A stretch of DNA of 64,000 nt, from assembly GCA_035275405.1 (NCBI GenBank), contig DATEMU010000012.1, positions 1 through 64,000 on the forward strand, read 5' to 3'. Made by a program: the position numbers and the translations under genes. The notes under the pieces were generated by a model. The model saw only the letters and a list, made by a program, of their open reading frames with translations, ran no database searches and was not told the DNA's origin. Origin of the DNA: Phycisphaerae bacterium (GTDB taxonomy: Bacteria; Planctomycetota; Phycisphaerae; UBA1845; UTPLA1). Position 1 is the stretch's first letter; the number at the start of each line of letters is the position of its first letter. Of this stretch, positions 1 to 64,000 are shown piece after piece.

Positions 1-60
1 CGGAGGCGCATTCTATCGCTGATACGCATCGAATCTTCACAGGCTTCACCAAAGCATCCG

Positions 61-128
61 CCGCGTAACTCACAGCCGAGCGGCGACGGGCCGCTGAAGG
101 CGGCCGCGCTCGGCTGTGAGTTACGGCG
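61..128. repeat. Long perfect inverted repeat (hairpin)
   Basis: Bases 64-82 (CGTAACTCACAGCCGAGCG) are exactly complementary to 107-125, giving a 19 bp stem around a 24-nt GC-rich loop that can itself pair. A few more bases pair on either side with one bulge. No T-run follows on either strand, so a classical terminator is not supported. It could be a dispersed repeat, a processing site or a bidirectional transcript-end structure. Confidence 0.75.
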
Positions 129-435
129 GAAAGGGTATCAGGTGGAACAGGCCGGAACAGCCGCGGGCGGAATGGCTTGCTGTGTCCGGTTGTGTGATTG
201 AAGTTACCCATCTTAACACCGGCGACGCTGCGGTTTGGCTGAAATGGCCTTCGCAACCTGAAGAATACTGAACTTCCCAGAACAACATCCTCACAGACCG
301 TCGGGCGCGAGGCATCAAGGCCGGCGCGGGAAATCTCCGAGGCCGCGCATGTCGGGCTATGGACCGCAGCACGCCGCTCGCCATCTTTTTCTTTCCTACC
401 CCAGCCTTGCTCAGCGCTCCCTCTGAAACAGAGCA

Positions 436-519
436 GTTGAGCAGGGGAACAGGGGAGCAGGGGAGCAGAAGAAAGAGGAGCCGGAAAGGCTTGAGGCCTG
501 AGGCTGGAGGCTGGAGGGG
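436..519. repeat. Cluster of low-complexity dispersed repeats
   Basis: Bases 436-470 are tandem AGCAGGGGA-like units. Bases 487-517 (AGGCTTGAGGCCTGAGGCT, then GGAGGCTGGAGG) match the reverse complement of 18421-18450 almost base for base, so the same element occurs twice in this window on opposite strands. The second copy lies inside a coding sequence. Confidence 0.6.
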
Positions 520-647
520 AGAATCTCACGCAGAGGCGCCGAGGCGCGGAGGGACGGAAAAGCCATCAGGGTTGGATACCGTCGTCGGTGATCAGGGGCT
601 TGGGATCAGGGTAGCCGGGTTGGATGCTGGGGGCGGGGACGGGAGCG

Positions 648-881
648 TTACTGTTCAACGACGACCAAGTGCGCGGCGAAGGGGGAAATGTCGGCCGGGC
701 CTGCCGCGCCGTCGCCATCGAGATCGGCGACGATGCGGCTGCGGAAACCGGCCTGAGCGGGCTGGAGGATCACGTCGATGAAGGGCTGGATGTCCAGGCC
801 GTTGAGGAGACCGTCGGCGTTGAGGTCGCCGAGATCTCCGGGCATCGGGGCGGGCGCAACGATGGCAATCCCTGTGTGCAT
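648..881 (-). CDS. Orphan dockerin-like fragment
   Basis: The 77-residue product is essentially one dockerin type I-like unit: two calcium-loop segments, DLNADGLLNGLDIQPF and DLDGDGAAGPADISPF, about 37 residues apart. This is the usual C-terminal module of secreted planctomycete proteins. There is no signal peptide and no partner domain. An in-frame TAG lies about 45 nt upstream of the ATG, so no longer open protein exists in this frame. It is most likely the severed tail of a former exported protein, downstream of and on the same strand as the repeat protein at 953-3181, which has its own dockerin-like tail. It may not be expressed. Confidence 0.4.
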   Translation of the reverse strand: MHTGIAIVAPAPMPGDLGDLNADGLLNGLDIQPFIDVILQPAQAGFRSRIVADLDGDGAAGPADISPFAAHLVVVEQ

Positions 882-952
882 GGCAGGAGTTTTCGTTATT
901 CGCCGTCGGACTAGTCGCTACGACAAGTTCCTGATAACTACGGAGGGAGTAG

Positions 953-3181
953 TTAGGGCGCCAAGAACGTCTCGATGAAATCGGCAATGTCATCGCCATC
1001 TACCTTGGGCGTGCCGTCGGCGTTCACGTCCGCATTCGCATTGGCGGTGTAGGATTCGCAGGTGGTAAGGCCCTCGGGCTGCAATAACGCATCTGCGAAA
1101 TGAGCCATGTCGACGAGGTCGATGTTTCCATCGCAGTTCATGTCCCCCCGGTCACAGTTCGGACCCCAGCGAGACCAGTTAGACGATGTCATGCCCCCTG
1201 CCGTTGAAAACCCACCAGCAGCAATCAACTCGCCGTTGTATTCTCCGAGTGCGTAGACGGTTGGGCTCTGGTCGCCGATTCCGAGCCCCATCGATTGCCA
1301 TGTAGTACCGTTCCAGCGTGCAATTCGGCTTGCGGGCGACCCATTGGCTGAGGTAAAGGAGCCTGCAGCAAAAAGTTCGCCGTTGTATACACGTAATGCC
1401 CTAACCGTATTATTCAGGCCCGCCCCTAGGGATTGCCACGCGGCGCCACTCCATCGCGCAATATTAGTCGCTGGCACTCCACCGGCCATTGTGAACAACC
1501 CTCCCGCAATCAATTCACCGTTATACACTGCTAACGCCTGCACATTGCCTGTGATCCCGTCGGCGAGCGGTTGCCAGTTTTCGCCGTCCCAACTAGCAAT
1601 CTTGTTGGTGGTGGTGCCACTGGCGGTCGTAAACTCTCCGGCAACGATCAAGTTGGCTCCATACACGGTTAACGCATGGACCCAGCCGTTCGTTCCACTT
1701 CCCAGTGCCTGCCAGGCCGTGCCATTCCAGCGCGCCACGTTGGCGGCCGAAATACCACCGGCCGTTACAAAATCCCCGCCCGCGATCAGTTCTCCGTCGT
1801 AGATTGCCAATGCGGAAACGCCCCAACCCCCGCCCATTCCAGTTCCAAGGGGCGCCCAAGCTTCGCCATCCCAACTTGCAATATTATTTGCGGTCACTCC
1901 ACCGGCGGACCCAAAGAACCCCCCGACAAACAACTCGTCGTTGAAGGCGATTGACGCGTTTACGTGATCGTCGGTGTTCATTCCTGTCGCCTGCCAGTAC
2001 GAACCATTCCAGCGCACGGTTGGATCGACAAAATCTCCACTGGCTCCCAGGGGGCTTCCCGCCGCAATCAACTCGCCGTGAAACACAGTTAAGGTCCTAA
2101 GAAGCTGGCCTCTGCCCGTACCAAGAGATTCCCACGTCTGGCCATTCCATTGGGCGATAAGATTTACCTCCAGGCCGTTCGCTGTGAAGAACCACCCTCC
2201 GGCAACCAACTCACCATCATAAATAGTCAACGCGGTCACATGACCATAATTGGGATCGGTGCCCGCTCCCAGTGCATGCCAGGTGACACCATCCCATCGC
2301 GCGATATTACTACACGCTACGCTACCAGCCCCCGCAAATGTACCGCCTATGACCAGGTCGCCTTCGTGCTGCGTCAACGAGTAAACTGACTCTTCCGATC
2401 CATAAACTCCGCCGCCAAGCGCTTGCCATGTCGTGCCGTCCCATTGATAGACGCCTACAAACGCCCATCCGCCGATGAGTTCCCCGTTATACACGCTTAG
2501 CGCGCGGGCCAATCCGTTGCCTATCATGTGCCAGTTCGCACCATCCCAACGATAAACCCCATCATTTCCGCCGGTGATCAACTCGCCGTTAAAGACAGTC
2601 AAAGCGTAATAATCCGACAAACCCGCAGCAGGGAACGATTGCCAGTTAGAACCATTCCAGCGAGCGATACTTTCGGCGGGTATTCCCCCTGCCGTCGAGA
2701 AAGTGCCGGCCGCAATGAGTTCAGCGTTGTGTAAGACCAACGCGCGGACCGTTCCATTGATTCCGTTTCCCAACGGCTGCCAGGTTGTTCCATTCCATCG
2801 CGCAATCCCATTGGCAGAGACGCCTCCGGCATTCGTGAAGCTGCCGGCTGCGATAAGTTCGCCATTGTAAACGGCCAACGCACGAACCGAAGCATTCATT
2901 CCGGTTCCCAGCGTAAGCCAGCCCGATCCGTCCCAAGCCGCAATATTCTTTACCGGAATGTCGCCCGCAAAATCCAAAAGGCCGCCGACGACTAGAAGCT
3001 CGGCTTGCGGCCCCGGACCATCTTGGTCCCAGGTGATAAGTGCGTTAACCGGAAGGGGACTCAGCCCTGGCTTAGGATCGCCCGGCCGCCAGTCGTTGGA
3101 ACATTGAGCGACGGCGCGCGGGGCAAGTAACGTGCTGGCGACGATGATTCCGAATGCGATTGGCCCGAGCCCGCGCTTCAT
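953..3181 (-). CDS. Secreted 14-repeat propeller-like protein with dockerin-like tail
   Basis: This is a 742-residue exported protein of unknown role. It begins with a signal peptide (about residues 1-25, basic start, hydrophobic core, AVA-Q cleavage-like site). Residues from about 45 to 670 are 14 consecutive units of roughly 45 residues with the pattern V.AL.VYNGELIAAG.FT.AGG....IARWNG..WQ.LG.G. Units 4 and 5 are shortened. The last about 65 residues form a dockerin-like pair of calcium loops (GDMNCDGNIDLVDMAHF; ADVNADG...DDIADF). Such repeats normally form beta-propeller blades, and 14 would fit two seven-bladed propellers; that count is inference. A 7-bp inverted repeat (935-955) covers the stop codon. 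Confidence 0.8.
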   Translation of the reverse strand: MKRGLGPIAFGIIVASTLLAPRAVAQCSNDWRPGDPKPGLSPLPVNALITWDQDGPGPQAELLVVGGLLDFAGDIPVKNIAAWDGSGWLTLGTGMNASVRALAVYNGELIAAGSFTNAGGVSANGIARWNGTTWQPLGNGINGTVRALVLHNAELIAAGTFSTAGGIPAESIARWNGSNWQSFPAAGLSDYYALTVFNGELITGGNDGVYRWDGANWHMIGNGLARALSVYNGELIGGWAFVGVYQWDGTTWQALGGGVYGSEESVYSLTQHEGDLVIGGTFAGAGSVACSNIARWDGVTWHALGAGTDPNYGHVTALTIYDGELVAGGWFFTANGLEVNLIAQWNGQTWESLGTGRGQLLRTLTVFHGELIAAGSPLGASGDFVDPTVRWNGSYWQATGMNTDDHVNASIAFNDELFVGGFFGSAGGVTANNIASWDGEAWAPLGTGMGGGWGVSALAIYDGELIAGGDFVTAGGISAANVARWNGTAWQALGSGTNGWVHALTVYGANLIVAGEFTTASGTTTNKIASWDGENWQPLADGITGNVQALAVYNGELIAGGLFTMAGGVPATNIARWSGAAWQSLGAGLNNTVRALRVYNGELFAAGSFTSANGSPASRIARWNGTTWQSMGLGIGDQSPTVYALGEYNGELIAAGGFSTAGGMTSSNWSRWGPNCDRGDMNCDGNIDLVDMAHFADALLQPEGLTTCESYTANANADVNADGTPKVDGDDIADFIETFLAP

Positions 3182-3340
3182 CGAGGAGCCTCCTGTGCCT
3201 ATCGACCCGCGACCTCCGAATTACATACCTGCTCCGCGGCCCTCCATCATACCAGAATCCAGGGCAGAAATTCAACGCGACGCGGCGCGTCGGCTAATTG
3301 GCTCGGCAGGAGCCCCGCCCTCCCGTGCGCTTGCTGAACA

Positions 3341-5440
3341 CTACGCCAGCGCCGGTTGCGGGGCAGGTTGAGCGGGCGAGGACTGGGCATCGAGGAGTTG
3401 CTGGTGTGTCGCGCGTTCTTCGCCGAAGCGGACCAAGCGGGCGGAGTTGAAGACGACGACGAAGCTGGAGGCCGTGTGCAGGATTGCGGCCCAGATGGGC
3501 GAGATGATGTCGAAGGCGCCGAGGGCCATGACCGTCACGACGAAGATGACGCCGAAGACGAGATTCTGCACGACGACTTTGCGGGTGGCGCGGCTGAGGC
3601 GGACGAGGAAGGGGATGCGCGTAAGGTCGTTGTTGAGCAGGGCGATCGAGGCGGAGTTGATGGCTACGTCGCTGCCGGCGGCGCCCATCGCCACGCCGAG
3701 GTCGCCCGCGGCCAGGGCCGGGGCGTCGTTGACGCCGTCGCCGATGACCATGACGCGATGGCCCTGTCGGCGCATCGTCTCGACTAGGTCGAGCTTTTCG
3801 TGCGGCAGGCAGTCGGCGCGATATTCGGTGCAGCCCATTTCCGCGGCGACGCGCCGGGCCACGGCCTGGCGATCGCCGGTCAGCATGGCCACGCGCTTCA
3901 TCCCGATCGCCCGCAATTCCTCGACGGCCTCGCGCGCAGCCGGTCGCGTGCGGTCTTCGAGGGCGATCATGCCCAGCAGACGACCGCCCTGGGAGACGAA
4001 AAGCTGGCTCATTCCCTCGGCCTGCTGCGCGGCCTCGCCGAGCGCCGATGTGGAGACGCCGCGCTCGTTCAGAAACGTCTCGCGACCGATGAGCACGTCC
4101 TGCCCCCCGACTTTCGCGGCCACGCCCTTGCCCGGCACTTCCTCGAACCGCTCCGGCTTTTCGTAGGCAACGCCCGCTTCGCGTGCGACTTCCATCATCG
4201 CCCGGGCGGCCGGGTGATTGCTGTTCTGTTCGGCAGCGGCCGCCGTGCGCAGAAGCTCGACGCCGTCCACGCCCTCCGCAGGGATCAAACGCGTTACCGC
4301 CAATTGACCGGTCGTAAGCGTACCAGTCTTGTCGAACACCACGGCGGTCAGTCGTCCGGCACTCTCGAGGTGCGCGACGTCTTTAATCAAGATACCGAGC
4401 CGTGCGGCGCAGGAGAGACCGGCGACCATCGCCGTCGGCGTGGCCATGATGAGGGCGCAGGGGCAACTGGCGACGAGCATGGAGATTGCGCGTTGGAGGC
4501 CGTTGGCGTCCTTGGTGAAGAAAAGCACGAGGGCCGCGAGCATTAAGACCGCGGGGGTGTACCAGATTACGTAGCGATCGATGAGGCGCATGATCGGGAT
4601 GCGGGTCCGCTCGGCCCGAAGGATCAGGTTCTGCACCTGGCCCAGCGTCGTTTCTCCGCCGACCTTCGTGACTTCGATTTCCATCGCCCCGGTCAGGTTC
4701 ATCGTGCCCGAAAAGACGGGATCGCCCGCGCGCTTATCCACGGGCAGCGACTCGCCGGTGATGTTCGCTTGATTAACAGTGGAATCGCCGACAAGGACCT
4801 TTCCGTCCGCGGGGATGCCATCGCCGGGGCGGACGCGTACGCGCTGACCGGGCTGAAGCGAAGTTGCAGCGACTTCCTGTTCGCCCGTCGGCGTGATAAG
4901 GCGTGCCTTCTTCGGCGTAAGCTTCACTAATTCTTCTATGCTCGCCCGCGCGCCGATGGCCGTTCGGGTCTCGATCAGTTCGGAGAGCAGCAGGAAAAAG
5001 GCGATGACACCGGCGGCGCGATAGTCCTGCGCCGCGAAGGCGGCGACGATGGCCAGGGCGACAAGTTCGTCCATGTGCATGTCGCCGCGGATCAAATTGC
5101 CGATGGCGTGCCAGATGATCCGCATGCCCAAAAGAAGGGCCCCGATCGCCGCGACGAGGTCCATGTGGAATTGGTAGAGATAGTCCTTCTGAATCTCGGT
5201 GACGCCCTCGGCGTTCGTGACGGCGGTCTCCGTCACGGGGCTGTAGGCCTCGACGTAGTAGCTTGTGAGAACCAGGAGTCCGCCGGCCAGGGTGATCCCG
5301 AGCCAGAAACCCGCCCACCGCGCCGCCTCGGCGGCCTCACCGTGGCCGTGATGGTGGCCGGCATGATCGTGGAAATGCGAGTGGGCGTGATGGGCGTCTT
5401 CCGCCTTCTGAACGCCGAAGAATCCGTGTCCTTGAGCCAT
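3341..5440 (-). CDS. P1B-type heavy-metal translocating ATPase, His-rich N-terminus
   Basis: This 699-residue inner-membrane ATPase pumps a transition-metal cation at the cost of ATP. It has the actuator motif TGES, the transmembrane CPC metal motif (C326-P-C328), the phosphorylation motif DKTGTLT (D370), the HP locus (NSNHPAARA) and the GDGVNDAPAL hinge. The N-terminus lacks an HMA domain and its CxxC; residues 17-35 are instead His-rich (HHAHSHFHDHAGHHHGHGE). The last two membrane helices read VVVQNLVFGVIF and AAILHTASSFVVVFNSARL. They lack the YN/MxxSS signature of Cu+ pumps and the K/DG signature of Zn/Cd/Pb pumps, so the metal cannot be assigned. Zinc or a related divalent ion is a guess from the His-rich tail. 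It stands alone, divergent from the POR operon. Confidence 0.93.
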   Translation of the reverse strand: MAQGHGFFGVQKAEDAHHAHSHFHDHAGHHHGHGEAAEAARWAGFWLGITLAGGLLVLTSYYVEAYSPVTETAVTNAEGVTEIQKDYLYQFHMDLVAAIGALLLGMRIIWHAIGNLIRGDMHMDELVALAIVAAFAAQDYRAAGVIAFFLLLSELIETRTAIGARASIEELVKLTPKKARLITPTGEQEVAATSLQPGQRVRVRPGDGIPADGKVLVGDSTVNQANITGESLPVDKRAGDPVFSGTMNLTGAMEIEVTKVGGETTLGQVQNLILRAERTRIPIMRLIDRYVIWYTPAVLMLAALVLFFTKDANGLQRAISMLVASCPCALIMATPTAMVAGLSCAARLGILIKDVAHLESAGRLTAVVFDKTGTLTTGQLAVTRLIPAEGVDGVELLRTAAAAEQNSNHPAARAMMEVAREAGVAYEKPERFEEVPGKGVAAKVGGQDVLIGRETFLNERGVSTSALGEAAQQAEGMSQLFVSQGGRLLGMIALEDRTRPAAREAVEELRAIGMKRVAMLTGDRQAVARRVAAEMGCTEYRADCLPHEKLDLVETMRRQGHRVMVIGDGVNDAPALAAGDLGVAMGAAGSDVAINSASIALLNNDLTRIPFLVRLSRATRKVVVQNLVFGVIFVVTVMALGAFDIISPIWAAILHTASSFVVVFNSARLVRFGEERATHQQLLDAQSSPAQPAPQPALA

Positions 5441-5937
5441 GCGTTTGATCTGCTCCTACTGCCGACACAGCCACCCACGGCTGATGACGAAAAGAACCCC
5501 TCACTACCGATCCTGATTGCTCCGCGAATGATAGACCCGCACCACGTGACTGCCAAGACCAACCGGGGCGATCGACACGTCGCTCGTGCGGGCTTCGCCG
5601 CGGCGCGGCGTGCTTTTTCTACGTCGGGCCGAGCATTGATGTTCGTATCGCGGTGCCCCAGACATTGCGGAAAATTCCGCACAAACGCTGAAAATCCCGC
5701 ACTCCCCGGCGAGAGTCAACAAACGCGACGAAAACGAGGCCAACCCCGGTAATCTCGATTGGAAAGCGGTATTTAGGCAATCCCGACCGCCCTTTCGCCG
5801 GCGCGGCACGTGAATTGCCAGTGGGTACGAACGCGTTGGATCGCTTACGCGCCGCCGAGGGGCCAGTCGGTGTACGGGTGGCAGCTGAAATCCCCCGGCG
5901 GCACGGGGGAGTTGGGCCCGCGGCATCAGGGTGTTCG
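5441..5937. other. Divergent promoter region between metal ATPase and POR operon
   Basis: About 500 bp separate two divergent transcription units. No frame shows protein character. The recognisable structure is the 6-2-6 inverted repeat and the 20-bp-spaced direct repeat at 5667-5702. No clear sigma-70 boxes were found. Confidence 0.5.
5667..5702. promoter_or_regulatory. Palindrome plus 20-bp-phased direct repeat, operator-like
   Basis: GCGGAAAATTCCGC (5667-5680) is an inverted repeat with 6-bp arms. The 13-mer GAAAATTCCGCAC (5670-5682) recurs as GAAAATCCCGCAC at 5690-5702, 12 of 13 identical, exactly 20 bp downstream. About two helical turns between copies is what paired repressor or activator sites look like. 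It lies 227 bp from the metal ATPase start and 236 bp from the POR operon start, so it could serve either. Confidence 0.4.
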
Positions 5938-8151
5938 ATGGAGCTGACCATTTACGCGCGCGGGGGCCAGGGGGGCGTGACGCTGGCCAAGCTGATCGGC
6001 ACCTGCTACTTCCTGCGCGGGGAGTACAGCCAGGCGTTCGGCGTGTATGCCGCCGAGCGGTCCGGCGCGCCGCTGCAAGCGTTCGTGCGCATCGACAAGA
6101 GCGAGATCACCAATCACAACCAGGTCCGGCATCCAGACCATGTTATCGTCCTGGATCGCACGCTGATCGGGCCCAATATCCTCGCGGGGGCCAAGCGCGA
6201 GGGATGGATCATTTTGAACACCCCAGAGCCACTCAAGGCTTTTGAGGACCTGTTCCCCGGGCGGTGCGTTGCCGCCATCGACGCTACCGCGGTCGCTGTC
6301 GCCAACAAGCTCGGCACGCGGACCGTGCCGATCGTCAACACGACGATGTTCGGGGCGATTGCCCGGGTCTTCGGGCTCCAGTTCTCGGATGTGGAGGCGA
6401 CGCTGGCGGAATTGAAATTCGAGGATGCGAACATTCTTGCGGCGCGGTCGGCGTTTGAGGCGGTGGAGCAAGCGCTGCTTCCGGGGGAACTTGTCCATGT
6501 AGAGCCCCGCGCGGCCGTGGCCGAGCCCGTTGGGCTGCTCGATGGTCGCGCCGGCGCGGCGCCCACGATCCGGACCGGCGCATGGGCGACGCGGCGACCG
6601 GAGCGGCGGCGGCTGGTATCGCCGTGCATGACGACCTGTCCGGCGGGAAACGACATTCAACGGTTTGTCGCGGCGCTTTCGAATGATCGCAAGGACGAGG
6701 CGCTGGAGATCCTGCTGGAGACGTCTCCCCTGCCGGGCGTTTGCGGTCGGGTGTGTCCGGCGCCGTGCATGGATTCGTGCAACCGGGACCGGCTCGATGA
6801 GCCGGTACAGATTCGCGATCTGGAGCGGTATGCGGCCGATCAAGGGCGGCTGCCCCTGCCGACGCCGGTGTGGCGCGAGGAATCGGTAGCCGTCGTCGGG
6901 GCGGGGCCGGCGGGGCTTAGTACGGCCTACCAACTCGCCCGGCTGGGATATCCCGTCACGATCTTCGAAGGCGGCGACGAACTTGGCGGCCTGCTGCGCA
7001 GCGGGATTCCTGAATATCGATTGCCGCGTGAAGTCCTCGATCGCGAGATCGACTTCATCCTCCGCCACGGGGTTCAGGCGGTCACGAGTCGATTCATCGA
7101 TCGCAGCCAATTGCTGGCCTTAACGCTGCGGTTCGATGCCGTGTTTGTCGCTACGGGTCTGCAGGAGATGCGCTCGATGAACCTCGGGCACGTCGACTCC
7201 GACATCGTCATGCAGGGGATTGATTTTCTCGATCGAGCGCGGCGCGGGGTCGTATCCCTGGAAGGGCAGCGCGTCGTCGTGATCGGCGGCGGTAATACCG
7301 CGATCGACACGGCGCGCTCCGCGTTGCGCGTCGGGGCGCGGCGCGTGCGGGTGCTGTATCGGCGGTCGCGCGACGAGATGCCCGCGATCCCCGAAGAGAT
7401 CGAAGAGGCACTGGAAGAGCGCGTTTCGCTGGAGGAATTGGTCCTGCCGCTTCGGCTGCGGCGCGATGCGACAGGAGCCATACTCACCTGTACCCGGATG
7501 CGGCTCGGGGAGCCCGACGAGACCGGTCGGCCCCAGCCGATCATGGAGACCAGCGAGGATCTGCATTTTGATGTGCCCTGCGATTGTGTCATCCTGGCAC
7601 TGGGCCAGAGCCCGGACCTTACGATTCTGCCGGAAGGGTCGGAAGTTCACGAGGGTCGAGAGCTGCTGGGCCTTAGCCGGGCGCCCATCTTCGTCGGCGG
7701 CGATCTGGCGTCGAATGAAGGGACCGTCGCGGCGGCGATCGGCAGCGGACGTCGGGCGGCGATGCAGATTCATCGGACGCTCGCGGATGAAGAACTGGTG
7801 CCCAGTGCGCCGAGACCGGTGGCGACACCGGAGGCCATGCACTGGCACGCTTTTACGCCTGCGCCGGCACATCACGCCGCGCGATTAATGCCCGAGCGGC
7901 GTCGGCGGCGTTTCACCGAGATTCGGCGGGGGTTTGAAGGAGCGGCGGGCGACAGCGAGGCGCTGGCCGAAGCAGGCCGCTGCCTGAGTTGCGGTGTGTG
8001 CAACGAATGCGATCGCTGTGTGACGTATTGTCCGGAGGGCATTCTTCTGCACGACGCGGATGGGTATCGCTTCAACTACGACTACTGCAAGGGGTGCGGC
8101 GTCTGCGCGTCCGAGTGCCCGCGCGGCGTCATTTATTTGTCCGAGCTGTAA
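5938..8151 (+). CDS. 2-oxoacid:ferredoxin oxidoreductase gamma - GltD-like NAD(P)H oxidoreductase - delta fusion
   Basis: This 737-residue three-part fusion starts at the ATG opening MELTIYARGGQGG, the normal start of a POR gamma subunit; the frame is open further upstream but that part is not conserved. Residues 1 to about 185 are the gamma domain (RGGQGGVTLAKLI). Residues about 225-670 resemble GltD/NfnB/DPYD: an N-terminal Cys-rich 4Fe-4S segment (CMTTCPAGNDIQ, GVCGRVCPAPCMDSC), an FAD dinucleotide fold (GAGPAGLSTAYQLARLGYP) and an NAD(P) fold (VVVIGGGNTAIDTARSALRV). The C-terminus is a two-cluster ferredoxin like POR delta (CGVCNECDRCVTYCPEG; CKGCGVCASECPRG). Electrons from the oxoacid could thus pass through ferredoxin clusters to flavin and NAD(P). 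First gene of an operon with the alpha and beta subunits. Confidence 0.9.
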   Translation: MELTIYARGGQGGVTLAKLIGTCYFLRGEYSQAFGVYAAERSGAPLQAFVRIDKSEITNHNQVRHPDHVIVLDRTLIGPNILAGAKREGWIILNTPEPLKAFEDLFPGRCVAAIDATAVAVANKLGTRTVPIVNTTMFGAIARVFGLQFSDVEATLAELKFEDANILAARSAFEAVEQALLPGELVHVEPRAAVAEPVGLLDGRAGAAPTIRTGAWATRRPERRRLVSPCMTTCPAGNDIQRFVAALSNDRKDEALEILLETSPLPGVCGRVCPAPCMDSCNRDRLDEPVQIRDLERYAADQGRLPLPTPVWREESVAVVGAGPAGLSTAYQLARLGYPVTIFEGGDELGGLLRSGIPEYRLPREVLDREIDFILRHGVQAVTSRFIDRSQLLALTLRFDAVFVATGLQEMRSMNLGHVDSDIVMQGIDFLDRARRGVVSLEGQRVVVIGGGNTAIDTARSALRVGARRVRVLYRRSRDEMPAIPEEIEEALEERVSLEELVLPLRLRRDATGAILTCTRMRLGEPDETGRPQPIMETSEDLHFDVPCDCVILALGQSPDLTILPEGSEVHEGRELLGLSRAPIFVGGDLASNEGTVAAAIGSGRRAAMQIHRTLADEELVPSAPRPVATPEAMHWHAFTPAPAHHAARLMPERRRRRFTEIRRGFEGAAGDSEALAEAGRCLSCGVCNECDRCVTYCPEGILLHDADGYRFNYDYCKGCGVCASECPRGVIYLSEL

Positions 8152-8168
8152 CTGCCGCGAGGTGATTC

Positions 8169-9341
8169 ATGGCCCGAATGCTCCTGACCGGAAACCACGT
8201 GGCGGGCCGCGTCCTGGCGATGGCGGGGGAGGCTAATCGCCATGCGCGCGGGTGCGCAGGCGGGGCGTATCCGATCACGCCGCAGACGGAGATCGTCGAG
8301 TTTCTCAGCGGCTTTACGTTCTCCAAGGGGCGGATCGTGCCGGTCGAGTCCGAGCACAGCGCGATGGGCGTTTGCATCGGCGCGTCGCTGGCCGGGGCGC
8401 GGGCGTTTACCGCGAGTTCGTCCAACGGTCTGGCGTATATGACGGAGAATGTCTTCGCCGCGGGCTATTACCGCCTGCCGATCGTGATGGCCGCCGTCAA
8501 TCGGACACTGGGCCCGCCGTGGAACATCTGGGTGGATCAGGGCGACACGCTGGCCTTGCGCGACGCGGCGTGGATTCAATTCTATACCGAGTCGCACCAG
8601 GACCTGGCGGACACGATCCTCCTCGCGTTCCGCATCGCTGAAGACCCGCGGATTCTGCTTCCCGTCATGGTGGCGCTGGATGGATTTGTCATTTCGCACA
8701 CGCAGATGGTCGTGGATCTGCCGACGCAGGAGCAGGTCGATCAGTATCTTCCGCCGTGCAATGTTCCGCATCGCCTTCGGACCGACCACGCGGCTACGGT
8801 CGGAGGCCTCACCTGGCCGCGCGAGACGGCGCATCATCGCCGGGAGATCGAGGAGGCGATGCAGCGCGTACCGCAGGTGCTCGACGAAGCCATCGAAGCG
8901 TTTCAGCAGGTCTTTGACCGCCGGCCCGATGGCGCGATTGCCACGGCGTTGGCCGATGACGCCGACACCGTTCTTCTCGCGTGCAACACGATGGCCCGGA
9001 CGCTCCGCGGCGTCATCCGCCATCGCCGCGACATCGGCGAGAAGATCGGCATGATCAAATGCAAATTGTTTCGGCCTTTTCCGCGCCAAGCCATCCGCGA
9101 CGCCGCCCGATCGGCCTCGCGGATCGGCGTTTTTGATCGCAATCACTCGCCCGGCTCCGGCGGCATCTTCTGGCAGGAGGTCGCCGCGACGCTCCGGGAC
9201 CGCCCCGATCTCGTGCTGCAGGACTACATCGTCGGTCTCGGCGGCGGCGATGTCACGCCCGAAATCCTCAACCATATCATCGACGACCTGACGAGTCGCA
9301 AAGAGGAGACTGAGCCGCAGTGGGAGGAGGTCGCGCTATGA
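8169..9341 (+). CDS. porA: 2-oxoacid:ferredoxin oxidoreductase alpha subunit
   Basis: This 390-residue alpha subunit contributes the pyrimidine-binding part of the thiamine diphosphate site. The hallmark YPITPQTEIVEFL is at residues 37-49, and TASSSNGLAYMTENVF and NRTLGPPWNIWVDQGD follow as in pyruvate and ketoisovalerate enzymes. The C-terminal half carries the transketolase-C-like domain (KCKLFRPFPRQAI, GVFDRNHSPGSGG). A good ribosome site (GAGGTG) precedes the ATG, 17 bp after the fusion gene. Its stop overlaps the beta-subunit start. Pyruvate is the likely substrate by family, but branched 2-oxoacids are not excluded. The symbol is by family, not by proven substrate. Confidence 0.9.
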   Translation: MARMLLTGNHVAGRVLAMAGEANRHARGCAGGAYPITPQTEIVEFLSGFTFSKGRIVPVESEHSAMGVCIGASLAGARAFTASSSNGLAYMTENVFAAGYYRLPIVMAAVNRTLGPPWNIWVDQGDTLALRDAAWIQFYTESHQDLADTILLAFRIAEDPRILLPVMVALDGFVISHTQMVVDLPTQEQVDQYLPPCNVPHRLRTDHAATVGGLTWPRETAHHRREIEEAMQRVPQVLDEAIEAFQQVFDRRPDGAIATALADDADTVLLACNTMARTLRGVIRHRRDIGEKIGMIKCKLFRPFPRQAIRDAARSASRIGVFDRNHSPGSGGIFWQEVAATLRDRPDLVLQDYIVGLGGGDVTPEILNHIIDDLTSRKEETEPQWEEVAL

Positions 9342-10264
9342 CCGCCATCGCCCCAACGCCTTGCACGCAGGACTGCGACGCGCTCCTTCGCGCGGGCAAC
9401 ACCAACTGCGCCGGCTGCGGAATGTCCCTCGGCCTGCAACTGCTCGACCAGGCGCTCGCGGGACGGATGCCCGTCGTCGCCATTCCCGCCTGCTGCGGGA
9501 TCGTGACGGCCGGCGCCTTCCCGACGAGCGCGTACGGCGCCCCCGTCGCCGCCACGACCTTCGCCAGCGCCCCGGCCGTCGCGACCGGCTTGGCGACCAT
9601 TGCGCGACTGAACGGCGAGGATCACCCGGTCATCTGCTGGGCGGGCGATGGCGGGACGTATGACATCGGCGTCGCCACGCTCTCGGCCGCCGCCGAACGC
9701 AACGAAGACCTGATCTACATCTGCTACGACAACGAAATCTACGGCAATACCGGCGGTCAGCGGTCGAGCGCAACCCCCGAAGGTGTTGCCACCAGCACCA
9801 GCCCGCGCGGCAAACAAGAACGCAAGAAAGACATGATGGCCATCATGGCCGCACACCACATTCCCTACGCCGCCACCCTCTCGGTCGCGCACCGCGAGGA
9901 TTTTATTCGCAAATTAGAGACCGCGCTCAACTTCCGCGGATTCCGATTCCTGCTGATGCTTTCCCCCTGTCCCATCGGCTGGAAATCGGAGCCCGATGAA
10001 AGCGTCGAGTTGGTTCGATTCGCAGTCGAGTGCGGTCTCTTTCCTCTCTACGAAGTGTTCGAAGGCGATCGGTACCGCATCAATATCCGCCCGACCAGCG
10101 ATGGGCTGGAGAAATACACGTCCCGCCAGCGCCGCTACGCCTCGCTATCGACCGACGGGGCGCTGATCCGTCGGCGCATTGCGGCGCAGTGGCGCTATCT
10201 TGACCACATGGCTAGGGCGTTTCCGGCCGAGCGCAAAATCAACTCGCAATTCGAAGCGGAATGA
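9338..10264 (+). CDS. porB: 2-oxoacid:ferredoxin oxidoreductase beta subunit (thiamine diphosphate binding)
   Basis: This 308-residue beta subunit starts at an ATG overlapping the alpha-subunit stop (ATGA), preceded by GGAGGAGGT. It binds the diphosphate of thiamine diphosphate through WAGDGGTYDIG and YDNEIYGNTGGQRSSATP, and the proximal cluster through Cys residues including CAGCGMSLG near the N-terminus. NTGGQRSSATP is typical of PorB/VorB-type subunits. With the two genes upstream it completes an alpha/beta/(gamma-NADPH-delta) enzyme. The last 26 bases of the gene overlap, antisense, a short relic of a sodium:solute symporter gene. Confidence 0.92.
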   Translation: MTAIAPTPCTQDCDALLRAGNTNCAGCGMSLGLQLLDQALAGRMPVVAIPACCGIVTAGAFPTSAYGAPVAATTFASAPAVATGLATIARLNGEDHPVICWAGDGGTYDIGVATLSAAAERNEDLIYICYDNEIYGNTGGQRSSATPEGVATSTSPRGKQERKKDMMAIMAAHHIPYAATLSVAHREDFIRKLETALNFRGFRFLLMLSPCPIGWKSEPDESVELVRFAVECGLFPLYEVFEGDRYRINIRPTSDGLEKYTSRQRRYASLSTDGALIRRRIAAQWRYLDHMARAFPAERKINSQFEAE

Positions 10265-10319
10265 GGGTGAAGTAAACCGCCCAGATCCCGAACAGGATGC
10301 CGATCAGGGCCATCGTTCC
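10239..10319 (-). pseudogene. 3'-end relic of a second SSS symporter gene
   Basis: Read on the minus strand these 27 codons give GTMALIGILFGIWAV, then YFTLIPLRIAS and a stop. The intact symporter at 11328-12986 ends GTIALIAILLALWAL, then FYVIIPLRIAH and a stop. I count 15 of 26 identical positions, most others conservative, with stops at the same place. A TAA two codons upstream and unrelated sequence beyond show that only the tail survives. It overlaps the end of porB antisense. It was too short for ordinary gene calling. Confidence 0.7.
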
Positions 10320-10443
10320 CCGTTACCGGATTCGGGAGCCCGGATTCTTCAGACTACACTTGTGGTAAGGTAGAATCGCGCGAAGATCCGCTTCGGGAAG
10401 CAGGCGATTGTACCGTTGAAGCCGCCGGAGGCTGGAGAATTCA

Positions 10444-10884
10444 ATGAGTGATCCGCGCCGCCGGTGGTGGGAGCGCCGCTGGGCCCAAGTGCTGATCGCC
10501 CTCGCGGTAGTGGCCCTGTTCTTCAAGCTCTATGCAGGCTGGAACTGGCATGTCCAGCGTCGCGCTGGGCGGGGCGTGACATTCTCGCCGACGAGGGCAT
10601 ATATCGCACACTCGTCGGCCTACGCGTTGCTAATGGATGCCATCGCTCCCTACACCAATCTCCGCAGCCGCCTCGATACGATCATTCCCTACGCACTCTG
10701 GCGAGGGAGTTTCGTCCTGTTGACCGTGGGGCCCGCCGCCCTGATCGCCGTATGTACGTTTGCGAAGTTGTCGAAGTGCTATCGAAAGGGTCGCGACGAC
10801 GGCGAGTCGCACTGTCGGCGGTGTGGCTACATTCTTCGCGGTCTGTCCGAACCACGTTGCTCCGAGTGTGGAGAATGGATATGA
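10444..10884 (+). CDS. Membrane protein with C-terminal zinc ribbon (copy 1)
   Basis: Unknown function, 146 residues. A first membrane helix lies at about residues 14-30 (VLIALAVVALFFKLYAG) and a second at about 88-104 (FVLLTVGPAALIAVCTF). The protein ends in a treble-clef-like zinc ribbon CRRCGYILRGL..PRCSECGEWI with two CxxC pairs. This small C-terminal ribbon is very common in planctomycete membrane proteins. Its stop overlaps the start of the next gene (ATGA), which ends in the same ribbon, so the two are a paralogous, translationally coupled pair. No ligand or partner can be named. Confidence 0.7.
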   Translation: MSDPRRRWWERRWAQVLIALAVVALFFKLYAGWNWHVQRRAGRGVTFSPTRAYIAHSSAYALLMDAIAPYTNLRSRLDTIIPYALWRGSFVLLTVGPAALIAVCTFAKLSKCYRKGRDDGESHCRRCGYILRGLSEPRCSECGEWI

Positions 10885-11321
10885 ACACTGCGTCGCGGCC
10901 AACCCGCACCGAGTCCGATCGCTCATACGCCGACGAATGCGGTCGCCATTTCCGCACGTGGCCAGCGTGGCTGAGGATCGCGCTGAGTGCGGCGCTGACC
11001 ACCCTGCTGGCTTGGCCTCTGGGGGGCTATCTCTGGACGCTGTATGACTTGAAGCCATACGATCCGATCACTAACGCCGATCCCGAGTGCGCGTCCGGCC
11101 CGACCGGCGATTGGTTGGATTGGATGGCCGCCCATACATGGCGATGGTCGATCGGCCTGCCCGAAGCTCTCTGTGCCGGGCTGGCCGCGATTGCGATCTA
11201 CAGCCTGCTCACCCATTGGCGCGGTCCACAGACACCGGTTGAGACCCAGTGCCGCCGCTGCCACGCGGTCTTGCGTGCGCTGCCATCACCGCGTTGCCCC
11301 GAATGCGGTGAGTCGATTTGA
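10881..11321 (+). CDS. Membrane protein with C-terminal zinc ribbon (copy 2)
   Basis: Also 146 residues. I chose the ATG at 10881, overlapping the previous stop, because GGAG at 10870 is correctly spaced for it and too close to the ATG two codons upstream. Two hydrophobic stretches (about residues 31-50 IALSAALTTLLAWPLGGYLW and 90-107 LCAGLAAIAIYSLLTHW) precede the ribbon CRRCHAVLRALPSPRCPECGESI. Layout and length match the preceding gene although the membrane parts have diverged, consistent with tandem duplication. The gene converges on the symporter with only 6 bp between them. Confidence 0.7.
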   Translation: MNTASRPTRTESDRSYADECGRHFRTWPAWLRIALSAALTTLLAWPLGGYLWTLYDLKPYDPITNADPECASGPTGDWLDWMAAHTWRWSIGLPEALCAGLAAIAIYSLLTHWRGPQTPVETQCRRCHAVLRALPSPRCPECGESI

Positions 11322-11327
11322 AGGCTC

Positions 11328-12986
11328 CTAGTGTGCAATCCGTAGCGGGATGATCACGTAGAACAGCGCCCAGAGGGCCAACAATATGGCGATCAGGGCG
11401 ATGGTTCCGAGGATCGTCACGCGGCGGCCGAGCCGGGTGCTGTCGGCGATGGCGACGGCGTGGGCGTCCTTCGGCGTCGTTGCGAAAGTCAGCCCGTGGA
11501 GCTGCTGGTCGGATTGGGCCGGCGTCGCGAGGCTGACGGCGACAAGCACGGCGACGCAGACGGCGAACATCAGGATGGCGAAGTGCAGGAAGTTCATGGT
11601 GATGAGCGGCTCGATCGCGCCGAGCTTCCATCCGCCGACGCTCATCGCCAATTCCAGTAGAAAACGAAGCACCCCGATGACGAATCCGGTGTAGAGGGCC
11701 GCGAGCGCGCCCCGTCCGTTGAATCGCTTATAGAAAACGCCGAGCAGGAACACGGCGGCGATCGGAGGGCTGATGTAGGCTTGAATTTTTTGAAGGTACT
11801 CGAACAGTTTGCTGCCGCCCAGCCTCTCCAGGAAAGGCACGTAAAGGATGGCGACAACCACCATGACCAGCGTCACGGCGCGGCCGACGTTCACCAATTC
11901 GCGTTCGGACGCGCGGGGACGACGGGGCTTGTATAAGTCCATGGTAAAAAGCGTGCCGCACGAGTTGAAACACGCCGCCAATGACGACATGATTGCCGCG
12001 AAGAGACCGGCGATGACCAGACCCTTGATCCCGACTGGCAGGAGCATCGTAAGCTGCGGGTAAATCGTGTTCGATTTTTCCACGCCGGGGAAGAGCTTGA
12101 GCGCGATGATGCCCGGAAAGACCAGTAGGAACATGGGGAGGATTTTGAGGAACCCCGCCAGGATGGCCCCGCCGCGGGCGTGGTCAACATTCTTCGCGCC
12201 CAACGCCCGCTGGACGATGTACTGATCCGTACACCAGTACCAGATTCCGAGAATCGGCAGGCCGAAGATCATCCCCGACCATGGATAATCGGGATGACTG
12301 GCCGGCTTGAGCATCGACCAGTGTTCTTTGGGGGCGAAATCGATCAAGGCGGAAAGTCCGCCGACCTTGTCCAGCCCGATCCACGTCAGCGCGACGGCCC
12401 CGCCGATCAGCACGAAGGCCTGCATCAGCTCTGTGTAGATGACCGCCGCCAGGCCACCGGCGACGGTGTAAATCCCGGTCGCCACGACGAGCATCAGACT
12501 CGATGTATACAAGTCCCAGCCGAAAAGCAGATTGAGGAAGAGAGCCCCGGCGTACAGCGTCACGGCGATCTTCGTGATTACGTAGGAGATCAGGCTAATG
12601 ACCGTCAGGTAGGTGCGACACTGTCGGTTGTAGCGTCGTTCGAGGAACTCCGGCATGGTGAAGACGCCGCTGCGGATGTAAAACGGGAGAAAGACCCATC
12701 CCAGGATCATGCAGGCCACGGCCGCGAAGAGTTCATATTGAGAGACGGCGAATCCGCTGTAATAACCCGCGCCGGCGAGACCGACGAAGTGCTCGGAGGA
12801 GATGTTGGCGGCGAACATGGCGCTGCCGACGGCGATCCATCCGGCGTGGCGGCTGGCGAGGAAATAGTCGGTCGTGGTCTTGTTCTTGCGGGCGAAGTAG
12901 AAGCCGATCCCCATCACAATAAGGAAATACACGCCGACGAAGATCCAATCGAGACCGGCTAGCTGCTGTTGATCGACGGGTGGCAT
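11328..12986 (-). CDS. Sodium:solute symporter (SSS/SGLT family)
   Basis: This 552-residue integral membrane protein of the SSS family imports a small solute, typically a sugar or related metabolite, with sodium. About 14 helices are apparent. Family landmarks include the N-terminal YFLIVMGIGFYFARKNK with TTTDYFLASR, the inverted-repeat core helices (SAMFAANISSEHFVGLAGAG) and GIWYWCTDQYIVQRALGAK, which resembles the SGLT WYWCTDQxxVQR signature. That last motif places it among the sugar/inositol-like SGLT branch rather than proline or pantothenate carriers. It is monocistronic on minus. A fragment of a second copy lies antisense at the end of porB. Confidence 0.92.
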   Translation of the reverse strand: MPPVDQQQLAGLDWIFVGVYFLIVMGIGFYFARKNKTTTDYFLASRHAGWIAVGSAMFAANISSEHFVGLAGAGYYSGFAVSQYELFAAVACMILGWVFLPFYIRSGVFTMPEFLERRYNRQCRTYLTVISLISYVITKIAVTLYAGALFLNLLFGWDLYTSSLMLVVATGIYTVAGGLAAVIYTELMQAFVLIGGAVALTWIGLDKVGGLSALIDFAPKEHWSMLKPASHPDYPWSGMIFGLPILGIWYWCTDQYIVQRALGAKNVDHARGGAILAGFLKILPMFLLVFPGIIALKLFPGVEKSNTIYPQLTMLLPVGIKGLVIAGLFAAIMSSLAACFNSCGTLFTMDLYKPRRPRASERELVNVGRAVTLVMVVVAILYVPFLERLGGSKLFEYLQKIQAYISPPIAAVFLLGVFYKRFNGRGALAALYTGFVIGVLRFLLELAMSVGGWKLGAIEPLITMNFLHFAILMFAVCVAVLVAVSLATPAQSDQQLHGLTFATTPKDAHAVAIADSTRLGRRVTILGTIALIAILLALWALFYVIIPLRIAH

Positions 12987-13129
12987 GGCGAAGCTCCTCG
13001 GCGAAAGCCTCAGTGGCGAAACGTTTTCGCAAGTCTAATGGTACCCGCCTCCAACGCCTACTGATTTCTCTTAGAATGGTTCCGCTGTTTTCTGGCCCTT
13101 ACCGGCCGGAGAATTGAGGGGCGAAGATC

Positions 13130-14689
13130 ATGAAAGCGGTGGCAAGACTCGTCGGGTTGTCCCTGGCGCTGCCTCTCGTTGCGGCTTGGGCGGAAACCAG
13201 CCCTCCGACGCAGCGCCGGCCTCCTGCGGATTCCGAGAATATCACGGTCCCCAAGATTTGGGATGAAAAACAACTGGCGACCTGGGCGACGCCGGTCGCG
13301 GGACTCGGGGTGCGTCCCGGTCATTTCAGCGAGGAGGAATACTACGCCGCACCGGTCGACAATCTTCGCACGTATCCTGTTTATCACCCGAATCGCGAGC
13401 CGCCGGGCTACCGCGCGTGGATGAAATCACAGGGACCGCGGCCGCTGATCGAGCCGGAGAAACTCAGGACCAAGGCGGATTGGGTCGAGGCGGGGCGACA
13501 GGTGTTCGAGCAACTGGACACGGCCCTTTCACGCACCGACGACCAGAGCGTGATCGAACACTTCAGCAGTGCCGACGCGATCGACAAGTACCGCGATGCT
13601 ACGCACGACGTCATCTCCAAGGACGGCATCCTCCTGGATTATCGGTGGGTGGTGGACCGTAACGGCGGCCTCAAGATCAGCCTCTCCAGTTGTTCGGGGT
13701 GCCATACCCGATTGATGCCCGATGGTTCGCTACTTCCCGGCGCTCCTTCGAACTTCGACTTGTCGGACTCACCCGCGGCAAATGTTCTGCTTTCGAAGCT
13801 CGTTCCGACGCCCCGTCCGCCCTTGGGGAAGATGCTCTACGCTGAGTTTGGCGTCCCGTGGCTTACGGACGACACGCATGCCCGATTCAAGTCCATGAGC
13901 GATCCCAAGGTCATGAACTTTCGGGCGCTTGAGACCGGCGAACCGCCGGGCACGACATTCAGCCGCCTTAACGGTAGTCCATACTACACGACTCGTATGG
14001 CAGACCTGAACGGAGTGAAGGACCGACGCTATCTGGACGCCACGGGAACTCATGCCAATCGCGGCCCTGCGGATATCGCTCGCTATGGGATACTGGTGGA
14101 ATTCGCCGACATCGCCGTGTTCGGGCCGCATCGAATGATTGCCAAGGAGTATTCGACGCTACGACTCCGACCGCCCGATGAGGCGATGTATGCACTGGGG
14201 TTGTATGTTTATTCCCTGGAGCCGCCGAAAAGCCCTTTTCCCTTTGACGAGCAGGCTCAGCGCGGGAAGTCCATCTTCGAGGCCGAGGGCTGCACCGAGT
14301 GTCACACGCCGCCGGTGTATACGAACAACAAGTTGGTGGCAGTGTCTGGCTTTGAGCCGCCAGTCGATGACCCCGCGACATTCCGGCTGGACATTTCGAC
14401 GCGAAGAGTGGGAACGGACCCCGGCTTGGCACTGAAGACGCGCAAGGGGACTGGTTACTACAAGATTCCGTCGCTCCGTGGGCTCTGGTATCGCGGGCTC
14501 TATGAGCACTCGGGATCCGTGGCGTCGCTGGAGGATTGGTTCGATCCCAAGCGGCTCCGCGACGACTATGTCCCGAGCGGCTGGAAGGGGCCGGGCGTCA
14601 AGACGCGCGCCGTGCCCGGTCACAAGTTCGGGCATGATTTGTCGGACGACGATAAGAAAGCGCTGATCGCATTCTTGAAGACGCTCTAG
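13130..14689 (+). CDS. Exported di-haem cytochrome c
   Basis: This 519-residue protein has an N-terminal signal peptide (about residues 1-21, ending AAWAE) and two haem c attachment motifs: CSGCH at residue 188 and CTECH at residue 388. The spacing and the C-terminal KIPSLRGLWYRGLYEHSGSVASLEDWFDP resemble the di-haem cytochrome c peroxidase/MauG-like superfamily, in which the last lobe carries this LRGL...HxG pattern. The substrate is unknown. It probably works in the periplasm passing electrons to or from another carrier. It is divergent from the symporter and 13 bp upstream of rlmN, with which it may be co-transcribed. Confidence 0.8.
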   Translation: MKAVARLVGLSLALPLVAAWAETSPPTQRRPPADSENITVPKIWDEKQLATWATPVAGLGVRPGHFSEEEYYAAPVDNLRTYPVYHPNREPPGYRAWMKSQGPRPLIEPEKLRTKADWVEAGRQVFEQLDTALSRTDDQSVIEHFSSADAIDKYRDATHDVISKDGILLDYRWVVDRNGGLKISLSSCSGCHTRLMPDGSLLPGAPSNFDLSDSPAANVLLSKLVPTPRPPLGKMLYAEFGVPWLTDDTHARFKSMSDPKVMNFRALETGEPPGTTFSRLNGSPYYTTRMADLNGVKDRRYLDATGTHANRGPADIARYGILVEFADIAVFGPHRMIAKEYSTLRLRPPDEAMYALGLYVYSLEPPKSPFPFDEQAQRGKSIFEAEGCTECHTPPVYTNNKLVAVSGFEPPVDDPATFRLDISTRRVGTDPGLALKTRKGTGYYKIPSLRGLWYRGLYEHSGSVASLEDWFDPKRLRDDYVPSGWKGPGVKTRAVPGHKFGHDLSDDDKKALIAFLKTL

Positions 14690-14702
14690 GCTGTGGGGGT
14701 TC

Positions 14703-15788
14703 ATGCCCGTCGATGTGAAGGCCGCACTTCACCATAGATGTGCTAAGATGGTGCATCGAGGTGTTACGGGCGTGGACGTACTCGGAACGACTTTTGCGGG
14801 AATTCGAGAGGCCCTTGCGCCGCCGGCGGGGCGCGTGGTGGCCTTGCGCCGGGAATACGCCAACCTTCTCCGAGGGCAGGACGGCAACGGCGAATTGCGG
14901 GCCGATCTGCTCCCCGTTGTTCGCGAACATCGCGACGGCGAGTTGATCAAATTCGTCCAGAAGCGGCCCGATGGCCTCGAGACCGAGAGCGTCATCATCC
15001 CCATGGCCGGTCGGGGGCGGAAGTGGAATACACTCTGCGTTTCTTCGCAGGTCGGTTGCGCGATGGGCTGCACATTTTGCGAAACGGCGCAGCTGGGCAA
15101 GCTGGCGCAGCTTCCGGCCGCAGAGATCGTCGGGCAGGTCGTCGCCGCACGACGCCACTTCGCCGCCGATATTCGCAATGTCGTCTTCATGGGGATGGGC
15201 GAGCCGTTCGACAACTTCGACGAGGTGATCCAGGCCGTCCGCGTCCTGACCGACACCTGCGGCCTGTCGATGGGTATGTCGCACATCACGATCTCGACGG
15301 TGGGGCGCGTCGAGGGAATTCGCAAGCTGGCGGCCCTCGGCTGGCGACGGATCAACCTCGCCGTCTCGCTTAATGCGCCAAACGACGCGATTCGATCGCG
15401 GATCATGCCGATCAACCGCGTGGAGCCGATGGGGATGCTGCGAGAGGCGATGCTGGCGTACCCACTGCGGAAGTGTCAGTTTTTGATGATCGAGTATGTG
15501 CTGATCCCCGGCGTGAACGACGCGCGGGACCATGCGGAAGAACTGGCGGAATATCTGCGGCCGATTCAGTGCTGCGTCAATGTCATCCCATACAATCCGC
15601 GGCGCGAGTCGCCGTACGAAGCGCCGACGGAGGCGCAAGTGTGGGCGTTCCTTGATCAACTGGAGGCGGCCGGGCAGTTCTGCAAGCGGCGCGTGACCAA
15701 GGGACGCGACTTCATGGCGGCGTGCGGACAACTCGGTAATCGGGCGCTGTCGCGGCGGGCCATGCCGGTGGCCCTGAATTGCGAATGA
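14703..15788 (+). CDS. rlmN: 23S rRNA (adenine2503-C2) methyltransferase-like radical SAM enzyme
   Basis: This 361-residue RlmN/Cfr-family enzyme methylates C2 of A2503 in 23S rRNA (and often A37 of tRNAs) by a ping-pong radical SAM mechanism. The 4Fe-4S cysteines are C119, C123 and C126 (VGCAMGCTFCETAQLG). The additional catalytic cysteines sit where the family has them: C112 in TLCVSSQVG and C341 in DFMAACGQLGNRAL. GGGGG precedes the ATG. The final few codons and the stop come from a dispersed repeat element (GCGAATGACGAATTACG) that also supplies the start codon of the next gene through an ATGA overlap. Confidence 0.85.
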   Translation: MPVDVKAALHHRCAKMVHRGVTGVDVLGTTFAGIREALAPPAGRVVALRREYANLLRGQDGNGELRADLLPVVREHRDGELIKFVQKRPDGLETESVIIPMAGRGRKWNTLCVSSQVGCAMGCTFCETAQLGKLAQLPAAEIVGQVVAARRHFAADIRNVVFMGMGEPFDNFDEVIQAVRVLTDTCGLSMGMSHITISTVGRVEGIRKLAALGWRRINLAVSLNAPNDAIRSRIMPINRVEPMGMLREAMLAYPLRKCQFLMIEYVLIPGVNDARDHAEELAEYLRPIQCCVNVIPYNPRRESPYEAPTEAQVWAFLDQLEAAGQFCKRRVTKGRDFMAACGQLGNRALSRRAMPVALNCE

Positions 15789-15812
15789 CGAATTACGAAT
15801 TACGAAAGACGA
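15774..15812. repeat. GAATNNC-type dispersed repeat at gene junction
   Basis: GAATTGCGAATGACGAATT followed by ACGAATTACGAAAGACGAG is a short array of GAATTACG-like units. It spans the end of rlmN and the beginning of the dehydrogenase, giving the first its stop and the second its start and first residues (MTNYELRKT). Confidence 0.6.
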
Positions 15813-18799
15813 GCGGCCCTCTTCCGAACTCGTCAATCGCGCCTGCTGTCATCGACGAGTTAACCAGGACCGGTTGCGACGCCCGCGGCGACCGGCTTTC
15901 GCGGGCGCTGTTCGCCACAGACGCCAGCATTTACCAGATTATCCCCGATGGCGTGGTGTATCCACGAAGTATCGGCGACGTCCAGGCGACGGTCCGCGCC
16001 TGTGCCAAGCACGACGTGCCGTTGACCGCGCGGGGGGCGGGCACGGGGCTGGCGGGGGGCTGCGTCAACCGCGGGATTATTCTCGACTGTTCGCGGTATA
16101 TGAATCGAATCGTTTCGATTGACCCGGCATCGCGGACGGCGATCGTCGAGCCCGGTGTCGTGCTGGATGATCTGAACGCGGCGGCGGCGTCTTACGGGTT
16201 GCAGTTCGCGCCGGACGTCGCGACGAGCAGCCGGGCGACGATCGGGGGGATGATCGCGAACAACTCGTGCGGGGCGCACTCGGTGATGTATGGGCGCACG
16301 GTGGATTATGTTTTGGCGCTGGAGGTGGTGCTGGCGGATGGGTCGTGCGCCGCGTGGGGCGGCGGAATAGCGAATAGCGAATGGCGAATAGCGAAAGAAG
16401 AAAATGCGCTGACGGTTCGATGTGAAGAACTCCTTCGCCGAGCCATGCGCGACGACGCGGGCGAAATCGCTGCCCGTTTTCCGAAGGTGATGCGACGCAA
16501 TGGCGGGTACGCCCTCGATCGGCTGCGCGAGGCCGACGGCCGGATCAATGTTGAGACGATCATCTGCGGAAGCGAGGGGACGCTGGCGATTGTAGCCGGC
16601 GCTGTTCTAAGACTCGTGCCGCTTCCTCAACACAAGGGCCTTGTTGTCGCACACTTTGCCGATTTGCTCGAATCGCTTGCGGCGACCCCCGCGGCGTTGG
16701 CGCATAATCCGGCCGCCGTCGAACTGCTGGACAAGACCATCCTCGATGCCGCCCGTCATCACCCCGCACAGATGCGCCGGCCCTGGCTCGTCGAGGGCGA
16801 TCCTCGCGGCCTGCTCATCATCGAACTCTACGATGACGATGTCGCCGTGCTGCACAACCGACTGCGCGATGTCGTAGCGGACTTGAAAGAACATGGAATG
16901 GGCTACGCGTGGCCAATGCTCCTTGACGCCGCGCAGCAATCCGCGCTCTGGGACATTCGCAAGAGCGGACTGGGACTGCTTATGTCCCGACCGGGTCAAC
17001 GGCATGCGTACGATTTTGTTGAGGATACGGCCGTCGAGCCGGCGCGGCTGCGCGACTACATCGCCCGGTTCATGCGGGTGCTCGACGAGGAGGGCGTTAC
17101 GGAAGCGAGCTACTACGCCCACGCCAGCGTCGGATGTCTACACGTCAAGCCGGTGCTCAATCTGCGGCAATCGGGCGACGTACAAAAGATGCACCGTATC
17201 GCCGACCGGATCAGCTCACTGGCGCTCGAATTCGGCGGGACGATGACCGGCGAGCATGGCGATGGGATCCTGCGGTCGTGCTGGCTGGAGAAGATGTACG
17301 GCCCGCGGATCGTCGATGCGTTTCGCAGGATCAAGACGGCGTTCGATCCGCAGGGGATTTTCAATCCCGGCAAGATCGTTGATCCGTTGCCGATGCTGGA
17401 GAATCTGCGGTTTGATGCGGGGGAATCCCCCGCGCAGTCCGACCCTCACCCCAGCCCTCTCCCTCGGAGGGAGAGGGACGCGACGACACTCGACTTTTCT
17501 CTTTATGGCGGGATGTCCGGCCTCGCCGAGATGTGCAGCGGCGTCGGTCAGTGCCGCCAGAAGCTCGTTGGCGCGATGTGCCCGTCGTACATGGCCACTG
17601 GCGACGAGCAGCATACGACGCGCGGTCGGGCGAATGCGCTGCGCATGGCGCTGTCGGATCGCGGTTTGATCGACGGGCTGGCCGATCCCGTGCTCGACGA
17701 GGTCATGGACTTGTGCCTGTCGTGCAAGGCGTGCAAGACGGAATGCCCGACGGGCGTGGACATGGCGAAGCTGAAGGCCGAGTGGCAGTTCCAGCGGAAT
17801 CGCCGCCGCGGCACGCCACTGCGGAGTCGGCTCATCGCGGCGACGCCCACACTGGCGGCGTGGGGCTGCCGCACCGCGCCGTTGAGTAACTGGGCAGCGC
17901 AGTCGAAACCCGCCCGTTGGCTGATGGATGCGTTCCTCGAGATCGACCGGCGCGTGCCTCCGCCGAAGTTCGCCCGGCAGACTTTTCGCCAGTGGTTCGA
18001 GGAACACCGAAACAATGTCGCCGTCGGTCATTCCGAAATCCGCAATCCGAATTCCGCATTTCCCAGGGTCGTCTACTTCGCCGATACGTGGACCAACTAC
18101 TTCACGCCGCAGGTTGGCATCGCCGCCGTGCGAGTCCTCGAAGCGCTAGGGTACGAAGTGATTGTCCCGCCGACCGTATGCTGCGGACGACCGGCGATCA
18201 GTAAGGGGATGCTCGACGAGGCAAAGCGGCTCGCGGAACGAAACGCGGCGATCCTCGCCCCCTATGCCGAGGCGGGCGTGCCCCTCGTCGGCACAGAGCC
18301 GAGTTGCATCCTCACGTTCGCCGACGAATTTCCGCAACTGGTGCGCACCGATGCCGCGCGGCGAATCGCCGAACGCGCGATCATGATCGAAACGCTGCTT
18401 GCACAGCACTCCGACATTCCTCAAGCCTCAGGCCTCAGGTCTCAAGCCTTGCTTTACCACGCCCATTGCCACCAGAAGGCCCTCGTTGGCGCGGGAGATG
18501 CGATGAAGGTACTGTGCGCGGTCTTCGGCGACGCCGCCCAGGAGATCGGCAGCGGCTGCTGTGGCATGGCCGGTTCCTTCGGTCACGAGCGCGAGCATTA
18601 CGATGTCGCTAAGGCGATCGGCGAAGAGCGGCTCTTCCCCGCAGTGCGCGACCGGGGCGACGCCGCCATCGCGGTGTCCGGCTTCAGTTGCAGGCACCAG
18701 ATCGAGCATCATACGGGCGCGCCAGCGCGGCATCTGGTCGAGTATCTGGCAAGCGCATTTGAGGCGAGCGCAACCCGCAGTGCACAAGGGCCGGTATGA
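15785..18799 (+). CDS. FAD-linked 2-hydroxyacid dehydrogenase / Fe-S subunit fusion (GlcD-GlcF or YdiJ-like)
   Basis: This 1004-residue protein oxidises a 2-hydroxyacid such as D-lactate or glycolate. The N-terminal half is an FAD_binding_4 oxidase (ARGAGTGLAGGCVNRG; ATIGGMIANNSCGAHSVMYG) followed by a FAD_oxidase_C domain (GTMTGEHGDGILRSCWLEK). The C-terminal half is an iron-sulfur part with CSGVGQCRQKLVGAMCPSY and CLSCKACKTECPTG, then two CCG-type domains (PTVCCGRPAISKG; GSGCCGMAGSFGHE). I use the ATG overlapping the rlmN stop; a TTG two codons earlier is possible. Five dispersed repeats lie inside the gene in frame: at the N-terminus, near residues 195-205, in the interdomain linker near 553-565, near 749-760 and near 880-890. 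Each falls in a loop or linker. Confidence 0.9.
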   Translation: MTNYELRKTSGPLPNSSIAPAVIDELTRTGCDARGDRLSRALFATDASIYQIIPDGVVYPRSIGDVQATVRACAKHDVPLTARGAGTGLAGGCVNRGIILDCSRYMNRIVSIDPASRTAIVEPGVVLDDLNAAAASYGLQFAPDVATSSRATIGGMIANNSCGAHSVMYGRTVDYVLALEVVLADGSCAAWGGGIANSEWRIAKEENALTVRCEELLRRAMRDDAGEIAARFPKVMRRNGGYALDRLREADGRINVETIICGSEGTLAIVAGAVLRLVPLPQHKGLVVAHFADLLESLAATPAALAHNPAAVELLDKTILDAARHHPAQMRRPWLVEGDPRGLLIIELYDDDVAVLHNRLRDVVADLKEHGMGYAWPMLLDAAQQSALWDIRKSGLGLLMSRPGQRHAYDFVEDTAVEPARLRDYIARFMRVLDEEGVTEASYYAHASVGCLHVKPVLNLRQSGDVQKMHRIADRISSLALEFGGTMTGEHGDGILRSCWLEKMYGPRIVDAFRRIKTAFDPQGIFNPGKIVDPLPMLENLRFDAGESPAQSDPHPSPLPRRERDATTLDFSLYGGMSGLAEMCSGVGQCRQKLVGAMCPSYMATGDEQHTTRGRANALRMALSDRGLIDGLADPVLDEVMDLCLSCKACKTECPTGVDMAKLKAEWQFQRNRRRGTPLRSRLIAATPTLAAWGCRTAPLSNWAAQSKPARWLMDAFLEIDRRVPPPKFARQTFRQWFEEHRNNVAVGHSEIRNPNSAFPRVVYFADTWTNYFTPQVGIAAVRVLEALGYEVIVPPTVCCGRPAISKGMLDEAKRLAERNAAILAPYAEAGVPLVGTEPSCILTFADEFPQLVRTDAARRIAERAIMIETLLAQHSDIPQASGLRSQALLYHAHCHQKALVGAGDAMKVLCAVFGDAAQEIGSGCCGMAGSFGHEREHYDVAKAIGEERLFPAVRDRGDAAIAVSGFSCRHQIEHHTGAPARHLVEYLASAFEASATRSAQGPV
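16364..16397. repeat. GAATAGC array inside coding sequence
   Basis: GGAATAGCGAATAGCGAATG followed by GCGAATAGCGAAAG is four GAATAGC(G) units. In frame it encodes NSEWRIAKEE between two conserved parts of the FAD domain. The same unit makes up the intergenic arrays near 32.9, 33.0 and 40.1 kb. Confidence 0.75.
17417..17478. repeat. Two adjacent palindromes in the interdomain linker
   Basis: GCGGGGGAATCCCCCGC (17417-17433) is a perfect inverted repeat with 8-bp arms. It is followed at 17441 by GACCCTCACCCCAGCC and a 10-bp-stem hairpin with arms CCCTCTCCCT (17455-17464) and AGGGAGAGGG (17468-17477). The second element is shared with 22076-22098 and, with one mismatch, 42998-43020. In frame it encodes DPHPSPLPRRERD. 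Confidence 0.75.
18030..18063. repeat. ATTCCGAAATCCGC-type repeat inside coding sequence
   Basis: ATTCCGAAATCCGCAATCCG followed by AATTCCGCATTTC is an array of CCGAATT/CCGAAATC units related to the GAATNNC family. It encodes SEIRNPNSAFP in the iron-sulfur half of the dehydrogenase. Confidence 0.55.
18421..18450. repeat. CTCAAGCCTCAGG-type repeat inside coding sequence
   Basis: TCAAGCCTCAGGCCTCAGG followed by TCTCAAGCCTT is the reverse complement of the element at 487-517 with few differences. In frame it encodes QASGLRSQAL in the dehydrogenase C-terminal region. Confidence 0.6.
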
Positions 18800-19236
18800 T
18801 TGCCTCGGCGATGACTTCTTTCGACGATCGACGAATCCTCCTGACGCCGATTTTCGCGGCGGTCATGGCATTGACGGCTTCGCATGCACTCGCTCAATCG
18901 AGCCAGCCAACGATGCAGGACCAGGTCCTCAACAACCTCCGCCAGTCTCCGGTCGGCGGTCACACGCTTGAGGCGCTGCGACTGCCGGAGGATTACCTGC
19001 GACGGGTGGCGGACCGGATTCTGCGCACTTCTTACGAGCAGCAGTTTCGCGTTGTTGTGCCCGATGGTACGGGCGCCGCGCACGCCGCCGAATTGAAACC
19101 GCCGGCGATGCCACACCATGAAAGTGCGCCGGCTGCCGGCCGTTCGCCCTGGCCTGCGCTCGTGACCACGGCTTTGGGAATCTGCCTGATGGCCGCCGTT
19201 GTGATCGCCGTGCAGGCCGTGAGGGCGCGGCGATGA
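18796..19236 (+). CDS. Unknown exported or membrane-anchored protein
   Basis: I do not recognise this 146-residue protein. It starts by ATGA overlap with the dehydrogenase; an alternative ATG lies five codons inside. A signal-peptide-like segment ends in SHALAQ at about residue 34. It is followed by a soluble region with a hydrophobic-heptad stretch (QDQVLNNLR, LEALRLPEDYLRRVADRIL) and a C-terminal membrane helix (about 122-141, LVTTALGICLMAAVVIAV) followed by RARR. It is therefore probably a small periplasmic domain anchored by its C-terminus. Its own stop overlaps the start of the next gene, so it may be a membrane partner of that enzyme-like protein. Confidence 0.55.
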   Translation: MIASAMTSFDDRRILLTPIFAAVMALTASHALAQSSQPTMQDQVLNNLRQSPVGGHTLEALRLPEDYLRRVADRILRTSYEQQFRVVVPDGTGAAHAAELKPPAMPHHESAPAAGRSPWPALVTTALGICLMAAVVIAVQAVRARR

Positions 19237-21131
19237 AGCGGCTGGTTTTCATGTTAGTCATGATCGTCGCGCCGATTGCGCTGGGGCAGGATCGGTCGAA
19301 TAATGCAACGGCCCCGTCGTCGCCTTCGCCAACTGACGTTCGCGTTGTTACGCCGAGCCTGCCGGACGATGTGCTCGCTTGTCGCCGGGAGCTGCCGGAG
19401 GAGCGGCCGCCGCTGCGCGGGTGGCGGGCGCCGATCCTCGGATTCATCGCTCAGAAATGGCCGTTCGATGAGCCCGATGCGAGTGCGCCTCCGGAAATCC
19501 GCAAAGCTGCCGACATGGTCGCCCGGCAGCTTGCCCGCGACGGTCTGCTCGCCACGCTGGCGCAGGTGATCGAAGTCCTGGGCCCATCAGAATTCGGAAA
19601 TGACGCCACCGCCGACGAGGATATGCTCCGGCGTGTCGGTCTGCCTGTTGATCTCCTCCCGTACTTCAAATTGCCGGGCGTTACACCGAATGACTCGAAC
19701 GTCACCATTCGGCACCTTGCTCAACGCATTACCGCCGGTCTGACCGGTCCGCTTCGCGCGGAGATCGCGGCGGCGAAATTCGAGTTCAAGAAGAGCCATG
19801 CCGACTTCCGCGTGGCGACGGAGAGCGGCGAGGAGGACATCGGGCTGGTACGCGTGCAACTTGCCAAGGGTGAGTATTGGCACGGGATCGGCGACGGCGG
19901 GGCGCTGGATATCATCCGCCAACTCACTGCCGCGCTGCCGGAAGCGAAGTTCCTCATCAGCACGCAGCAGGGGCAGACGACTCCGCTCATCGGGCTCATG
20001 CGCTTGTGGCCGCACTTTCGTCCGGAACAGGTCACGGTCATCGCCGAGCCGCTGGCGATCGGCCAGTGGGCGCAGGACAACGGCAAGGCGGGGGTCATCG
20101 AATCAGCGGGCCGTCGCCAGATCGGCACACTCGCGCCGCGCTATGCGAGCCGCGGAGATGATGGCACGACGTTTGTGCCCGGCGAGTCCTTCATGGCCGA
20201 CGGCTGGGTGGCGGCGGGTCACACGGTCATCCAATCGCCGCTCATCTTCCAAGGTGGCAATTTGCTTGCCGTCCGCGATCCGAAGACGGGCGCGAGCATT
20301 TTGCTCATCGGTGAAGCGGAGGTCTATCGCAATATCGCGCTCGGGCTGACCCGCGAGCAGACGCTCGAAGCGTTCCGGATCGAGATGGGCGTGGACCGTT
20401 GCGTCGTCCTGCCGGCGGTCTCGTACCATCTCGATTACGAAGTCACCGTCCGGACGGCCGGAGACGGCGTCGTCGCCTTCGTCAACGATTCCAGCGCGGC
20501 CGCCAAGTCCATCCTCGAAATCGGTCTCGACGCGCTGAAAGAGGCGGGTCAGTTGACCAATGAAGACGTGTTATTCATTCGTGAGTCTTTCGCGCAGGGG
20601 CATGTACGGAGAGTCATCGAACGGCTCGATCAAAAGGTCTTCATCGGCGCGAGGCAACGAGGACAATTTCCTGAATCGTTGACGCGCATCTTTAGCAAGA
20701 GCCTGGTCGATTCCGGGGCGGGGAATTTTCAGCGATTCCTGCTGGCGTTGGATTTACTGATGGCGGAGGCCGCTGACGCCTTGGCGCCGGACCCCAATCT
20801 CGCCGAGTACCTTGCGGCCATCCGCCGTCGCAATGAGGATCGCAGGCTGCTTCATCAACAACTTGTGGAACTCGGCTGGCGGGTGGCGCCGATCCCCAGC
20901 CTTGCCGAGGCGGAGCGCGGGATCAATTACCTCAACGGAGTCCATGCCAAGGGCCTGTACCTCATGCCCGCGTATGGCGGCATCTTTGCTCGGCTGGACG
21001 CCGCTGTCGCGCGGGCCTTTCAAGATATCCTCGGCCCGGACATCCGCGTAGTTCCCATTCTCAGCGCCGAGAGCCAGCGCCGAAACGGGGCCATTCATTG
21101 CGCCGCCAGCGTTTACCCTCGCGTCGAATAG
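19233..21131 (+). CDS. Exported guanidine-modifying-enzyme-fold (pentein) protein
   Basis: This 632-residue protein has a short signal peptide (MKRLVFMLVMIVAPIALGQ). The core carries in order the catalytic elements of the agmatine/peptidyl-arginine deiminase fold: WAQDNG with D282 (compare WxRDxGP), FQGGNLL, HLD with H399 and, near the C-terminus, GAIHCAAS with C623. These are the Asp, His and nucleophilic Cys that attack a guanidinium carbon. At 632 residues it is much longer than agmatine deiminase (about 350), with a large extra N-terminal domain and an insert between His and Cys. An exported arginine- or agmatine-type deiminase or hydrolase is likely; the substrate is unknown. Start overlaps the preceding stop. 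Confidence 0.65.
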   Translation: MKRLVFMLVMIVAPIALGQDRSNNATAPSSPSPTDVRVVTPSLPDDVLACRRELPEERPPLRGWRAPILGFIAQKWPFDEPDASAPPEIRKAADMVARQLARDGLLATLAQVIEVLGPSEFGNDATADEDMLRRVGLPVDLLPYFKLPGVTPNDSNVTIRHLAQRITAGLTGPLRAEIAAAKFEFKKSHADFRVATESGEEDIGLVRVQLAKGEYWHGIGDGGALDIIRQLTAALPEAKFLISTQQGQTTPLIGLMRLWPHFRPEQVTVIAEPLAIGQWAQDNGKAGVIESAGRRQIGTLAPRYASRGDDGTTFVPGESFMADGWVAAGHTVIQSPLIFQGGNLLAVRDPKTGASILLIGEAEVYRNIALGLTREQTLEAFRIEMGVDRCVVLPAVSYHLDYEVTVRTAGDGVVAFVNDSSAAAKSILEIGLDALKEAGQLTNEDVLFIRESFAQGHVRRVIERLDQKVFIGARQRGQFPESLTRIFSKSLVDSGAGNFQRFLLALDLLMAEAADALAPDPNLAEYLAAIRRRNEDRRLLHQQLVELGWRVAPIPSLAEAERGINYLNGVHAKGLYLMPAYGGIFARLDAAVARAFQDILGPDIRVVPILSAESQRRNGAIHCAASVYPRVE

Positions 21132-21315
21132 CTGGGCACTCATGCGGCATCGACGATCGTCGGCAAGATCGGCCGATCGGCGATATCTAAGACTTGCTTG
21201 AGGAAAGGCTTAGATCGCACTCCTTCCGATAAAGTCGAACTCGAAATGTGGCCGATAACGTGGTAGCCGTCGGGCCCCGATGGCGCCCGTCGTAGTCTCG
21301 CCGCGGGAAGTGATC

Positions 21316-22047
21316 ATGAAGGACGACCGCATTTCGAATTGGTTCACGACCGGCAGCGCCGCTGCGCAGCCCAAGGAAGGCACGCTCTTTTACGAGGCGG
21401 TTATTGAGCCGCGGCGGAATCCCGTTGAAGCGGGAAACGACATCGCTCCGCTGGAGCCGCGACCGAGCCTGACGCTCGTCCACGAAGAGGACGAAGACAT
21501 CGAGGAGGCGATCCTTCGGGATCATTCCGAGCCGCTCGACACGATCGTGCCGACGATCGCCGAACTGGCCGCGCTGCCGGACGAGGACGAGCACGACGCC
21601 TGGCCCTGGGAGGATGAGGTCGAGTCGTCGAAGGACATTGCGGTTCAGGAGGAAGGAACACCGGAATCCGACACTGTTGCACATCGCCCCGCTCCACTAT
21701 GCCGCGAAGACGACCATAGCGCTTCCGAGGATGTGATCCTCTGCGAACCGACCGCCGTACTGGGCGATGAATCGACCGTTGAGTTGGAGGAGAGCACCGA
21801 TACGGCAATGATCGACGACGTTGCGGCGGCTGCTCCCGCCTATGCGCTGAAGACCGTGAATACGCCGAAGCGGATCGGGAGCGGTCAGTTGGTTCCGGCG
21901 CGCTTAACGTGGCGGCCGGGCGATCCCTTTGGCAGCGACGCCAGGGGAAAGTCCCGGTTCCGCTGGGAACTGATGCTGACGTCGGCATGTGTCACGGCGG
22001 CCTGCGGGCTCGGCTGCATCTGGCTGCTGCGAACGCTTCTGGCATAA
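21316..22047 (+). CDS. Acidic protein with C-terminal membrane anchor, unknown function
   Basis: The protein is 243 residues from the ATG that follows GGGAAG; another in-frame ATG lies 12 codons upstream. Residues 1 to about 180 are strongly acidic and low in complexity (EEDEDIEEAILRD, DEDEHDAWPWEDE), probably disordered. A basic stretch (GKSRFRW) precedes a single C-terminal helix (about 221-238, LMLTSACVTAACGLGCIW). It is thus a tail-anchored protein facing the cytoplasm by the positive-inside rule. No family recognised. It lies immediately upstream of a dispersed hairpin repeat and of another uncharacterised gene. Confidence 0.5.
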   Translation: MKDDRISNWFTTGSAAAQPKEGTLFYEAVIEPRRNPVEAGNDIAPLEPRPSLTLVHEEDEDIEEAILRDHSEPLDTIVPTIAELAALPDEDEHDAWPWEDEVESSKDIAVQEEGTPESDTVAHRPAPLCREDDHSASEDVILCEPTAVLGDESTVELEESTDTAMIDDVAAAAPAYALKTVNTPKRIGSGQLVPARLTWRPGDPFGSDARGKSRFRWELMLTSACVTAACGLGCIWLLRTLLA

Positions 22048-22061
22048 GCCTCGTCAATTCG

Positions 22062-22099
22062 GACCCTCACCCCGGCCCTCTCCCTAGGAGGGAGAGGGA
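22062..22099. repeat. Dispersed hairpin repeat overlapping a ribosome binding site
   Basis: GACCCTCACCCCGGCC leads into a hairpin with 10-bp perfect arms CCCTCTCCCT (22076-22085) and AGGGAGAGGG (22089-22098) around a 3-nt loop. The right side contains AGGAGGGAG, the only ribosome-binding-like sequence for the ATG at 22107. It is the same element as 17455-17477. Confidence 0.75.
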
Positions 22100-22106
22100 G
22101 CATGGC

Positions 22107-22763
22107 ATGAAAATCCTCCTCGACAATGAGCCGTTGGTGGCCGCCGACCTCCACGGCACGGCGCTGGTCGTTCATTATCTCGAGGCGGCGAAGAAGTCGC
22201 TTGGCGGGACGGAGCGCATGATCCTCGGGCTTCGGTTGGACGGGGCCGACGTGTCGGCGGCGCATCTCGAAGCAGCGCTGACTCGGCCCGTCGCGCAACT
22301 GACGACGCTGGAGTTCATTACGGCCAGCGCGCCGCAAGTGGTGGCCGACGCGCTGCAGGAGACGCTCAAGGCGCTGACCGACAGTTTCGTGACGGTACGC
22401 GAGGCGTCGGAAGCGCTGTCGAAGGGGCGGCTGGCCGAGGCGATGGAGCGCCTGACGGACTGCATCGGCGTGTGGAGCCGGACGCACGAGGCGCTGATTC
22501 ATGGGGGCTCGCTGCTGCGGCTGGATTTCGAGCGCGTGGCGATCGCCGGTCGGCCGATGCTGGACTGGCTGGCTGATCTGGCCAACCGCCTGCGCGAGAT
22601 CCGCGATGCGATCGAGGCCCGCGACCACGTCCTGCTCAGCGATATCCTGCACTACGAACTGGATGAAACGCTCTCGGGCTGGGAGCAGATGCTGGGGGGC
22701 GTCATTCAACACATTACCGAAACCCATGAAGACGCCGCGCGACCGATGGCTGTCGCTGGATGA
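22107..22763 (+). CDS. Unknown all-helical cytoplasmic protein
   Basis: 218 residues; function not recognised. I start at the ATG just after the hairpin repeat, because upstream codons only translate the repeat (PHPGPLPRRERE). The sequence looks mainly alpha-helical and soluble, with amphipathic repeats ([37 protein letters not shown]). Its last 38 bases overlap the release-factor-like gene in another frame, which suggests translational coupling. Confidence 0.55.
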
Positions 22764-23247
22764 CGCCGGGTTGCTGGCGGACTGCGACGTCGATACCTAT
22801 CGCGCGAGCGGGCCCGGCGGTCAGAAGCGCAACAAGACGAGTTCGGCGGTTCGGCTGCGCCATCGGCCCAGTGGCCTGATCGTGATTGCCGAAGAGAGTC
22901 GTTCGCAGCATGAGAACAAGGCGAAGGCCGTGCGGCGATTGCGGATGGCCATCGCACTGAGTATCCGGATCGAGCCGGGAGGCGACTCGCGCGCAACTCT
23001 ATCGAATTACAAGACGCGGACGGGGCGCATTGAAGTTTCCACGCGAAATTCGGATTACCCTCTCGTCGTCGCGGCGGTGTTGGACGAGATTACGGCCTGC
23101 GCCGGCCGCATGCAGGAAGCGGCGGCGAACCTGGGTCACTCCACGGCGCAGCTTGCACGCTTTGTAACGGACGATGGTAAGGTCCTGGATATCGTGAATC
23201 GCCAGCGGCGCGAGTTGGGATTGAAGCCGTTGACCCCCTCAAAGTAG
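22726..23247 (+). CDS. Peptide chain release factor-like protein with GGQ domain
   Basis: This 173-residue protein carries the class I release factor catalytic domain that hydrolyses peptidyl-t[23 protein letters not shown] contains the universal GGQ at about residues 31-33. It lacks the codon-recognition domains, as do the ribosome-rescue and release-factor-like families (ArfB, PrfH and relatives). The basic C-terminal tail that ArfB inserts into the mRNA channel is not obvious here. The middle region has [17 protein letters not shown], and the C-terminus contains a helical segment. A role in stalled-ribosome or damage-related peptide release is inferred from the family only. It overlaps the preceding gene by 38 bp. 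Confidence 0.75.
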
Positions 23248-23293
23248 ATGCCATGTTGCGGAAGAAGGGTTGGCGGACTACGTTTTCCCTTAT

Positions 23294-24307
23294 ATGGCGT
23301 TTTCATTCTCGGATGTTTTCAAGGCTTTCGGGTATACCCTGAGCCTGCCGGAGCGGCTGGTGCGGTCCACGGCGGCCGCCGTCGGCGGCGTGAGCAAACT
23401 GCTGACCGACACGATCATCCCTGAGCCGCTGCGCAAGACGACGGCGTACACGGCGATGGTGGGGAACATGCAGCGGTTTCTCATCGAGAAAGTCGCCGAG
23501 GTGCAAGGGGCTTATGAGAAGGGGGCGGAGGGAGACCTGCCCGATAAGTACATCCCGCGCGTGATCGCCGGCAACGTCATCAGCGCCGCCGGTCTCTTCG
23601 CCATGCGTCTTTCGCCGCTGTGGGTGTTCGCCTTCCTGAGCGATGCTGCCCACGGCTCACAAATCTACCTTAATCGTCTTGTCGGAGAGTTGAAGGAGAG
23701 CGGCGTCATTCCCCCCAACTCCGACATCAAGGGGATCGACGAACTCCTGACCGTCCTGGGCAAGGCGGGCAAGGACACGGCGCAGGTTTTTGACCTCCCG
23801 CCCGTCGATGTGGATTCGCTGAAAAGACTTCGCGACGAGATTTCGACCGGCTACACCGGCGTCTTTAAGGAAGCGACGGACTTGATGCCGCGGATGGACA
23901 CGCTGTGGGGCAAGATGCAGACGCTGGCGACGCGCGACGGTGTCGCCGTGGAGTCGATCGTGGGTCTGATGACGCTGGACCTGGGCAAAACGGCGGGCAA
24001 GGCCGTGGACACCGCGTTCGCGGTCGGCAACGTCACGGCCGATCTGCTCAATGAGACGATTTTTCAATCGTATGGCGAGACGATCGAGCGGATTCAGAGA
24101 CAGGGCGCCGTGGCCTGTCTGGAGGAAGCCGGCAAGCCATATGTTGAGGCGATTGCTTCGCACTGGAGCGTGGGGAAAAAAACGTTGACGGAACGAGCCT
24201 GGGATTGTGTGACGGGTGCGTTGACGTCGAAGGACTCGCCCGCAGAAGAAGTCACAAACTCGATTCCGCCAGCTGACAATAGCGGAAAGAGCGCAACCCA
24301 GGATTAG
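23294..24307 (+). CDS. Unknown, mostly helical protein
   Basis: About 337 residues from the ATG at 23294; a TTG start eight codons upstream is equally open. I do not recognise the family. Around residues 95-125 a moderately hydrophobic stretch (VIAGNVISAAGLFAMRLSPL) could be membrane-associated; the rest looks helical and amphipathic. Conserved-looking pieces include SPLWVFAFLSDAAHGSQIYL and LDLGKTAGKAVDTAFAVGNV. It is the last gene of the plus-strand run that begins at the cytochrome and is followed by a 430-bp leader region. Confidence 0.5.
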   Translation: MAFSFSDVFKAFGYTLSLPERLVRSTAAAVGGVSKLLTDTIIPEPLRKTTAYTAMVGNMQRFLIEKVAEVQGAYEKGAEGDLPDKYIPRVIAGNVISAAGLFAMRLSPLWVFAFLSDAAHGSQIYLNRLVGELKESGVIPPNSDIKGIDELLTVLGKAGKDTAQVFDLPPVDVDSLKRLRDEISTGYTGVFKEATDLMPRMDTLWGKMQTLATRDGVAVESIVGLMTLDLGKTAGKAVDTAFAVGNVTADLLNETIFQSYGETIERIQRQGAVACLEEAGKPYVEAIASHWSVGKKTLTERAWDCVTGALTSKDSPAEEVTNSIPPADNSGKSATQD

Positions 24308-24739
24308 CGATAGACAATATCTCAATCACTCTCGGCTAGTTGTTATCCGCAATCCAACAAAGGTAAAACATTTTACCGCGCCCCGGTTGACACTCTATCG
24401 GTCAACACCGATACTTGCCCCGGCCTCGGCAAGGTGCTGCCCTTTTTTTTCAACCGCTTGCCGAGCGTCGGTTGGCGGCAGGGCAGCGGCAATAACTGAG
24501 ACCAGATCTCGGCGATTGCAATTCCGGCCGCCAAAAAATTCCAAAAGGGGCGGAGAGAATCCCACGGCGGATTCGCGGGGGCGGTCGCAACGGACTGGCG
24601 GCCCGTTATTTCCATTGGGAACGGAATCCCAAGACCGCGCGAGTGCGACGGCTCGGACGCGGCGAGAGCGCTCTAATTCTGTCGCGGCGCGGCGAAAATC
24701 GGCGCGGGCGATGTTGTCGGCCGAATGGCATGCACGACC
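24308..24739. other. Intergenic region with promoter and long leader
   Basis: There is no protein-like frame. It contains a strong sigma-70-like promoter at 24387-24415, then a 6-bp inverted repeat (CTTGCC / GGCAAG, 24415-24434) followed nine bases later by eight T residues (24443-24450), and about 290 nt of leader before the glycosyltransferase. A second pair CAACCG / CGGTTG flanks 24452-24475. Attenuation is possible but the stem is weak. Confidence 0.45.
24387..24415 (+). promoter_or_regulatory. Sigma-70-type promoter for the alpha-glucan gene pair
   Basis: A perfect -35 TTGACA (24387-24392), a 17-bp spacer and -10 GATACT (24410-24415, four of six consensus positions). The spacer overlaps an inverted repeat TTGAC/GTCAA (24387-24391 and 24401-24405), which could be an operator. 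The expected start near 24422 gives a leader of about 320 nt before the ATG at 24740. Confidence 0.5.
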
Positions 24740-26113
24740 ATGAGAATTTTCATGCTGGGTTGGGAGTTTCCACCGTTCATCAGCGGCGGTCTGGGCACCG
24801 CCTGCTACGGACTGACCCGCGCGCTGAGTGACCTGGGCCATCATGTCATTTTTCTACTTCCGCAGCCGGTCGCGACGGAATTTGCGACGCACGTTCAACT
24901 GAAGACGCCCGCTTCGGCGTCGCCGGAGCTGTTGGCGGAGGTGTACAAGGCGTACACGCTTTCGGAATTCAAGAACGTTGAATTCCGCGCGATCCCCGCG
25001 ATGCTTCAGCCCTATCGCTCGCCTGACGACACCAGTTATGAGCGGACCGAGTCGGTCACGCAGTCCATGGATGTTCACGATTATCAGCCCCAGGGCGGCG
25101 GTGCGGCCGGGGCAGCGCCTCCGCCGTCGGTCGTGGCCGAGGCGATTCGCGCGGCAGGGGCTTCGGCGCATTATGGCGGGGACATGTTTGCGGAGGCCCA
25201 GCGCTATGCGCGGATCGCCGTTCTCCTGGCGCGCGATGAAAACTTCGACGTGGTCCACGCGCACGATTGGATGACCTATCCGGCGGGGATGGCCGTGGCG
25301 CGGGCCCGCGGCAAACCGCTTGTCGTCCATGTCCACTCGACCGAGTTCGACCGCAGCGGCGAAAACGTTAATCAGAAGATCTACGACATCGAGCGCGAGG
25401 GTGTCCACGCGGCCGATCGAACGATTGCCGTGAGCCATCTGACGCGAAATATTCTGGTGGCCCGGTACGCGGCGCGGAGCGAAAAGGTCGAGGTGGTCTA
25501 CAACGCGATCGATTACAACGGCAACGGCGACAAGGTCGAGCTGCCGCCGGCGATTCAGCGCGACGAGAAGATCGTGCTGTTCCTCGGCCGGATCACGATG
25601 CAGAAAGGACCGGAGTATTTTCTGGCGGCGGCCAAGAAGGTGCTGGGGCATGTCAAGAACGTCCGCTTCGTGATGGCCGGCAGCGGCGACATGACGCGGC
25701 GCTCGATCGAACTGGCGGCGGAACTGGGGATTGGCCACAAAGTCGTGTTCACGGGCTTTCTCCGGGGCGATGACGTGGCGCGTATTTTCAAAATGGCGGA
25801 CTTGTATGTCATGCCCAGTGTGAGCGAGCCTTTTGGCATCGCCCCGTTGGAGGCACTTTCGCACGATGTACCGGTTCTGATCTCCAAGCAATCCGGCGTG
25901 TCGGAGATTCTGACGCACGTGCTCAAGGTGGATTTCTGGGACATCGACGAGATGGCCAACAAGATCATTGCGGTCCTGCGCCATCCGCCGCTGCAGAATA
26001 CGCTGCGAGAACACGGCAGCTTCGAAATTCAGAAACTTACCTGGCGGGATTCGGCCGCCCAATGTGTCCGCGTGTACGGCGACGCGATCGCCGCGCGGCC
26101 GGGAACTCGTTGA
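24740..26113 (+). CDS. GT4-type glycosyltransferase, starch/glycogen synthase-like
   Basis: A 457-residue GT-B fold enzyme that likely uses a nucleotide sugar to extend or build an alpha-glucan or disaccharide. The start MRIFMLGWEFPPFISGGLGT is diagnostic of the GT4/GT5 group: the GGLG loop contacts the nucleotide sugar. VVHAHDWMTYPAG follows, and the C-terminal half has LGRITMQKGPEYFL, GSGDMTRRS and the E-x7-E donor motif SEPFGIAPLEALSHDVPVL. An ATG five codons upstream is possible, but this one matches the family start. Its stop overlaps the GH57 amylase start by one base (TGATG), so the two enzymes are co-translated and probably act on the same glucan. Confidence 0.88.
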   Translation: MRIFMLGWEFPPFISGGLGTACYGLTRALSDLGHHVIFLLPQPVATEFATHVQLKTPASASPELLAEVYKAYTLSEFKNVEFRAIPAMLQPYRSPDDTSYERTESVTQSMDVHDYQPQGGGAAGAAPPPSVVAEAIRAAGASAHYGGDMFAEAQRYARIAVLLARDENFDVVHAHDWMTYPAGMAVARARGKPLVVHVHSTEFDRSGENVNQKIYDIEREGVHAADRTIAVSHLTRNILVARYAARSEKVEVVYNAIDYNGNGDKVELPPAIQRDEKIVLFLGRITMQKGPEYFLAAAKKVLGHVKNVRFVMAGSGDMTRRSIELAAELGIGHKVVFTGFLRGDDVARIFKMADLYVMPSVSEPFGIAPLEALSHDVPVLISKQSGVSEILTHVLKVDFWDIDEMANKIIAVLRHPPLQNTLREHGSFEIQKLTWRDSAAQCVRVYGDAIAARPGTR

Positions 26114-27282
26114 TGGCTTCGGTCTGTTTCTATTTTCAAGTCCACCAGCCCTACCGGCTGCGGCGCTATTCCATCTTCGACGTCGAGCAAAATTATTTCG
26201 ACGACCACAAGAACGCCGAGATTTGCAACAAGGTCGCGAACAAATGCTATCTGCCCGCCAATCAATGCATCCTCGACCTGATTCGCGTTCACGAGGGGCG
26301 GTTTAGGGTCTCCTATTCCATTACCGGCGTCGTCCTGGACCAGTTTATCTATTACCGGCCGGAGGTGATTGACAGCTTCAAACGGTTGGCCGATACCGGT
26401 TGCGTCGAATTTCTCGCGGAGACTTTTTACCACAGCCTCTCTTTTATCTACTCGCCGACGGAATTCGCCGCGCAGATTGCCGCGCAGCAGGCCAAGATCA
26501 AGGAACTGTTCGGCCAGACGAGCCAGGTCTTCCGCAACACGGAACTGATATACAACAACTCCGTCGCCAAGGCGGCCGAGGCCCTGGGGTTCAAAGCCGT
26601 GATCGCCGAGGGGGCGGACAAGTATCTGGGCCACCGCTCGCCGACCTACGTCTATCGCCCGCCCAACAGCAAGATCAGCGTCCTGCTCAAGAACTACCGG
26701 CTCTCGGACGACATTGCCTTTCGCTTTTCGAATCGCGGCTGGACGGAATGGCCGCTCACGGCGGAGAAGTTTGCGAAATGGGTCGATCAGGTGAACGGCA
26801 ACGGTTACACGGTCAATCTGTTCATGGACTACGAGACCTTCGGCGAGCACCAGTGGACCGAGACCGGCATCTTTGATTTTCTGTACCACATGCCCGGCGA
26901 GGTGATGAAAAACGGCAAGAACGACTTTAAGACGCCGAGCGAGGTCGTAGCGGCGTATCCGCCATCGGGCGATTTCAATGCGCCGGATCTCATCAGTTGG
27001 GCGGACACGGAGCGGGACTTGTCGGCGTGGCTCGGCAACGCGATGCAGTCCAATGCCCTGCAGGAGATTTACGCCCTGGAGAAGGCGGTCAAGGCGACGG
27101 AGGACCCGCAGCTTCTGCACGACTGGCGGCGGCTGCAGACCTCGGATCATTTCTATTACATGTGCACCAAGTATTTCGCCGACGGCGACGTACACAAGTA
27201 CTTCAACCCGTACGAATCGCCCTATGACAGCTACATCAACTTCATGAACGTATTGGATAATATCGCGTCGCGGACGAAATAA
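26113..27282 (+). CDS. Glycoside hydrolase family 57 (alpha-amylase/glucanotransferase type)
   Basis: This 389-residue cytoplasmic enzyme acts on alpha-1,4 (or 1,6) glucans with retention of configuration. GH57 landmarks are present: motif 1 FQVHQPYRL at the very start, the nucleophile-region motif FKAVIAEGADKYLG with E166, and motif 4 LFMDYETFGEHQW with D239 as the expected acid/base. The length is short for the family but typical of bacterial GH57 proteins partnered with a GT4 glycosyltransferase. Depending on the member it may be an amylase, a 4-alpha-glucanotransferase or a branching enzyme; sequence alone does not decide. No signal peptide, so it works on an intracellular polymer. Confidence 0.9.
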   Translation: MASVCFYFQVHQPYRLRRYSIFDVEQNYFDDHKNAEICNKVANKCYLPANQCILDLIRVHEGRFRVSYSITGVVLDQFIYYRPEVIDSFKRLADTGCVEFLAETFYHSLSFIYSPTEFAAQIAAQQAKIKELFGQTSQVFRNTELIYNNSVAKAAEALGFKAVIAEGADKYLGHRSPTYVYRPPNSKISVLLKNYRLSDDIAFRFSNRGWTEWPLTAEKFAKWVDQVNGNGYTVNLFMDYETFGEHQWTETGIFDFLYHMPGEVMKNGKNDFKTPSEVVAAYPPSGDFNAPDLISWADTERDLSAWLGNAMQSNALQEIYALEKAVKATEDPQLLHDWRRLQTSDHFYYMCTKYFADGDVHKYFNPYESPYDSYINFMNVLDNIASRTK

Positions 27283-27289
27283 CGGCGCG

Positions 27290-28135
27290 TCAGGCCCTCG
27301 CCCATCCAATTTGTGCCAGGGCGGGGATGCGGAGGACCTTGTCGCGGCGGAAAGGTTCGACGGCCGCGATGACTTCGGCGGCGACGGCGTCGCGCTGGGC
27401 GGGCGTGAGGCTGTCGTAGACGGTTCGCAGGCTGCTGCCCATCTCGTAGGTCATCTCCCAATACTCGCGGCCGTCGCGGACGACGGTGGCCAGCGGCACC
27501 GGCTCGACGTGGATGCCCTCGAACCCCGCGGCGGCGAGGGCCGCTTCGAGCTGACCGGGGTCGGAGAGTTGCAACATGCAGGGCTTGGTGGAGTCCAGCG
27601 GCGGAAGTTGCACCTGACGATTCAGAGCGGCGTTGACGGCGGCGAAACCGGGGCTGCCTTTTTGCGGGGTCCAGGTGGACATGGCGAATCGACCGCCCGG
27701 CTTGAGCCAGGTGCGGACGCGGCGAAGTACGTTGACGACGTCGGGGCAGAAAATGAACGACCATCGTCCGCAGGCGGCGTCAAATGAGTGTGGCGCGGCC
27801 TCGAAATCCTCCACGCCGACCACTTTGAAACCAATGTTGGTGAGGCCGAGGCTTGTCGCTCGGGCCGAGGCCGTTTCCACCATCTCGGCCGCGGGGTCGA
27901 TGGCCGTAACCCGGCCCGTCGGGCCTACTTTTTGGGCGATCGCGACAGCCGGGTCGCCGATGCCACAACCGACGTCCAGGACGCAATCTCCCGGCGACAG
28001 CTCCAAGGCATCGACGAGCCGGAGCGTCATCGGCCAACTGAAGGCGACGATGTGGGGTTCCCATTTGCGCCAGCCTGCCGTGGCGGCGGACCAGTCGTTA
28101 ATGATACGTTGGCGGAGGGCATCGGCGTCGGACAT
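27290..28135 (-). CDS. Class I SAM-dependent methyltransferase
   Basis: A 281-residue soluble methyltransferase of the UbiE/Methyltransf_11 type. The SAM-binding motif I is VLDVGCGIGDPAVAIAQKVG (residues about 56-75) followed by VTAIDPAAEMVETA; the post-motif region FDAACGRWSFIFCPDVVNVL and LKPGGRFAMSTW are typical. The acceptor substrate cannot be predicted; small-molecule methylation is usual. It converges on the GH57 gene with only 7 bp between the stops and is divergent from murC. Confidence 0.85.
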   Translation of the reverse strand: MSDADALRQRIINDWSAATAGWRKWEPHIVAFSWPMTLRLVDALELSPGDCVLDVGCGIGDPAVAIAQKVGPTGRVTAIDPAAEMVETASARATSLGLTNIGFKVVGVEDFEAAPHSFDAACGRWSFIFCPDVVNVLRRVRTWLKPGGRFAMSTWTPQKGSPGFAAVNAALNRQVQLPPLDSTKPCMLQLSDPGQLEAALAAAGFEGIHVEPVPLATVVRDGREYWEMTYEMGSSLRTVYDSLTPAQRDAVAAEVIAAVEPFRRDKVLRIPALAQIGWARA

Positions 28136-28466
28136 GCCCTAAGCCTACCACCAATCCGGCGCGGCATAAAAAACGCCGCGGAGTTCGCCGTAAGTCCCCG
28201 ATTCCGCCGATATCACAGGGTTGGCGCGTCGGTGTTGGGAGCGCCGAAACCCGATCCCGTTGCCTTGACTTACGCGCGCTGAATTTTGTGGCCCGAACCT
28301 CTTGCGATGGCGGCGCGTAAATGGGTAGGATGCAGGGGGGACGGCGCGGCGTCAGGGTTCCTATTCTGCTGTCACCGCGGGTGTTACGGGCGACCGCTTG
28401 AGGAGAGGGCGATTGCGGGTCGTGCCGCGGTCTCGCCAGGTTCGGCTTCACATGGAGGTGAGCCTC
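28136..28466. other. Divergent upstream region of murC
   Basis: About 330 bp without a protein-like frame. A TTGACT at 28265 has no convincing -10 at 16-18 bp. No strong palindromes were seen. The only firm site is the murC ribosome binding site GGAGGTGA at 28454-28461. Confidence 0.4.
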
Positions 28467-29942
28467 ATGTCCAGCTATCTTGATTCCCAGGACCTTGGAT
28501 TTACGGCGGATTCCCTCCGAAATAGCCGTCGTCTGCGCTCCGACCAGCGGCAGCACTGGTCCAGCCCCTATGCGGCCAAGCGGGTGCATCTGGTCGGCGT
28601 CGGCGGCTGTGGGATGAGCGGTCTGGCCGGCGTCCTCCTTCGCTGCGGAGCGCTGGTGACCGGCTCGGATCGGTCGTCGTTCAAGACGCAGGCGCGGCTG
28701 GAGGAGATGGGGGCGTCGATCACGATCGGTCATGCCCCGCTCAACGTCCCGTCCGATTGCGATCTGGTGGTGTATTCGGCGGCGATCCGGGATGACAACC
28801 CGGAGATGGCGGAGGCGAAGCGGCGCGGGACGGCACGGATGAAGTACGCCCAGATGCTGGGGGAAGTCATGCGGCTGCGCGCCGGAATTGCCATTGCCGG
28901 GACGCACGGTAAGAGCACGACGACGGCGCTGGTGACGTTTATTCTGCGGCAGGCGAAGGCGGACCCGTCGTTCGTGGTTGGCGCGGACGTTGAGCAGCTC
29001 GACGGCGGCTCGGGAGTTGGCGACGGCCCGCACTTCGTTGTCGAGGCCTGCGAGTTTGACCGCTCGTTTTTGAATTTGCTGCCGCGCTACGCGGCGATCC
29101 TGAACATCGAGGAAGATCACCTCGACTGTTTTCCCGATCTGCACTCGATCACCGAGGCGTTCAAGGCGTTTGCGGCGCTGGTCCCGCCCGACGGCGTGGT
29201 CATCGCCAACGGCGAGGATGCGACGGTCCAAAAGGCGGTGCGCAACGCCCGCGGCAAGGTGGAGCGGTTTGGAACTACGAATGGATTGATGTGGCAGGCG
29301 GTGAACATCGAGCACACCCTGGGGTGTTACCAGTTCGACATTCTGCACGACGGCGAATTCCACCTGCACGCGTCGCTGAATCACCTGCCTGGACGGCACC
29401 ACGTGATGAACGCGTTATCGGCGGTCGCGCTGGCGCACCATGCGGGCATTCCGGCCGATTCCGTTGCGGCGTCGCTCTCGAAATTCGCGGGGGCCGAGCG
29501 GCGCTTTGCACGGCGCGGCGAGGTGGGCGGGGTCCTGCTTCTTGACGATTACGGCCACCATCCGACGGAGATTCAGGCGACGCTGCGGGCCGTCCGCGAG
29601 CATTATCCCGGGCGGCGGCTGTGGCTCATCTTCCAGCCGCATCAGCACTCACGGACGCGGTTCCTGCTGGAGGATTTCGCCAGGAGCTTCGGTCAGGCCG
29701 ATCACCTGCTCGTGCCGGATATTTATTTTGTGCGGGACAGCGCCGCCGAGCGCAATGCCATTTCGAGCAGCCATCTGGTGGATCGCGTCCGCGCCAACGG
29801 CGGCGACGCGCTATACCTGCCGAGTCACGAGCAGATCGTGGAGCACATCGTTGCGCATGCGTCGGATGGGGACATTGTTTTGACCATGGGAGCGGGAGAC
29901 GTCTGGAAGATCGCCGATGAACTTGTTCGACGACTGGGGTGA
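28467..29942 (+). CDS. murC: UDP-N-acetylmuramate--L-alanine ligase
   Basis: This 491-residue cytoplasmic ligase adds L-alanine to UDP-MurNAc using ATP, the first peptide step of peptidoglycan synthesis. The N-terminal Rossmann motif is HLVGVGGCGMSGLAG, the ATP P-loop is AGTHGKSTTTALV, followed by VVEACEFDRSFLNLLP and NIEEDHLDCF; the C-terminal ligase domain shows LLDDYGHHPTEIQATL and FQPHQHSRTRFL. I chose the ATG preceded by GGAGGTGA at 28454-28461, since upstream codons have no family similarity. First gene of a cell-wall cluster; its end overlaps murB by 26 bp. Confidence 0.96.
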   Translation: MSSYLDSQDLGFTADSLRNSRRLRSDQRQHWSSPYAAKRVHLVGVGGCGMSGLAGVLLRCGALVTGSDRSSFKTQARLEEMGASITIGHAPLNVPSDCDLVVYSAAIRDDNPEMAEAKRRGTARMKYAQMLGEVMRLRAGIAIAGTHGKSTTTALVTFILRQAKADPSFVVGADVEQLDGGSGVGDGPHFVVEACEFDRSFLNLLPRYAAILNIEEDHLDCFPDLHSITEAFKAFAALVPPDGVVIANGEDATVQKAVRNARGKVERFGTTNGLMWQAVNIEHTLGCYQFDILHDGEFHLHASLNHLPGRHHVMNALSAVALAHHAGIPADSVAASLSKFAGAERRFARRGEVGGVLLLDDYGHHPTEIQATLRAVREHYPGRRLWLIFQPHQHSRTRFLLEDFARSFGQADHLLVPDIYFVRDSAAERNAISSSHLVDRVRANGGDALYLPSHEQIVEHIVAHASDGDIVLTMGAGDVWKIADELVRRLG

Positions 29943-30801
29943 CGGCGTCTGCCGGCGGGGGGTGCCGCTGGCGCCGTTGACGTGGTTCCGCCTGGGTGGA
30001 CCGGCGGAGTATCTGCTTGCGCCGGAATCCGAAGAACAATTGGCGACCATGATCCGCCGATGCCGAGAGAGCGGCCTCGTCGTGCGATTTCTGGGGCTGG
30101 GGGCGAACGTGATCGTGCCGGACGCGGGCGTGAGCGGGGCCGTTGTGCGGCTGGACGCTCCGGCCTTTACAACGATCACCAACGAGGGCTCGCGAATGAC
30201 TGCCGGGGCGGGTGTAGACCTGACCAAGCTCGTGCGCAAGGCGGTGAGGGATGGCCTGGCGGGGTTGGAGAATATCGCGGGAATCCCCGGGACCGTCGGC
30301 GGCGGCATCTGCATGAACTGTGGCGGGCGCTATGGCGAAATCGGGACGGCCGTGAAGCGGATTCGCGTGATTGGATCGGACGGCCGGCGGTACGAGCGGG
30401 ACCACGACGATCTGGAGTTCGGATACCGGCACTGTGCGCTGGGGAGCGACTGCATCGTGTCGGCGGAATTTGATCTCGAGCCGATGGACCGCGCAGAACT
30501 GGAGATGCGTTTCCGAGAAATCTACCTCTACAAGCAGAACACCCAGCCGCCCCTCGGGGCGCAGAGCGTCGGGTGCATCTTCCGTAACCCGTCGGGCCGC
30601 TCGGCGGGGGAAATCATCGATCGGGCGGGGCTTAAGGGGCTGCGGCTCGGAAGCGCCTATGTCTCGGAGCGGCATGCGAATTTCGTCCTGGCCGATCCGG
30701 GCGGCCGGGCGACGGATGTGATCGAGTTGATCCGGCTGGTCGGCCAGCGGGTGGAAGACCACTGCGGCATCCGGCTGGAGCCCGAGGTCAAGATATGGTG
30801 A
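29917..30801 (+). CDS. murB: UDP-N-acetylenolpyruvoylglucosamine reductase
   Basis: A 294-residue FAD- and NADPH-dependent reductase that converts enolpyruvyl-UDP-GlcNAc to UDP-MurNAc. The FAD_binding_4 domain shows TWFRLGGPAEYLL, VRFLGLGANVIV and GIPGTVGGGICMNCGGRYGE. The C-terminal domain is of the compact type II form (IIDRAGLKGLRLGSAYVSERHANFVL). At the position where family members usually carry the catalytic Ser of GSxFKNP this protein has Cys (VGCIFRNPSG). It overlaps murC by 26 bp and is followed by ddl after about 100 bp. Confidence 0.93.
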   Translation: MNLFDDWGDGVCRRGVPLAPLTWFRLGGPAEYLLAPESEEQLATMIRRCRESGLVVRFLGLGANVIVPDAGVSGAVVRLDAPAFTTITNEGSRMTAGAGVDLTKLVRKAVRDGLAGLENIAGIPGTVGGGICMNCGGRYGEIGTAVKRIRVIGSDGRRYERDHDDLEFGYRHCALGSDCIVSAEFDLEPMDRAELEMRFREIYLYKQNTQPPLGAQSVGCIFRNPSGRSAGEIIDRAGLKGLRLGSAYVSERHANFVLADPGGRATDVIELIRLVGQRVEDHCGIRLEPEVKIW

Positions 30802-30901
30802 CGGGGTGACGAAGTATCAAGAGCGGGATTAGCGGTCCTTGGAGAGGACTGACCGGGACGCCGGTGCTCGTCTGATCCCGCAGTCCATAAGGAGGTGTTT
30901 G

Positions 30902-31885
30902 GTGGTGCTTACAACTTCAACGCGTTTTGATGCCAGTCGGATGGTCCTGCCGACCGTCCGGGAGAAGCTTGCACTGACGGTGCTGTCCGGAGGGCCGAGT
31001 CACGAGCGGGCGATCAGCCTGCAGAGCGGACAGTCCGTGGCCGAGGCGCTGCGCGGCTTGGGGCATGATGTCGTCGTGGCGGACGCAAGCCCGACGGATT
31101 TCAAGGGGCTGGCGCGGCAGGTGGACTGCGTATTCGTGGCGCTGCACGGGCAGTTCGGTGAGGATGGCGAGGTGCAGAAGGTGTTGGAGCGTCGCGGCCT
31201 GGCCTATTGCGGCTCGGGGCCGGAGGCGTGCGCGACGGCGATGAACAAGTACCTTTCCAAACGGAAGTTCATGGAGCTGGGCCTGCCGACGCCGCGCTAC
31301 AGCGTCGCCACGAAGAGCGAGATTTCCATTCGCGAAGCGATGGCGGCGTGGACCCTGCCGGTTGTCGTGAAGCCGATCAAAGAGGGCAGCAGCCTGAATT
31401 GCCACATCGTGCGGGAGTATGGGCAGTTCCGACCAGCGATTGAATCGGTGCTGGCGGCCTATGGCGACTGCATCATTGAGGAATACATTCCGGGCAAGGA
31501 GATCACCGTCGGCATCCTGGGGGACAAGGTGCTGCCGCCAATCGAGATTCGGACGAAACGGGAGTTTTACGACTACGACGCGAAGTACAACGACAGCGAC
31601 ACGCAATACCTGTTCGACATTGACCTGCCGGCGGACTTGCTCGGGCGGATTGAAGAGATGAGCCTCAAGGCGCACGAGGGCCTGGGCTGCCGGGATTTTT
31701 CGCGCGTCGACTGGCGGGTCGATCCCGAGACGGGCGAGGGGTATATCCTCGAAGTCAATGTGATTCCCGGCATGACGTCGCACTCGCTGGTGCCCAAGGC
31801 GGCGGCGAAAGCCGGGTTGGCCATGCCGGCACTGTGCCAATACATCGTCGATTCGGCCATTAAGCGGAAGTTCGCACGGCCGTAA
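30902..31885 (+). CDS. ddl: D-alanine--D-alanine ligase
   Basis: A 327-residue ATP-grasp ligase that makes the D-Ala-D-Ala end of the peptidoglycan precursor. Landmarks are the N-terminal LSGGPSHERAISLQSG, the lid and ATP-grasp segments LPVVVKPIKEGSSLNCHIV and EEYIPGKEITVGIL, and the C-terminal metal and substrate motif EVNVIPGMTSHSLVPKAA. The start is set by a near-perfect ribosome site AAGGAGGTG at 30889-30897. GTG at 30902 has the best spacing and GTG at 30905 is also acceptable. An ATG further upstream lies before this site and is disfavoured. Likely co-transcribed with murC-murB. Confidence 0.92.
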   Translation: MVLTTSTRFDASRMVLPTVREKLALTVLSGGPSHERAISLQSGQSVAEALRGLGHDVVVADASPTDFKGLARQVDCVFVALHGQFGEDGEVQKVLERRGLAYCGSGPEACATAMNKYLSKRKFMELGLPTPRYSVATKSEISIREAMAAWTLPVVVKPIKEGSSLNCHIVREYGQFRPAIESVLAAYGDCIIEEYIPGKEITVGILGDKVLPPIEIRTKREFYDYDAKYNDSDTQYLFDIDLPADLLGRIEEMSLKAHEGLGCRDFSRVDWRVDPETGEGYILEVNVIPGMTSHSLVPKAAAKAGLAMPALCQYIVDSAIKRKFARP

Positions 31886-31938
31886 CGTAATTTGAGATCT
31901 CCGATGCGAGATCAGGATCGTGACCAGGAATCGCCGTC

Positions 31939-32907
31939 GTGCTGAAGCGCAAGGATAAGTCCAAGTCCAAGACCGAATCCGTCTTCGGCATCTGGGCCGG
32001 GCAGTTGAGCCGCGCCGCCGCGGAGTATTTTCGCGCGCGCCGGCGAACGGTCTGGCAGGGCGTCATCGCCGGCTTGACGTTTTCCGCGGTCGTCTATGGG
32101 CTCGTTCGTCTGAACGACTACGTTCATCGTATGGACGCATATGACGGAGCACTGGCGCTGGAATGGGTCGATCTGCCGGATTGGCTGACGCTTCCGGACA
32201 ATCAACATGTCCTGGACGATCTCGTCCGCGCCGTAGATCTGCAATCGACGGACCGGATGTTGGATGCGCAACTCGCGACGCGGATCGGGACGGCCCTGGC
32301 CGCGCCGGAGGTCGGCTGGGTGCACGCGGTGGACCGCGTGCGAATCGAGCCGACCGGCGTGGTAGCGATCAAGTGCCGGTTCCGGCGGCCGGCGGCGTGG
32401 GTGCGCCACGGACGATACTGTTATCTTGTGGATGGCGAGGGCGTGCGTCTGCCGGGGACGTATGAAGTGGATGATTGCCGCGTCAATGCGCTGCTGATGG
32501 TGGACGGCGTGTCCGCCGCCCCGCCGAACATCGGGCAGCCCTGGCCGGGGGCTGATCTGGCGTCGGGGTTGCGTCTCTCCGCGCTGCTCGCCGACCAGCC
32601 CTTTCGCCATCAGATCGGCAGCATCAGCGTCGCCAACCACCGGGGTCGCCGCGATCGGAGCCGGCCGCATATTGAGCTGGCGACGGATCGCAAGGGCTCG
32701 CGGATCTGGTGGGGCCGGCCGCCGGAGGACGACTTTGGAACGGAGATTACGGCCTCGCAGAAGCTGCTGCTGCTGGAGACGCTCTATCGCCAGTGGGGGC
32801 GGATCGACATGAACCGGTCGTACGTGAACATCATGACGTGGCCGGATCGGGTGGCCATGCCCGCGGTGATGCAATCCTCGGCCCAGGGCAGGCTGCTGCG
32901 CGGATGA
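31939..32907 (+). CDS. Bitopic membrane protein in the ftsQ position (divergent FtsQ/DivIB-like)
   Basis: 322 residues with a GTG start after AGGAA. The layout is that of FtsQ/DivIB: a basic cytoplasmic N-terminus (KRKDKSKSK), one membrane helix at about 44-60 (VIAGLTFSAVVYGLVRL) and a large extracytoplasmic part. A segment around residues 80-145 could be a POTRA-like domain ending in VRIEPTGVVAIKCRFRRPAAW. YCYLVDGEGVRLPG then resembles the FtsQ motif with a conserved VDxxG around the POTRA/beta boundary. It lies directly after murC-murB-ddl, where many bacteria have ftsQ. Sequence similarity is weak, so FtsQ is supported mostly by position and architecture. Confidence 0.55.
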   Translation: MLKRKDKSKSKTESVFGIWAGQLSRAAAEYFRARRRTVWQGVIAGLTFSAVVYGLVRLNDYVHRMDAYDGALALEWVDLPDWLTLPDNQHVLDDLVRAVDLQSTDRMLDAQLATRIGTALAAPEVGWVHAVDRVRIEPTGVVAIKCRFRRPAAWVRHGRYCYLVDGEGVRLPGTYEVDDCRVNALLMVDGVSAAPPNIGQPWPGADLASGLRLSALLADQPFRHQIGSISVANHRGRRDRSRPHIELATDRKGSRIWWGRPPEDDFGTEITASQKLLLLETLYRQWGRIDMNRSYVNIMTWPDRVAMPAVMQSSAQGRLLRG

Positions 32908-32911
32908 GGCC

Positions 32912-33047
32912 GCGAATGGCGAATTACAAATAGCGAATAGCGAAAAGGGCCGAAGAGGGCTATCCTTTATTTCGTTCTAAGTAATTGGCGAACGGTGGGC
33001 ATCCTGCGTTCGGTATTTCGCTATTCGCCATTCGCTATTTCGCCATT
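32912..33047. repeat. Paired GAATAGC arrays in inverted orientation
   Basis: The left array (32912-32946, GAATGGC/GAATAGC units) and the right array (33014-33047, in the opposite direction) face each other across about 67 bp. GCGAATAGCGAAA (32933-32945) is exactly complementary to 33016-33028, and the pairing extends imperfectly to both ends. The right arm ends one base before the start codon of the next gene. Confidence 0.75.
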
Positions 33048-33893
33048 ATGCCCCCGACCGATCCCCAACCCTGGCTCGACACCTTCCGCGACCTGCTCCA
33101 TTTTTACGTTCCGCCGCTGGAGCCGACGCCGACGCTGGTTTTCGGCAGCCTGGCCGTCGCCATGGCTGGACTTTTCCTTGCCTTTCGCAGCGCGAAGTTT
33201 GAGCGGTTGGTGGTATGCGTGTTTGCGCTGCTGCTCGGCGCCTGGATCGGTTGGCGGATTTCGCTGCTCGTCGGGACGCCGGGGCCGATCTCGATGGCCG
33301 TCGTGGGCGTGCTGCTGACGGCGCTGGCTTATCGCACGTACAAGTTCTGGCTGGCCGCCGGGTCGGTCGTCGTGCTGTTTTGTCTGGCGATGACCTTTCA
33401 ACTGGGGCGCGGCGATCTGACGCGCTATATCCCCACGGGCACGCCGCAGGAAGAGCGGATTAAGGACGGCATCATCCAGCGGTTGAACACGGAGGAAGAG
33501 CAGCAACGGCAGTTGCACCCGCAGGCGGTCGATCAACTTGCCAAGATCAAGGAGCGATTGGCGGCGGAAATGCAGTCGCTGGGACCAATGGGCTGGCTGA
33601 TGCCGATCGCGGGGGCGATTGTCGGCGGGCTGCTGGCGTACTGGGCGTTGCGGCTGTTTGTCGTGGTGTGGCTCGGTCTGGTGGGCGCGTTGATGACGGT
33701 CCTCGGGGCGTCGGCGTTTCTGACGGCGCAGTGGCCGGGCTTGCGCACTACAGTTCTCGACGAGCCACGGATCGCGCTGGGTGTTGTGGTGGGCCTATGG
33801 CTCCTCGGCTTGGTCTTCCAGGCAAAGGAGGCGCGACTGCCGGCACGGAAGGAAAAGGCCGCGCCGGCGGGGAAGCCGGCGGCGCAGGAGTGA
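33048..33893 (+). CDS. Polytopic membrane protein, unknown function
   Basis: 281 residues from the ATG at 33048. The frame is open upstream but there it only translates the inverted repeat (LFAIRYFAI), so it is excluded. Hydrophobic segments at about 31-45, 55-67, 78-92 and 97-115 are followed by a charged cytoplasmic or periplasmic helical stretch of about 60 residues (ERIKDGIIQRLNTEEEQQRQ) and then three more helices near 180-265. The C-terminus is basic and Ala/Pro-rich. No family recognised. Its place after the cell-wall genes gives only a weak hint of an envelope role. Confidence 0.6.
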   Translation: MPPTDPQPWLDTFRDLLHFYVPPLEPTPTLVFGSLAVAMAGLFLAFRSAKFERLVVCVFALLLGAWIGWRISLLVGTPGPISMAVVGVLLTALAYRTYKFWLAAGSVVVLFCLAMTFQLGRGDLTRYIPTGTPQEERIKDGIIQRLNTEEEQQRQLHPQAVDQLAKIKERLAAEMQSLGPMGWLMPIAGAIVGGLLAYWALRLFVVVWLGLVGALMTVLGASAFLTAQWPGLRTTVLDEPRIALGVVVGLWLLGLVFQAKEARLPARKEKAAPAGKPAAQE

Positions 33894-33902
33894 CGTCCTG
33901 CG

Positions 33903-35111
33903 TCAGGCGCCACATGGCAACCAATCGGGAAGAGAAAGGCGTTTTCGATGTCGATGGGCGGTAAGGAATCCAAAAAGGTAAAGAGCACTCGAGGTTGGTT
34001 CAGGAATGACGGCGATCCAGCCTTCACTTCGTCCGTTATGTGATCCCTGGCCCACGATGGCCAGGCCATTGCCAGAAACCGCCGTTGCAGATTTAAGATC
34101 CCAACCTGTCAGGTCGATGCCCAATTCGTTTACAAGCACATCTTGCAAGGAGCGCATTCCATTCAATTGGTCCCATACGAATGCTCGAGGGTTGTACGAT
34201 GGTCCCGTTGAGTAACGTCCCACAATAATGCTGCCGTCGTAGGATGAAGCGAATGCGTTACTATGGTGGTCTCCGGTAGAGTTGGGGACATTTCCAAGAA
34301 ATTCTATGCCTTCGTCCTCCGACCAACGGATTGCCCTTGTTAGTGTTCCGGGGGACGGGACATCGTAACCGACCACAACGTTTCCGTTTCCTGAAACTCC
34401 ATTGGCCGTACTTTCCAAACTCGCCCAGGGGCTGTTTATTGCTACCAGTCCATCATTATTAGTCCAGCGAAACGCCTGAAATGTTTCAGGGCTGTTTGTA
34501 CCAAAACCCACGACCACCGAGCCATCTGAGGAAACGCCAGTGGCTTCACTATAAAGGTCGCCACCAGGCAAGTCTCCAAGCAGCGCCATTCCGGTAGCAT
34601 TTGTCCAGCGATACGCCTGCGTGCCAAACGCGTTTGTACGACTCCCGACAATCACCGAGCCATTGGCCGATGCTGCATAGGCCCTGCTGGGATTACCCGC
34701 ACCCGGATTGGACGACAAAGGCATGACTCCGCCCGCAGTGGTCCAACGGACCGCCTCCAAGATACTGTAAGTCGAGCCGGTTCCGACTACGACAGCGCCG
34801 TCGTCGGAGACTCCGCTCGCGATACTGTACGGCCCTCCCCCGGGAATGAATCCCAATCCCACGATGCCGGTCTCGATGGTCCAACGGAATCCCTCATCGA
34901 AATAGCCGACACCCGGAACATAGCGTTCGCTAAGTCCCACTACGACTGAGCCGTCGGCGGAAACACCAAGTGCTCCGCTGTAATGGGCATCTGACAGGTG
35001 GCCTAGCCCGAGAAAACTCGGAGTCACGCCTAGGCTTTGTGCGATTGAAGATGCGGAAATGGAGCAAAACACAAAGATATACACGCCCAAAAAACGACCT
35101 GGAGTACCCAT
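33903..35111 (-). CDS. HAF-repeat exported protein with PEP-CTERM tail
   Basis: 402 residues. A signal peptide covers about residues 1-24 (GVYIFVFCSISASSIAQS). About seven repeats follow of the HAF type, GVSxDGSVVVGxGTN...AFRWTxxxGxxxLGxLPGG. They resemble the extracellular HAF repeat family found in PEP-CTERM proteins. The C-terminus has VIPEPTSSALYLFGFLTAHRHRKR, a PEP motif, hydrophobic stretch and basic cluster as recognised by exosortase. About a dozen residues continue after the basic cluster, which is longer than usual. It is probably anchored at the surface; no enzymatic motifs. No exosortase gene is present in this window. Confidence 0.8.
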   Translation of the reverse strand: MGTPGRFLGVYIFVFCSISASSIAQSLGVTPSFLGLGHLSDAHYSGALGVSADGSVVVGLSERYVPGVGYFDEGFRWTIETGIVGLGFIPGGGPYSIASGVSDDGAVVVGTGSTYSILEAVRWTTAGGVMPLSSNPGAGNPSRAYAASANGSVIVGSRTNAFGTQAYRWTNATGMALLGDLPGGDLYSEATGVSSDGSVVVGFGTNSPETFQAFRWTNNDGLVAINSPWASLESTANGVSGNGNVVVGYDVPSPGTLTRAIRWSEDEGIEFLGNVPNSTGDHHSNAFASSYDGSIIVGRYSTGPSYNPRAFVWDQLNGMRSLQDVLVNELGIDLTGWDLKSATAVSGNGLAIVGQGSHNGRSEGWIAVIPEPTSSALYLFGFLTAHRHRKRLSLPDWLPCGA

Positions 35112-35181
35112 GTCGCGCTTCCTTATTTGGCGAGTAAATCAAACTGCGAGCCTAAACGGTCAGCGTTCTTATTACAAGTGG

Positions 35182-36672
35182 TCAACCCCGTATTCGCTTG
35201 ATAATGTCGGTCGTGCTCCGGCCTTCTAGCAGCGGGGCCAGCAGTACTTTCCCACCATATTTCTCGACGAACTCCTGACCCGCGACCGTCTTGCCGGACC
35301 AGTCGGCGCCTTTGAGGAGGATGTCGGGGCGGACGGCTTCGATCAGTTTCGCGGGCGTGTCGTCGTCGAAGAGGACGACGTAGTCGACGTCGGCGAGAGC
35401 GGCCAGCACCGCGGCGCGGTCGTCCTGGGCGACGATGGGGCGGCCGTCGCCTTTGCCGAGGCGGCGGACGGAGGCGTCGGAGTTGAGACCGACGACGAGC
35501 AGGTCGGCGTGCTGTTTGCAGAAGGCGAAGTTGGCGACGTGACCGGCGTGGAGGAGGTCGAAGCAGCCGTTGGTGAAGGCGATTTTCTCATGCCGCGCGC
35601 GGCGGCGGGCGAGTTCCGGGAGGAGGTGGTCGAGGGTGCGGACTTTGCCGAGCGTTTTGTGGTGTTCGAGGAGGATCTCCCCGACGACTTCTTCGCGCGT
35701 GATGGGGACGCAGCCGAATTTTTCGACTTCGAGGCCGCCGGCGACATTGGCGAGGGCGACGGCCTCGCGCCAGTCGGCGCCAGCCGCGACGGCGACGGCG
35801 AGAGCAGCGAGGACTTCATCGCCCGCGCCGGTCACGTCGTACACATCGCGGGATTTGGTCGGAATATGCTCGAAGGCCCCGCCGGGGCCGATCAGGGCGG
35901 CGCCCTCGGCGTCGAGCGTGACACATGCGTAGCCGGTCTGGCAGGCGGCGATGATCTTTGACGCGGCGCCCTTGACGGCGGCGACGCTGCGCAGGCGGGC
36001 GCCGATCAGCTTCTCTGTTTCCGTGCGGTTCGGCGTGACGATCGTCGCCCCAGAGTATCGACTGTAGTCGGTGAGGTTGGCGGGGTCGACGAGAACGGGG
36101 AGCTTGCGCTTTTTCGCGGCGGCGATGACGGCTTGCGCGGTCTTCGGCGTGATTACGCCCTTGTGATAGTCTTCGATGCAGACGGCCCCGCAGCCGGTGA
36201 GCCGTTCTTCGAGGCGGGCGAGAAGCAAATCGGCGGTCGTGTCGTCCAGTGGGTCGGAGTTCTCATCGTCGATGCGGATGAGCTGTTGGCGGTGGCGATG
36301 CTGCGCGAGACCGACGAGGCGCGTCTTGCGCGTGGTGGGGCGATCTTTGATACGGACGAGACCGGATGCGTCCGCGCCGGCCTTCGTCAGCAGCGCGCTG
36401 AGCAGTTCAGAATCCGCGTCTTCGCCGGCGATGCCGAGACAATTCGCCGTCGCGCCGAGCGCGGCGATGTCCGCGGCGACGGAACCGGCGCCGCCCAGCG
36501 CATCCTCCTGGCGAACGACGCGCAAGACCGGGACGGGCGCTTCGGGGCTGATCCGCTCGGCGTCGCCGTAGAGATAGCGGTCGATCATGAAGTCGCCGAC
36601 GACAAGGATGCGGCGGCCGGCGGCTCGGTCGAGGATTTCACAGAGTCGTTCCCACATATATCTGCGTGTCAT
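35182..36672 (-). CDS. hldE: Bifunctional heptose 7-phosphate kinase / heptose 1-phosphate adenylyltransferase
   Basis: A 496-residue two-domain enzyme of ADP-heptose synthesis for lipopolysaccharide cores. Residues about 20-330 are a PfkB/ribokinase-type kinase (VVGDFMIDRYLYG; GGAGSVAADIAALGA; DVTGAGDEVLAALAVA). Residues about 365-496 are a cytidylyltransferase-like adenylyltransferase (FTNGCFDLLHAGHV with the HxGH motif; LLKGADWSGKTVAG; GRSTTDIIKRIR). Length matches E. coli-type HldE. MWERL five codons inside is an alternative start; neither has a clear ribosome site. Presence implies an outer membrane with heptose-containing LPS, consistent with a Gram-negative envelope. Confidence 0.95.
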   Translation of the reverse strand: MTRRYMWERLCEILDRAAGRRILVVGDFMIDRYLYGDAERISPEAPVPVLRVVRQEDALGGAGSVAADIAALGATANCLGIAGEDADSELLSALLTKAGADASGLVRIKDRPTTRKTRLVGLAQHRHRQQLIRIDDENSDPLDDTTADLLLARLEERLTGCGAVCIEDYHKGVITPKTAQAVIAAAKKRKLPVLVDPANLTDYSRYSGATIVTPNRTETEKLIGARLRSVAAVKGAASKIIAACQTGYACVTLDAEGAALIGPGGAFEHIPTKSRDVYDVTGAGDEVLAALAVAVAAGADWREAVALANVAGGLEVEKFGCVPITREEVVGEILLEHHKTLGKVRTLDHLLPELARRRARHEKIAFTNGCFDLLHAGHVANFAFCKQHADLLVVGLNSDASVRRLGKGDGRPIVAQDDRAAVLAALADVDYVVLFDDDTPAKLIEAVRPDILLKGADWSGKTVAGQEFVEKYGGKVLLAPLLEGRSTTDIIKRIRG

Positions 36673-37051
36673 TATCAGGGCGGAGGGTCCGATTCAAAAC
36701 CCCCGCATCGTTCGAAACGATCCGAGTCAACGGTTTGGGATGCCCGGCGCGAATAACTGGCCGACTGCATGAACATCATAATTGGCAACAGGTTATGAAC
36801 CAAACGAATCGCCGGCTTTGGCTTCGGTGAGCGCGGAAATTGCCGACTGCTTCGTTACTGTGCGTCGGAAATAGCCGGAGACCGGCATTTTTAATACTGC
36901 CAACGCCCTTCGTCTCATAAGAACTCAAGGAATCGAGGCTGATAAGCCGATTCCGGACTTATCGGATGCGCAAAACCCGCCGGAATGCCGCCGAGGGGTA
37001 TCGGCTGGCGGCCGGTCGGCTGCTCGATCATTCGTCACCAAGGGTTCGAAG
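36673..37051. other. Divergent intergenic region between hldE and the ParA-CBM48 gene
   Basis: About 380 bp. No conserved-looking frame, and no convincing -35/-10 pair or long palindrome was found on either strand. It must contain promoters for both divergent genes. Confidence 0.4.
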
Positions 37052-38347
37052 ATGCGGATCATCGCCGTTGCCAACCAAAAGGGAGGCTGTGGAAAGACGA
37101 CCATCGTCATCAATCTGGCAGCGTGTCTGGCCCGCGAGGGGCAGCGGACGCTGGCGGTTGATCTCGATCCGCAGGGGCATTGCGCGCTCGGTCTTCTCGT
37201 TCCCGAGGAACAGATCGAAGTGAACATCGCCGACGTGCTGCTCGCCGACGGTGCGGAGGGCGCGCCGGACATGTCGCGGGTGACGTGGCAGATCTCCAGC
37301 CAATTCGACCTGATTCCGGCGAAGACGGATTTGTCGCGGCTCGAACAAAAACTTGCCGGCGTCGAGGGGCGCGAGCAGCGCCTGGCGCGGGCGCTCGAGA
37401 GCGTCCGGGATAAGTACGACTTCGTCCTGATTGACACGCCGCCGACGATCGGCTTCCTGACGCAGAGCGCGCTGGCGGCGGCGGGCGAGATTGTTGTGCC
37501 CGTGGATACGGGCTATTTCGCGCTGCACGGCCTGTCGAAACAGCTCGATACCATCCGTGAGCTTCGGGAGTACACCGGCAAGGCGCTGACGGTCCGCATC
37601 CTGGCGAACCTCTATGATGTGCGGACCAAGCTGGCCCGGGAGATCCTCGCGGAGCTGCGAAAACGGCATGGCGACGCGATGTTCAAGAGCTTTATCAACT
37701 TCAACACCAAGCTCAAGGAGAGCACCAGCCTGGGCCAACCGATCACCGAATACGACGCGGCGTCGAGCGGGTGTCGCGACTTCGTGCGCTTTGCGCGCGA
37801 ATTGATTGCGCTGGAATCCTCGCCGGTCCTCTCCACGTCGGCGGCGATCCGGGACATGGTCGCCGAGCCGGTCTCCGTTTCCGCGCCGGCGATGTCCGTC
37901 GGGATTGCGTCCGGCGCACAGGAGGACATTCTGGCGCGGGCCGATGAGCTGGCGGCCAATGCGACGCGGCTTCTGGCGACGAGCCGGACACTTCTCGGCC
38001 CCTCGCCGGGAGAACAAAAAATGCGCGGGCCCGCCACGCCGCGCGAGACGGAACAGAAGATTGAGTTGATCTACGGCGCGCGGGCCGTGGATCATGGCGC
38101 GGTCTTCGTGGTCGCCGCAGCGGGTGCAAGGAACGTGCGGCTGGCGGGCTCATTCAACGATTGGAACCCGGAGCGGACGCCGATGTTTCCTGTCCGGGAC
38201 GGGATCTTCCAGGCACGGCTTCCGCTTCCACCGGGCAAGTACAGCTATCGCTACGTGGTGGACGGCTACTGGCAGCGCGACCCGGCGAACGAGCGCTTTG
38301 AGGCGAACCCGTACGGGGAACTCAATAGCGTAGTGATCGTGCAATAG
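37052..38347 (+). CDS. ParA/Soj-type ATPase fused to a CBM48 glycogen-binding domain
   Basis: 431 residues in two parts. Residues 1 to about 255 are a complete ParA/MinD-family ATPase: deviant Walker A KGGCGKTT (10-17) with the signature lysine, switch I-like DLDPQGHCALGLL, Walker B-like FVLIDTPPTIGFLTQSAL and later VPVDTGYFALHGL. After a linker with helical and Pro/Ala-rich stretches, residues about 345-431 form an E-set/CBM48 or AMPK-beta-like glycogen-binding domain: VRLAGSFNDWNPERTPM, LPPGKYSYRYVVDGYW, FEANPYGELNSVV. CBM48 proteins bind alpha-glucans, and ParA proteins position cargo over the nucleoid or membrane. The fusion suggests placing or counting glycogen granules; that is inference. 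No parB follows. Confidence 0.88.
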   Translation: MRIIAVANQKGGCGKTTIVINLAACLAREGQRTLAVDLDPQGHCALGLLVPEEQIEVNIADVLLADGAEGAPDMSRVTWQISSQFDLIPAKTDLSRLEQKLAGVEGREQRLARALESVRDKYDFVLIDTPPTIGFLTQSALAAAGEIVVPVDTGYFALHGLSKQLDTIRELREYTGKALTVRILANLYDVRTKLAREILAELRKRHGDAMFKSFINFNTKLKESTSLGQPITEYDAASSGCRDFVRFARELIALESSPVLSTSAAIRDMVAEPVSVSAPAMSVGIASGAQEDILARADELAANATRLLATSRTLLGPSPGEQKMRGPATPRETEQKIELIYGARAVDHGAVFVVAAAGARNVRLAGSFNDWNPERTPMFPVRDGIFQARLPLPPGKYSYRYVVDGYWQRDPANERFEANPYGELNSVVIVQ

Positions 38348-38424
38348 TCATAGCGCGTCACCAACAGTTCATAAATATAGTAACATCAGCATTTTACAAT
38401 TGAGTTGAGGGCTGGACTTCAACA

Positions 38425-38473
38425 TTGAATTGCCAGGATCGTGGCATTACAATTCATTGAACAAGCGCTTGTT
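38425..38473 (+). promoter_or_regulatory. Promoter with perfect 14-bp palindromic operator upstream of the TetR gene
   Basis: TTGAAT (38425-38430), a 17-bp spacer and TACAAT (38448-38453, five of six consensus) form a good sigma-70 promoter. AACAAGCGCTTGTT (38460-38473) is a perfect palindrome right at the expected transcription start and 12 bp before the TetR ATG. This is the usual arrangement for an autorepressed TetR operator. Confidence 0.6.
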
Positions 38474-38485
38474 TGGAGCTGGTTG

Positions 38486-39073
38486 ATGTCTGGACTCGCC
38501 CTCGACAAGAAGGATCAGATTCATCGCGTTGCGTGCCGGCTCTTTCGGGAGCAGGGCTTTCACGGCGCGAGTGTCCGCGACATCGCTGAGGAAGTTGGCC
38601 TCGTTGGAGGCAGCCTGTACGCGCACATCGAGAGCAAGGATGACGTCTTGTGGGAGATTGTCGATGCCGCGGCGGATCGTTTTTTCGCGGCGCTGCGGCC
38701 GATCGTCGAGGCCAACCTTGCCATTGTTCAAAAGCTCCGCCAGGCGATCGTCGCGCACGTCGAAGTGATCGCGGGCGATCTGGATGCGGCGGCGGTGTAC
38801 ACGGTGGAGTGGCGGCACCTGGCTCCCGAACGGCGCAAGGTCTTTACGAAGCGGCGCGACGAATACGAGGCCCTGTTTCGCCGGCTGGTTCGCGAGGCGA
38901 TGCAGCAGGGGTTCATTGCGACGGCCGACGAGGCGATGGCCACGCGATTCATCCTCTCGTCGCTGAATTACCTGTTTACCTGGTACAAGCCGGATGGCCG
39001 GATGACGCCGGACGAGGTGGGGCGGATGATGGCGGATTACATACTGGATGGGTTGAAGCGGAGGACGGCGTGA
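38486..39073 (+). CDS. TetR/AcrR-family regulator, probable repressor of the paa genes
   Basis: 195 residues from the ATG after GGAG; the frame is open further upstream but that would overlap the promoter and operator. Residues about 8-52 are the TetR helix-turn-helix (AVACRLF-like start, [22 protein letters not shown]) with [11 protein letters not shown] following. The remainder is an all-helical ligand-binding and dimer domain. The gene lies directly upstream of paaABCD with one base between stop and start, so it is co-transcribed. By analogy with PaaR and related regulators, the inducer would be phenylacetyl-CoA or another acyl-CoA. That assignment is inference from position. Confidence 0.8.
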
Positions 39074-39074
39074 C

Positions 39075-40067
39075 ATGGTTGCAATGAACCCGAACCTCAT
39101 GAATGACCGACCGGGTGATCCGGGGTATGAGGAGCATCTGGCGGCGTTCGAGGCGCGGATCGCGCAGGGCGACAAGGTGGAGCCCGGCGACTGGATGCCG
39201 CGGGACTATAGAGATCAACTGATACGCCTCATCCACGTCCACGCGAACAGCGAAATCTGCGGGGCGCTCCCGGAAGGGACGTGGATTCCGCACGCGCCGA
39301 GCCTGAAGCGCAAGCTGGCCCTCGTGGCGAAGGTGCAGGATGAGGTGGGGCACGGCCAACTCCTCTATCGTGCCGCCGAGACGCTGGGCAAGCCGCGCGA
39401 GGAGATGATCGATGAACTGATCTCCGGCAAGGCGAAATATTCCAACGTGTTTCACTATCCGGCGGAGACGTGGGCGGATGTCTGCGTGATCGCGTGGCTG
39501 ATCGACGCGGCGGCGATTGTGAATCAGGCCATGATGGCCGAGGGGTCGTACGGGCCCTACGCCCGGGCACTGAAGCGCATCTGTTATGAAGAGGCGTTTC
39601 ATCTGACGCACGGTTACGACATGTGCATCTCGCTGGCGACGGGTACGAAGCTCCAGCGGGAGATGCTCCAGGACGCGGTCAATCGCTGGTGGAAGCCGAT
39701 CATGATGTTCCACGGGCCGGCGGATAAGGAATCGACGCACACGGCGCAGCTTATGCGCTGGAAGATCAAGCTCAAAACCAACGACGAGCAGCGGCAGGAG
39801 TTTCTGCGCAAGTACGTGCCGAAGATGATCAACCTGGGGATCAAGATCCCGGCGGAGTGGGAGATGCGCTACGACGAAAAGGCGCGGGCGTGGCGGTACA
39901 AGGAGCCGGATTGGGAAGAGTTCAAGACGGTCGTGCGGGGCAACGGACCGGTCAGCGCGAAGCGGCTGGAGACGCGGCGGCTGGCGCATGAGCATGGGCG
40001 GTGGATACGGGAGGCGCTGACGGCGGCCGCCGAAGGGCGACGCGTGCCGATGCCGGGAGTGAATTAA
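39075..40067 (+). CDS. paaA: Phenylacetyl-CoA 1,2-epoxidase catalytic subunit
   Basis: A 330-residue di-iron subunit that, with PaaC, epoxidises the ring of phenylacetyl-CoA with O2. The four-helix-bundle ligand motifs are visible as [12 protein letters not shown] and [14 protein letters not shown] (ExxH pairs). The CoA- and subunit-contact regions [15 protein letters not shown] and [17 protein letters not shown] match PaaA. Length is typical (about 310-330). It begins one base after the TetR stop. Next comes a repeat-bearing spacer and paaB. Confidence 0.95.
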
Positions 40068-40068
40068 G

Positions 40069-40154
40069 AATGGCGAATAGCGAATAGCGAAATCAGAATA
40101 GGCGTGGCGTACGCACTCTTCTTTTCGCTATTCGCTATTCATAATTCGCTATTA
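40069..40154. repeat. Hairpin of paired GAATAGC arrays between paaA and paaB
   Basis: GAATAGCGAATAGCGAAA (40075-40092) is exactly complementary to 40123-40140, an 18-bp perfect stem with a 30-nt loop. Further GAATTATGAAT-like units extend the right arm to 40153, three bases before the paaB ATG. The unit is the same as in the arrays at 16364, 32912 and 33014. Confidence 0.8.
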
Positions 40155-40156
40155 TC

Positions 40157-40456
40157 ATGGATACCCAATGGCCGGTCTTTGAAGTCTTCCACCAGACGTC
40201 GCGCGGGGAGCCGCACGTGCACGTCGGGTCGATCCATGCGCCGGATGCGGAGACGGCGCTGATGCTGGCCAAGGAGCAGTTCGGCCGGCGGCAGGCGTGC
40301 GTGAATCTGTGGGTCGTGCCGGTGGAGGCCGTGGTCAGCACCGACTACGCGGACGCCGACCTGTTTCAGCCGGGGACGGACAAGAGCTATCGCGAGGCGT
40401 TCGGGTATGAGACGACGAAGCGGGCGAAAGCGGTAGGCGATGCTTCGGAGATTTGA
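40157..40456 (+). CDS. paaB: Phenylacetyl-CoA epoxidase subunit PaaB
   Basis: A 99-residue small structural subunit of the epoxidase, which bridges PaaAC heterodimers. The sequence WPVFEVFHQTSRGEPHVHVGSIHAPDAE and AKEQFGRRQACVNLWVVP are characteristic of the family. The ATG lies at the right edge of the hairpin repeat; no clear ribosome site precedes it, so translation may depend on the fold of that repeat. Twenty-one bases separate it from paaC. Confidence 0.93.
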   Translation: MDTQWPVFEVFHQTSRGEPHVHVGSIHAPDAETALMLAKEQFGRRQACVNLWVVPVEAVVSTDYADADLFQPGTDKSYREAFGYETTKRAKAVGDASEI

Positions 40457-40477
40457 TTTTCAGATTTGAGATGAGCC

Positions 40478-41326
40478 ATGGCAACGACGATTGAAAAACC
40501 GCAGCTTCGCGGCGAGACCAAGGCGGCCGTCGTCGATCTGCTTTATCGCCTCGCGGACGACGCGCTCTTCATCGGTCATCGCAATTCGGAGTGGACGGGG
40601 ATCGGGCCGATTCTGGAGGAGGACATCGCGTTTTCGTCGATGGCGCAGGACAAGATGGGGCATGCGACGGTGCTGTACGGGATGCTGCACGAATTGGGCG
40701 AGGCCGAACCCAACGCGCTGGCATTCGGGCGGAAGGCCGAGCAGTATCGGTGCTCAAGCCTTGTGGTGCTGGAGTGTCTGGCGGAGGGCGGCGCGGCGGC
40801 GGAGCTTTCCAACAATCCGGTGCGCGATGAACTGCTTTCGCGGGGCGATTGGGCCGTCAGTCTCGTGCGGCAGTTTCTCTTTTCGGAGGCGGACGCCCTG
40901 CGCTGGGCGGCGCTGGAAGGCAGTGCGTACGAACCGCTCGCGCAGTTTGCCAAAAAACTGCGCGGCGAGATCAAGTATCACACCATGCACGGGCGGATCA
41001 TGATGGAAAAGCTGGGCCGGGCCGCGGAGAGCAAGGGGCGCTTGCAGACCTCACTGGATTCGCTGTATCCCCACGCGCTGGGGCTGTTTGAGCCGACGAA
41101 GCATGATGCGGCGCTGACCGAGGCAGGCATCTGCCCGCGCGAGGCGGAGCTTTGCAAGGCTTGGGAGGCGCAGGTTGTGGCGATCCTCGAGCGCTGCGGG
41201 TTGAAAGCCCCGCGCAATGCGAAGCCCGTGTACGGCGGTCGGCAGGGCAAGCACCCGCCGGAGATGCGCGAGGTTCTGGATGCGCTGCAGAAGGTGTACC
41301 GGCTCGATCCGGCGGCACAATGGTAA
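40478..41326 (+). CDS. paaC: Phenylacetyl-CoA epoxidase structural subunit PaaC
   Basis: A 282-residue ferritin-like partner of PaaA that has lost the di-iron centre in the family. The fold is seen in LADDALFIGHRNSEWTGIGP and LEEDIAFSSMAQDKMGHATV. Regions near KKLRGEIKYHTMHGRIMM match PaaC. The C-terminal tail (YGGRQGKHPPEM) is normal. It overlaps paaD by 7 bp (ATGGTAA), showing translational coupling. Confidence 0.93.
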   Translation: MATTIEKPQLRGETKAAVVDLLYRLADDALFIGHRNSEWTGIGPILEEDIAFSSMAQDKMGHATVLYGMLHELGEAEPNALAFGRKAEQYRCSSLVVLECLAEGGAAAELSNNPVRDELLSRGDWAVSLVRQFLFSEADALRWAALEGSAYEPLAQFAKKLRGEIKYHTMHGRIMMEKLGRAAESKGRLQTSLDSLYPHALGLFEPTKHDAALTEAGICPREAELCKAWEAQVVAILERCGLKAPRNAKPVYGGRQGKHPPEMREVLDALQKVYRLDPAAQW

Positions 41327-41838
41327 ATGACGTGAACGACGTGCAGGTCCAACCCGCGATCGATTTGAGCCCCGTCTGGGAGGCGCTGGCCAATGTCAGC
41401 GACCCCGAGATACCGGTCTTGAATGTGCTGGAGATGGGCATGATTCCCGCCGTGCGCCTCGAGGGCGAGACGGTCGTTGTGCAGATGACGCCGACGTTCG
41501 CGGGCTGCCCGGCGCTGGACCTGATCCGCGAGAACATTCGCCATGCCGTGCGGGCCGCGGGGTTTGAGGACGTTCGCGTCGATGTCGTTTTCGATCCACC
41601 GTGGACGAGCGACCGGATCACGCCGGAGGGGCTGCGCAAGCTGAAGGAGTTCGGGCTCGCGCCACCGTTGCGGTGTGGGACGACGGGGGCGACGTTTCAG
41701 GCGCTGCAAAAAGTGGCCTGTCCTTATTGCAACTCGACAGAGACGACGCTGGAATCGATCTTCGGCCCGACGCTCTGCCGGGCGATTCACTACTGCAATG
41801 CGTGCCGGCAGTCGTTTGAGCAATTCAAGCCGGTTTGA
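41320..41838 (+). CDS. paaD: Fe-S/MIP18-type maturation factor PaaD
   Basis: 172 residues. Residues about 15-105 are a MIP18/DUF59 domain (VSDPEIPVLNVLEMGMI, TPTFAGCPALDLIRENI). The C-terminus is a zinc-ribbon-like segment CPYCNSTETTL...YCNACRQSFEQF that is specific to PaaD. The protein is needed for assembly of the iron-sulfur part of the epoxidase (in PaaE). The ATG at 41320 overlaps the paaC stop; longer upstream frames are antiphase to paaC and disfavoured. It is the last paa gene in this cluster: paaE (reductase), paaK and the downstream ring-opening genes are not in the window. Confidence 0.9.
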   Translation: MVNDVNDVQVQPAIDLSPVWEALANVSDPEIPVLNVLEMGMIPAVRLEGETVVVQMTPTFAGCPALDLIRENIRHAVRAAGFEDVRVDVVFDPPWTSDRITPEGLRKLKEFGLAPPLRCGTTGATFQALQKVACPYCNSTETTLESIFGPTLCRAIHYCNACRQSFEQFKPV

Positions 41839-41902
41839 GGCGAACCGGCTCATCCCTGCCGTCGTAGTATCCGCAAAGCCGACTCTCTTGAAAGGAGCAT
41901 GC

Positions 41903-42418
41903 ATGGCCCATTACTACGATTCGATTCCAGAGTCGATACGCAAATTAACCAACCAGCAGGCCATTGATCGCTACGTCGCCGGGGCGGAGGTGCCCGCCAG
42001 GGCGATTGCCGGTCTGACGACCGAGCAGCTTCTGGCCGTTCCGGTGCCTGGGACGTGGAGCATCCAGCAGATCGTCGTGCACCTGGCGGACAGCGATCTG
42101 ACCGCGGCGTATCGGATGAAGCGGATGATCGCGGAGGAGCGGCCGCTGCTGGATGCGTTGGATGAAACCGCGTTTGCGGCCCGATTGGGTTACGAGGAAC
42201 AGCCCATCCGCGAGGTCTGTGAGATTTTCCGACTTAACCGGAAACTCCTCACCCCTATCCTGCGACGGCAGCCGGAGTCGGCGTTTGAGCGGACGGCGGA
42301 GCATCCGGAAGTCGGAACCGTCACGCTCGGGCAGGTATTGCGAACCTATGCTTACCACGTCGACCACCACATGGAGTTTCTGAAGAAAAAGCGCGAAATG
42401 CTCGGCGCGCCGTTATGA
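41903..42418 (+). CDS. DinB-family putative metalloenzyme (tandem copy 1)
   Basis: A 171-residue four-helix DinB superfamily protein, with AAAGGAG before the ATG. The metal-binding His positions are present: VHLADSDLTAAYR and, near the C-terminus, YAYHVDHHMEFLKKKREM. Members act as thiol-dependent transferases or hydrolases or are uncharacterised stress proteins. The neighbour at 42467-42982 is a close paralogue from end to end. They sit after paaD in the same direction with a 64-bp gap. Function in the operon is unknown. Confidence 0.8.
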   Translation: MAHYYDSIPESIRKLTNQQAIDRYVAGAEVPARAIAGLTTEQLLAVPVPGTWSIQQIVVHLADSDLTAAYRMKRMIAEERPLLDALDETAFAARLGYEEQPIREVCEIFRLNRKLLTPILRRQPESAFERTAEHPEVGTVTLGQVLRTYAYHVDHHMEFLKKKREMLGAPL

Positions 42419-42466
42419 TCATGCCCACCCTGCACCTGAGAGCGGCTATTTCGGAAGGGAACACTC

Positions 42467-42982
42467 ATGGCGCATTACTACGATTCGATTCCTGAGCCGG
42501 TACGCAAATTAACCAACGGGCAGGCCATCGAGCGCTACGCCGCCGGGGCGGAAGTGCCGGGCAAGGCGATTGCGGGTCTGACGTCCGAGCAGCTTCGGGC
42601 GTTTCCCGTGCCGGGGACGTGGAGCATTCAGCAGATCGTCGCGCATCTGACGGACAGCGATCTGATCGCGGCCTATCGGATGAAGCGGATCATCGCGGAG
42701 GATCAGCCGAAGCTGGACTTGTGGGACGAGAACGCTTTTGTGGCGGGACTGCGGTACCAGGACTTGCCCGCGCGAGAGGTGTGCGAACTCTTCCGGCTCA
42801 ACCGCACGGTCCTGGCGCACGTACTCCGCGGATTGCCGGACGCGGCGTTTGAACGCACGGCGCTCCACCAGGAGATGGGGCCGATGACGCTGGGCCAGTT
42901 TCTGCGGATTTATGTGAATCACCTGGATCATCACCTGGGGTTCCTGAAGAAGAAGCGCGAGATGCTGGGCGCGCCGTTATGA
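42467..42982 (+). CDS. DinB-family putative metalloenzyme (tandem copy 2)
   Basis: Same length (171) and layout as the preceding gene; identical N-terminus MAHYYDSIPE and C-terminus FLKKKREMLGAPL. Differences are spread through the middle. His residues are kept (AHLTDSDLIAAYR; YVNHLDHHLGFL). GGAAGGGAACACTC precedes the ATG. A tandem duplication followed by divergence is the simple explanation. A dispersed hairpin repeat starts right after its stop. Confidence 0.8.
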   Translation: MAHYYDSIPEPVRKLTNGQAIERYAAGAEVPGKAIAGLTSEQLRAFPVPGTWSIQQIVAHLTDSDLIAAYRMKRIIAEDQPKLDLWDENAFVAGLRYQDLPAREVCELFRLNRTVLAHVLRGLPDAAFERTALHQEMGPMTLGQFLRIYVNHLDHHLGFLKKKREMLGAPL

Positions 42983-42983
42983 T

Positions 42984-43020
42984 AAACCCCACCCCGGCCC
43001 TCGCCTTCGTAAGGGGAGGG
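42984..43020. repeat. Dispersed hairpin repeat upstream of the 43030 gene
   Basis: AAACCCCACCCCGGCC leads into arms CCCTCGCCTT (42998-43007) and AAGGGGAGGG (43011-43020), with one mismatch in ten. It is the same element type as 17455-17477 and 22076-22098. The right arm is also the likely ribosome binding site for the ATG at 43030, as at 22107. Confidence 0.65.
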
Positions 43021-43029
43021 GATTAGGCC

Positions 43030-43386
43030 ATGAATCACTACGAGATCTGGGTCAATCTGAAGGATTCGCACAAGGACCTTGAGTTCGCTGAGAACCTCAG
43101 GGGGTATCTCGGTCATTTGCAACGGCTCGGCAAGATCGCGGACTATCGTCTTACGCGGCGCAAGCTCGGGTTCGGCCCGCCGGAGCTGGGCGAGTTTCAC
43201 GTCTCCATCCAAACGGAGAGCCTCGCCCAACTGGACGAGGCCTTTGGCGCGGCGGCAGCGCGGGCCGGCGAGATTGAGCCGCTTCATGCCAGGGTTTACT
43301 CGATGGTGACGGACTTCCGCTCGGCGCTCTATCGCGACTTTCCCGATCCCGAACGGGCCGCGCGCAACAAGCCGGGCGGACCGTAA
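43030..43386 (+). CDS. Small uncharacterised protein
   Basis: 118 residues, soluble, no signal peptide. The sequence MNHYEIWVNLKDSHKDLEFAE with YLGHLQRLGKIADYRLTRRK suggests an alpha-beta ferredoxin-like fold. It may belong to a small conserved family of unknown function; I recognise no enzyme motif. The ATG is 9 bases after a dispersed hairpin repeat whose right arm (AAGGGGAGG) can act as ribosome binding site. Confidence 0.6.
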   Translation: MNHYEIWVNLKDSHKDLEFAENLRGYLGHLQRLGKIADYRLTRRKLGFGPPELGEFHVSIQTESLAQLDEAFGAAAARAGEIEPLHARVYSMVTDFRSALYRDFPDPERAARNKPGGP

Positions 43387-43700
43387 CATTTTTCCGGTCT
43401 CGATTAAAAAAAAAGCGTGGCCTCTCCCGGAAGGCCCTTGCCCTCCGCGAGTTCCGCGCTAAAATCTCGTGGTCGGACTTATTGTGGCCCGCGATTCCGG
43501 TAGTTCCCACGCCCATCGCGGGCGCCGGTGATCTTGCGTTCGATCGCCATCATCCGGGGCCTGAGTGCCCCCTTGAATTGCAGACCTGCCGCGTGAGCGC
43601 GGCGACTTTTTTAGCGCTCTCGACTCGTTCGAGAGAGGAGCAGAACCAGGCTCCAGCCATGGAGCGGATCAACCAGACCCCTCAAAACCGGAGGCGGACC
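43387..43700. other. Upstream region of the KamA-family gene
   Basis: About 310 bp. It contains nine A residues at 43407-43415 next to a 5-bp inverted repeat, which read on minus resembles a terminator although no minus-strand gene ends there. A promoter candidate is at 43438-43465. The frame open from 43482 to the KamA gene translates without family similarity before the chosen start. Confidence 0.4.
43438..43465 (+). promoter_or_regulatory. Candidate sigma-70 promoter for the KamA-family gene
   Basis: TTGCCC (43438-43443, four of six) and TAAAAT (43460-43465, five of six) separated by 16 bp, about 235 bp upstream of the chosen start codon. Moderate match only. Confidence 0.3.
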
Positions 43701-44891
43701 ATGACGAATATCACCTTACCTCAGACCGGTCCGGTCGCGGCGACGCCTCGTCGCGTCAGGTATGTCAAGGACATCGACAAGATCCCGAACCTCCCTCCTG
43801 CCGAGCGGGAAAAACTCAAGCAGGTCGCTGAACGCTACGTATTCCGGGCCAACGATTACTATCTCAGTCTCATCAACTGGAACGATCCTCACGATCCCAT
43901 CAAACAACTGATCATTCCACGAGCCGAAGAATTGAACGACTGGGGCAAGCTGGATGCCAGCAACGAGGCCGCCGTGACGGTCGCGCGCGGGGTACAGCAC
44001 AAGTACCCGCATACCGTGCTGCTGCTGTGTAACGAGGTCTGCGGGGCGTATTGCCGCTATTGCTTCCGCAAGCGGCTGTTCATGAATGACAATGACGAAG
44101 TGACGAACGACGTCTCGGCCGGCATCCAGTACATCGCCGGGAACCCCAACGTCACCAACGTTCTTCTCACGGGCGGCGATCCGCTCCTGATGAGCACGCG
44201 ACGCCTCACGGAGATCATCGAGGCGTTGCGGGCGATCGACCACGTCAAGATCATCCGCATCGGTTCGAAGATGCCGGCGTTCGATCCGTGGCGACTGCTC
44301 AATGACGCGGCGCTGCAGAACGTCCTTAGAAAATACTCGACCGCCCGGAAGCGCATCTATCTCATGGCGCACTTCGATCATCCGCGCGAACTGACGGACG
44401 AAGCGGTCGACGGCATCGACTGCTTTATCAAGTGCGGCGTCATCTGTGTGAACCAGTGTCCGCTGATCAAGGGCATCAACGACGACCCCGCGGTGTTGTC
44501 CGACATGTATCGCCAGCTCTCGTGGATCGGGTGCCCGCCTTATTACCTGTTCCAGGGGCGGCCGACGGCGGGCAATGAGCCGTACGAAGTTCCAATCGTT
44601 CGCGGTTGGAATATTTTCCGCGAGGCCCTGCGGCACGGGTCCGGGTTGGCGCGGCGCGCGAAGTATTGCATGTCGCACGAGACGGGCAAGATCGAAATCC
44701 TCGCGGTGGATGACCTGCACATCTATCTGAGATATCACCGCGCCAAGGACGAAAAAAACCGCGGCAGATTCATGATTTACAAGCGGAAGGATGACGCGTA
44801 CTGGATGGACCAACTCGAGCCCGCCGATTGGTCCGACGCGCCGAAATTCCCGCCGCCGGAAGTATCCTACGGGCTGGACGGTCCGGAATAG
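43701..44891 (+). CDS. KamA-family radical SAM protein (lysine 2,3-aminomutase-like)
   Basis: 396 residues from the ATG preceded by CGGAGG. The radical SAM cluster is C114, C118 and C121 in EVCGAYCRYCFRKRLF. The lysine 2,3-aminomutase family pattern continues with NVTNVLLTGGDPLLMSTRRL, RIGSKMPAFDPWRL and the PLP/subunit segments NQCPLIKGINDDPAVLSDMY and YYLFQGRPTAGNEPYEVP. It likely shifts an amino group on a lysine-like or other amino acid substrate with SAM, PLP and an iron-sulfur cluster. No epmA/efp genes are next to it, so EF-P modification is not indicated by context. Adjacent to a PLP aminotransferase. Confidence 0.88.
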   Translation: MTNITLPQTGPVAATPRRVRYVKDIDKIPNLPPAEREKLKQVAERYVFRANDYYLSLINWNDPHDPIKQLIIPRAEELNDWGKLDASNEAAVTVARGVQHKYPHTVLLLCNEVCGAYCRYCFRKRLFMNDNDEVTNDVSAGIQYIAGNPNVTNVLLTGGDPLLMSTRRLTEIIEALRAIDHVKIIRIGSKMPAFDPWRLLNDAALQNVLRKYSTARKRIYLMAHFDHPRELTDEAVDGIDCFIKCGVICVNQCPLIKGINDDPAVLSDMYRQLSWIGCPPYYLFQGRPTAGNEPYEVPIVRGWNIFREALRHGSGLARRAKYCMSHETGKIEILAVDDLHIYLRYHRAKDEKNRGRFMIYKRKDDAYWMDQLEPADWSDAPKFPPPEVSYGLDGPE

Positions 44892-44937
44892 CCGTCGCGC
44901 CATTTCTTGTTATGCGGACGGCCGGAGAACGCGTATC

Positions 44938-46290
44938 ATGGGCAGGGGGAGTCACCAGCGCGCCATGGACGCCGACAAGCCGGTCAGCCTCAATTTGAAC
45001 GTCCGCGGGATGGGCCAATCCGCGACTTTGGCGATCAAGGACAAGTGCCGGGAGCTGCGCCGTCGGGGGCGCATGATCTATGATTTCGGGTTGGGCCAGT
45101 CGCCGTTTCCCGTCCCCACATCGATCGTTGAGGCACTCCGGCTCGCAGCGCCGGAGAAGGACTATCAGCCGGTCAAAGGGTTGCCGGCGCTGCGCGAGGC
45201 GGTGGCGGAGTATCACCGACGGAAGGACCAGATCGACGCGCACCCGGACGGCGTTATTGTCGGGCCCGGCTCAAAAGAGCTGATGTTCATTCTCCAGATC
45301 GTCTATTACGGCGAGATTCTCCTCGTCCCGCCGTGCTGGGTTTCGTACTGGCCGCAGGCGCGGATCGTCGGGCGGCGCATCAGTTTGATTCACACGACGC
45401 ATGATGCGGGTTGGAAGTTGTCGGCCGAGCGGCTGCACGAATCCCTGGAGATCGTGGGAGACGATCATCGGCCGCGGCTGCTCGTGCTGAATTATCCCAG
45501 CAATCCGACCGGTCAGACGTTCACGATGGACGAACTTCGGGAGATCGCCGAGGTCTGCCGCAAGTTCAACCTGATCGTCCTGTCGGACGAGATTTACGGA
45601 CAGCTTCATTTTCACGGCGAGCACGCCTCGATTGGGCGGTATTATCCCGAGGGCACGATCGTCAGTTCCGGTCTGTCCAAATGGTGCGGAGCGGGCGGTT
45701 GGCGGCTGGGAACGTTCACGTTTCCCCGCGAGTTGGACTGGCTCATCACCGCCATGGCGGCCGTGGCCAGCGAAACGTACACGTCGGTCAGCGCGCCGAT
45801 CCAGCACGCCGCGATCACGGCGTTTCATTGCGGCGTGGAGATTGAGCGGTATCTGTGGCATGCCCGCCGCGTACTGGATGAGATCGCGCGACGGAGCGTC
45901 GCGATCCTGCAGGAATCCGGCATTCGCGTGCTTGCACCGGCCGGAGGTTTCTATCTGTGGCTGGACTTTTCGGCACGGTCGGCCGAACTCGCGGCGCGCG
46001 GCATAAAGACGGGAGTGGCGCTGTGCGATCATATATTGCAGGAGACGGGCGTGGCGATTCTGCCGGGGGCGGCGTTTGGGCGGTCCCGGTCGGAACTCAC
46101 GGCAAGGCTGGCGTTCGTCGATTTTGACGGGGCCAAGGCGCTGGCGGCCTCGGAGACGACCCCGCTCGATCAGGGGCTTCCGGGAGGGATGATTGAGCAG
46201 CACGCCGAGCATCTCCTCGAGGGCATGCACCGGTTGGCGGCATGGGCCCGTCAAGAGGCCGTGGTGGCAACGACGCACGCTGCATCTTGA
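44938..46290 (+). CDS. Class I/II PLP-dependent aminotransferase
   Basis: 450 residues from the ATG with GGAG ten bases upstream; MDADKPVSL nine codons inside is an alternative start. It is a fold-type I aminotransferase: NYPSNPTGQTFTMDELREIA, VLSDEIYGQL with the PLP-ring Asp, and SSGLSKWCGAGGWRLG with the Schiff-base Lys, then a conserved C-terminal Arg region (SELTARLAFVDFDG). The substrate is probably an aromatic, branched or aspartate-type amino acid. Proximity to HPPD would fit tyrosine transamination, but a CBM9-like lipoprotein gene lies between, so that is inference. Confidence 0.85.
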   Translation: MGRGSHQRAMDADKPVSLNLNVRGMGQSATLAIKDKCRELRRRGRMIYDFGLGQSPFPVPTSIVEALRLAAPEKDYQPVKGLPALREAVAEYHRRKDQIDAHPDGVIVGPGSKELMFILQIVYYGEILLVPPCWVSYWPQARIVGRRISLIHTTHDAGWKLSAERLHESLEIVGDDHRPRLLVLNYPSNPTGQTFTMDELREIAEVCRKFNLIVLSDEIYGQLHFHGEHASIGRYYPEGTIVSSGLSKWCGAGGWRLGTFTFPRELDWLITAMAAVASETYTSVSAPIQHAAITAFHCGVEIERYLWHARRVLDEIARRSVAILQESGIRVLAPAGGFYLWLDFSARSAELAARGIKTGVALCDHILQETGVAILPGAAFGRSRSELTARLAFVDFDGAKALAASETTPLDQGLPGGMIEQHAEHLLEGMHRLAAWARQEAVVATTHAAS

Positions 46291-46365
46291 AGCGTTGGAT
46301 GCGAATAGCCGCGACCCGCTTAGAGCAGTTGCTCAAACCCTATCCCCGACGTACAACGATGCCTT

Positions 46366-47184
46366 ATGAAGAGGCGGCTTGTCCTGGGGTTCGCGCTCAT
46401 GGTCTCGGGCTGCACTTACGAATCACGAACGATCTACGTCGAAAAGAATTCCGCGCAGCAGTCTCCGCGGCGGTACGCGTGCCCTCGCGCCGGCAGTCCC
46501 ATTGACGTCGACGGCTCGATGGATGAGCGCGCCTGGTCGGGCGCACGCTGGAGCGAGCCGTTCGTGGACATTGAGGGCGGTTCGAAGTCGCCGCGCTATC
46601 GCACGCGGATGAAGTTGTTGTGGGACGCGGAGAATCTGTATATCGGCGCGCGGCTGGAGGAGCCGCACGTGTGGGCAACCCTGAAGAGGCACGACGAGAT
46701 CGTCTTCAATGACAACGATTTCGAGGTCTTCATCGATCCCGACGGCGACGCGCGAAATTACTACGAAATCGAGACCAATGCCTTCGGAACGGTCTTCGAT
46801 CTCCTGCTGGTGAAGACCTATCGGGCCCAGGGACCGGCGGTGCATGAGTGGAATCTGAAGGGACTGCGGTGCGCCGTGGCGGTGGATGGAACGATTAACG
46901 ACCCGAAGGATGTCGATCGCGCGTGGAGCGTGGAGATGGCCCTGCCGTGGAGGTCGCTTAAGGAACATGCCGGTGAGGCCTCCGCGCCGCCGAAGCCGGG
47001 CGATACGTGGCGGATGAACTTTTCGCGCGTCGAGTGGCAGCATGAAATCGTGAACGGCCGTTACGGCCGCGTGCCAAAGGTTCGAGAGGATAACTGGGTG
47101 TGGTCGCCGCAGGGGGTGATTGACATGCACCGGCCGGAAAAATGGGGTTTCGTGAGGTTTGTGGGTCCGGCGACGGCACCCTGA
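46366..47184 (+). CDS. Lipoprotein with a CBM9-like domain
   Basis: 272 residues with a lipoprotein signal: MKRRLVLGFALMVSGC, lipobox ending at C16. Residues about 40-265 are a carbohydrate-binding family 9-like (DOMON-fold) beta-sandwich: SPIDVDGSMDERAWSGA, LLWDAENLYIGARLEEPHVW, DNDFEVFIDPDGDARNYYEI, WSVEMALPWRSL and WRMNFSRVEWQ. Domains of this kind bind sugar ends or haem in exported proteins. It is probably tethered to the outer membrane. The ligand is not predictable. An ATG preceded by AACGATGCCTT has no strong ribosome site. Confidence 0.8.
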   Translation: MKRRLVLGFALMVSGCTYESRTIYVEKNSAQQSPRRYACPRAGSPIDVDGSMDERAWSGARWSEPFVDIEGGSKSPRYRTRMKLLWDAENLYIGARLEEPHVWATLKRHDEIVFNDNDFEVFIDPDGDARNYYEIETNAFGTVFDLLLVKTYRAQGPAVHEWNLKGLRCAVAVDGTINDPKDVDRAWSVEMALPWRSLKEHAGEASAPPKPGDTWRMNFSRVEWQHEIVNGRYGRVPKVREDNWVWSPQGVIDMHRPEKWGFVRFVGPATAP

Positions 47185-47256
47185 CAAAGGCCTCGATTGG
47201 CGCGGCGCCAGCCGCGTTATAATGAAGAGAGAACTCGCCAGCCCAGGAGTGCGACC

Positions 47257-48393
47257 ATGACCCGCGCCGCGACGATTGAACCGAAGATTTCGTCCGTTCC
47301 CGCCACGGTGGATTTTCTGCCGCTGCAGGGGATCGATCACGTCGAGTTCTACGTTGGTAACGCTCATCAGGCGGCGCACTTTTACCGCACGATGTTCGGC
47401 TTCGACATCACGGCGTATCGCGGGTTGGAGACGGGCGATCGGCTGCGCGCGAGTTATGTCGTCGAACAGGGCAAGATTCGGTTCGTGCTGACGACGGCGC
47501 TGACGCCGGATCACGAGGTCGCCCGGCACTGCCAATTGCACGGCGACGGGGTTAAGGTGATCGCGCTGGCGGTGACCGACGTGGATGCATCGATCGAGGC
47601 GGTGAAAGAGCGCGGGGCGACCATCATCGCGGCGCCGCAGACGCTGGAGGACGCGAACGGGAAGTGGCGCTGCGCGACGATCCGTACGTACGGTGAGACG
47701 GTGCACACCTTTGTCGATCGGAAGAATTACAAGGGCGTTTTCGCGCCGGGGTTCGTGGCGATGACGGCCCCGAAGGCAAAGTCAACGGGCCTGGCGGCGA
47801 TCGACCACATGGTCGGAAACGTCGAGCTGGGGGCGATGAACCACTGGGTGAACTTCTACGCGAGCGTCATGGGCTTTTCGCAGCTCGCCCAGTTCACCGA
47901 CGATGATATCAGCACTGAGTACAGCGCGCTGATGAGCAAGGTGATGCAGAACGGCACCGGTCGGATTAAGTTTCCGATCAATGAGCCAGCCGAGGGAAAG
48001 AAGAAGAGCCAGATCGAGGAATATCTGGACTATTATCGCGGGCCGGGCGTGCAGCACATCGCCCTGAACACAGGCGACATCGCGGCGACGGTGCGGGCCC
48101 TGCGCGACAACGGAGTGCAGTTTCTTCGCGTGCCGGACACGTATTACGACGCGCTGCCGGCGCGGGTGGGCAAGATCGACGTGGATTACAAGGTGCTGCG
48201 CGAGCTGGGCATCCTGGCCGACCGTGACGACGAGGGGTATTTGCTGCAAATCTTCACGAAGCCGGTGGAGGACCGGCCGACGCTGTTCTTCGAGGTGATC
48301 GAGCGGCACGGTTCGCGAGGGTTCGGGCTGGGTAACTTCAAGGCGCTGTTCGTATCGATTGAGGAGGAGCAGAAGAAGCGGGGGAATTTGTAG
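47257..48393 (+). CDS. hpd: 4-hydroxyphenylpyruvate dioxygenase
   Basis: A 378-residue Fe(II) enzyme that turns 4-hydroxyphenylpyruvate into homogentisate in tyrosine degradation. The iron ligands are in place: H28 (LQGIDHVEFYVGN), H267 (GVQHIALNTGDI) and E346 (TLFFEVIERHG). The end, RHGSRGFGLGNFKALFVSIEE, is the family C-terminus that closes the active site. I start at the ATG after AGGAGT; the frame extends upstream without similarity. With the aminotransferase and the paa genes nearby it indicates aromatic amino acid catabolism. Homogentisate dioxygenase is not in the window. Confidence 0.95.
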   Translation: MTRAATIEPKISSVPATVDFLPLQGIDHVEFYVGNAHQAAHFYRTMFGFDITAYRGLETGDRLRASYVVEQGKIRFVLTTALTPDHEVARHCQLHGDGVKVIALAVTDVDASIEAVKERGATIIAAPQTLEDANGKWRCATIRTYGETVHTFVDRKNYKGVFAPGFVAMTAPKAKSTGLAAIDHMVGNVELGAMNHWVNFYASVMGFSQLAQFTDDDISTEYSALMSKVMQNGTGRIKFPINEPAEGKKKSQIEEYLDYYRGPGVQHIALNTGDIAATVRALRDNGVQFLRVPDTYYDALPARVGKIDVDYKVLRELGILADRDDEGYLLQIFTKPVEDRPTLFFEVIERHGSRGFGLGNFKALFVSIEEEQKKRGNL

Positions 48394-48450
48394 GATGGGT
48401 CGTCAATTCACAGGTCCTTGAACAGTTGATTAGCCGCTACTAAGGCCGAG

Positions 48451-48459
48451 TGATAAAAT
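48451..48459 (+). promoter_or_regulatory. Extended -10 promoter element upstream of dnaE
   Basis: TGATAAAAT is an extended -10 (TGn followed by TAAAAT, five of six). No good -35 is present at 17 bp, as is common for extended -10 promoters. The predicted start near 48466 would give a leader of about 75 nt to the GTG of dnaE. Confidence 0.35.
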
Positions 48460-48542
48460 GCTCCGACGTCGTCCTTGGACAATCGTCGGGCTTCGGCCGG
48501 ATAAGATATCCGGCTCAATTTGATTGCACGGAGGCATCATTC

Positions 48543-51500
48543 GTGTCGCATTCCTCGAATAGCCCCTTCGTCCACCTTCACGTCCACACGCACTACAGCC
48601 TGCTCGACGGGGCCAATCGCATCGACGAACTGGTCAAGACGGCCAAGAGCATGGGGATGCCGGCGATTGCGATCACCGATCATGGCAACATGTTCGGCGT
48701 GATCGAGTTTTACCGCGCGGCGATCGCGGCGGGGGTCAAGCCGATCATCGGGATGGAGGCGTACATCGCGCCGGGTGATCGGCGGGTGAAGGAAAAGGTG
48801 CAGGGAGAGGAATCAAACTACCACCTGCTCCTCTTGGCGGCCAGCAACGTTGGATATCACAACCTGCTCAAGCTCTCCACGATTGCCCATCGCGAGGGGT
48901 TTTACTCGAAGCCGCGGATCGACCGCGAGACGCTGACGGCGCACCACGAGGGACTGATCTGTACGAGCACATGCCTCGGGGCCGAGATTCCGACGGCGCT
49001 GATGAAACAGGATCGCGCCGCCGCGGAGAAGATTGCCGACTGGTATCTGGCGCTTTTCGGTCCGGAGCGGTTCTACATTGAATTGCAGGACCATGGCATC
49101 CCGGAGCAGCGGGCCATCAATCCGGAGCTGATCGATATCGCGCGGCGGCGCGGACTGGGCCTCATTGTCACGAACGACGTTCATTATCTTCGCCACGAAG
49201 ACGCGGACGCGCACGACGTGCTCTGTTGCATCCAGACGCGGAACCTCCAGACCGACGAAAAGCGGCTCAAGTTTCCGACCGACCAGTTCTATCTCAAGAC
49301 GCCGGAGGAGATGGCGGGGCTGTTCATGGGCCATTCCGAGGCGATTGCCAATACGCTGCGGATCGCCGAGCAGTGCAATGTCGATCTGGACTTCAAGAAG
49401 CGGCACACGCCGGTCTATCGGCCGCCGGAGAAAAAATCGCCTGAGGAATTCTTGCGGCAACTCGTTTATGAGGGGGCGCGGGAGCGATACGGCGAGGTCA
49501 CGCCGGAAATCCGCGAGCGGATCGATTACGAACTCGGGGTCGTTCAAAGCAAGGGCTTTTCCAGTTATTTCCTCATCGTCTGGGACTTCGTGCGTTACGC
49601 GAGCGGTCAGGGTATTCCCTGCGCGGCGCGCGGCAGCGGCTGTTCCTCCATCGTCGCCTACTGCCTGTACTTGTCACAGCCCGATCCACTGCGCTACGGC
49701 CTCTACTTCGAGCGGTTCATGGACCCTGACCGCGACGAGATGCCGGATATCGACATCGATATCTGTCAGGATGGCCGCGAGCGGGTTATTCAGTATGTCC
49801 GCGAGAAGTACGGTCACGTCGCGCAGATCATTACATTCGGGACGCTCAAGGCGCGCGCTGCCATTCGCGATGTCTCGCGCGTCCTCGGCGTGCCGCTGGC
49901 GGAGGCCGACCGCGTGGCCAAGCTGATACCCGACGACGACTTGAAGATGACGCTGGACAAGGCCCTGGCCCGCGAGCCGGACTTGAAGAAATCGTACGAC
50001 GAGAGTCCCCAGATACGGCGCGTGATCGACGTGGCCCGGCGGATCGAGGGCCTCGCGCGGCATTCCGGCGTCCATGCAGCGGGCGTCGTCATCGCCGATC
50101 AGCCGCTGGACGAGCTTTTGCCGCTGTGCAAGGCGACTGGCTCGGACGCGATCATCACGCAGTTCGAAGGCCCCACGGTCGAATTAGTGGGCCTGCTCAA
50201 GATGGACTTCCTGGGCCTGCGGACGCTCAGCGTGCTGGCGCGGGCGTGCGCGCTCGTCGAAAAGAACCACGGCGTCAAGATCGACCTGGAACGGCTCGAT
50301 CTCGCGGATCAGAAAGTGTATTCCGTCTTTGCGGCAGGGCAGACCAAGGGGGTGTTCCAATTTGAGTCCGGGGGCATGCGCGACGTGGTGATGAAGATGC
50401 GGCCCAATCGCATCGAGGACCTCATTGCCGCCAACGCGCTTTACCGACCGGGTCCGATGATCAATATCGACGCTTATATCGCCCGCAAGCACGGCGAAAA
50501 GTGGACCAGTCCGCACAAGATCATGGATGACGTCCTTGCCGAGACGTATGGCATTATTGTGTACCAAGAGCAGGTTGCCCGCCTCGTCAATCAACTCGGC
50601 GGCATCGAGCGCAAGCGGGCGTTCCGCCTGGCCAAGGCGATCAGCAAAAAGAAGACGTCGATGATTGAGGCGGAGCGTGAGCCGTTCATCGAGGGCGCTG
50701 CGCGCAACGGGCTGAAGAAAAATGTCGCCGAGGACATCTTCAACCAGATTCTGCCGTTCGGCGAGTATGCGTTCAACAAGGCGCATTCGACCGGCTACGC
50801 GCTCATTGCATTCCAGACGGCGTACGTCAAGGCGTATTACCCGCTGGAATTCATGGCCGCACTGCTCACCTATGAAATGGGCGACACCGACAAGGTCGTC
50901 GAATATATCGAAGAGTGCCGCCGGCTCGATATCGACGTGCGGCCACCGGATATCAACACCAGCGACTCGGACTTTACCACGGTCGAGCGCGACGGTCAGC
51001 GGTTCCTTCGTTTCGGCCTTGCGGCGATCAAGGGCGTGGGCGAGAAGGCCGTACAGGCGATTGTCGCGGCGCGCGAAGCCGGGCCCTTTGAGAGTCTGTT
51101 CGATTTTTGCGAGCGCATCGACTCGGCCGACGTCAATCGCGGCGTGCTCGACGCCCTGATCAAGGCCGGTGCGTTCGATTCGACTGGGGCGATGCGCAAG
51201 GCGCTCATCGCCGTCCTCGACCGGGCCATGCAGCTTGGCGCCGAAACGCAGCGCGACCGCCTCTCCGGTCAGATGAACATGTTCGGGTCGTTCGATGCGG
51301 GACCGGCTCCGTCGAGGCCCAAGGTACTCTCGACGGATGAGTGGTCCGAAGCGGAGATGCTCGCGCACGAAAAGTCCGTCCTCGGCTTTTACGTTACGAA
51401 GCACCCGCTGTCGAACCACGAGCAGACGCTTCGCCGCTATGCCACGGCGGACTGCGCTTCGCTCGTCGATCTCGACGACGGCGTGGACATCGTGATCGGC

Positions 51501-52082
51501 GGCATGATCAGCCGCATGCGCACGATGGTCACCAAGTCGGGCCGCAACGCCGGCTCCAAGCTGGGCATCCTCATGGTTGAGGACTTGACCGGTTCGATCG
51601 AGGCCGTGGTCTATAGTGAGGAGTTGGAAAAACACCGGGATTTGATCGGGCCGGACCGACTGGTGTTTTTGCGGGGCCGTGTTGATCGCCGGCGCGAGGA
51701 ACCGTCGCTCAAGGTCTCCGAGGTGATCGCCCTGGAGGACGGGCCGTCACAACTTGCCGAGGCCGTCATTCTCAAGGTGGCGACCAGCGGCCTTGAACCG
51801 GCGGCGTTGGCGAATGTTCGTGAGGTGTGCCGGTCTCATCGCGGAGATCGAAATCTTTTCCTCCGGGTCAACTCGCCGGGACAGATGACCACCGTGGTGC
51901 GCTGTGGGCAGGATCTTTGCGTCCGCCCCGATGCGGCCTTTGTCGCCGCCATCGAAAGTGTCCTGGGAGCGGGCGCGGTGGACATCGTGGGTCGGCGGCG
52001 GGTGGTTCCCAGCCGGTCGCAATCCCCTTCTGCTCCTCCACAGGTCGAGGCCAGCGAGGAGTTGGCGGGGGCTCTGCACTAG
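48543..52082 (+). CDS. dnaE: DNA polymerase III alpha subunit
   Basis: A 1179-residue replicative polymerase. The PHP domain opens the protein (HLHVHTHYSLLDGANRIDEL, ITDHGNMFGVIEFY). The polymerase core shows AARGSGCSSIVAYCL, the catalytic aspartates in PDIDIDICQDGRERVI, and ETYGIIVYQEQV with FRLAKAISKKK. Helix-hairpin-helix and OB-fold parts (VVIGGMISRMRTMVTKSGRN, KLGILMVEDLTGSIEAVVY) complete the C-terminus. GTG at 48543 with CGGAGG eight bases upstream fits the family N-terminus better than the ATG further upstream. It belongs to the DnaE1-like group with the PHP metal-binding His residues retained; its length is normal. Confidence 0.96.
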   Translation: MSHSSNSPFVHLHVHTHYSLLDGANRIDELVKTAKSMGMPAIAITDHGNMFGVIEFYRAAIAAGVKPIIGMEAYIAPGDRRVKEKVQGEESNYHLLLLAASNVGYHNLLKLSTIAHREGFYSKPRIDRETLTAHHEGLICTSTCLGAEIPTALMKQDRAAAEKIADWYLALFGPERFYIELQDHGIPEQRAINPELIDIARRRGLGLIVTNDVHYLRHEDADAHDVLCCIQTRNLQTDEKRLKFPTDQFYLKTPEEMAGLFMGHSEAIANTLRIAEQCNVDLDFKKRHTPVYRPPEKKSPEEFLRQLVYEGARERYGEVTPEIRERIDYELGVVQSKGFSSYFLIVWDFVRYASGQGIPCAARGSGCSSIVAYCLYLSQPDPLRYGLYFERFMDPDRDEMPDIDIDICQDGRERVIQYVREKYGHVAQIITFGTLKARAAIRDVSRVLGVPLAEADRVAKLIPDDDLKMTLDKALAREPDLKKSYDESPQIRRVIDVARRIEGLARHSGVHAAGVVIADQPLDELLPLCKATGSDAIITQFEGPTVELVGLLKMDFLGLRTLSVLARACALVEKNHGVKIDLERLDLADQKVYSVFAAGQTKGVFQFESGGMRDVVMKMRPNRIEDLIAANALYRPGPMINIDAYIARKHGEKWTSPHKIMDDVLAETYGIIVYQEQVARLVNQLGGIERKRAFRLAKAISKKKTSMIEAEREPFIEGAARNGLKKNVAEDIFNQILPFGEYAFNKAHSTGYALIAFQTAYVKAYYPLEFMAALLTYEMGDTDKVVEYIEECRRLDIDVRPPDINTSDSDFTTVERDGQRFLRFGLAAIKGVGEKAVQAIVAAREAGPFESLFDFCERIDSADVNRGVLDALIKAGAFDSTGAMRKALIAVLDRAMQLGAETQRDRLSGQMNMFGSFDAGPAPSRPKVLSTDEWSEAEMLAHEKSVLGFYVTKHPLSNHEQTLRRYATADCASLVDLDDGVDIVIGGMISRMRTMVTKSGRNAGSKLGILMVEDLTGSIEAVVYSEELEKHRDLIGPDRLVFLRGRVDRRREEPSLKVSEVIALEDGPSQLAEAVILKVATSGLEPAALANVREVCRSHRGDRNLFLRVNSPGQMTTVVRCGQDLCVRPDAAFVAAIESVLGAGAVDIVGRRRVVPSRSQSPSAPPQVEASEELAGALH

Positions 52083-52203
52083 TCAGCCATATCAAGGCTT
52101 TGTTTATCGCAATTAGGGTTTTCCCCAAGGTATTGAATTCCCCGGAGAGAATTCGTTAACATTTGGTTTAACGATTTATCTCCGTATTTTTTGGAGGTGG
52201 AAA

Positions 52204-53007
52204 ATGTCTACTCGATTAGTCGGGATTACTTTTTGCACATTCGTCCTGGTCGGCGTGGCGAACGTTTCCGCGTCGTTGCTCGGTTCCGATAGTGCCGCGG
52301 ACGTGGCATACAACGGCGGCTGGACCGCAGGCAGCAACGGCGGCACCGGATTCGGTGCGTGGTCGTTTGTGACCAATGCCGGCGGCAACAAAGGCAGCTT
52401 CGTCGCGTCGAGTGCGAACAATGGCGACGGCGACGGTAACAGCAGCGGCGACATCAACACCGCCGGGCGTGCATGGGGGACCTTTGCCAATAGCGGCGGC
52501 GAGATTTTCGCCGTGCGGCCGTTTACCGGTGGCGGCCTTGCGGTCGGGCAAACGCTCTCCATCGACATGGACAACGGTTTCATCGACAGCGGCGGCGTGG
52601 TCGGCGTTCGCCTGACGAGCAGCCTGACGACGCTGACCAACGCCACGCGAGAATTTGAATTTCGCTTTGTCGGCGGCAACAGCTTTTACGACGTTATCTC
52701 CAATCCGAACCAGACCAGCACGCTGGGGTTCACTGACGGCGGGTTGAATCTGGTCTTTCAACTGACGAGCGCGACGACTTATTCGCTGAGCGTCACACGC
52801 TTTCACGACACGCAGGCGCCGCAAGTCTGGAATACGACGGGCACGCTGGTGAGCGGGAACCCGATCCTTGGCCTGGCGCTTCGCAATCAAAACGCGGGGA
52901 GCAATTCTCAGCGGGACGGTTTCTTCAACAGCATTTCGCTGACACCGGAGCCGGCGTCGCTGGGACTGCTGGCGATGGGGCTGCTCATGCTGCGGCGGTG
53001 GCGATAA
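52204..53007 (+). CDS. PEP-CTERM exported protein
   Basis: 267 residues. Preceded by TTGGAGGTGG seven bases before the ATG. Signal peptide about 1-23 (FCTFVLVGVANVSAS). The middle is a Gly/Asn/Ser-rich beta-sandwich-like domain with GGNKGSFVASSANNGDGDG and GFIDSGGVVGVRL. It ends in LTPEPASLGLLAMGLLMLRRWR, a textbook PEP-CTERM: PEP motif, helix, Arg cluster. Presumably cut and attached by an exosortase encoded elsewhere. No enzymatic motif. It converges on the large multicopper oxidase gene with 34 bp between stops. Confidence 0.82.
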   Translation: MSTRLVGITFCTFVLVGVANVSASLLGSDSAADVAYNGGWTAGSNGGTGFGAWSFVTNAGGNKGSFVASSANNGDGDGNSSGDINTAGRAWGTFANSGGEIFAVRPFTGGGLAVGQTLSIDMDNGFIDSGGVVGVRLTSSLTTLTNATREFEFRFVGGNSFYDVISNPNQTSTLGFTDGGLNLVFQLTSATTYSLSVTRFHDTQAPQVWNTTGTLVSGNPILGLALRNQNAGSNSQRDGFFNSISLTPEPASLGLLAMGLLMLRRWR

Positions 53008-53041
53008 TAGGAACGACGGGGCGGCCTGTCGCCGATCGCGC

Positions 53042-55768
53042 CTACGGGCAACCCTCCAGCAAGAGACAATCGACAAAAAGCGGTATGTCGATGACGGCGT
53101 CGAGTTCGCCGCTTGAGTCTACGTCCGCGCCGCACCAGGCCGCCGTGCCCTCGATCGCCCCGCCGAGCAGGGCATCGACGAATAACTGCATGTCCTTGCC
53201 GTCCACCAGCGTGTCTTGGTTGGTATCTCCCGGAATACACTTCGTCTCGAACTGCCGCATCATTTCATGCTCTTCATGTTCCAGAATGTGGCAGTGATAA
53301 GAGTATTTCCCGGTGAAATTCTCGAACTTGCAGATCACCTTGGTCATCTGGTTGGGATGCACCATGACCGTGTCCTTCCAACCGACTTCATTGGGCTCGG
53401 GGGGAAGGGGATCGCCGATGGGCACGATCTCTTCATTAACGACCTCGAAGTTCTGCCGATTGACCACCTGGAACATCACGAGGTGCATGTGCATGGGGTG
53501 CGAGACGCCGGAGCGGTTGATGAAATTCCACGTTTCGATCGTCCCCAGGATCGGATATTCCGTAATCGTGTCATAGGGCAGGTCGTTGATCATCCACATC
53601 GACCCGGTGCAGGCATCGGCCATCTTGCGAAGGACGAAATCGCGCGCGACCGCGGCATCATTGGGGTTCAGAACGTCCAAGGGTCGCAATGCAGTTGGCA
53701 GCGCATCGGTATCGCCGGCCTCCGCCGTCACGATCATTTTCATGACGTTGGGAAGCTCGTGCATGGGATCGCCGTTGGGGTAGGGCGCGGCGGCGGTGTT
53801 CAATAATAAAACCTCCGTCCCTGCCGAAAGACCGCCAAAATCGACGACGAGGTCGGCGCGCTCGCCCGGCCCAATCAGGACGTCGCTCATTAAGACCGGC
53901 GCCGCAAGCAGACCGCCGTCCGTTCCGATCTGATGGAACGTCATGGCATTGGAGAACGCGAGACGAAGCGTTCGCGAATTGCAGCCGTTCAGCGCCCGCA
54001 TCCGATACTTGCCCTGTTTGACGTTGAGATAGGGCCAGACTTTGCCGTTGACCAGCATCTTGTCACCGAAGAAATGCTCCTGGTGAGTCGCGGGGTATTT
54101 CAGCGAACCGTCGGGGTAGAAGTTGCGGTCCTGAATGATCAGCGGCACATCGAACTCGCCCGACGGAAGATTCAGGGACTGCTCGAACGCGTCAGTGATG
54201 ACGTAGCCGCCTGCGAGCCCCATGTACACGTTCAGCCGCGTGATTCCCAGCGCGTGGTCGTGGTACCAGATCAGCGACGGCAGTTGGTTGTTCGGATAGA
54301 AATAGGATTCTGATTCGCCCGGGTAGTATACGTCGTAGGGATAGCCGTCCGACGCCATTGGCACGTGACCGCCGTGCAGGTGCGTGACTACCTTGGCCGT
54401 GTTTTCTGCCCCATGAATGCACAGTTCGACCGGCAGGTAGTGCGTGGTCCGCAAATTGCCCTGCTCGTCCCGCAGGTCATTGATCCAGTTCACGACCACG
54501 GGCACGTCGCGGGTCGCCAGGATCGTCGGCCCTGGGTACATCCCCTCAAAGCCCCAGACCGTCGTCGGCGGTAGTTGCTGGTGCAGGGCCTGTTGGAACT
54601 GGACAATGTGCATGTCATAAGTGGCCTCGCCGCCGGGCACGCCTGTGGTCGGCGTGGCTAATGGCGGGATCGGGAGAGGATCCAGGTAGGGTGTCAGGAT
54701 GATGGGGCAGAGATCGGCGGTACACGGCGCGTTATCGCCCTGATATGTACCGCTCTGCGTCGCGCAATCGGCGGCGGTCGTGACCACGCAGTTACCGCTG
54801 TTGAGGCAGCATGCGCCGGTGGGCTGCGGACACGGGTTGGGCGTGCAAGTTGTGTTGTCGCCTTGGTAGGTTCCGCCGCAGTTTGATTCGACAACCACCT
54901 GGCAGGAGCCGTCGGTGAAGCAGCAGGCTCCCGTTGGCTCGGCGCAGGGGTCCGGGGTACAAACTGTGTCATTGCCCTGGTAGGTTCCACCTTGACTGGT
55001 GCAATTGGCCTCCGTCAATACTTGACAGGGATTGACCGGGAAGCAGCAGGCGCCCGTTGGCGGACTGGGGGGTGAATAGGTGACGGCGAGGACCGGGCGA
55101 TAGCTGGGCGTGGCGCTTTGGCGGCTTTCGAAGCGCTTAGCCGTTTTGTCTGTGATCTCATTACCGATAATGACCCAGCCGTTGTTCGAGCCCGGCGTGT
55201 TCACCCAGCCCTGCACGTCAGCATTCAGTCCGGCCGACGACCATGAATAGTATTGATTCTGGTTGTTCACCGAAGTCGTGGCGCTGGCGGTCGCCACGTA
55301 ATCGCCGCCGGATGCGGCCCACGACGTGAGGGGATAGAAGCGATAGGTCCAGGTGGCGTCTCCGGAAGCGGCGCTTGCGCCGCTGCCCTCCTCCCCCGGC
55401 GCATGGGACGTGCCCTCGCCCCAGGAGGCATTGAGGCGGTGCAATCTGATGTTCTCGGCGCCCGATCGCTCCCGGGAACAATACAGCGTCAAAGTTGCGC
55501 CGGTTATCGTCGAGCCCGTCGGAACGGCGCTCAGGTCGAAGCGAATCAATGCGCGACGTAGCTCTCCGGCGTCGGTGCGGCCGGCGAAGAACGAATTGCC
55601 GGCACCGTTGCTCTGGTTTCCGTCCTCGTTGTACATCGTGTTGTCAGCCGCGGCCCCGACCGTCAACGTGACCGCCTCCGCCCTTACGCCATTGAGCGGG
55701 ACACACAGCGCGAGTGCTACCCAGAGCCAACGTGAGAAGACCGAGTGACAGGGGAGTTGAGGGGACAT
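53042..55768 (-). CDS. Exported DNRLRE - Cys-rich - multicopper oxidase - dockerin mosaic protein
   Basis: 908 residues from the ATG preceded by GGAGGA; an upstream in-frame ATG is disfavoured. Order: signal peptide (about 1-30), a DNRLRE-type beta domain (RALIRFDLSAVPTGSTITGA, SWGEGTS), three Cys-rich units (PTGACCFxxxxCQVxxEANC...GGTYQGNDT.CTPDPC), then a CotA/bilirubin-oxidase-like multicopper oxidase, then a dockerin-like pair (GDTNQDTLVDGKDMQLFVDA). All copper ligands are visible: HLHGGH, WYHDHALG, HPMHMH and HCHILEHEEHEMM with the Met that is axial in CotA. It oxidises phenolics, metals or pigments outside the cell using O2. The N-terminal domain is a paralogue of the upstream gene at 55717. 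Confidence 0.88.
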   Translation of the reverse strand: MSPQLPCHSVFSRWLWVALALCVPLNGVRAEAVTLTVGAAADNTMYNEDGNQSNGAGNSFFAGRTDAGELRRALIRFDLSAVPTGSTITGATLTLYCSRERSGAENIRLHRLNASWGEGTSHAPGEEGSGASAASGDATWTYRFYPLTSWAASGGDYVATASATTSVNNQNQYYSWSSAGLNADVQGWVNTPGSNNGWVIIGNEITDKTAKRFESRQSATPSYRPVLAVTYSPPSPPTGACCFPVNPCQVLTEANCTSQGGTYQGNDTVCTPDPCAEPTGACCFTDGSCQVVVESNCGGTYQGDNTTCTPNPCPQPTGACCLNSGNCVVTTAADCATQSGTYQGDNAPCTADLCPIILTPYLDPLPIPPLATPTTGVPGGEATYDMHIVQFQQALHQQLPPTTVWGFEGMYPGPTILATRDVPVVVNWINDLRDEQGNLRTTHYLPVELCIHGAENTAKVVTHLHGGHVPMASDGYPYDVYYPGESESYFYPNNQLPSLIWYHDHALGITRLNVYMGLAGGYVITDAFEQSLNLPSGEFDVPLIIQDRNFYPDGSLKYPATHQEHFFGDKMLVNGKVWPYLNVKQGKYRMRALNGCNSRTLRLAFSNAMTFHQIGTDGGLLAAPVLMSDVLIGPGERADLVVDFGGLSAGTEVLLLNTAAAPYPNGDPMHELPNVMKMIVTAEAGDTDALPTALRPLDVLNPNDAAVARDFVLRKMADACTGSMWMINDLPYDTITEYPILGTIETWNFINRSGVSHPMHMHLVMFQVVNRQNFEVVNEEIVPIGDPLPPEPNEVGWKDTVMVHPNQMTKVICKFENFTGKYSYHCHILEHEEHEMMRQFETKCIPGDTNQDTLVDGKDMQLFVDALLGGAIEGTAAWCGADVDSSGELDAVIDIPLFVDCLLLEGCP

Positions 55769-56622
55769 GATGCATTCCTCCGAATGAGTCGCCTTTGCGG
55801 TCGTCGCGACCGCACCAACAAAAGGACGAACAACCATCCGACGCAGGAAGGTTCAGGAACGAATTCAATGGTCAGGATCGGGCGCAGCGCCGGGTCGGCG
55901 GCCTCGCGCGTGGCAAACCGTTTAGAACTGCTGGCTTCGTTCTCGTTGCCGAGCAAGATCCATCCGAAATTACCGGAGGGGTTGTCGAGGAAGCTCTGCA
56001 CATCGGCGACGAGGGACGCAGTCGACGGCCACGAATAAAAGCCCTCCTCCGCGACAATGGCGAAGGTGCTGGCCGTTGGGGCAAAATCACCGCCCGGCGT
56101 CGTCCAGAGATCGGAGCCGTAAAGGCGATGGGTCCAGGTGGCGTCGCCCGGCGCGGCTGGCGCGCCGCTCCCCTGCCCGCCCCCCGCGATGGTCGTGCCT
56201 TCGCCCCAGCTTTGGTCTATGCGGTGGAGGGAGATTACCTGTGGCGAAGTATTGGCCGCATCATTGAACAAGGTCAGCGTCACACTCTCGATGGTCGAAC
56301 CGGTCGGGATCGCCGCCGATACATCGAACGCCAGCAAGGCTCGGCGCGCCGAGTAGGTGCTTGCGGAATTGCGGCCCGCGAACATCGCGCTGCCCCCACC
56401 ATTGCTCGCGTCGCCTTCGGCATCGTCATACAAGGTATTGTCCATGGAGGGCGCCAGTGTCGCCGACGCGACGGCCTGCCTGCCGAGGCTTGTGCTTGGC
56501 GAAAAAAGGTCCGCGGCGATGAGACCGTGAGCCGAACTGATGCTTGGGACGACGGCCCCGAAGATCGTGGCCACCAAGACGGAGACCGGGGAAGGGGCGC
56601 GGATCGGTGCAGGACGAAACAT
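55717..56622 (-). CDS. DNRLRE-domain protein with PEP-CTERM and unusual tail
   Basis: 301 residues. A long signal peptide-like start is followed by a DNRLRE beta domain (RRALLAFDVSAAIPTGSTIE, SWGEGTTI, DATWTHRLYG, ADPALRPILTIEF), the same layout as the N-terminal domain of the multicopper oxidase directly downstream. At about residues 255-275 comes VPEPSCVGWLFVLLLVRSRRPQRR, a PEP-CTERM. The frame then runs on for about 27 more residues (RRNASCPLNSPVTRSSHVGSG) across the ribosome site and first codons of the oxidase gene. This extension is abnormal for PEP-CTERM proteins and may result from a lost stop codon; it may couple translation of the two genes. Confidence 0.75.
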   Translation of the reverse strand: MFRPAPIRAPSPVSVLVATIFGAVVPSISSAHGLIAADLFSPSTSLGRQAVASATLAPSMDNTLYDDAEGDASNGGGSAMFAGRNSASTYSARRALLAFDVSAAIPTGSTIESVTLTLFNDAANTSPQVISLHRIDQSWGEGTTIAGGGQGSGAPAAPGDATWTHRLYGSDLWTTPGGDFAPTASTFAIVAEEGFYSWPSTASLVADVQSFLDNPSGNFGWILLGNENEASSSKRFATREAADPALRPILTIEFVPEPSCVGWLFVLLLVRSRRPQRRLIRRNASCPLNSPVTRSSHVGSG

Positions 56623-56891
56623 GTCTGTTTCTCAGGTACTGCCCGCGAGGCGAATAAACGAAGGTCCCCCGCCGGAGGAAGGCCCCGCGGGCTCGGTTCC
56701 GGCAGCCATGGAATAGTTGAAGGGGTTAATAGGCAATCGGCGTGCCAGCGATCCCGAAAAAAGCGCCCGCAGGGAATGAGGAAAAATCGACGATCGAGGG
56801 ATCGGATAGCGGAAGAATGCGCAGCAATAGCGGACTTTTCCGCAATCGCCTTGTCGGGGGGTTGAGCGAGAAATCCGGCAAGTTCAGGCGA

Positions 56892-58523
56892 TTAGATGCG
56901 CCTGCGCCGCGAACGATTCCGTCGCAAGATCCGCCTGCGGCCACCGATCGTCAGCGACAGAGTGAACAGCGCGGCCGGCAGGACGCCCTGCGCACAAACT
57001 CCGCACTGCGGTTCGCAGGGATCGATGGTGCCGTTGGCGTCGGAGTCGGGTTGACATTCGTCCGGCACGCCGTTGCCATCGCAATCTTCGCTGGTACCTT
57101 CGACGATATCGACGCCGTCGGCGACGAAGTTGGTGTTGCAGTCCGGCAGGCCGAACCGCGCTGTCAGTATGTCGTACTCCATGCTGATGCCGCCGGCGAG
57201 GTCGTTGTCCGAATACCAGACGCCCACGAACTGGCCTCGACCGTCGGCGGCAATGCGTGGAACCGCATCATAGCCTTGTCCATCCGTGGAGGCATTGGTG
57301 TTGAAGAGGGCGGGCGGCGACCACGTGGTCCCCTGGTCCGTGCTCAGGGAGACGAAGATGTCACCCTCGGTTCCCGTGGTTCCGCCGAGGTCTTCGTAGG
57401 ACTGCCATACGACGACCCAACCGCGCTGCGGATCGATGGCAATATCGTGGTCGTTATCCCCGTCGGCGTTTGAGTTGAGCGGCGCGGGCGCCGACCAGGT
57501 CGCGCCGTTGTCGACGCTGAGCGCGAAGACGAGATCGCCGTCGGTGCCAAGGGACCCGTCCAAACTCGATCTCCATACCGTAATCCAATGGCCCGCGCCA
57601 TCCGTCGCGACGCGCGGATCACTGTCCCCTCCCATGTCGGTGTCGGCATTCGTATTCAGGGCGGCCGGCAGTGTCCAAGTCGCGCCATTGTCCGCGCTGC
57701 GGGTAAAGAAGATGTCGTGGTCTGTCCCCAGGTTTCCGCCGAGATCTTCGTTCGATTGCCATACCGCTACCCAGTTGCCCAAGCGATCCGTCGCCAGATG
57801 AGGGCGCAAATCGCGGCCGGTATCAGCGGCCCCATTGAGGTTGAGCAGCGCCGGAGGCGACCACGATATGCCGTTGTCCTCGCTCCGCGACACGAGTAGG
57901 TCCTCCTCACTCATGCTGGTCGGGCCGTCCTCGGTAATCCACGTCGCCACCCAGGTGCCCTGGCGGTCGGTGACGAGCTGCACGCCGTGGTCGCGGGTTG
58001 CTCCGTCGGTCACGGCATTGGTATTGAGGACTTGAACTCCTGTCCACGTCGTTCCATTGTCGGTGCTGCGAATGAACAGGATGTCATAGTCTGTATGAAT
58101 GACACCGCCGACATCCTCGTTCGAGTACCAGGCGACGACCCAGGTGCCTGCTCCATCGGTGGCGATTCGCGGATCGTCATCAACTCCGGAGTCGCTCCCC
58201 GCGTTGGCGTTGAGCGCGACCGCAGCGCTCCACGTGGCGCCGTTGTCCGTGCTCCGGGCGAAGAGGAGATCCCGGTCAGTTCCAATGGTGCCGCCCAAGT
58301 CCTCATTGGAGGCCCAGACTGCGATCCACAAACCGAGACCGTCAGTAGCAATCTCTGGCGGTTCGTCATCGCTCGCATCGCCGACGGCATACGAATTTAA
58401 GAATGTCGGCGCCGAAATGGGGCTGGGGAGCTGCCCTCGTGCCGTGTCGGCGGACCAGAAAAGCCCGATCGCCAGAACAACGAGAATCCTCTTACTTGGC
58501 ATGATTGCACCTCTCCTATCCAA
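56892..58523 (-). CDS. Exported BNR/Asp-box repeat (sialidase-like propeller) protein
   Basis: 543 residues, with a signal peptide near residues 8-30; the ATG seven codons inside (MPSKRILVV) may be the true start. Seven units of about 60 residues follow, six with an Asp box of the form STDNGATWS (SxDxGxxW), each preceded by DPRIATDGAGTWVVAWYSNE. This is the fold of sialidases and other six- or seven-bladed propellers, but the active-site Arg triad cannot be confirmed. A DCNxNxVxD...DCDGNGVPDECQPDSDANG calcium-loop region follows. The C-terminus CGVCAQGVLPAALFTLSLTI then Arg-rich is a sorting-like tail related to the CCAPGVFP tails of the next two genes. Confidence 0.75.
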   Translation of the reverse strand: MDRRGAIMPSKRILVVLAIGLFWSADTARGQLPSPISAPTFLNSYAVGDASDDEPPEIATDGLGLWIAVWASNEDLGGTIGTDRDLLFARSTDNGATWSAAVALNANAGSDSGVDDDPRIATDGAGTWVVAWYSNEDVGGVIHTDYDILFIRSTDNGTTWTGVQVLNTNAVTDGATRDHGVQLVTDRQGTWVATWITEDGPTSMSEEDLLVSRSEDNGISWSPPALLNLNGAADTGRDLRPHLATDRLGNWVAVWQSNEDLGGNLGTDHDIFFTRSADNGATWTLPAALNTNADTDMGGDSDPRVATDGAGHWITVWRSSLDGSLGTDGDLVFALSVDNGATWSAPAPLNSNADGDNDHDIAIDPQRGWVVVWQSYEDLGGTTGTEGDIFVSLSTDQGTTWSPPALFNTNASTDGQGYDAVPRIAADGRGQFVGVWYSDNDLAGGISMEYDILTARFGLPDCNTNFVADGVDIVEGTSEDCDGNGVPDECQPDSDANGTIDPCEPQCGVCAQGVLPAALFTLSLTIGGRRRILRRNRSRRRRI

Positions 58524-58631
58524 AAGGCAAACATTTCGCGAGGTTAATTTTCGATGACTGGGTACACGGATCGCCTTAATTGGTGTCGAAGTACGACCGT
58601 CGTCGCTCGCCCGTGGTGCAGGTTCGACGAC

Positions 58632-60068
58632 CTAGTGTACTCCGGACCGTCGGCGAGTCCACCTCCAGCCGAGCAGCACCATCGGCGTGAAGAGCCCCAT
58701 GACCGGGAAGACGCCGGGCGCGCAGCAACCCGCAGGGGCGGGCTCCAGGCAGTCCGCCATTCCGTTCATATTGGCATCCGCCACATCATTGGCCCCAGGA
58801 CACGCGTCGCATGGATCGCCCACGCCATCCGCATCGCTGTCCGCCTGATCAAGATTGGCCAGCCCCGGGCAGTTGTCCGATGGATCGGCGACACCGTCGA
58901 CATCCACGTCCGGGTCGGCGCGATAGATCCTTGTCCGCAAATCCGACATTTTCGCCACAAATCCGATTTGCCCCTGTTCGCCCAAACCCCGCGGACTCAT
59001 GTAGACGTCCATGACGGTCAATCCGTCGAGCGGGTCATCCGTGGCGATCACCTTGTCCGCCACCGGGTCCGGGCCGGTGTAGATCCCGCTGCCGCCGCCC
59101 GATGGGCGCGCGCGGTAGGCCACAGTGCCCGCGTTGTTGATCGACACGAAGTACAATTCTGCAAAGTTGTCCGTTGTATCGGCGACCGTGATCGTCGGTC
59201 CCCCGTCTCCTTTGAGAATCATCGTCTCCGTCGGGACGTCCAGCACCACCCAAAAGGCGGCAACCCCGGCGTTGTTGAAGTCCGGCTCCCCAAAGAACTG
59301 GAACGCTCCAGTGTCATCCGCGATGGTCATGGTGGGCCCGCCGTCGCCCTTGAAGACGCCGTGGACGCCGGAGTTCAGCGTCCCCTGAAACGCGACCACC
59401 CCGAAATCATTGAGCGAGGCGATACGGGCCAGGGAATTGAAGCCGGCGAGCGTGCTGGCGATCGTCGTCTCTGCGCCGTCCATTCGGATAATCTCCTCCC
59501 CGCCACCGTCCAGCACCGCCATGTAGGCCACCGCTCCGGAGCTGTTAATCGAGGGCAAGCTGCCGAAATCGGCGTGCGGGCCACTCGAATCCTCAATCGT
59601 CGTCGTCGACAGTCCGTCGCCGGTGAAGATGCCGAACTCGCCACTGTCCAATTCCGCGTAAAAGACCACTGTGCCCACATGATTGATGTCGGGGGACGCC
59701 GGAATAAAGATGCCCATGACCGGCTCATACTCAAAACTTGCGAACGCGCCGCTGGTGTCGGCGATGGTCGTCGTCGCGCCGCCGTTGCCGGTGAAGATGC
59801 CGCTCCCGCCCGAATCAAGATTGGCGAAGAAGGCCACGACCCCATGTTCATTGACCGCGGGCGCGCCATGTCCGCCGGAGTCGGAAAACGACGAGAACTC
59901 ACCGCTGGTGTCGGCGATCCGCGTGAAGACGTAGTCGATCGCGCGGGCGTCTTGATATGAACCGAGCAGCGAGGCCAACGCCCACAGCGGCAGAGTCCGA
60001 TGCCAACTCAAGCGACGGGGCCGCCGTACGAGTTTCGACTCTCTCCAATTAATTTTCATGTTCGACAT
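58632..60068 (-). CDS. Exported NxxGxVAF-repeat protein with TSP3 region and CCAPGVFP tail
   Basis: 478 residues. After a signal-like N-terminus (PLWALASLLGSYQDARA) come about eight repeats with NxxGxVAFxAxLDSGxxGIFTGDG and TTIADTSGxF, a planctomycete family pattern. Then TSP3-like calcium loops (DVDGVADPSDNCPGLANLDQ, DSDADGVGDPCDACPG). The last 32 residues, GCCAPGVFPVMGLFTPMVLL then GWRWTRRRSGVH, comprise a Cys pair, a hydrophobic segment and an Arg cluster. The tail is nearly identical to that of the gene at 60535 and similar to that at 56892, so it is a probable membrane-anchoring or sorting signal. Role unknown; probably surface-associated. Confidence 0.75.
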   Translation of the reverse strand: MSNMKINWRESKLVRRPRRLSWHRTLPLWALASLLGSYQDARAIDYVFTRIADTSGEFSSFSDSGGHGAPAVNEHGVVAFFANLDSGGSGIFTGNGGATTTIADTSGAFASFEYEPVMGIFIPASPDINHVGTVVFYAELDSGEFGIFTGDGLSTTTIEDSSGPHADFGSLPSINSSGAVAYMAVLDGGGEEIIRMDGAETTIASTLAGFNSLARIASLNDFGVVAFQGTLNSGVHGVFKGDGGPTMTIADDTGAFQFFGEPDFNNAGVAAFWVVLDVPTETMILKGDGGPTITVADTTDNFAELYFVSINNAGTVAYRARPSGGGSGIYTGPDPVADKVIATDDPLDGLTVMDVYMSPRGLGEQGQIGFVAKMSDLRTRIYRADPDVDVDGVADPSDNCPGLANLDQADSDADGVGDPCDACPGANDVADANMNGMADCLEPAPAGCCAPGVFPVMGLFTPMVLLGWRWTRRRSGVH

Positions 60069-60194
60069 GCTCCCTTCTTCCTGACTCGACAGCCGTTGTT
60101 GCGCGCCTGTTACAGGCCCGAACGTTTCGATGTCGAATCATGCGAACCCCGATGCGAAGGTCCGGGGCGTCGCGGCGTGCGAGGGGATTATGCG

Positions 60195-60208
60195 AGGATG
60201 ATCATCCT
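60195..60208. promoter_or_regulatory. Perfect 14-bp palindrome AGGATGATCATCCT
   Basis: Self-complementary, located just downstream of the predicted transcription start of the gene at 58632-60068. Operator-like position for a repressor. Confidence 0.35.
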
Positions 60209-60228
60209 ACTGAAGGCATGACAACGTC

Positions 60229-60257
60229 ACAATACGAAATGGATTTGCGGATTGCAA
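60229..60257 (-). promoter_or_regulatory. Candidate sigma-70 promoter for the 58632-60068 gene
   Basis: On minus: -35 TTGCAA (60257-60252), a 17-bp spacer and -10 TATTGT (60234-60229), each matching four of six positions. Predicted leader about 155 nt. Confidence 0.3.
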
Positions 60258-60312
60258 AAACCGGGGTGGAATACCTACGTTGATGCGTATTTGTACGTGT
60301 GCGTATGCTGCA

Positions 60313-60326
60313 CGCAATCGATTGCG
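60313..60326. promoter_or_regulatory. Perfect 14-bp palindrome CGCAATCGATTGCG
   Basis: Self-complementary and 56 bp upstream of the -35 of the promoter candidate on minus. Possible activator or repressor site; the sequence is unrelated to the palindrome at 60195. Confidence 0.3.
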
Positions 60327-60534
60327 ACACAAACGCCAATGGCTCTGCGGGGCTGCGTCGGGGAGAATGCACTCAGATTGGCTGCAAATGGAGATGAAAA
60401 GTCAAGAATCAGATTACGAAGTCGCGGCGCGCGCGGGCGAACCGCTTCGAACTCCAGTGCGCGCTCAATCGGCCACGGCCGTGTCGTAAATCGGCAACTA
60501 TGACTGAATCGTCGACGGCAGCGGGGCCTTCAAG

Positions 60535-62859
60535 CTACCGCCGACTTCGCGTCCACTTCCAGCCGAGCAGCAACATCGGCATGAAAAGTCCAACCGTTGG
60601 GAATACGCCAGGCGCGCAGCAACCGGGCGTCGGTTGCGGGCCGGGCGGCACGGGTGGCGGAGGGTCGAGGCAGTCGGCCGTTCCGTTGCCGTTGGCGTCG
60701 GCATCGGATACTCCGCAGCCGCATACGCCGGGGGCGGTCTTGCCGGGATCGGCGGGGCAGTCATCGTTGCAGTCGGCCGTGCCGTCGCCGTCGCCGTCGG
60801 TGTCGGGGGTGCCGCAGCCGCACTGGCCGGGCGCGGACTTGTTCGGATCGGCCGGGCAGGTATCCAAGTCGTCGCCGACGCCGTCGCCGTCATGGTCGAT
60901 GATGACAAATTCAACATACCGCAAGTTGTATCCCGCGATCTGCGTGCCGACCAAGACGCCGGCCCGGGTCATTTCAAAGGCCCCGCCCGGCAGGTTGCCC
61001 GTTGTGGTTCGCGCCGGCGTGGTGATCAGCAGGTTCCCGTTGCCGAGTTCGGCAAGACCTTGAAATCCGAGAAGCTCAGTGGGGGCATGGCGGGAGACGA
61101 ACGCACCCGCGGAGGAGTGCGTGACGATTCCACGCAGGTCACCGAAGGTTACCGCCGAAAGGACGGCGCCATCCGACGCCCCCAGCAACTGGAGTGGAGT
61201 GCCGTTGATGTCGGCGAAGTCCCCCAGGGAAGCGCCGGCGGAGTCGTATGCATGGATCGCACCGTTGCCAGATCCAGACACGAGCGCGGTTCCGTTGGCG
61301 CGGAAGATAATATCCTGTGGGCTGGACAACCCACCGGCGCCTGGCGCGATGAAGTTGCCGACGTGATTCCCGCCGGAGTCGAATTCGGCCACTGCGTTCG
61401 CATTGGCGCCGGCGGTAACGCAAACGACTAGATTTCCATTGGGCCGGATAGCCATTCCAAAGGGCGAATCCATGATCGCCAGATTCGCGCCGCCCGCCGG
61501 GGCGAAGACGCCCAAATAGTTGCCGTCGAAGTCGTAGGCCTGCACCACGTCCGCCGTGCTGTCGGACACGAGGACGATGTTCTGGTTCGGGCCGAGGATG
61601 GCGGCGACGGGACTGGGCAGGTTGACGGGATCGGAGGGAATGAAGTCGGGATCGACGAGATCGCCATCCTCCGGATCAAAGGCCATGACGCGATTGCTGG
61701 TGGCGTCGGCGACCAGGAGCAGTCCGACGCGGGAGAGGAGGGCCAGGGCCGGGTCGGCCAAGCCGCAATCGATCGTGCCATTGCCCTGGTGGTCGACGTC
61801 CGGCTCGGCGCAACCACAAACGCCGGGTGCGGTCTTGAGGATTCCGAAATCGCAGGTTTCGCAGGCATTGCCAACGCCGTCTCCATCGGAATCGGTCTGC
61901 GCGCCGTTGGCGAGCCCGGGGCAATTATCGTCGGTGTCGGATGCGCCATCCATGTCGGCGTCCACATAGACGACGCCGTTAACCAGGAGAACGAACCGGT
62001 ATTCAGAGTCGGCGGTAGTGCCGTCGTCCTGGATCCGGACATAATAGGTGCCGTCGGCGGGTAACGTCACGGAGCCTGCGGCATTGGCGTCGTCCGTATC
62101 AAAGTTGTCGCCTTCGCCCGCGGCCCCCCCGAGAACAGTCGTGCCATCCGTATCGAGGATATGCAAATCGGTGTCCGTAAAGTCGCCGTCGTCGTCGGGA
62201 TTATCATCCACGATGACCGCAACGACGGCATCTTGAGATGCGGTGAACTCGAAGAAATCGGGGGTACCTCCGAGCGTGCCGCTCATGACAGCCGCGGAAA
62301 TGAAATCGGCGGTTCCCGAAGAATTGTTAGCTTCGGTCTCCGCGGCGGTCGCGGCGGGGTTGACGACCGCCTGGAAAAGCGAATAACTCGAGATTGTGTC
62401 GTCGTCTCCAACCTCAAAAACCTGATAAAAGACGTTTCCGGCCTGCGCGGGGGACACTGCGGCACCGGCAATGGCCGAACTCGAATCGAGGGCCGCCCCC
62501 GGCGGACCGCTATCATTGTCTTCTTCGATCAGGCTGCCATCGTGGCCGAGTATTCGCAGAAACGAGTCTATCGACGTGGTTGAGCCGCTGGTATCCACAT
62601 AGGCGAAGATGAGATCGCCCGCCGCCGCGCCCTCGCGACGATAAAAGTCGCCGTCCCCGTTGGGGGTGATACCGCCCGAGGCGAGTTCATTGTGGCGGAT
62701 GAAATTCGACTGACCCATGTTGTCGTTTGGCTCTGTCTCGCAAACGAAGCCGCCCAACGTCACACCCAAGACCAGGAATAAGAGGAAGGAGAGGCTCATC
62801 GGCCTCAACCACCGCGTCGATCGACTCTTCCGAATTTGCCGGGCGGTCGTTTCACACAT
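60535..62859 (-). CDS. Exported PPC/NHL-like surface protein with TSP3 region and CCAPGVFP tail
   Basis: 774 residues from the ATG preceded by AAGGAG; the frame is open for 64 more codons upstream but these lack similarity. After a signal-like helix (LSFLLFLVLGVTLGG) come ETEPND-type segments (ETEPNDNMGQSNF; ETEANNSSGTADF) that begin bacterial pre-peptidase-C-like beta domains. A TSP3 stretch follows (DADMDGASDTDDNCPG). An NHL/SMP-like propeller region comes next (LLLVADATSNRVMAFDPEDG, VLVSDSTADVVQAYDFDGNY). Then come more calcium loops with CGCGTPDTDGDGDGTADCN. The tail is GCCAPGVFPTVGLFMPMLLL then GWKWTRSRR, matching the gene at 58632. Probably anchored at the cell surface; function unknown. 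Confidence 0.75.
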   Translation of the reverse strand: MCETTARQIRKSRSTRWLRPMSLSFLLFLVLGVTLGGFVCETEPNDNMGQSNFIRHNELASGGITPNGDGDFYRREGAAAGDLIFAYVDTSGSTTSIDSFLRILGHDGSLIEEDNDSGPPGAALDSSSAIAGAAVSPAQAGNVFYQVFEVGDDDTISSYSLFQAVVNPAATAAETEANNSSGTADFISAAVMSGTLGGTPDFFEFTASQDAVVAVIVDDNPDDDGDFTDTDLHILDTDGTTVLGGAAGEGDNFDTDDANAAGSVTLPADGTYYVRIQDDGTTADSEYRFVLLVNGVVYVDADMDGASDTDDNCPGLANGAQTDSDGDGVGNACETCDFGILKTAPGVCGCAEPDVDHQGNGTIDCGLADPALALLSRVGLLLVADATSNRVMAFDPEDGDLVDPDFIPSDPVNLPSPVAAILGPNQNIVLVSDSTADVVQAYDFDGNYLGVFAPAGGANLAIMDSPFGMAIRPNGNLVVCVTAGANANAVAEFDSGGNHVGNFIAPGAGGLSSPQDIIFRANGTALVSGSGNGAIHAYDSAGASLGDFADINGTPLQLLGASDGAVLSAVTFGDLRGIVTHSSAGAFVSRHAPTELLGFQGLAELGNGNLLITTPARTTTGNLPGGAFEMTRAGVLVGTQIAGYNLRYVEFVIIDHDGDGVGDDLDTCPADPNKSAPGQCGCGTPDTDGDGDGTADCNDDCPADPGKTAPGVCGCGVSDADANGNGTADCLDPPPPVPPGPQPTPGCCAPGVFPTVGLFMPMLLLGWKWTRSRR

Positions 62860-63093
62860 GGCTTTTTTCTCCTTCGCGAGGATGTTGCGATCACGCGTAA
62901 TCGCGCGAGAACGGGACTCATTTGAATCACGAACTACAACAGCCGGGAATCGCTCTGTGATTCCGCTCCGAACGGTCCATTCTAACAAATCGCAGGACGC
63001 GGCCAAGCGAAATTGCGCGGATCGAGCGCTCGGTCGAATTGCGCGCCGCATTTCAGATTCAGAATTATCGGACGGGAGAAGAAGCGACCTTCG

Positions 63094-64000
63094 TCATTCC
63101 ACTGTCACGGACTTGGCCAGATTCCGCGGCTTGTCCACGTCGCAGCCGCGCAAGACCGCTGCGTGGTAGGCGAGAAGTTGCAGTGGAACGATGGTCACCA
63201 TCGGCTGTAGCGGCTCGGGGACGTCGGGTACGTAGAAGACATGCTCGGCGAGCGACGCGATCTCTTCGTCCCCCTCGGTGGCGACGACGATCACGCGGCC
63301 GCTGCGGGCCCGCACTTCCTCGATGTTGCTGACGACCTTGTCGTACTGGCTGTTCTTCGTGGCGATGAAGACGACCGGCATGTCCTTGGTGATCAGGGCG
63401 ATGGGTCCATGCTTCATCTCGGCGGCGGGCATGCCCTCGGCGTGGATGTAGGAGATTTCCTTGAGCTTGAGCGCGCCTTCCAGCGCGGTCGGATAGTTGT
63501 ACCCGCGGCCCAGGTAGAGCCAGTTTTCGGCGTCCTTGAAACGCTCGGCGACTTCGCGGATCGCGTCGCTCTGCGCGGTGATGCGGCGGATCTTATCCGG
63601 CAGACCGTCGAGCGCCGTCAGGATCGACAACAAATCCGGCTGCGAAAGATGTCGCCGCCGACCCAGGTACAGCGCCATCATCGTCAGCACGAGCACCTGG
63701 CCGATGTACGCCTTGGTGCTGGCGACGCCGATCTCCGGGCCGACGTGCAGATAGATGCCCGCATCCGTCTCGCGGGCGATGGTCGAGCCGACGGCGTTGA
63801 CGACGCCCAGGCCCAACGCGCCCTTATCTCGCGCTTCGCGAAGCGCGGCGAGCGTGTCCGCGGTTTCGCCCGACTGGCTGATGGCGAGAACGACCGTCCC
63901 CGGTTCGATGACGGGGTTGCGATAGCGAAATTCGGAGGCGTATTCAACCTCGGCGGGTATGCGGGCCAGGTCTTCGAAGAGGTATTCGCCGACAAGGGCG
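63094..64000 (-). CDS. glmS: Glutamine--fructose-6-phosphate aminotransferase, C-terminal part (5' end outside window)
   Basis: The visible about 301 residues are the two SIS isomerase domains of GlmS, which makes glucosamine 6-phosphate for peptidoglycan and LPS. The reading frame runs to the window edge (ALVGEYLFEDLARIPAEVE), so the N-terminal glutaminase half is not seen. Landmarks: VVLAISQSGETADTLAAL, GPEIGVASTKAYIGQVLVL, LYLGRGYNYPTALEGALKLK with EISYIHAEGMPAAEMKHGP, and the C-terminal end DVDKPRNLAKSVTVE, where the last residues close the active site. This ending is canonical. Confidence 0.95.
   Translation of the reverse strand, partial: ALVGEYLFEDLARIPAEVEYASEFRYRNPVIEPGTVVLAISQSGETADTLAALREARDKGALGLGVVNAVGSTIARETDAGIYLHVGPEIGVASTKAYIGQVLVLTMMALYLGRRRHLSQPDLLSILTALDGLPDKIRRITAQSDAIREVAERFKDAENWLYLGRGYNYPTALEGALKLKEISYIHAEGMPAAEMKHGPIALITKDMPVVFIATKNSQYDKVVSNIEEVRARSGRVIVVATEGDEEIASLAEHVFYVPDVPEPLQPMVTIVPLQLLAYHAAVLRGCDVDKPRNLAKSVTVE

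Follow-up and report, generated by a model that had tools for sequence, protein, structure and literature searches.

A ParA-type ATPase and a CBM48 domain are encoded in a single reading frame

The window, i.e. the whole 64,000-nucleotide stretch of planctomycete DNA analyzed here, harbors a gene whose product combines an N-terminal ParA/Soj-type ATPase domain with a C-terminal AMPK-β-like CBM48 domain (Table 1). Domain searches confirmed both halves as given in a preliminary description of the locus. The complete ATPase, with its KGGCGKTT and DTPPTIGFL motifs, matched Pfam AAA_31 (5.5e-50, residues 1–180), and the tail, which contains the stretches LAGSFNDWNPE and YSYRYVVDGYW, matched both AMPK1_CBM (4.6e-12, residues 357–431; 46.4 bits vs. 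a Pfam cut-off of 26.8) and CBM_48 (1.6e-8, residues 341–421; 35.2 bits vs. a cut-off of 22.4). In sequence searches of the PDB, the ParA part retrieved Myxococcus xanthus ParA (8ray) at 8e-46 as well as Thermus and Helicobacter pylori Soj, while the best match of the tail was the glycogen-binding domain of AMPK β-1 (1z0n, 2e-9). AlphaFold2 modeled both domains with high confidence (pLDDT mostly >93 for the CBM48 domain), whereas the flexible linker between them, which includes one helix, received low confidence. Foldseek groups the ATPase with Soj/ParA; as only ParA-like proteins, and not the CBM fold, were among the matches listed in the structure search of the fusion, the assignment of the CBM is based on sequence.

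We scanned public genomes and searched 60 relatives, which yielded 110 fusion loci encoding 94 distinct proteins. Indeed, a single frame runs across both domains at 110 of the 110 loci, which rules out two separate genes or a gene-calling artefact, and all 36 members scanned against Pfam matched AAA_31 and AMPK1_CBM, with both CBM models (AMPK1_CBM and CBM_48) again found in 36/36. The direct fusion of ParA to CBM48 is thus real.

Table 1. Features of the fusion gene and its surroundings (positions refer to the window)
Feature	Position	Strand	Basis or remark
GT4 glycosyltransferase	24725..26113	+	Pfam
GH57 glycosidase or branching-type enzyme	26062..27282	+	Glyco_hydro_57 2.6e-74; start may be 26107
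HldE-like kinase/cytidylyltransferase	35182..36672	-	Upstream neighbor in 9 window-related loci
ParA-CBM48 fusion gene, 431 aa	37052..38347	+	ATG start, no internal stop; 110 homologous one-frame loci
ParA/Soj-type ATPase domain, residues 1-255	37052..37816	+	AAA_31 5.5e-50; Soj/ParA structures
Deviant Walker A KGGCGKTT, residues 10-17	37079..37102	+	Signature K10 and catalytic K15 both 94/94
Basic region RTKLAR, residues 191-196	37622..37639	+	Aligned with M. xanthus ParA and with Soj; predicted DNA contact
K220	37709..37711	+	Lys in 94/94; aligned with M. xanthus ParA R238
Amphipathic linker helix, residues 288-309	37913..37978	+	AF2; conserved within the variable linker
AMPK-β-like CBM48 domain, residues 336-431	38057..38344	+	Pfam, PDB match, contact residues; AF2
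TetR regulator	38441..39073	+	Next downstream gene; partner's place in other lineages

Residues for ATP, DNA and glucan binding are retained in both halves

Across the 94 fusion proteins, the median pairwise identity is 57% in the ParA domain and 50% in the CBM, vs. only 21% in the linker. In the ATPase, the aspartates of Motif 2 and Walker B (D37, D39 and D128) are kept in 94/94 proteins. The Motif 2 Asn position of textbook ParA is occupied by an invariant histidine (His43), and a second ParA encoded in the window's genome likewise has a His at this position. In the basic region, R191 and R196 are found in all 94 proteins and K193 in 93. K220 corresponds to R238 of M. xanthus ParA, where an R238E exchange abolished non-specific DNA binding (PMC12462528). 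The intact basic residues make it likely that the fusion binds the nucleoid.

In the CBM48 domain, W371, R400, W407 and N425 align with W100, K126, W133 and N150 of AMPK β-1, the last of which we take to be a glycogen contact. At the sequence level, the glucan-binding residues of the C-terminal region are kept: W371, R400 and W407 are present in 94/94 proteins, the counterpart of K126 thus being an Arg, and N425 in 86/94 (91%). In addition, position 421, which aligns with AMPK β-1 L146, is Tyr or Phe in 94/94. In AMPK-β, glycogen binding fell markedly when the tested contact residues were mutated (PMC2642990), and the CBM48 tail of the fusion likely binds α-glucan. Since the CBM contact residues and the residues of the ParA ATP and DNA sites are all kept, binding to both glucan and nucleoid is likely. 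Moreover, the functional residues are retained though linker identity is so low, a pattern that points to selection on both the ATPase/DNA and the glucan activities. The one conserved element of the linker is a helix in which A304 (93%), L307 (86%) and also L308 are conserved.

Stand-alone CBM48 proteins of about 100–140 residues are common in the phylum, several per genome in some cases, and one is encoded in the window's genome (G000:C3:915316-915591). These proteins could have the same ligand as the fusion.

The fusion is kept in most of one planctomycete class

Among the window's genome and its relatives, about 44 of 61 genomes carry the fusion; it is present in 17/17 genomes of the window's own family and missing from 13/13 of another (f4). 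Surveyed across Planctomycetota in a sample of 294 genomes, where presence was called by match strength and frame length, the fusion was found in about 18 of 22 members of the same class (Phycisphaerae by record titles) and in one genome only (G118) outside it, i.e. it is kept in most of the class and rare elsewhere. By their record titles, the carriers are planctomycetes: Phycisphaerae, Sedimentisphaerales and relatives. Comparison of the fusion tail with plasmid records gave no match.

Two fusion-bearing contigs, L062 and L070, are titled Alphaproteobacteria and Actinomycetes, respectively, and look like mislabeled planctomycete bins; for L062 this is suggested by a match identical to that of L019, a locus from a genome that belongs to the window's own order.

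Glycogen genes are neither conserved neighbors nor specific companions of the fusion

The GT4/GH57 α-glucan gene pair that had been pointed out about 10 kb from the fusion is real by Pfam, but its proximity is not conserved in relatives. In three genomes (G001, G002 and G013), GH57 lies 0.3, 1.5 and 2.6 Mb away from the fusion, and conserved linkage to GT4/GH57 is ruled out by these distances of 0.3–2.6 Mb wherever both share a contig. Indeed, no glycogen genes were found as conserved neighbors of the fusion, its neighbors being mostly not conserved.

Downstream of the fusion in the window (38441–41838), the TetR gene is followed by PaaA/PaaC-like and PaaD-like genes; this phenylacetyl-CoA epoxidase-type cluster with its regulator is partly kept in close relatives. 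The window also contains two tandem, nearly alike genes (41675–42982; MAHYYDSIPE...), apparently a recent duplication.

In the 61 genomes, we found no specific co-occurrence of the fusion with glycogen enzymes (PF08323, TIGR01515, GH57). A GH13 or GH57 match is present in 39/44 genomes with the fusion and in 17/17 relatives without it; at the thresholds used, neither was found in 5/44 fusion genomes. The starch/glycogen synthase GT5 model PF08323 gave no match at E<=1e-20 in the 61 relatives, a cut that is too strict to judge glycogen synthase in general, as the window's own GT4 matches this model only at 7e-17. With no GT5 match at E<=1e-20 but GH57 and GT4 genes present, α-glucan synthesis in these organisms may be of the GT4 type. 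The co-occurrence data thus speak neither for nor against glycogen as the ligand, which is directly supported by the CBM itself.

The tail might instead serve as a protein-protein interface, its Ig-like E-set fold contacting no polysaccharide and the fusion positioning or regulating a protein complex. Such a role would fit the occurrence of CBM48 in many settings, including the many stand-alone proteins of 100–140 residues in the phylum, as well as the lack of specific co-occurrence with glycogen genes. However, a pure scaffold would not need W371, R400 and W407 in every one of the 94 proteins, N425 in 91% of them and an aromatic residue always at position 421, and we regard this role as decidedly unlikely.

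A degenerate FlhG/MinD-like partner is encoded next to the fusion in several lineages

At 22 of the 88 loci with enough sequence, the fusion is directly followed, on the same strand, by a gene that is also its commonest neighbor among 80 loci; the two genes are often spaced by 4–9 bp or overlap. The encoded protein matched no Pfam family, and hence has no recognizable ParB DNA-binding domain. In the PDB, a profile of the partner retrieved FlhG and FleN (3e-13), and FlhG is the top fold match of its structure model. The MinD-like domain has lost its P-loop, i.e. it lacks a Walker A motif, and the sole match to the regular expression GxGK[ST] in the partner proteins falls in an N-terminal low-complexity stretch. 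Near the N-terminus lies a conserved helix, four examples of which are RGIESIAHLFLSQ, RPLSEISHLFLSS, RSMADIARLFLDG and NIGDLADLLLGP.

A partner-like gene also lies directly downstream of the fusion at a locus from a different class of the phylum (L129, G118:C274; 2109–3095, minus strand). The start of its product (MKRKKLGRGIEDFIGAF / MKRKKLGRGIEDFIGAFVS) contains a textbook ParB N-terminal motif of the LGRG[LI] type, KKLGRGIEDFI, and its body is degenerate MinD-like. Most of the protein can be aligned to the profile of the partner (hhalign E 1.2e-4, probability 55%). None of the 760 neighboring ORFs in the main locus set carries LG[KR]G[LI] near its start, so that this is no common chance motif. 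A ParB N-terminal motif like that of the L129 protein binds and activates ParA (PMC12462528). These observations suggest that the partner is an activator or adaptor of the fusion ATPase. The partner protein, with its degenerate FlhG/MinD-like domain, is undescribed and new here.

The partner with its ParB-like helix is thus found at 22/88 informative loci and at L129, but not in the window's family, where it is absent next to the fusion and where genome searches gave FlhG-type matches only, true FlhG in the cases read. More generally, in a search for an unlinked partner in genomes lacking an adjacent one, the hits read proved to be regular FlhG proteins whose P-loop is intact. Residue 138 of the ParA pocket is aromatic at 22/22 partner loci, but most members of the window's family have a polar residue here; this co-variation with the partner is suggestive, although it involves only about four changes on the tree and is not significant.

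The missing activator-like partner in the window's family, together with intact DNA-binding and CBM residues, would fit a static tether or granule coat, by which α-glucan enzymes or particles would be anchored to the nucleoid but not dynamically positioned. Such a tether would not explain why the full catalytic set of a ParA that turns over is retained, or why the partner of other lineages bears a ParB-type motif, and it appears highly improbable.

The fusion is distinct from the chromosomal ParA and from known positioning ATPases

The genome from which the window derives encodes a second, Soj-like ParA (G000:C3:265049) and a ParB with the usual KRLGRGL start, which is not linked to the fusion; no ParB gene was found beside the fusion gene. 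Relatives without the fusion still have other ParA and ParB proteins. Given this other ParA and the unlinked ParB, the fusion is not the ParA of a chromosomal ParABS system, whose canonical components sit elsewhere, also in the relatives devoid of the fusion.

The fusion resembles Soj/ParA of M. xanthus (8ray), Thermus and H. pylori in its ATPase fold and motifs, with 35–40% identity in structural alignments, and keeps their signature and catalytic lysines, Walker B and basic DNA-binding residues. It differs from them in its C-terminal CBM48, in not lying beside parB in a genome that has another ParA, in the His that replaces the Motif 2 Asn (N64 in M. xanthus) and in usually having a Cys in Walker A. 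The tail, in turn, is most similar in sequence to the glycogen-binding domain of the AMPK β subunit, with W100, W133 and N150 kept and K126 changed to Arg, but in the fusion it sits on a ParA and there is no kinase complex. The partner shares an FlhG-like domain with FlhG and FleN, and an N-terminal helix, with the LGRG[LI] motif at L129, with ParB; it differs from the former in having no Walker A and from the latter in having no recognizable DNA-binding domain.

Known cargoes of ParA-type ATPases include DNA, carboxysomes, chemoreceptor arrays and division proteins, and in every characterized ParA system known to us a separate adaptor protein holds the cargo. Like McdA of carboxysomes and other ParA/MinD positioning ATPases, the fusion is a ParA-type ATPase for a non-DNA cargo, as proposed here, yet while McdA works with a separate McdB, a cargo-type binding module is joined to the ATPase itself in the fusion. 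Moreover, McdA lacks the signature lysine (PMC9178275), whereas K10 is present in 94/94 fusion proteins. As in BcsQ of cellulose synthesis, a ParA/MinD-type ATPase would be tied to a polysaccharide, and Pfam CBP_BcsQ also matches the fusion. BcsQ identity is ruled out by a score of 93.8 bits vs. the NCBIfam TIGR03371 cut-off of 157.85, and no bcs or cellulose genes were seen among the conserved neighbors. Judged by the features tested, the fusion belongs to the ParA family and has a new architecture. We found no description of a ParA-CBM48 fusion among the open-access literature covered.

Discussion

Our leading reading, which is tentative and unproven, is that the fusion positions or partitions glycogen, as suggested in the preliminary description: an ATP-bound dimer would link α-glucan particles to the nucleoid, whereby the particles would be spread and inherited. 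The fusion would then act as an extra, non-chromosomal ParA with its own built-in cargo-binding module. An ATP-bound dimer on the nucleoid would display two CBM48 domains that grip α-glucan (glycogen) particles, and the particles would ride on the chromosome and in this manner be distributed, with each daughter cell receiving a share. Their release would require ATP hydrolysis, which in several lineages would probably be triggered by the FlhG/MinD-like partner via the ParB-like helix at its N-terminus. For the window's family, candidate triggers are a partner that escaped detection, the glucan itself or the chromosomal ParB, in which this motif occurs too. A built-in binder would not by itself explain directional movement, and the lack of specific co-occurrence with glycogen enzymes and the failure to find the partner in the window's family count against positioning, as do the mostly variable neighbors without glycogen genes and the use of a separate cargo binder by known ParA systems. 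A dedicated two-component arrangement, in which a glycogen-binding ParA under the control of a pseudo-MinD activator that bears a ParB-like motif both positions and partitions glycogen particles on the nucleoid, we consider unlikely.

Alternatively, nothing might be transported, and α-glucan or maltodextrin bound to the CBM48 domain might allosterically set the ATPase or dimer state, as in AMPK, where glycogen on the CBM48 domain allosterically inhibits the kinase (PMC2642990). The AMPK-β domains are indeed the nearest relatives of the CBM, no conserved cargo gene lies nearby, the variable linker with its conserved helix could carry a signal, and the partner resembles the regulators FlhG and FleN. 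However, no target of such a signal was identified, and the DNA-binding residues are conserved as fully as the catalytic ones. We deem such sensing somewhat unlikely, and in equal measure an output by which carbohydrate status is relayed to chromosome segregation, replication or division.

If the fusion indeed links α-glucan particles to the nucleoid, the cargo list of ParA would be extended to a storage polysaccharide, and the ATPase, rather than an adaptor, would hold the cargo; if it acts as a sensor, carbohydrate status would be tied directly to nucleoid-based organization. The idea becomes testable with two purified proteins thanks to the undescribed partner, in which a dead MinD-like domain carries a ParB-like motif. 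In these planctomycetes, the fusion may link the cell's sugar store to the chromosome.
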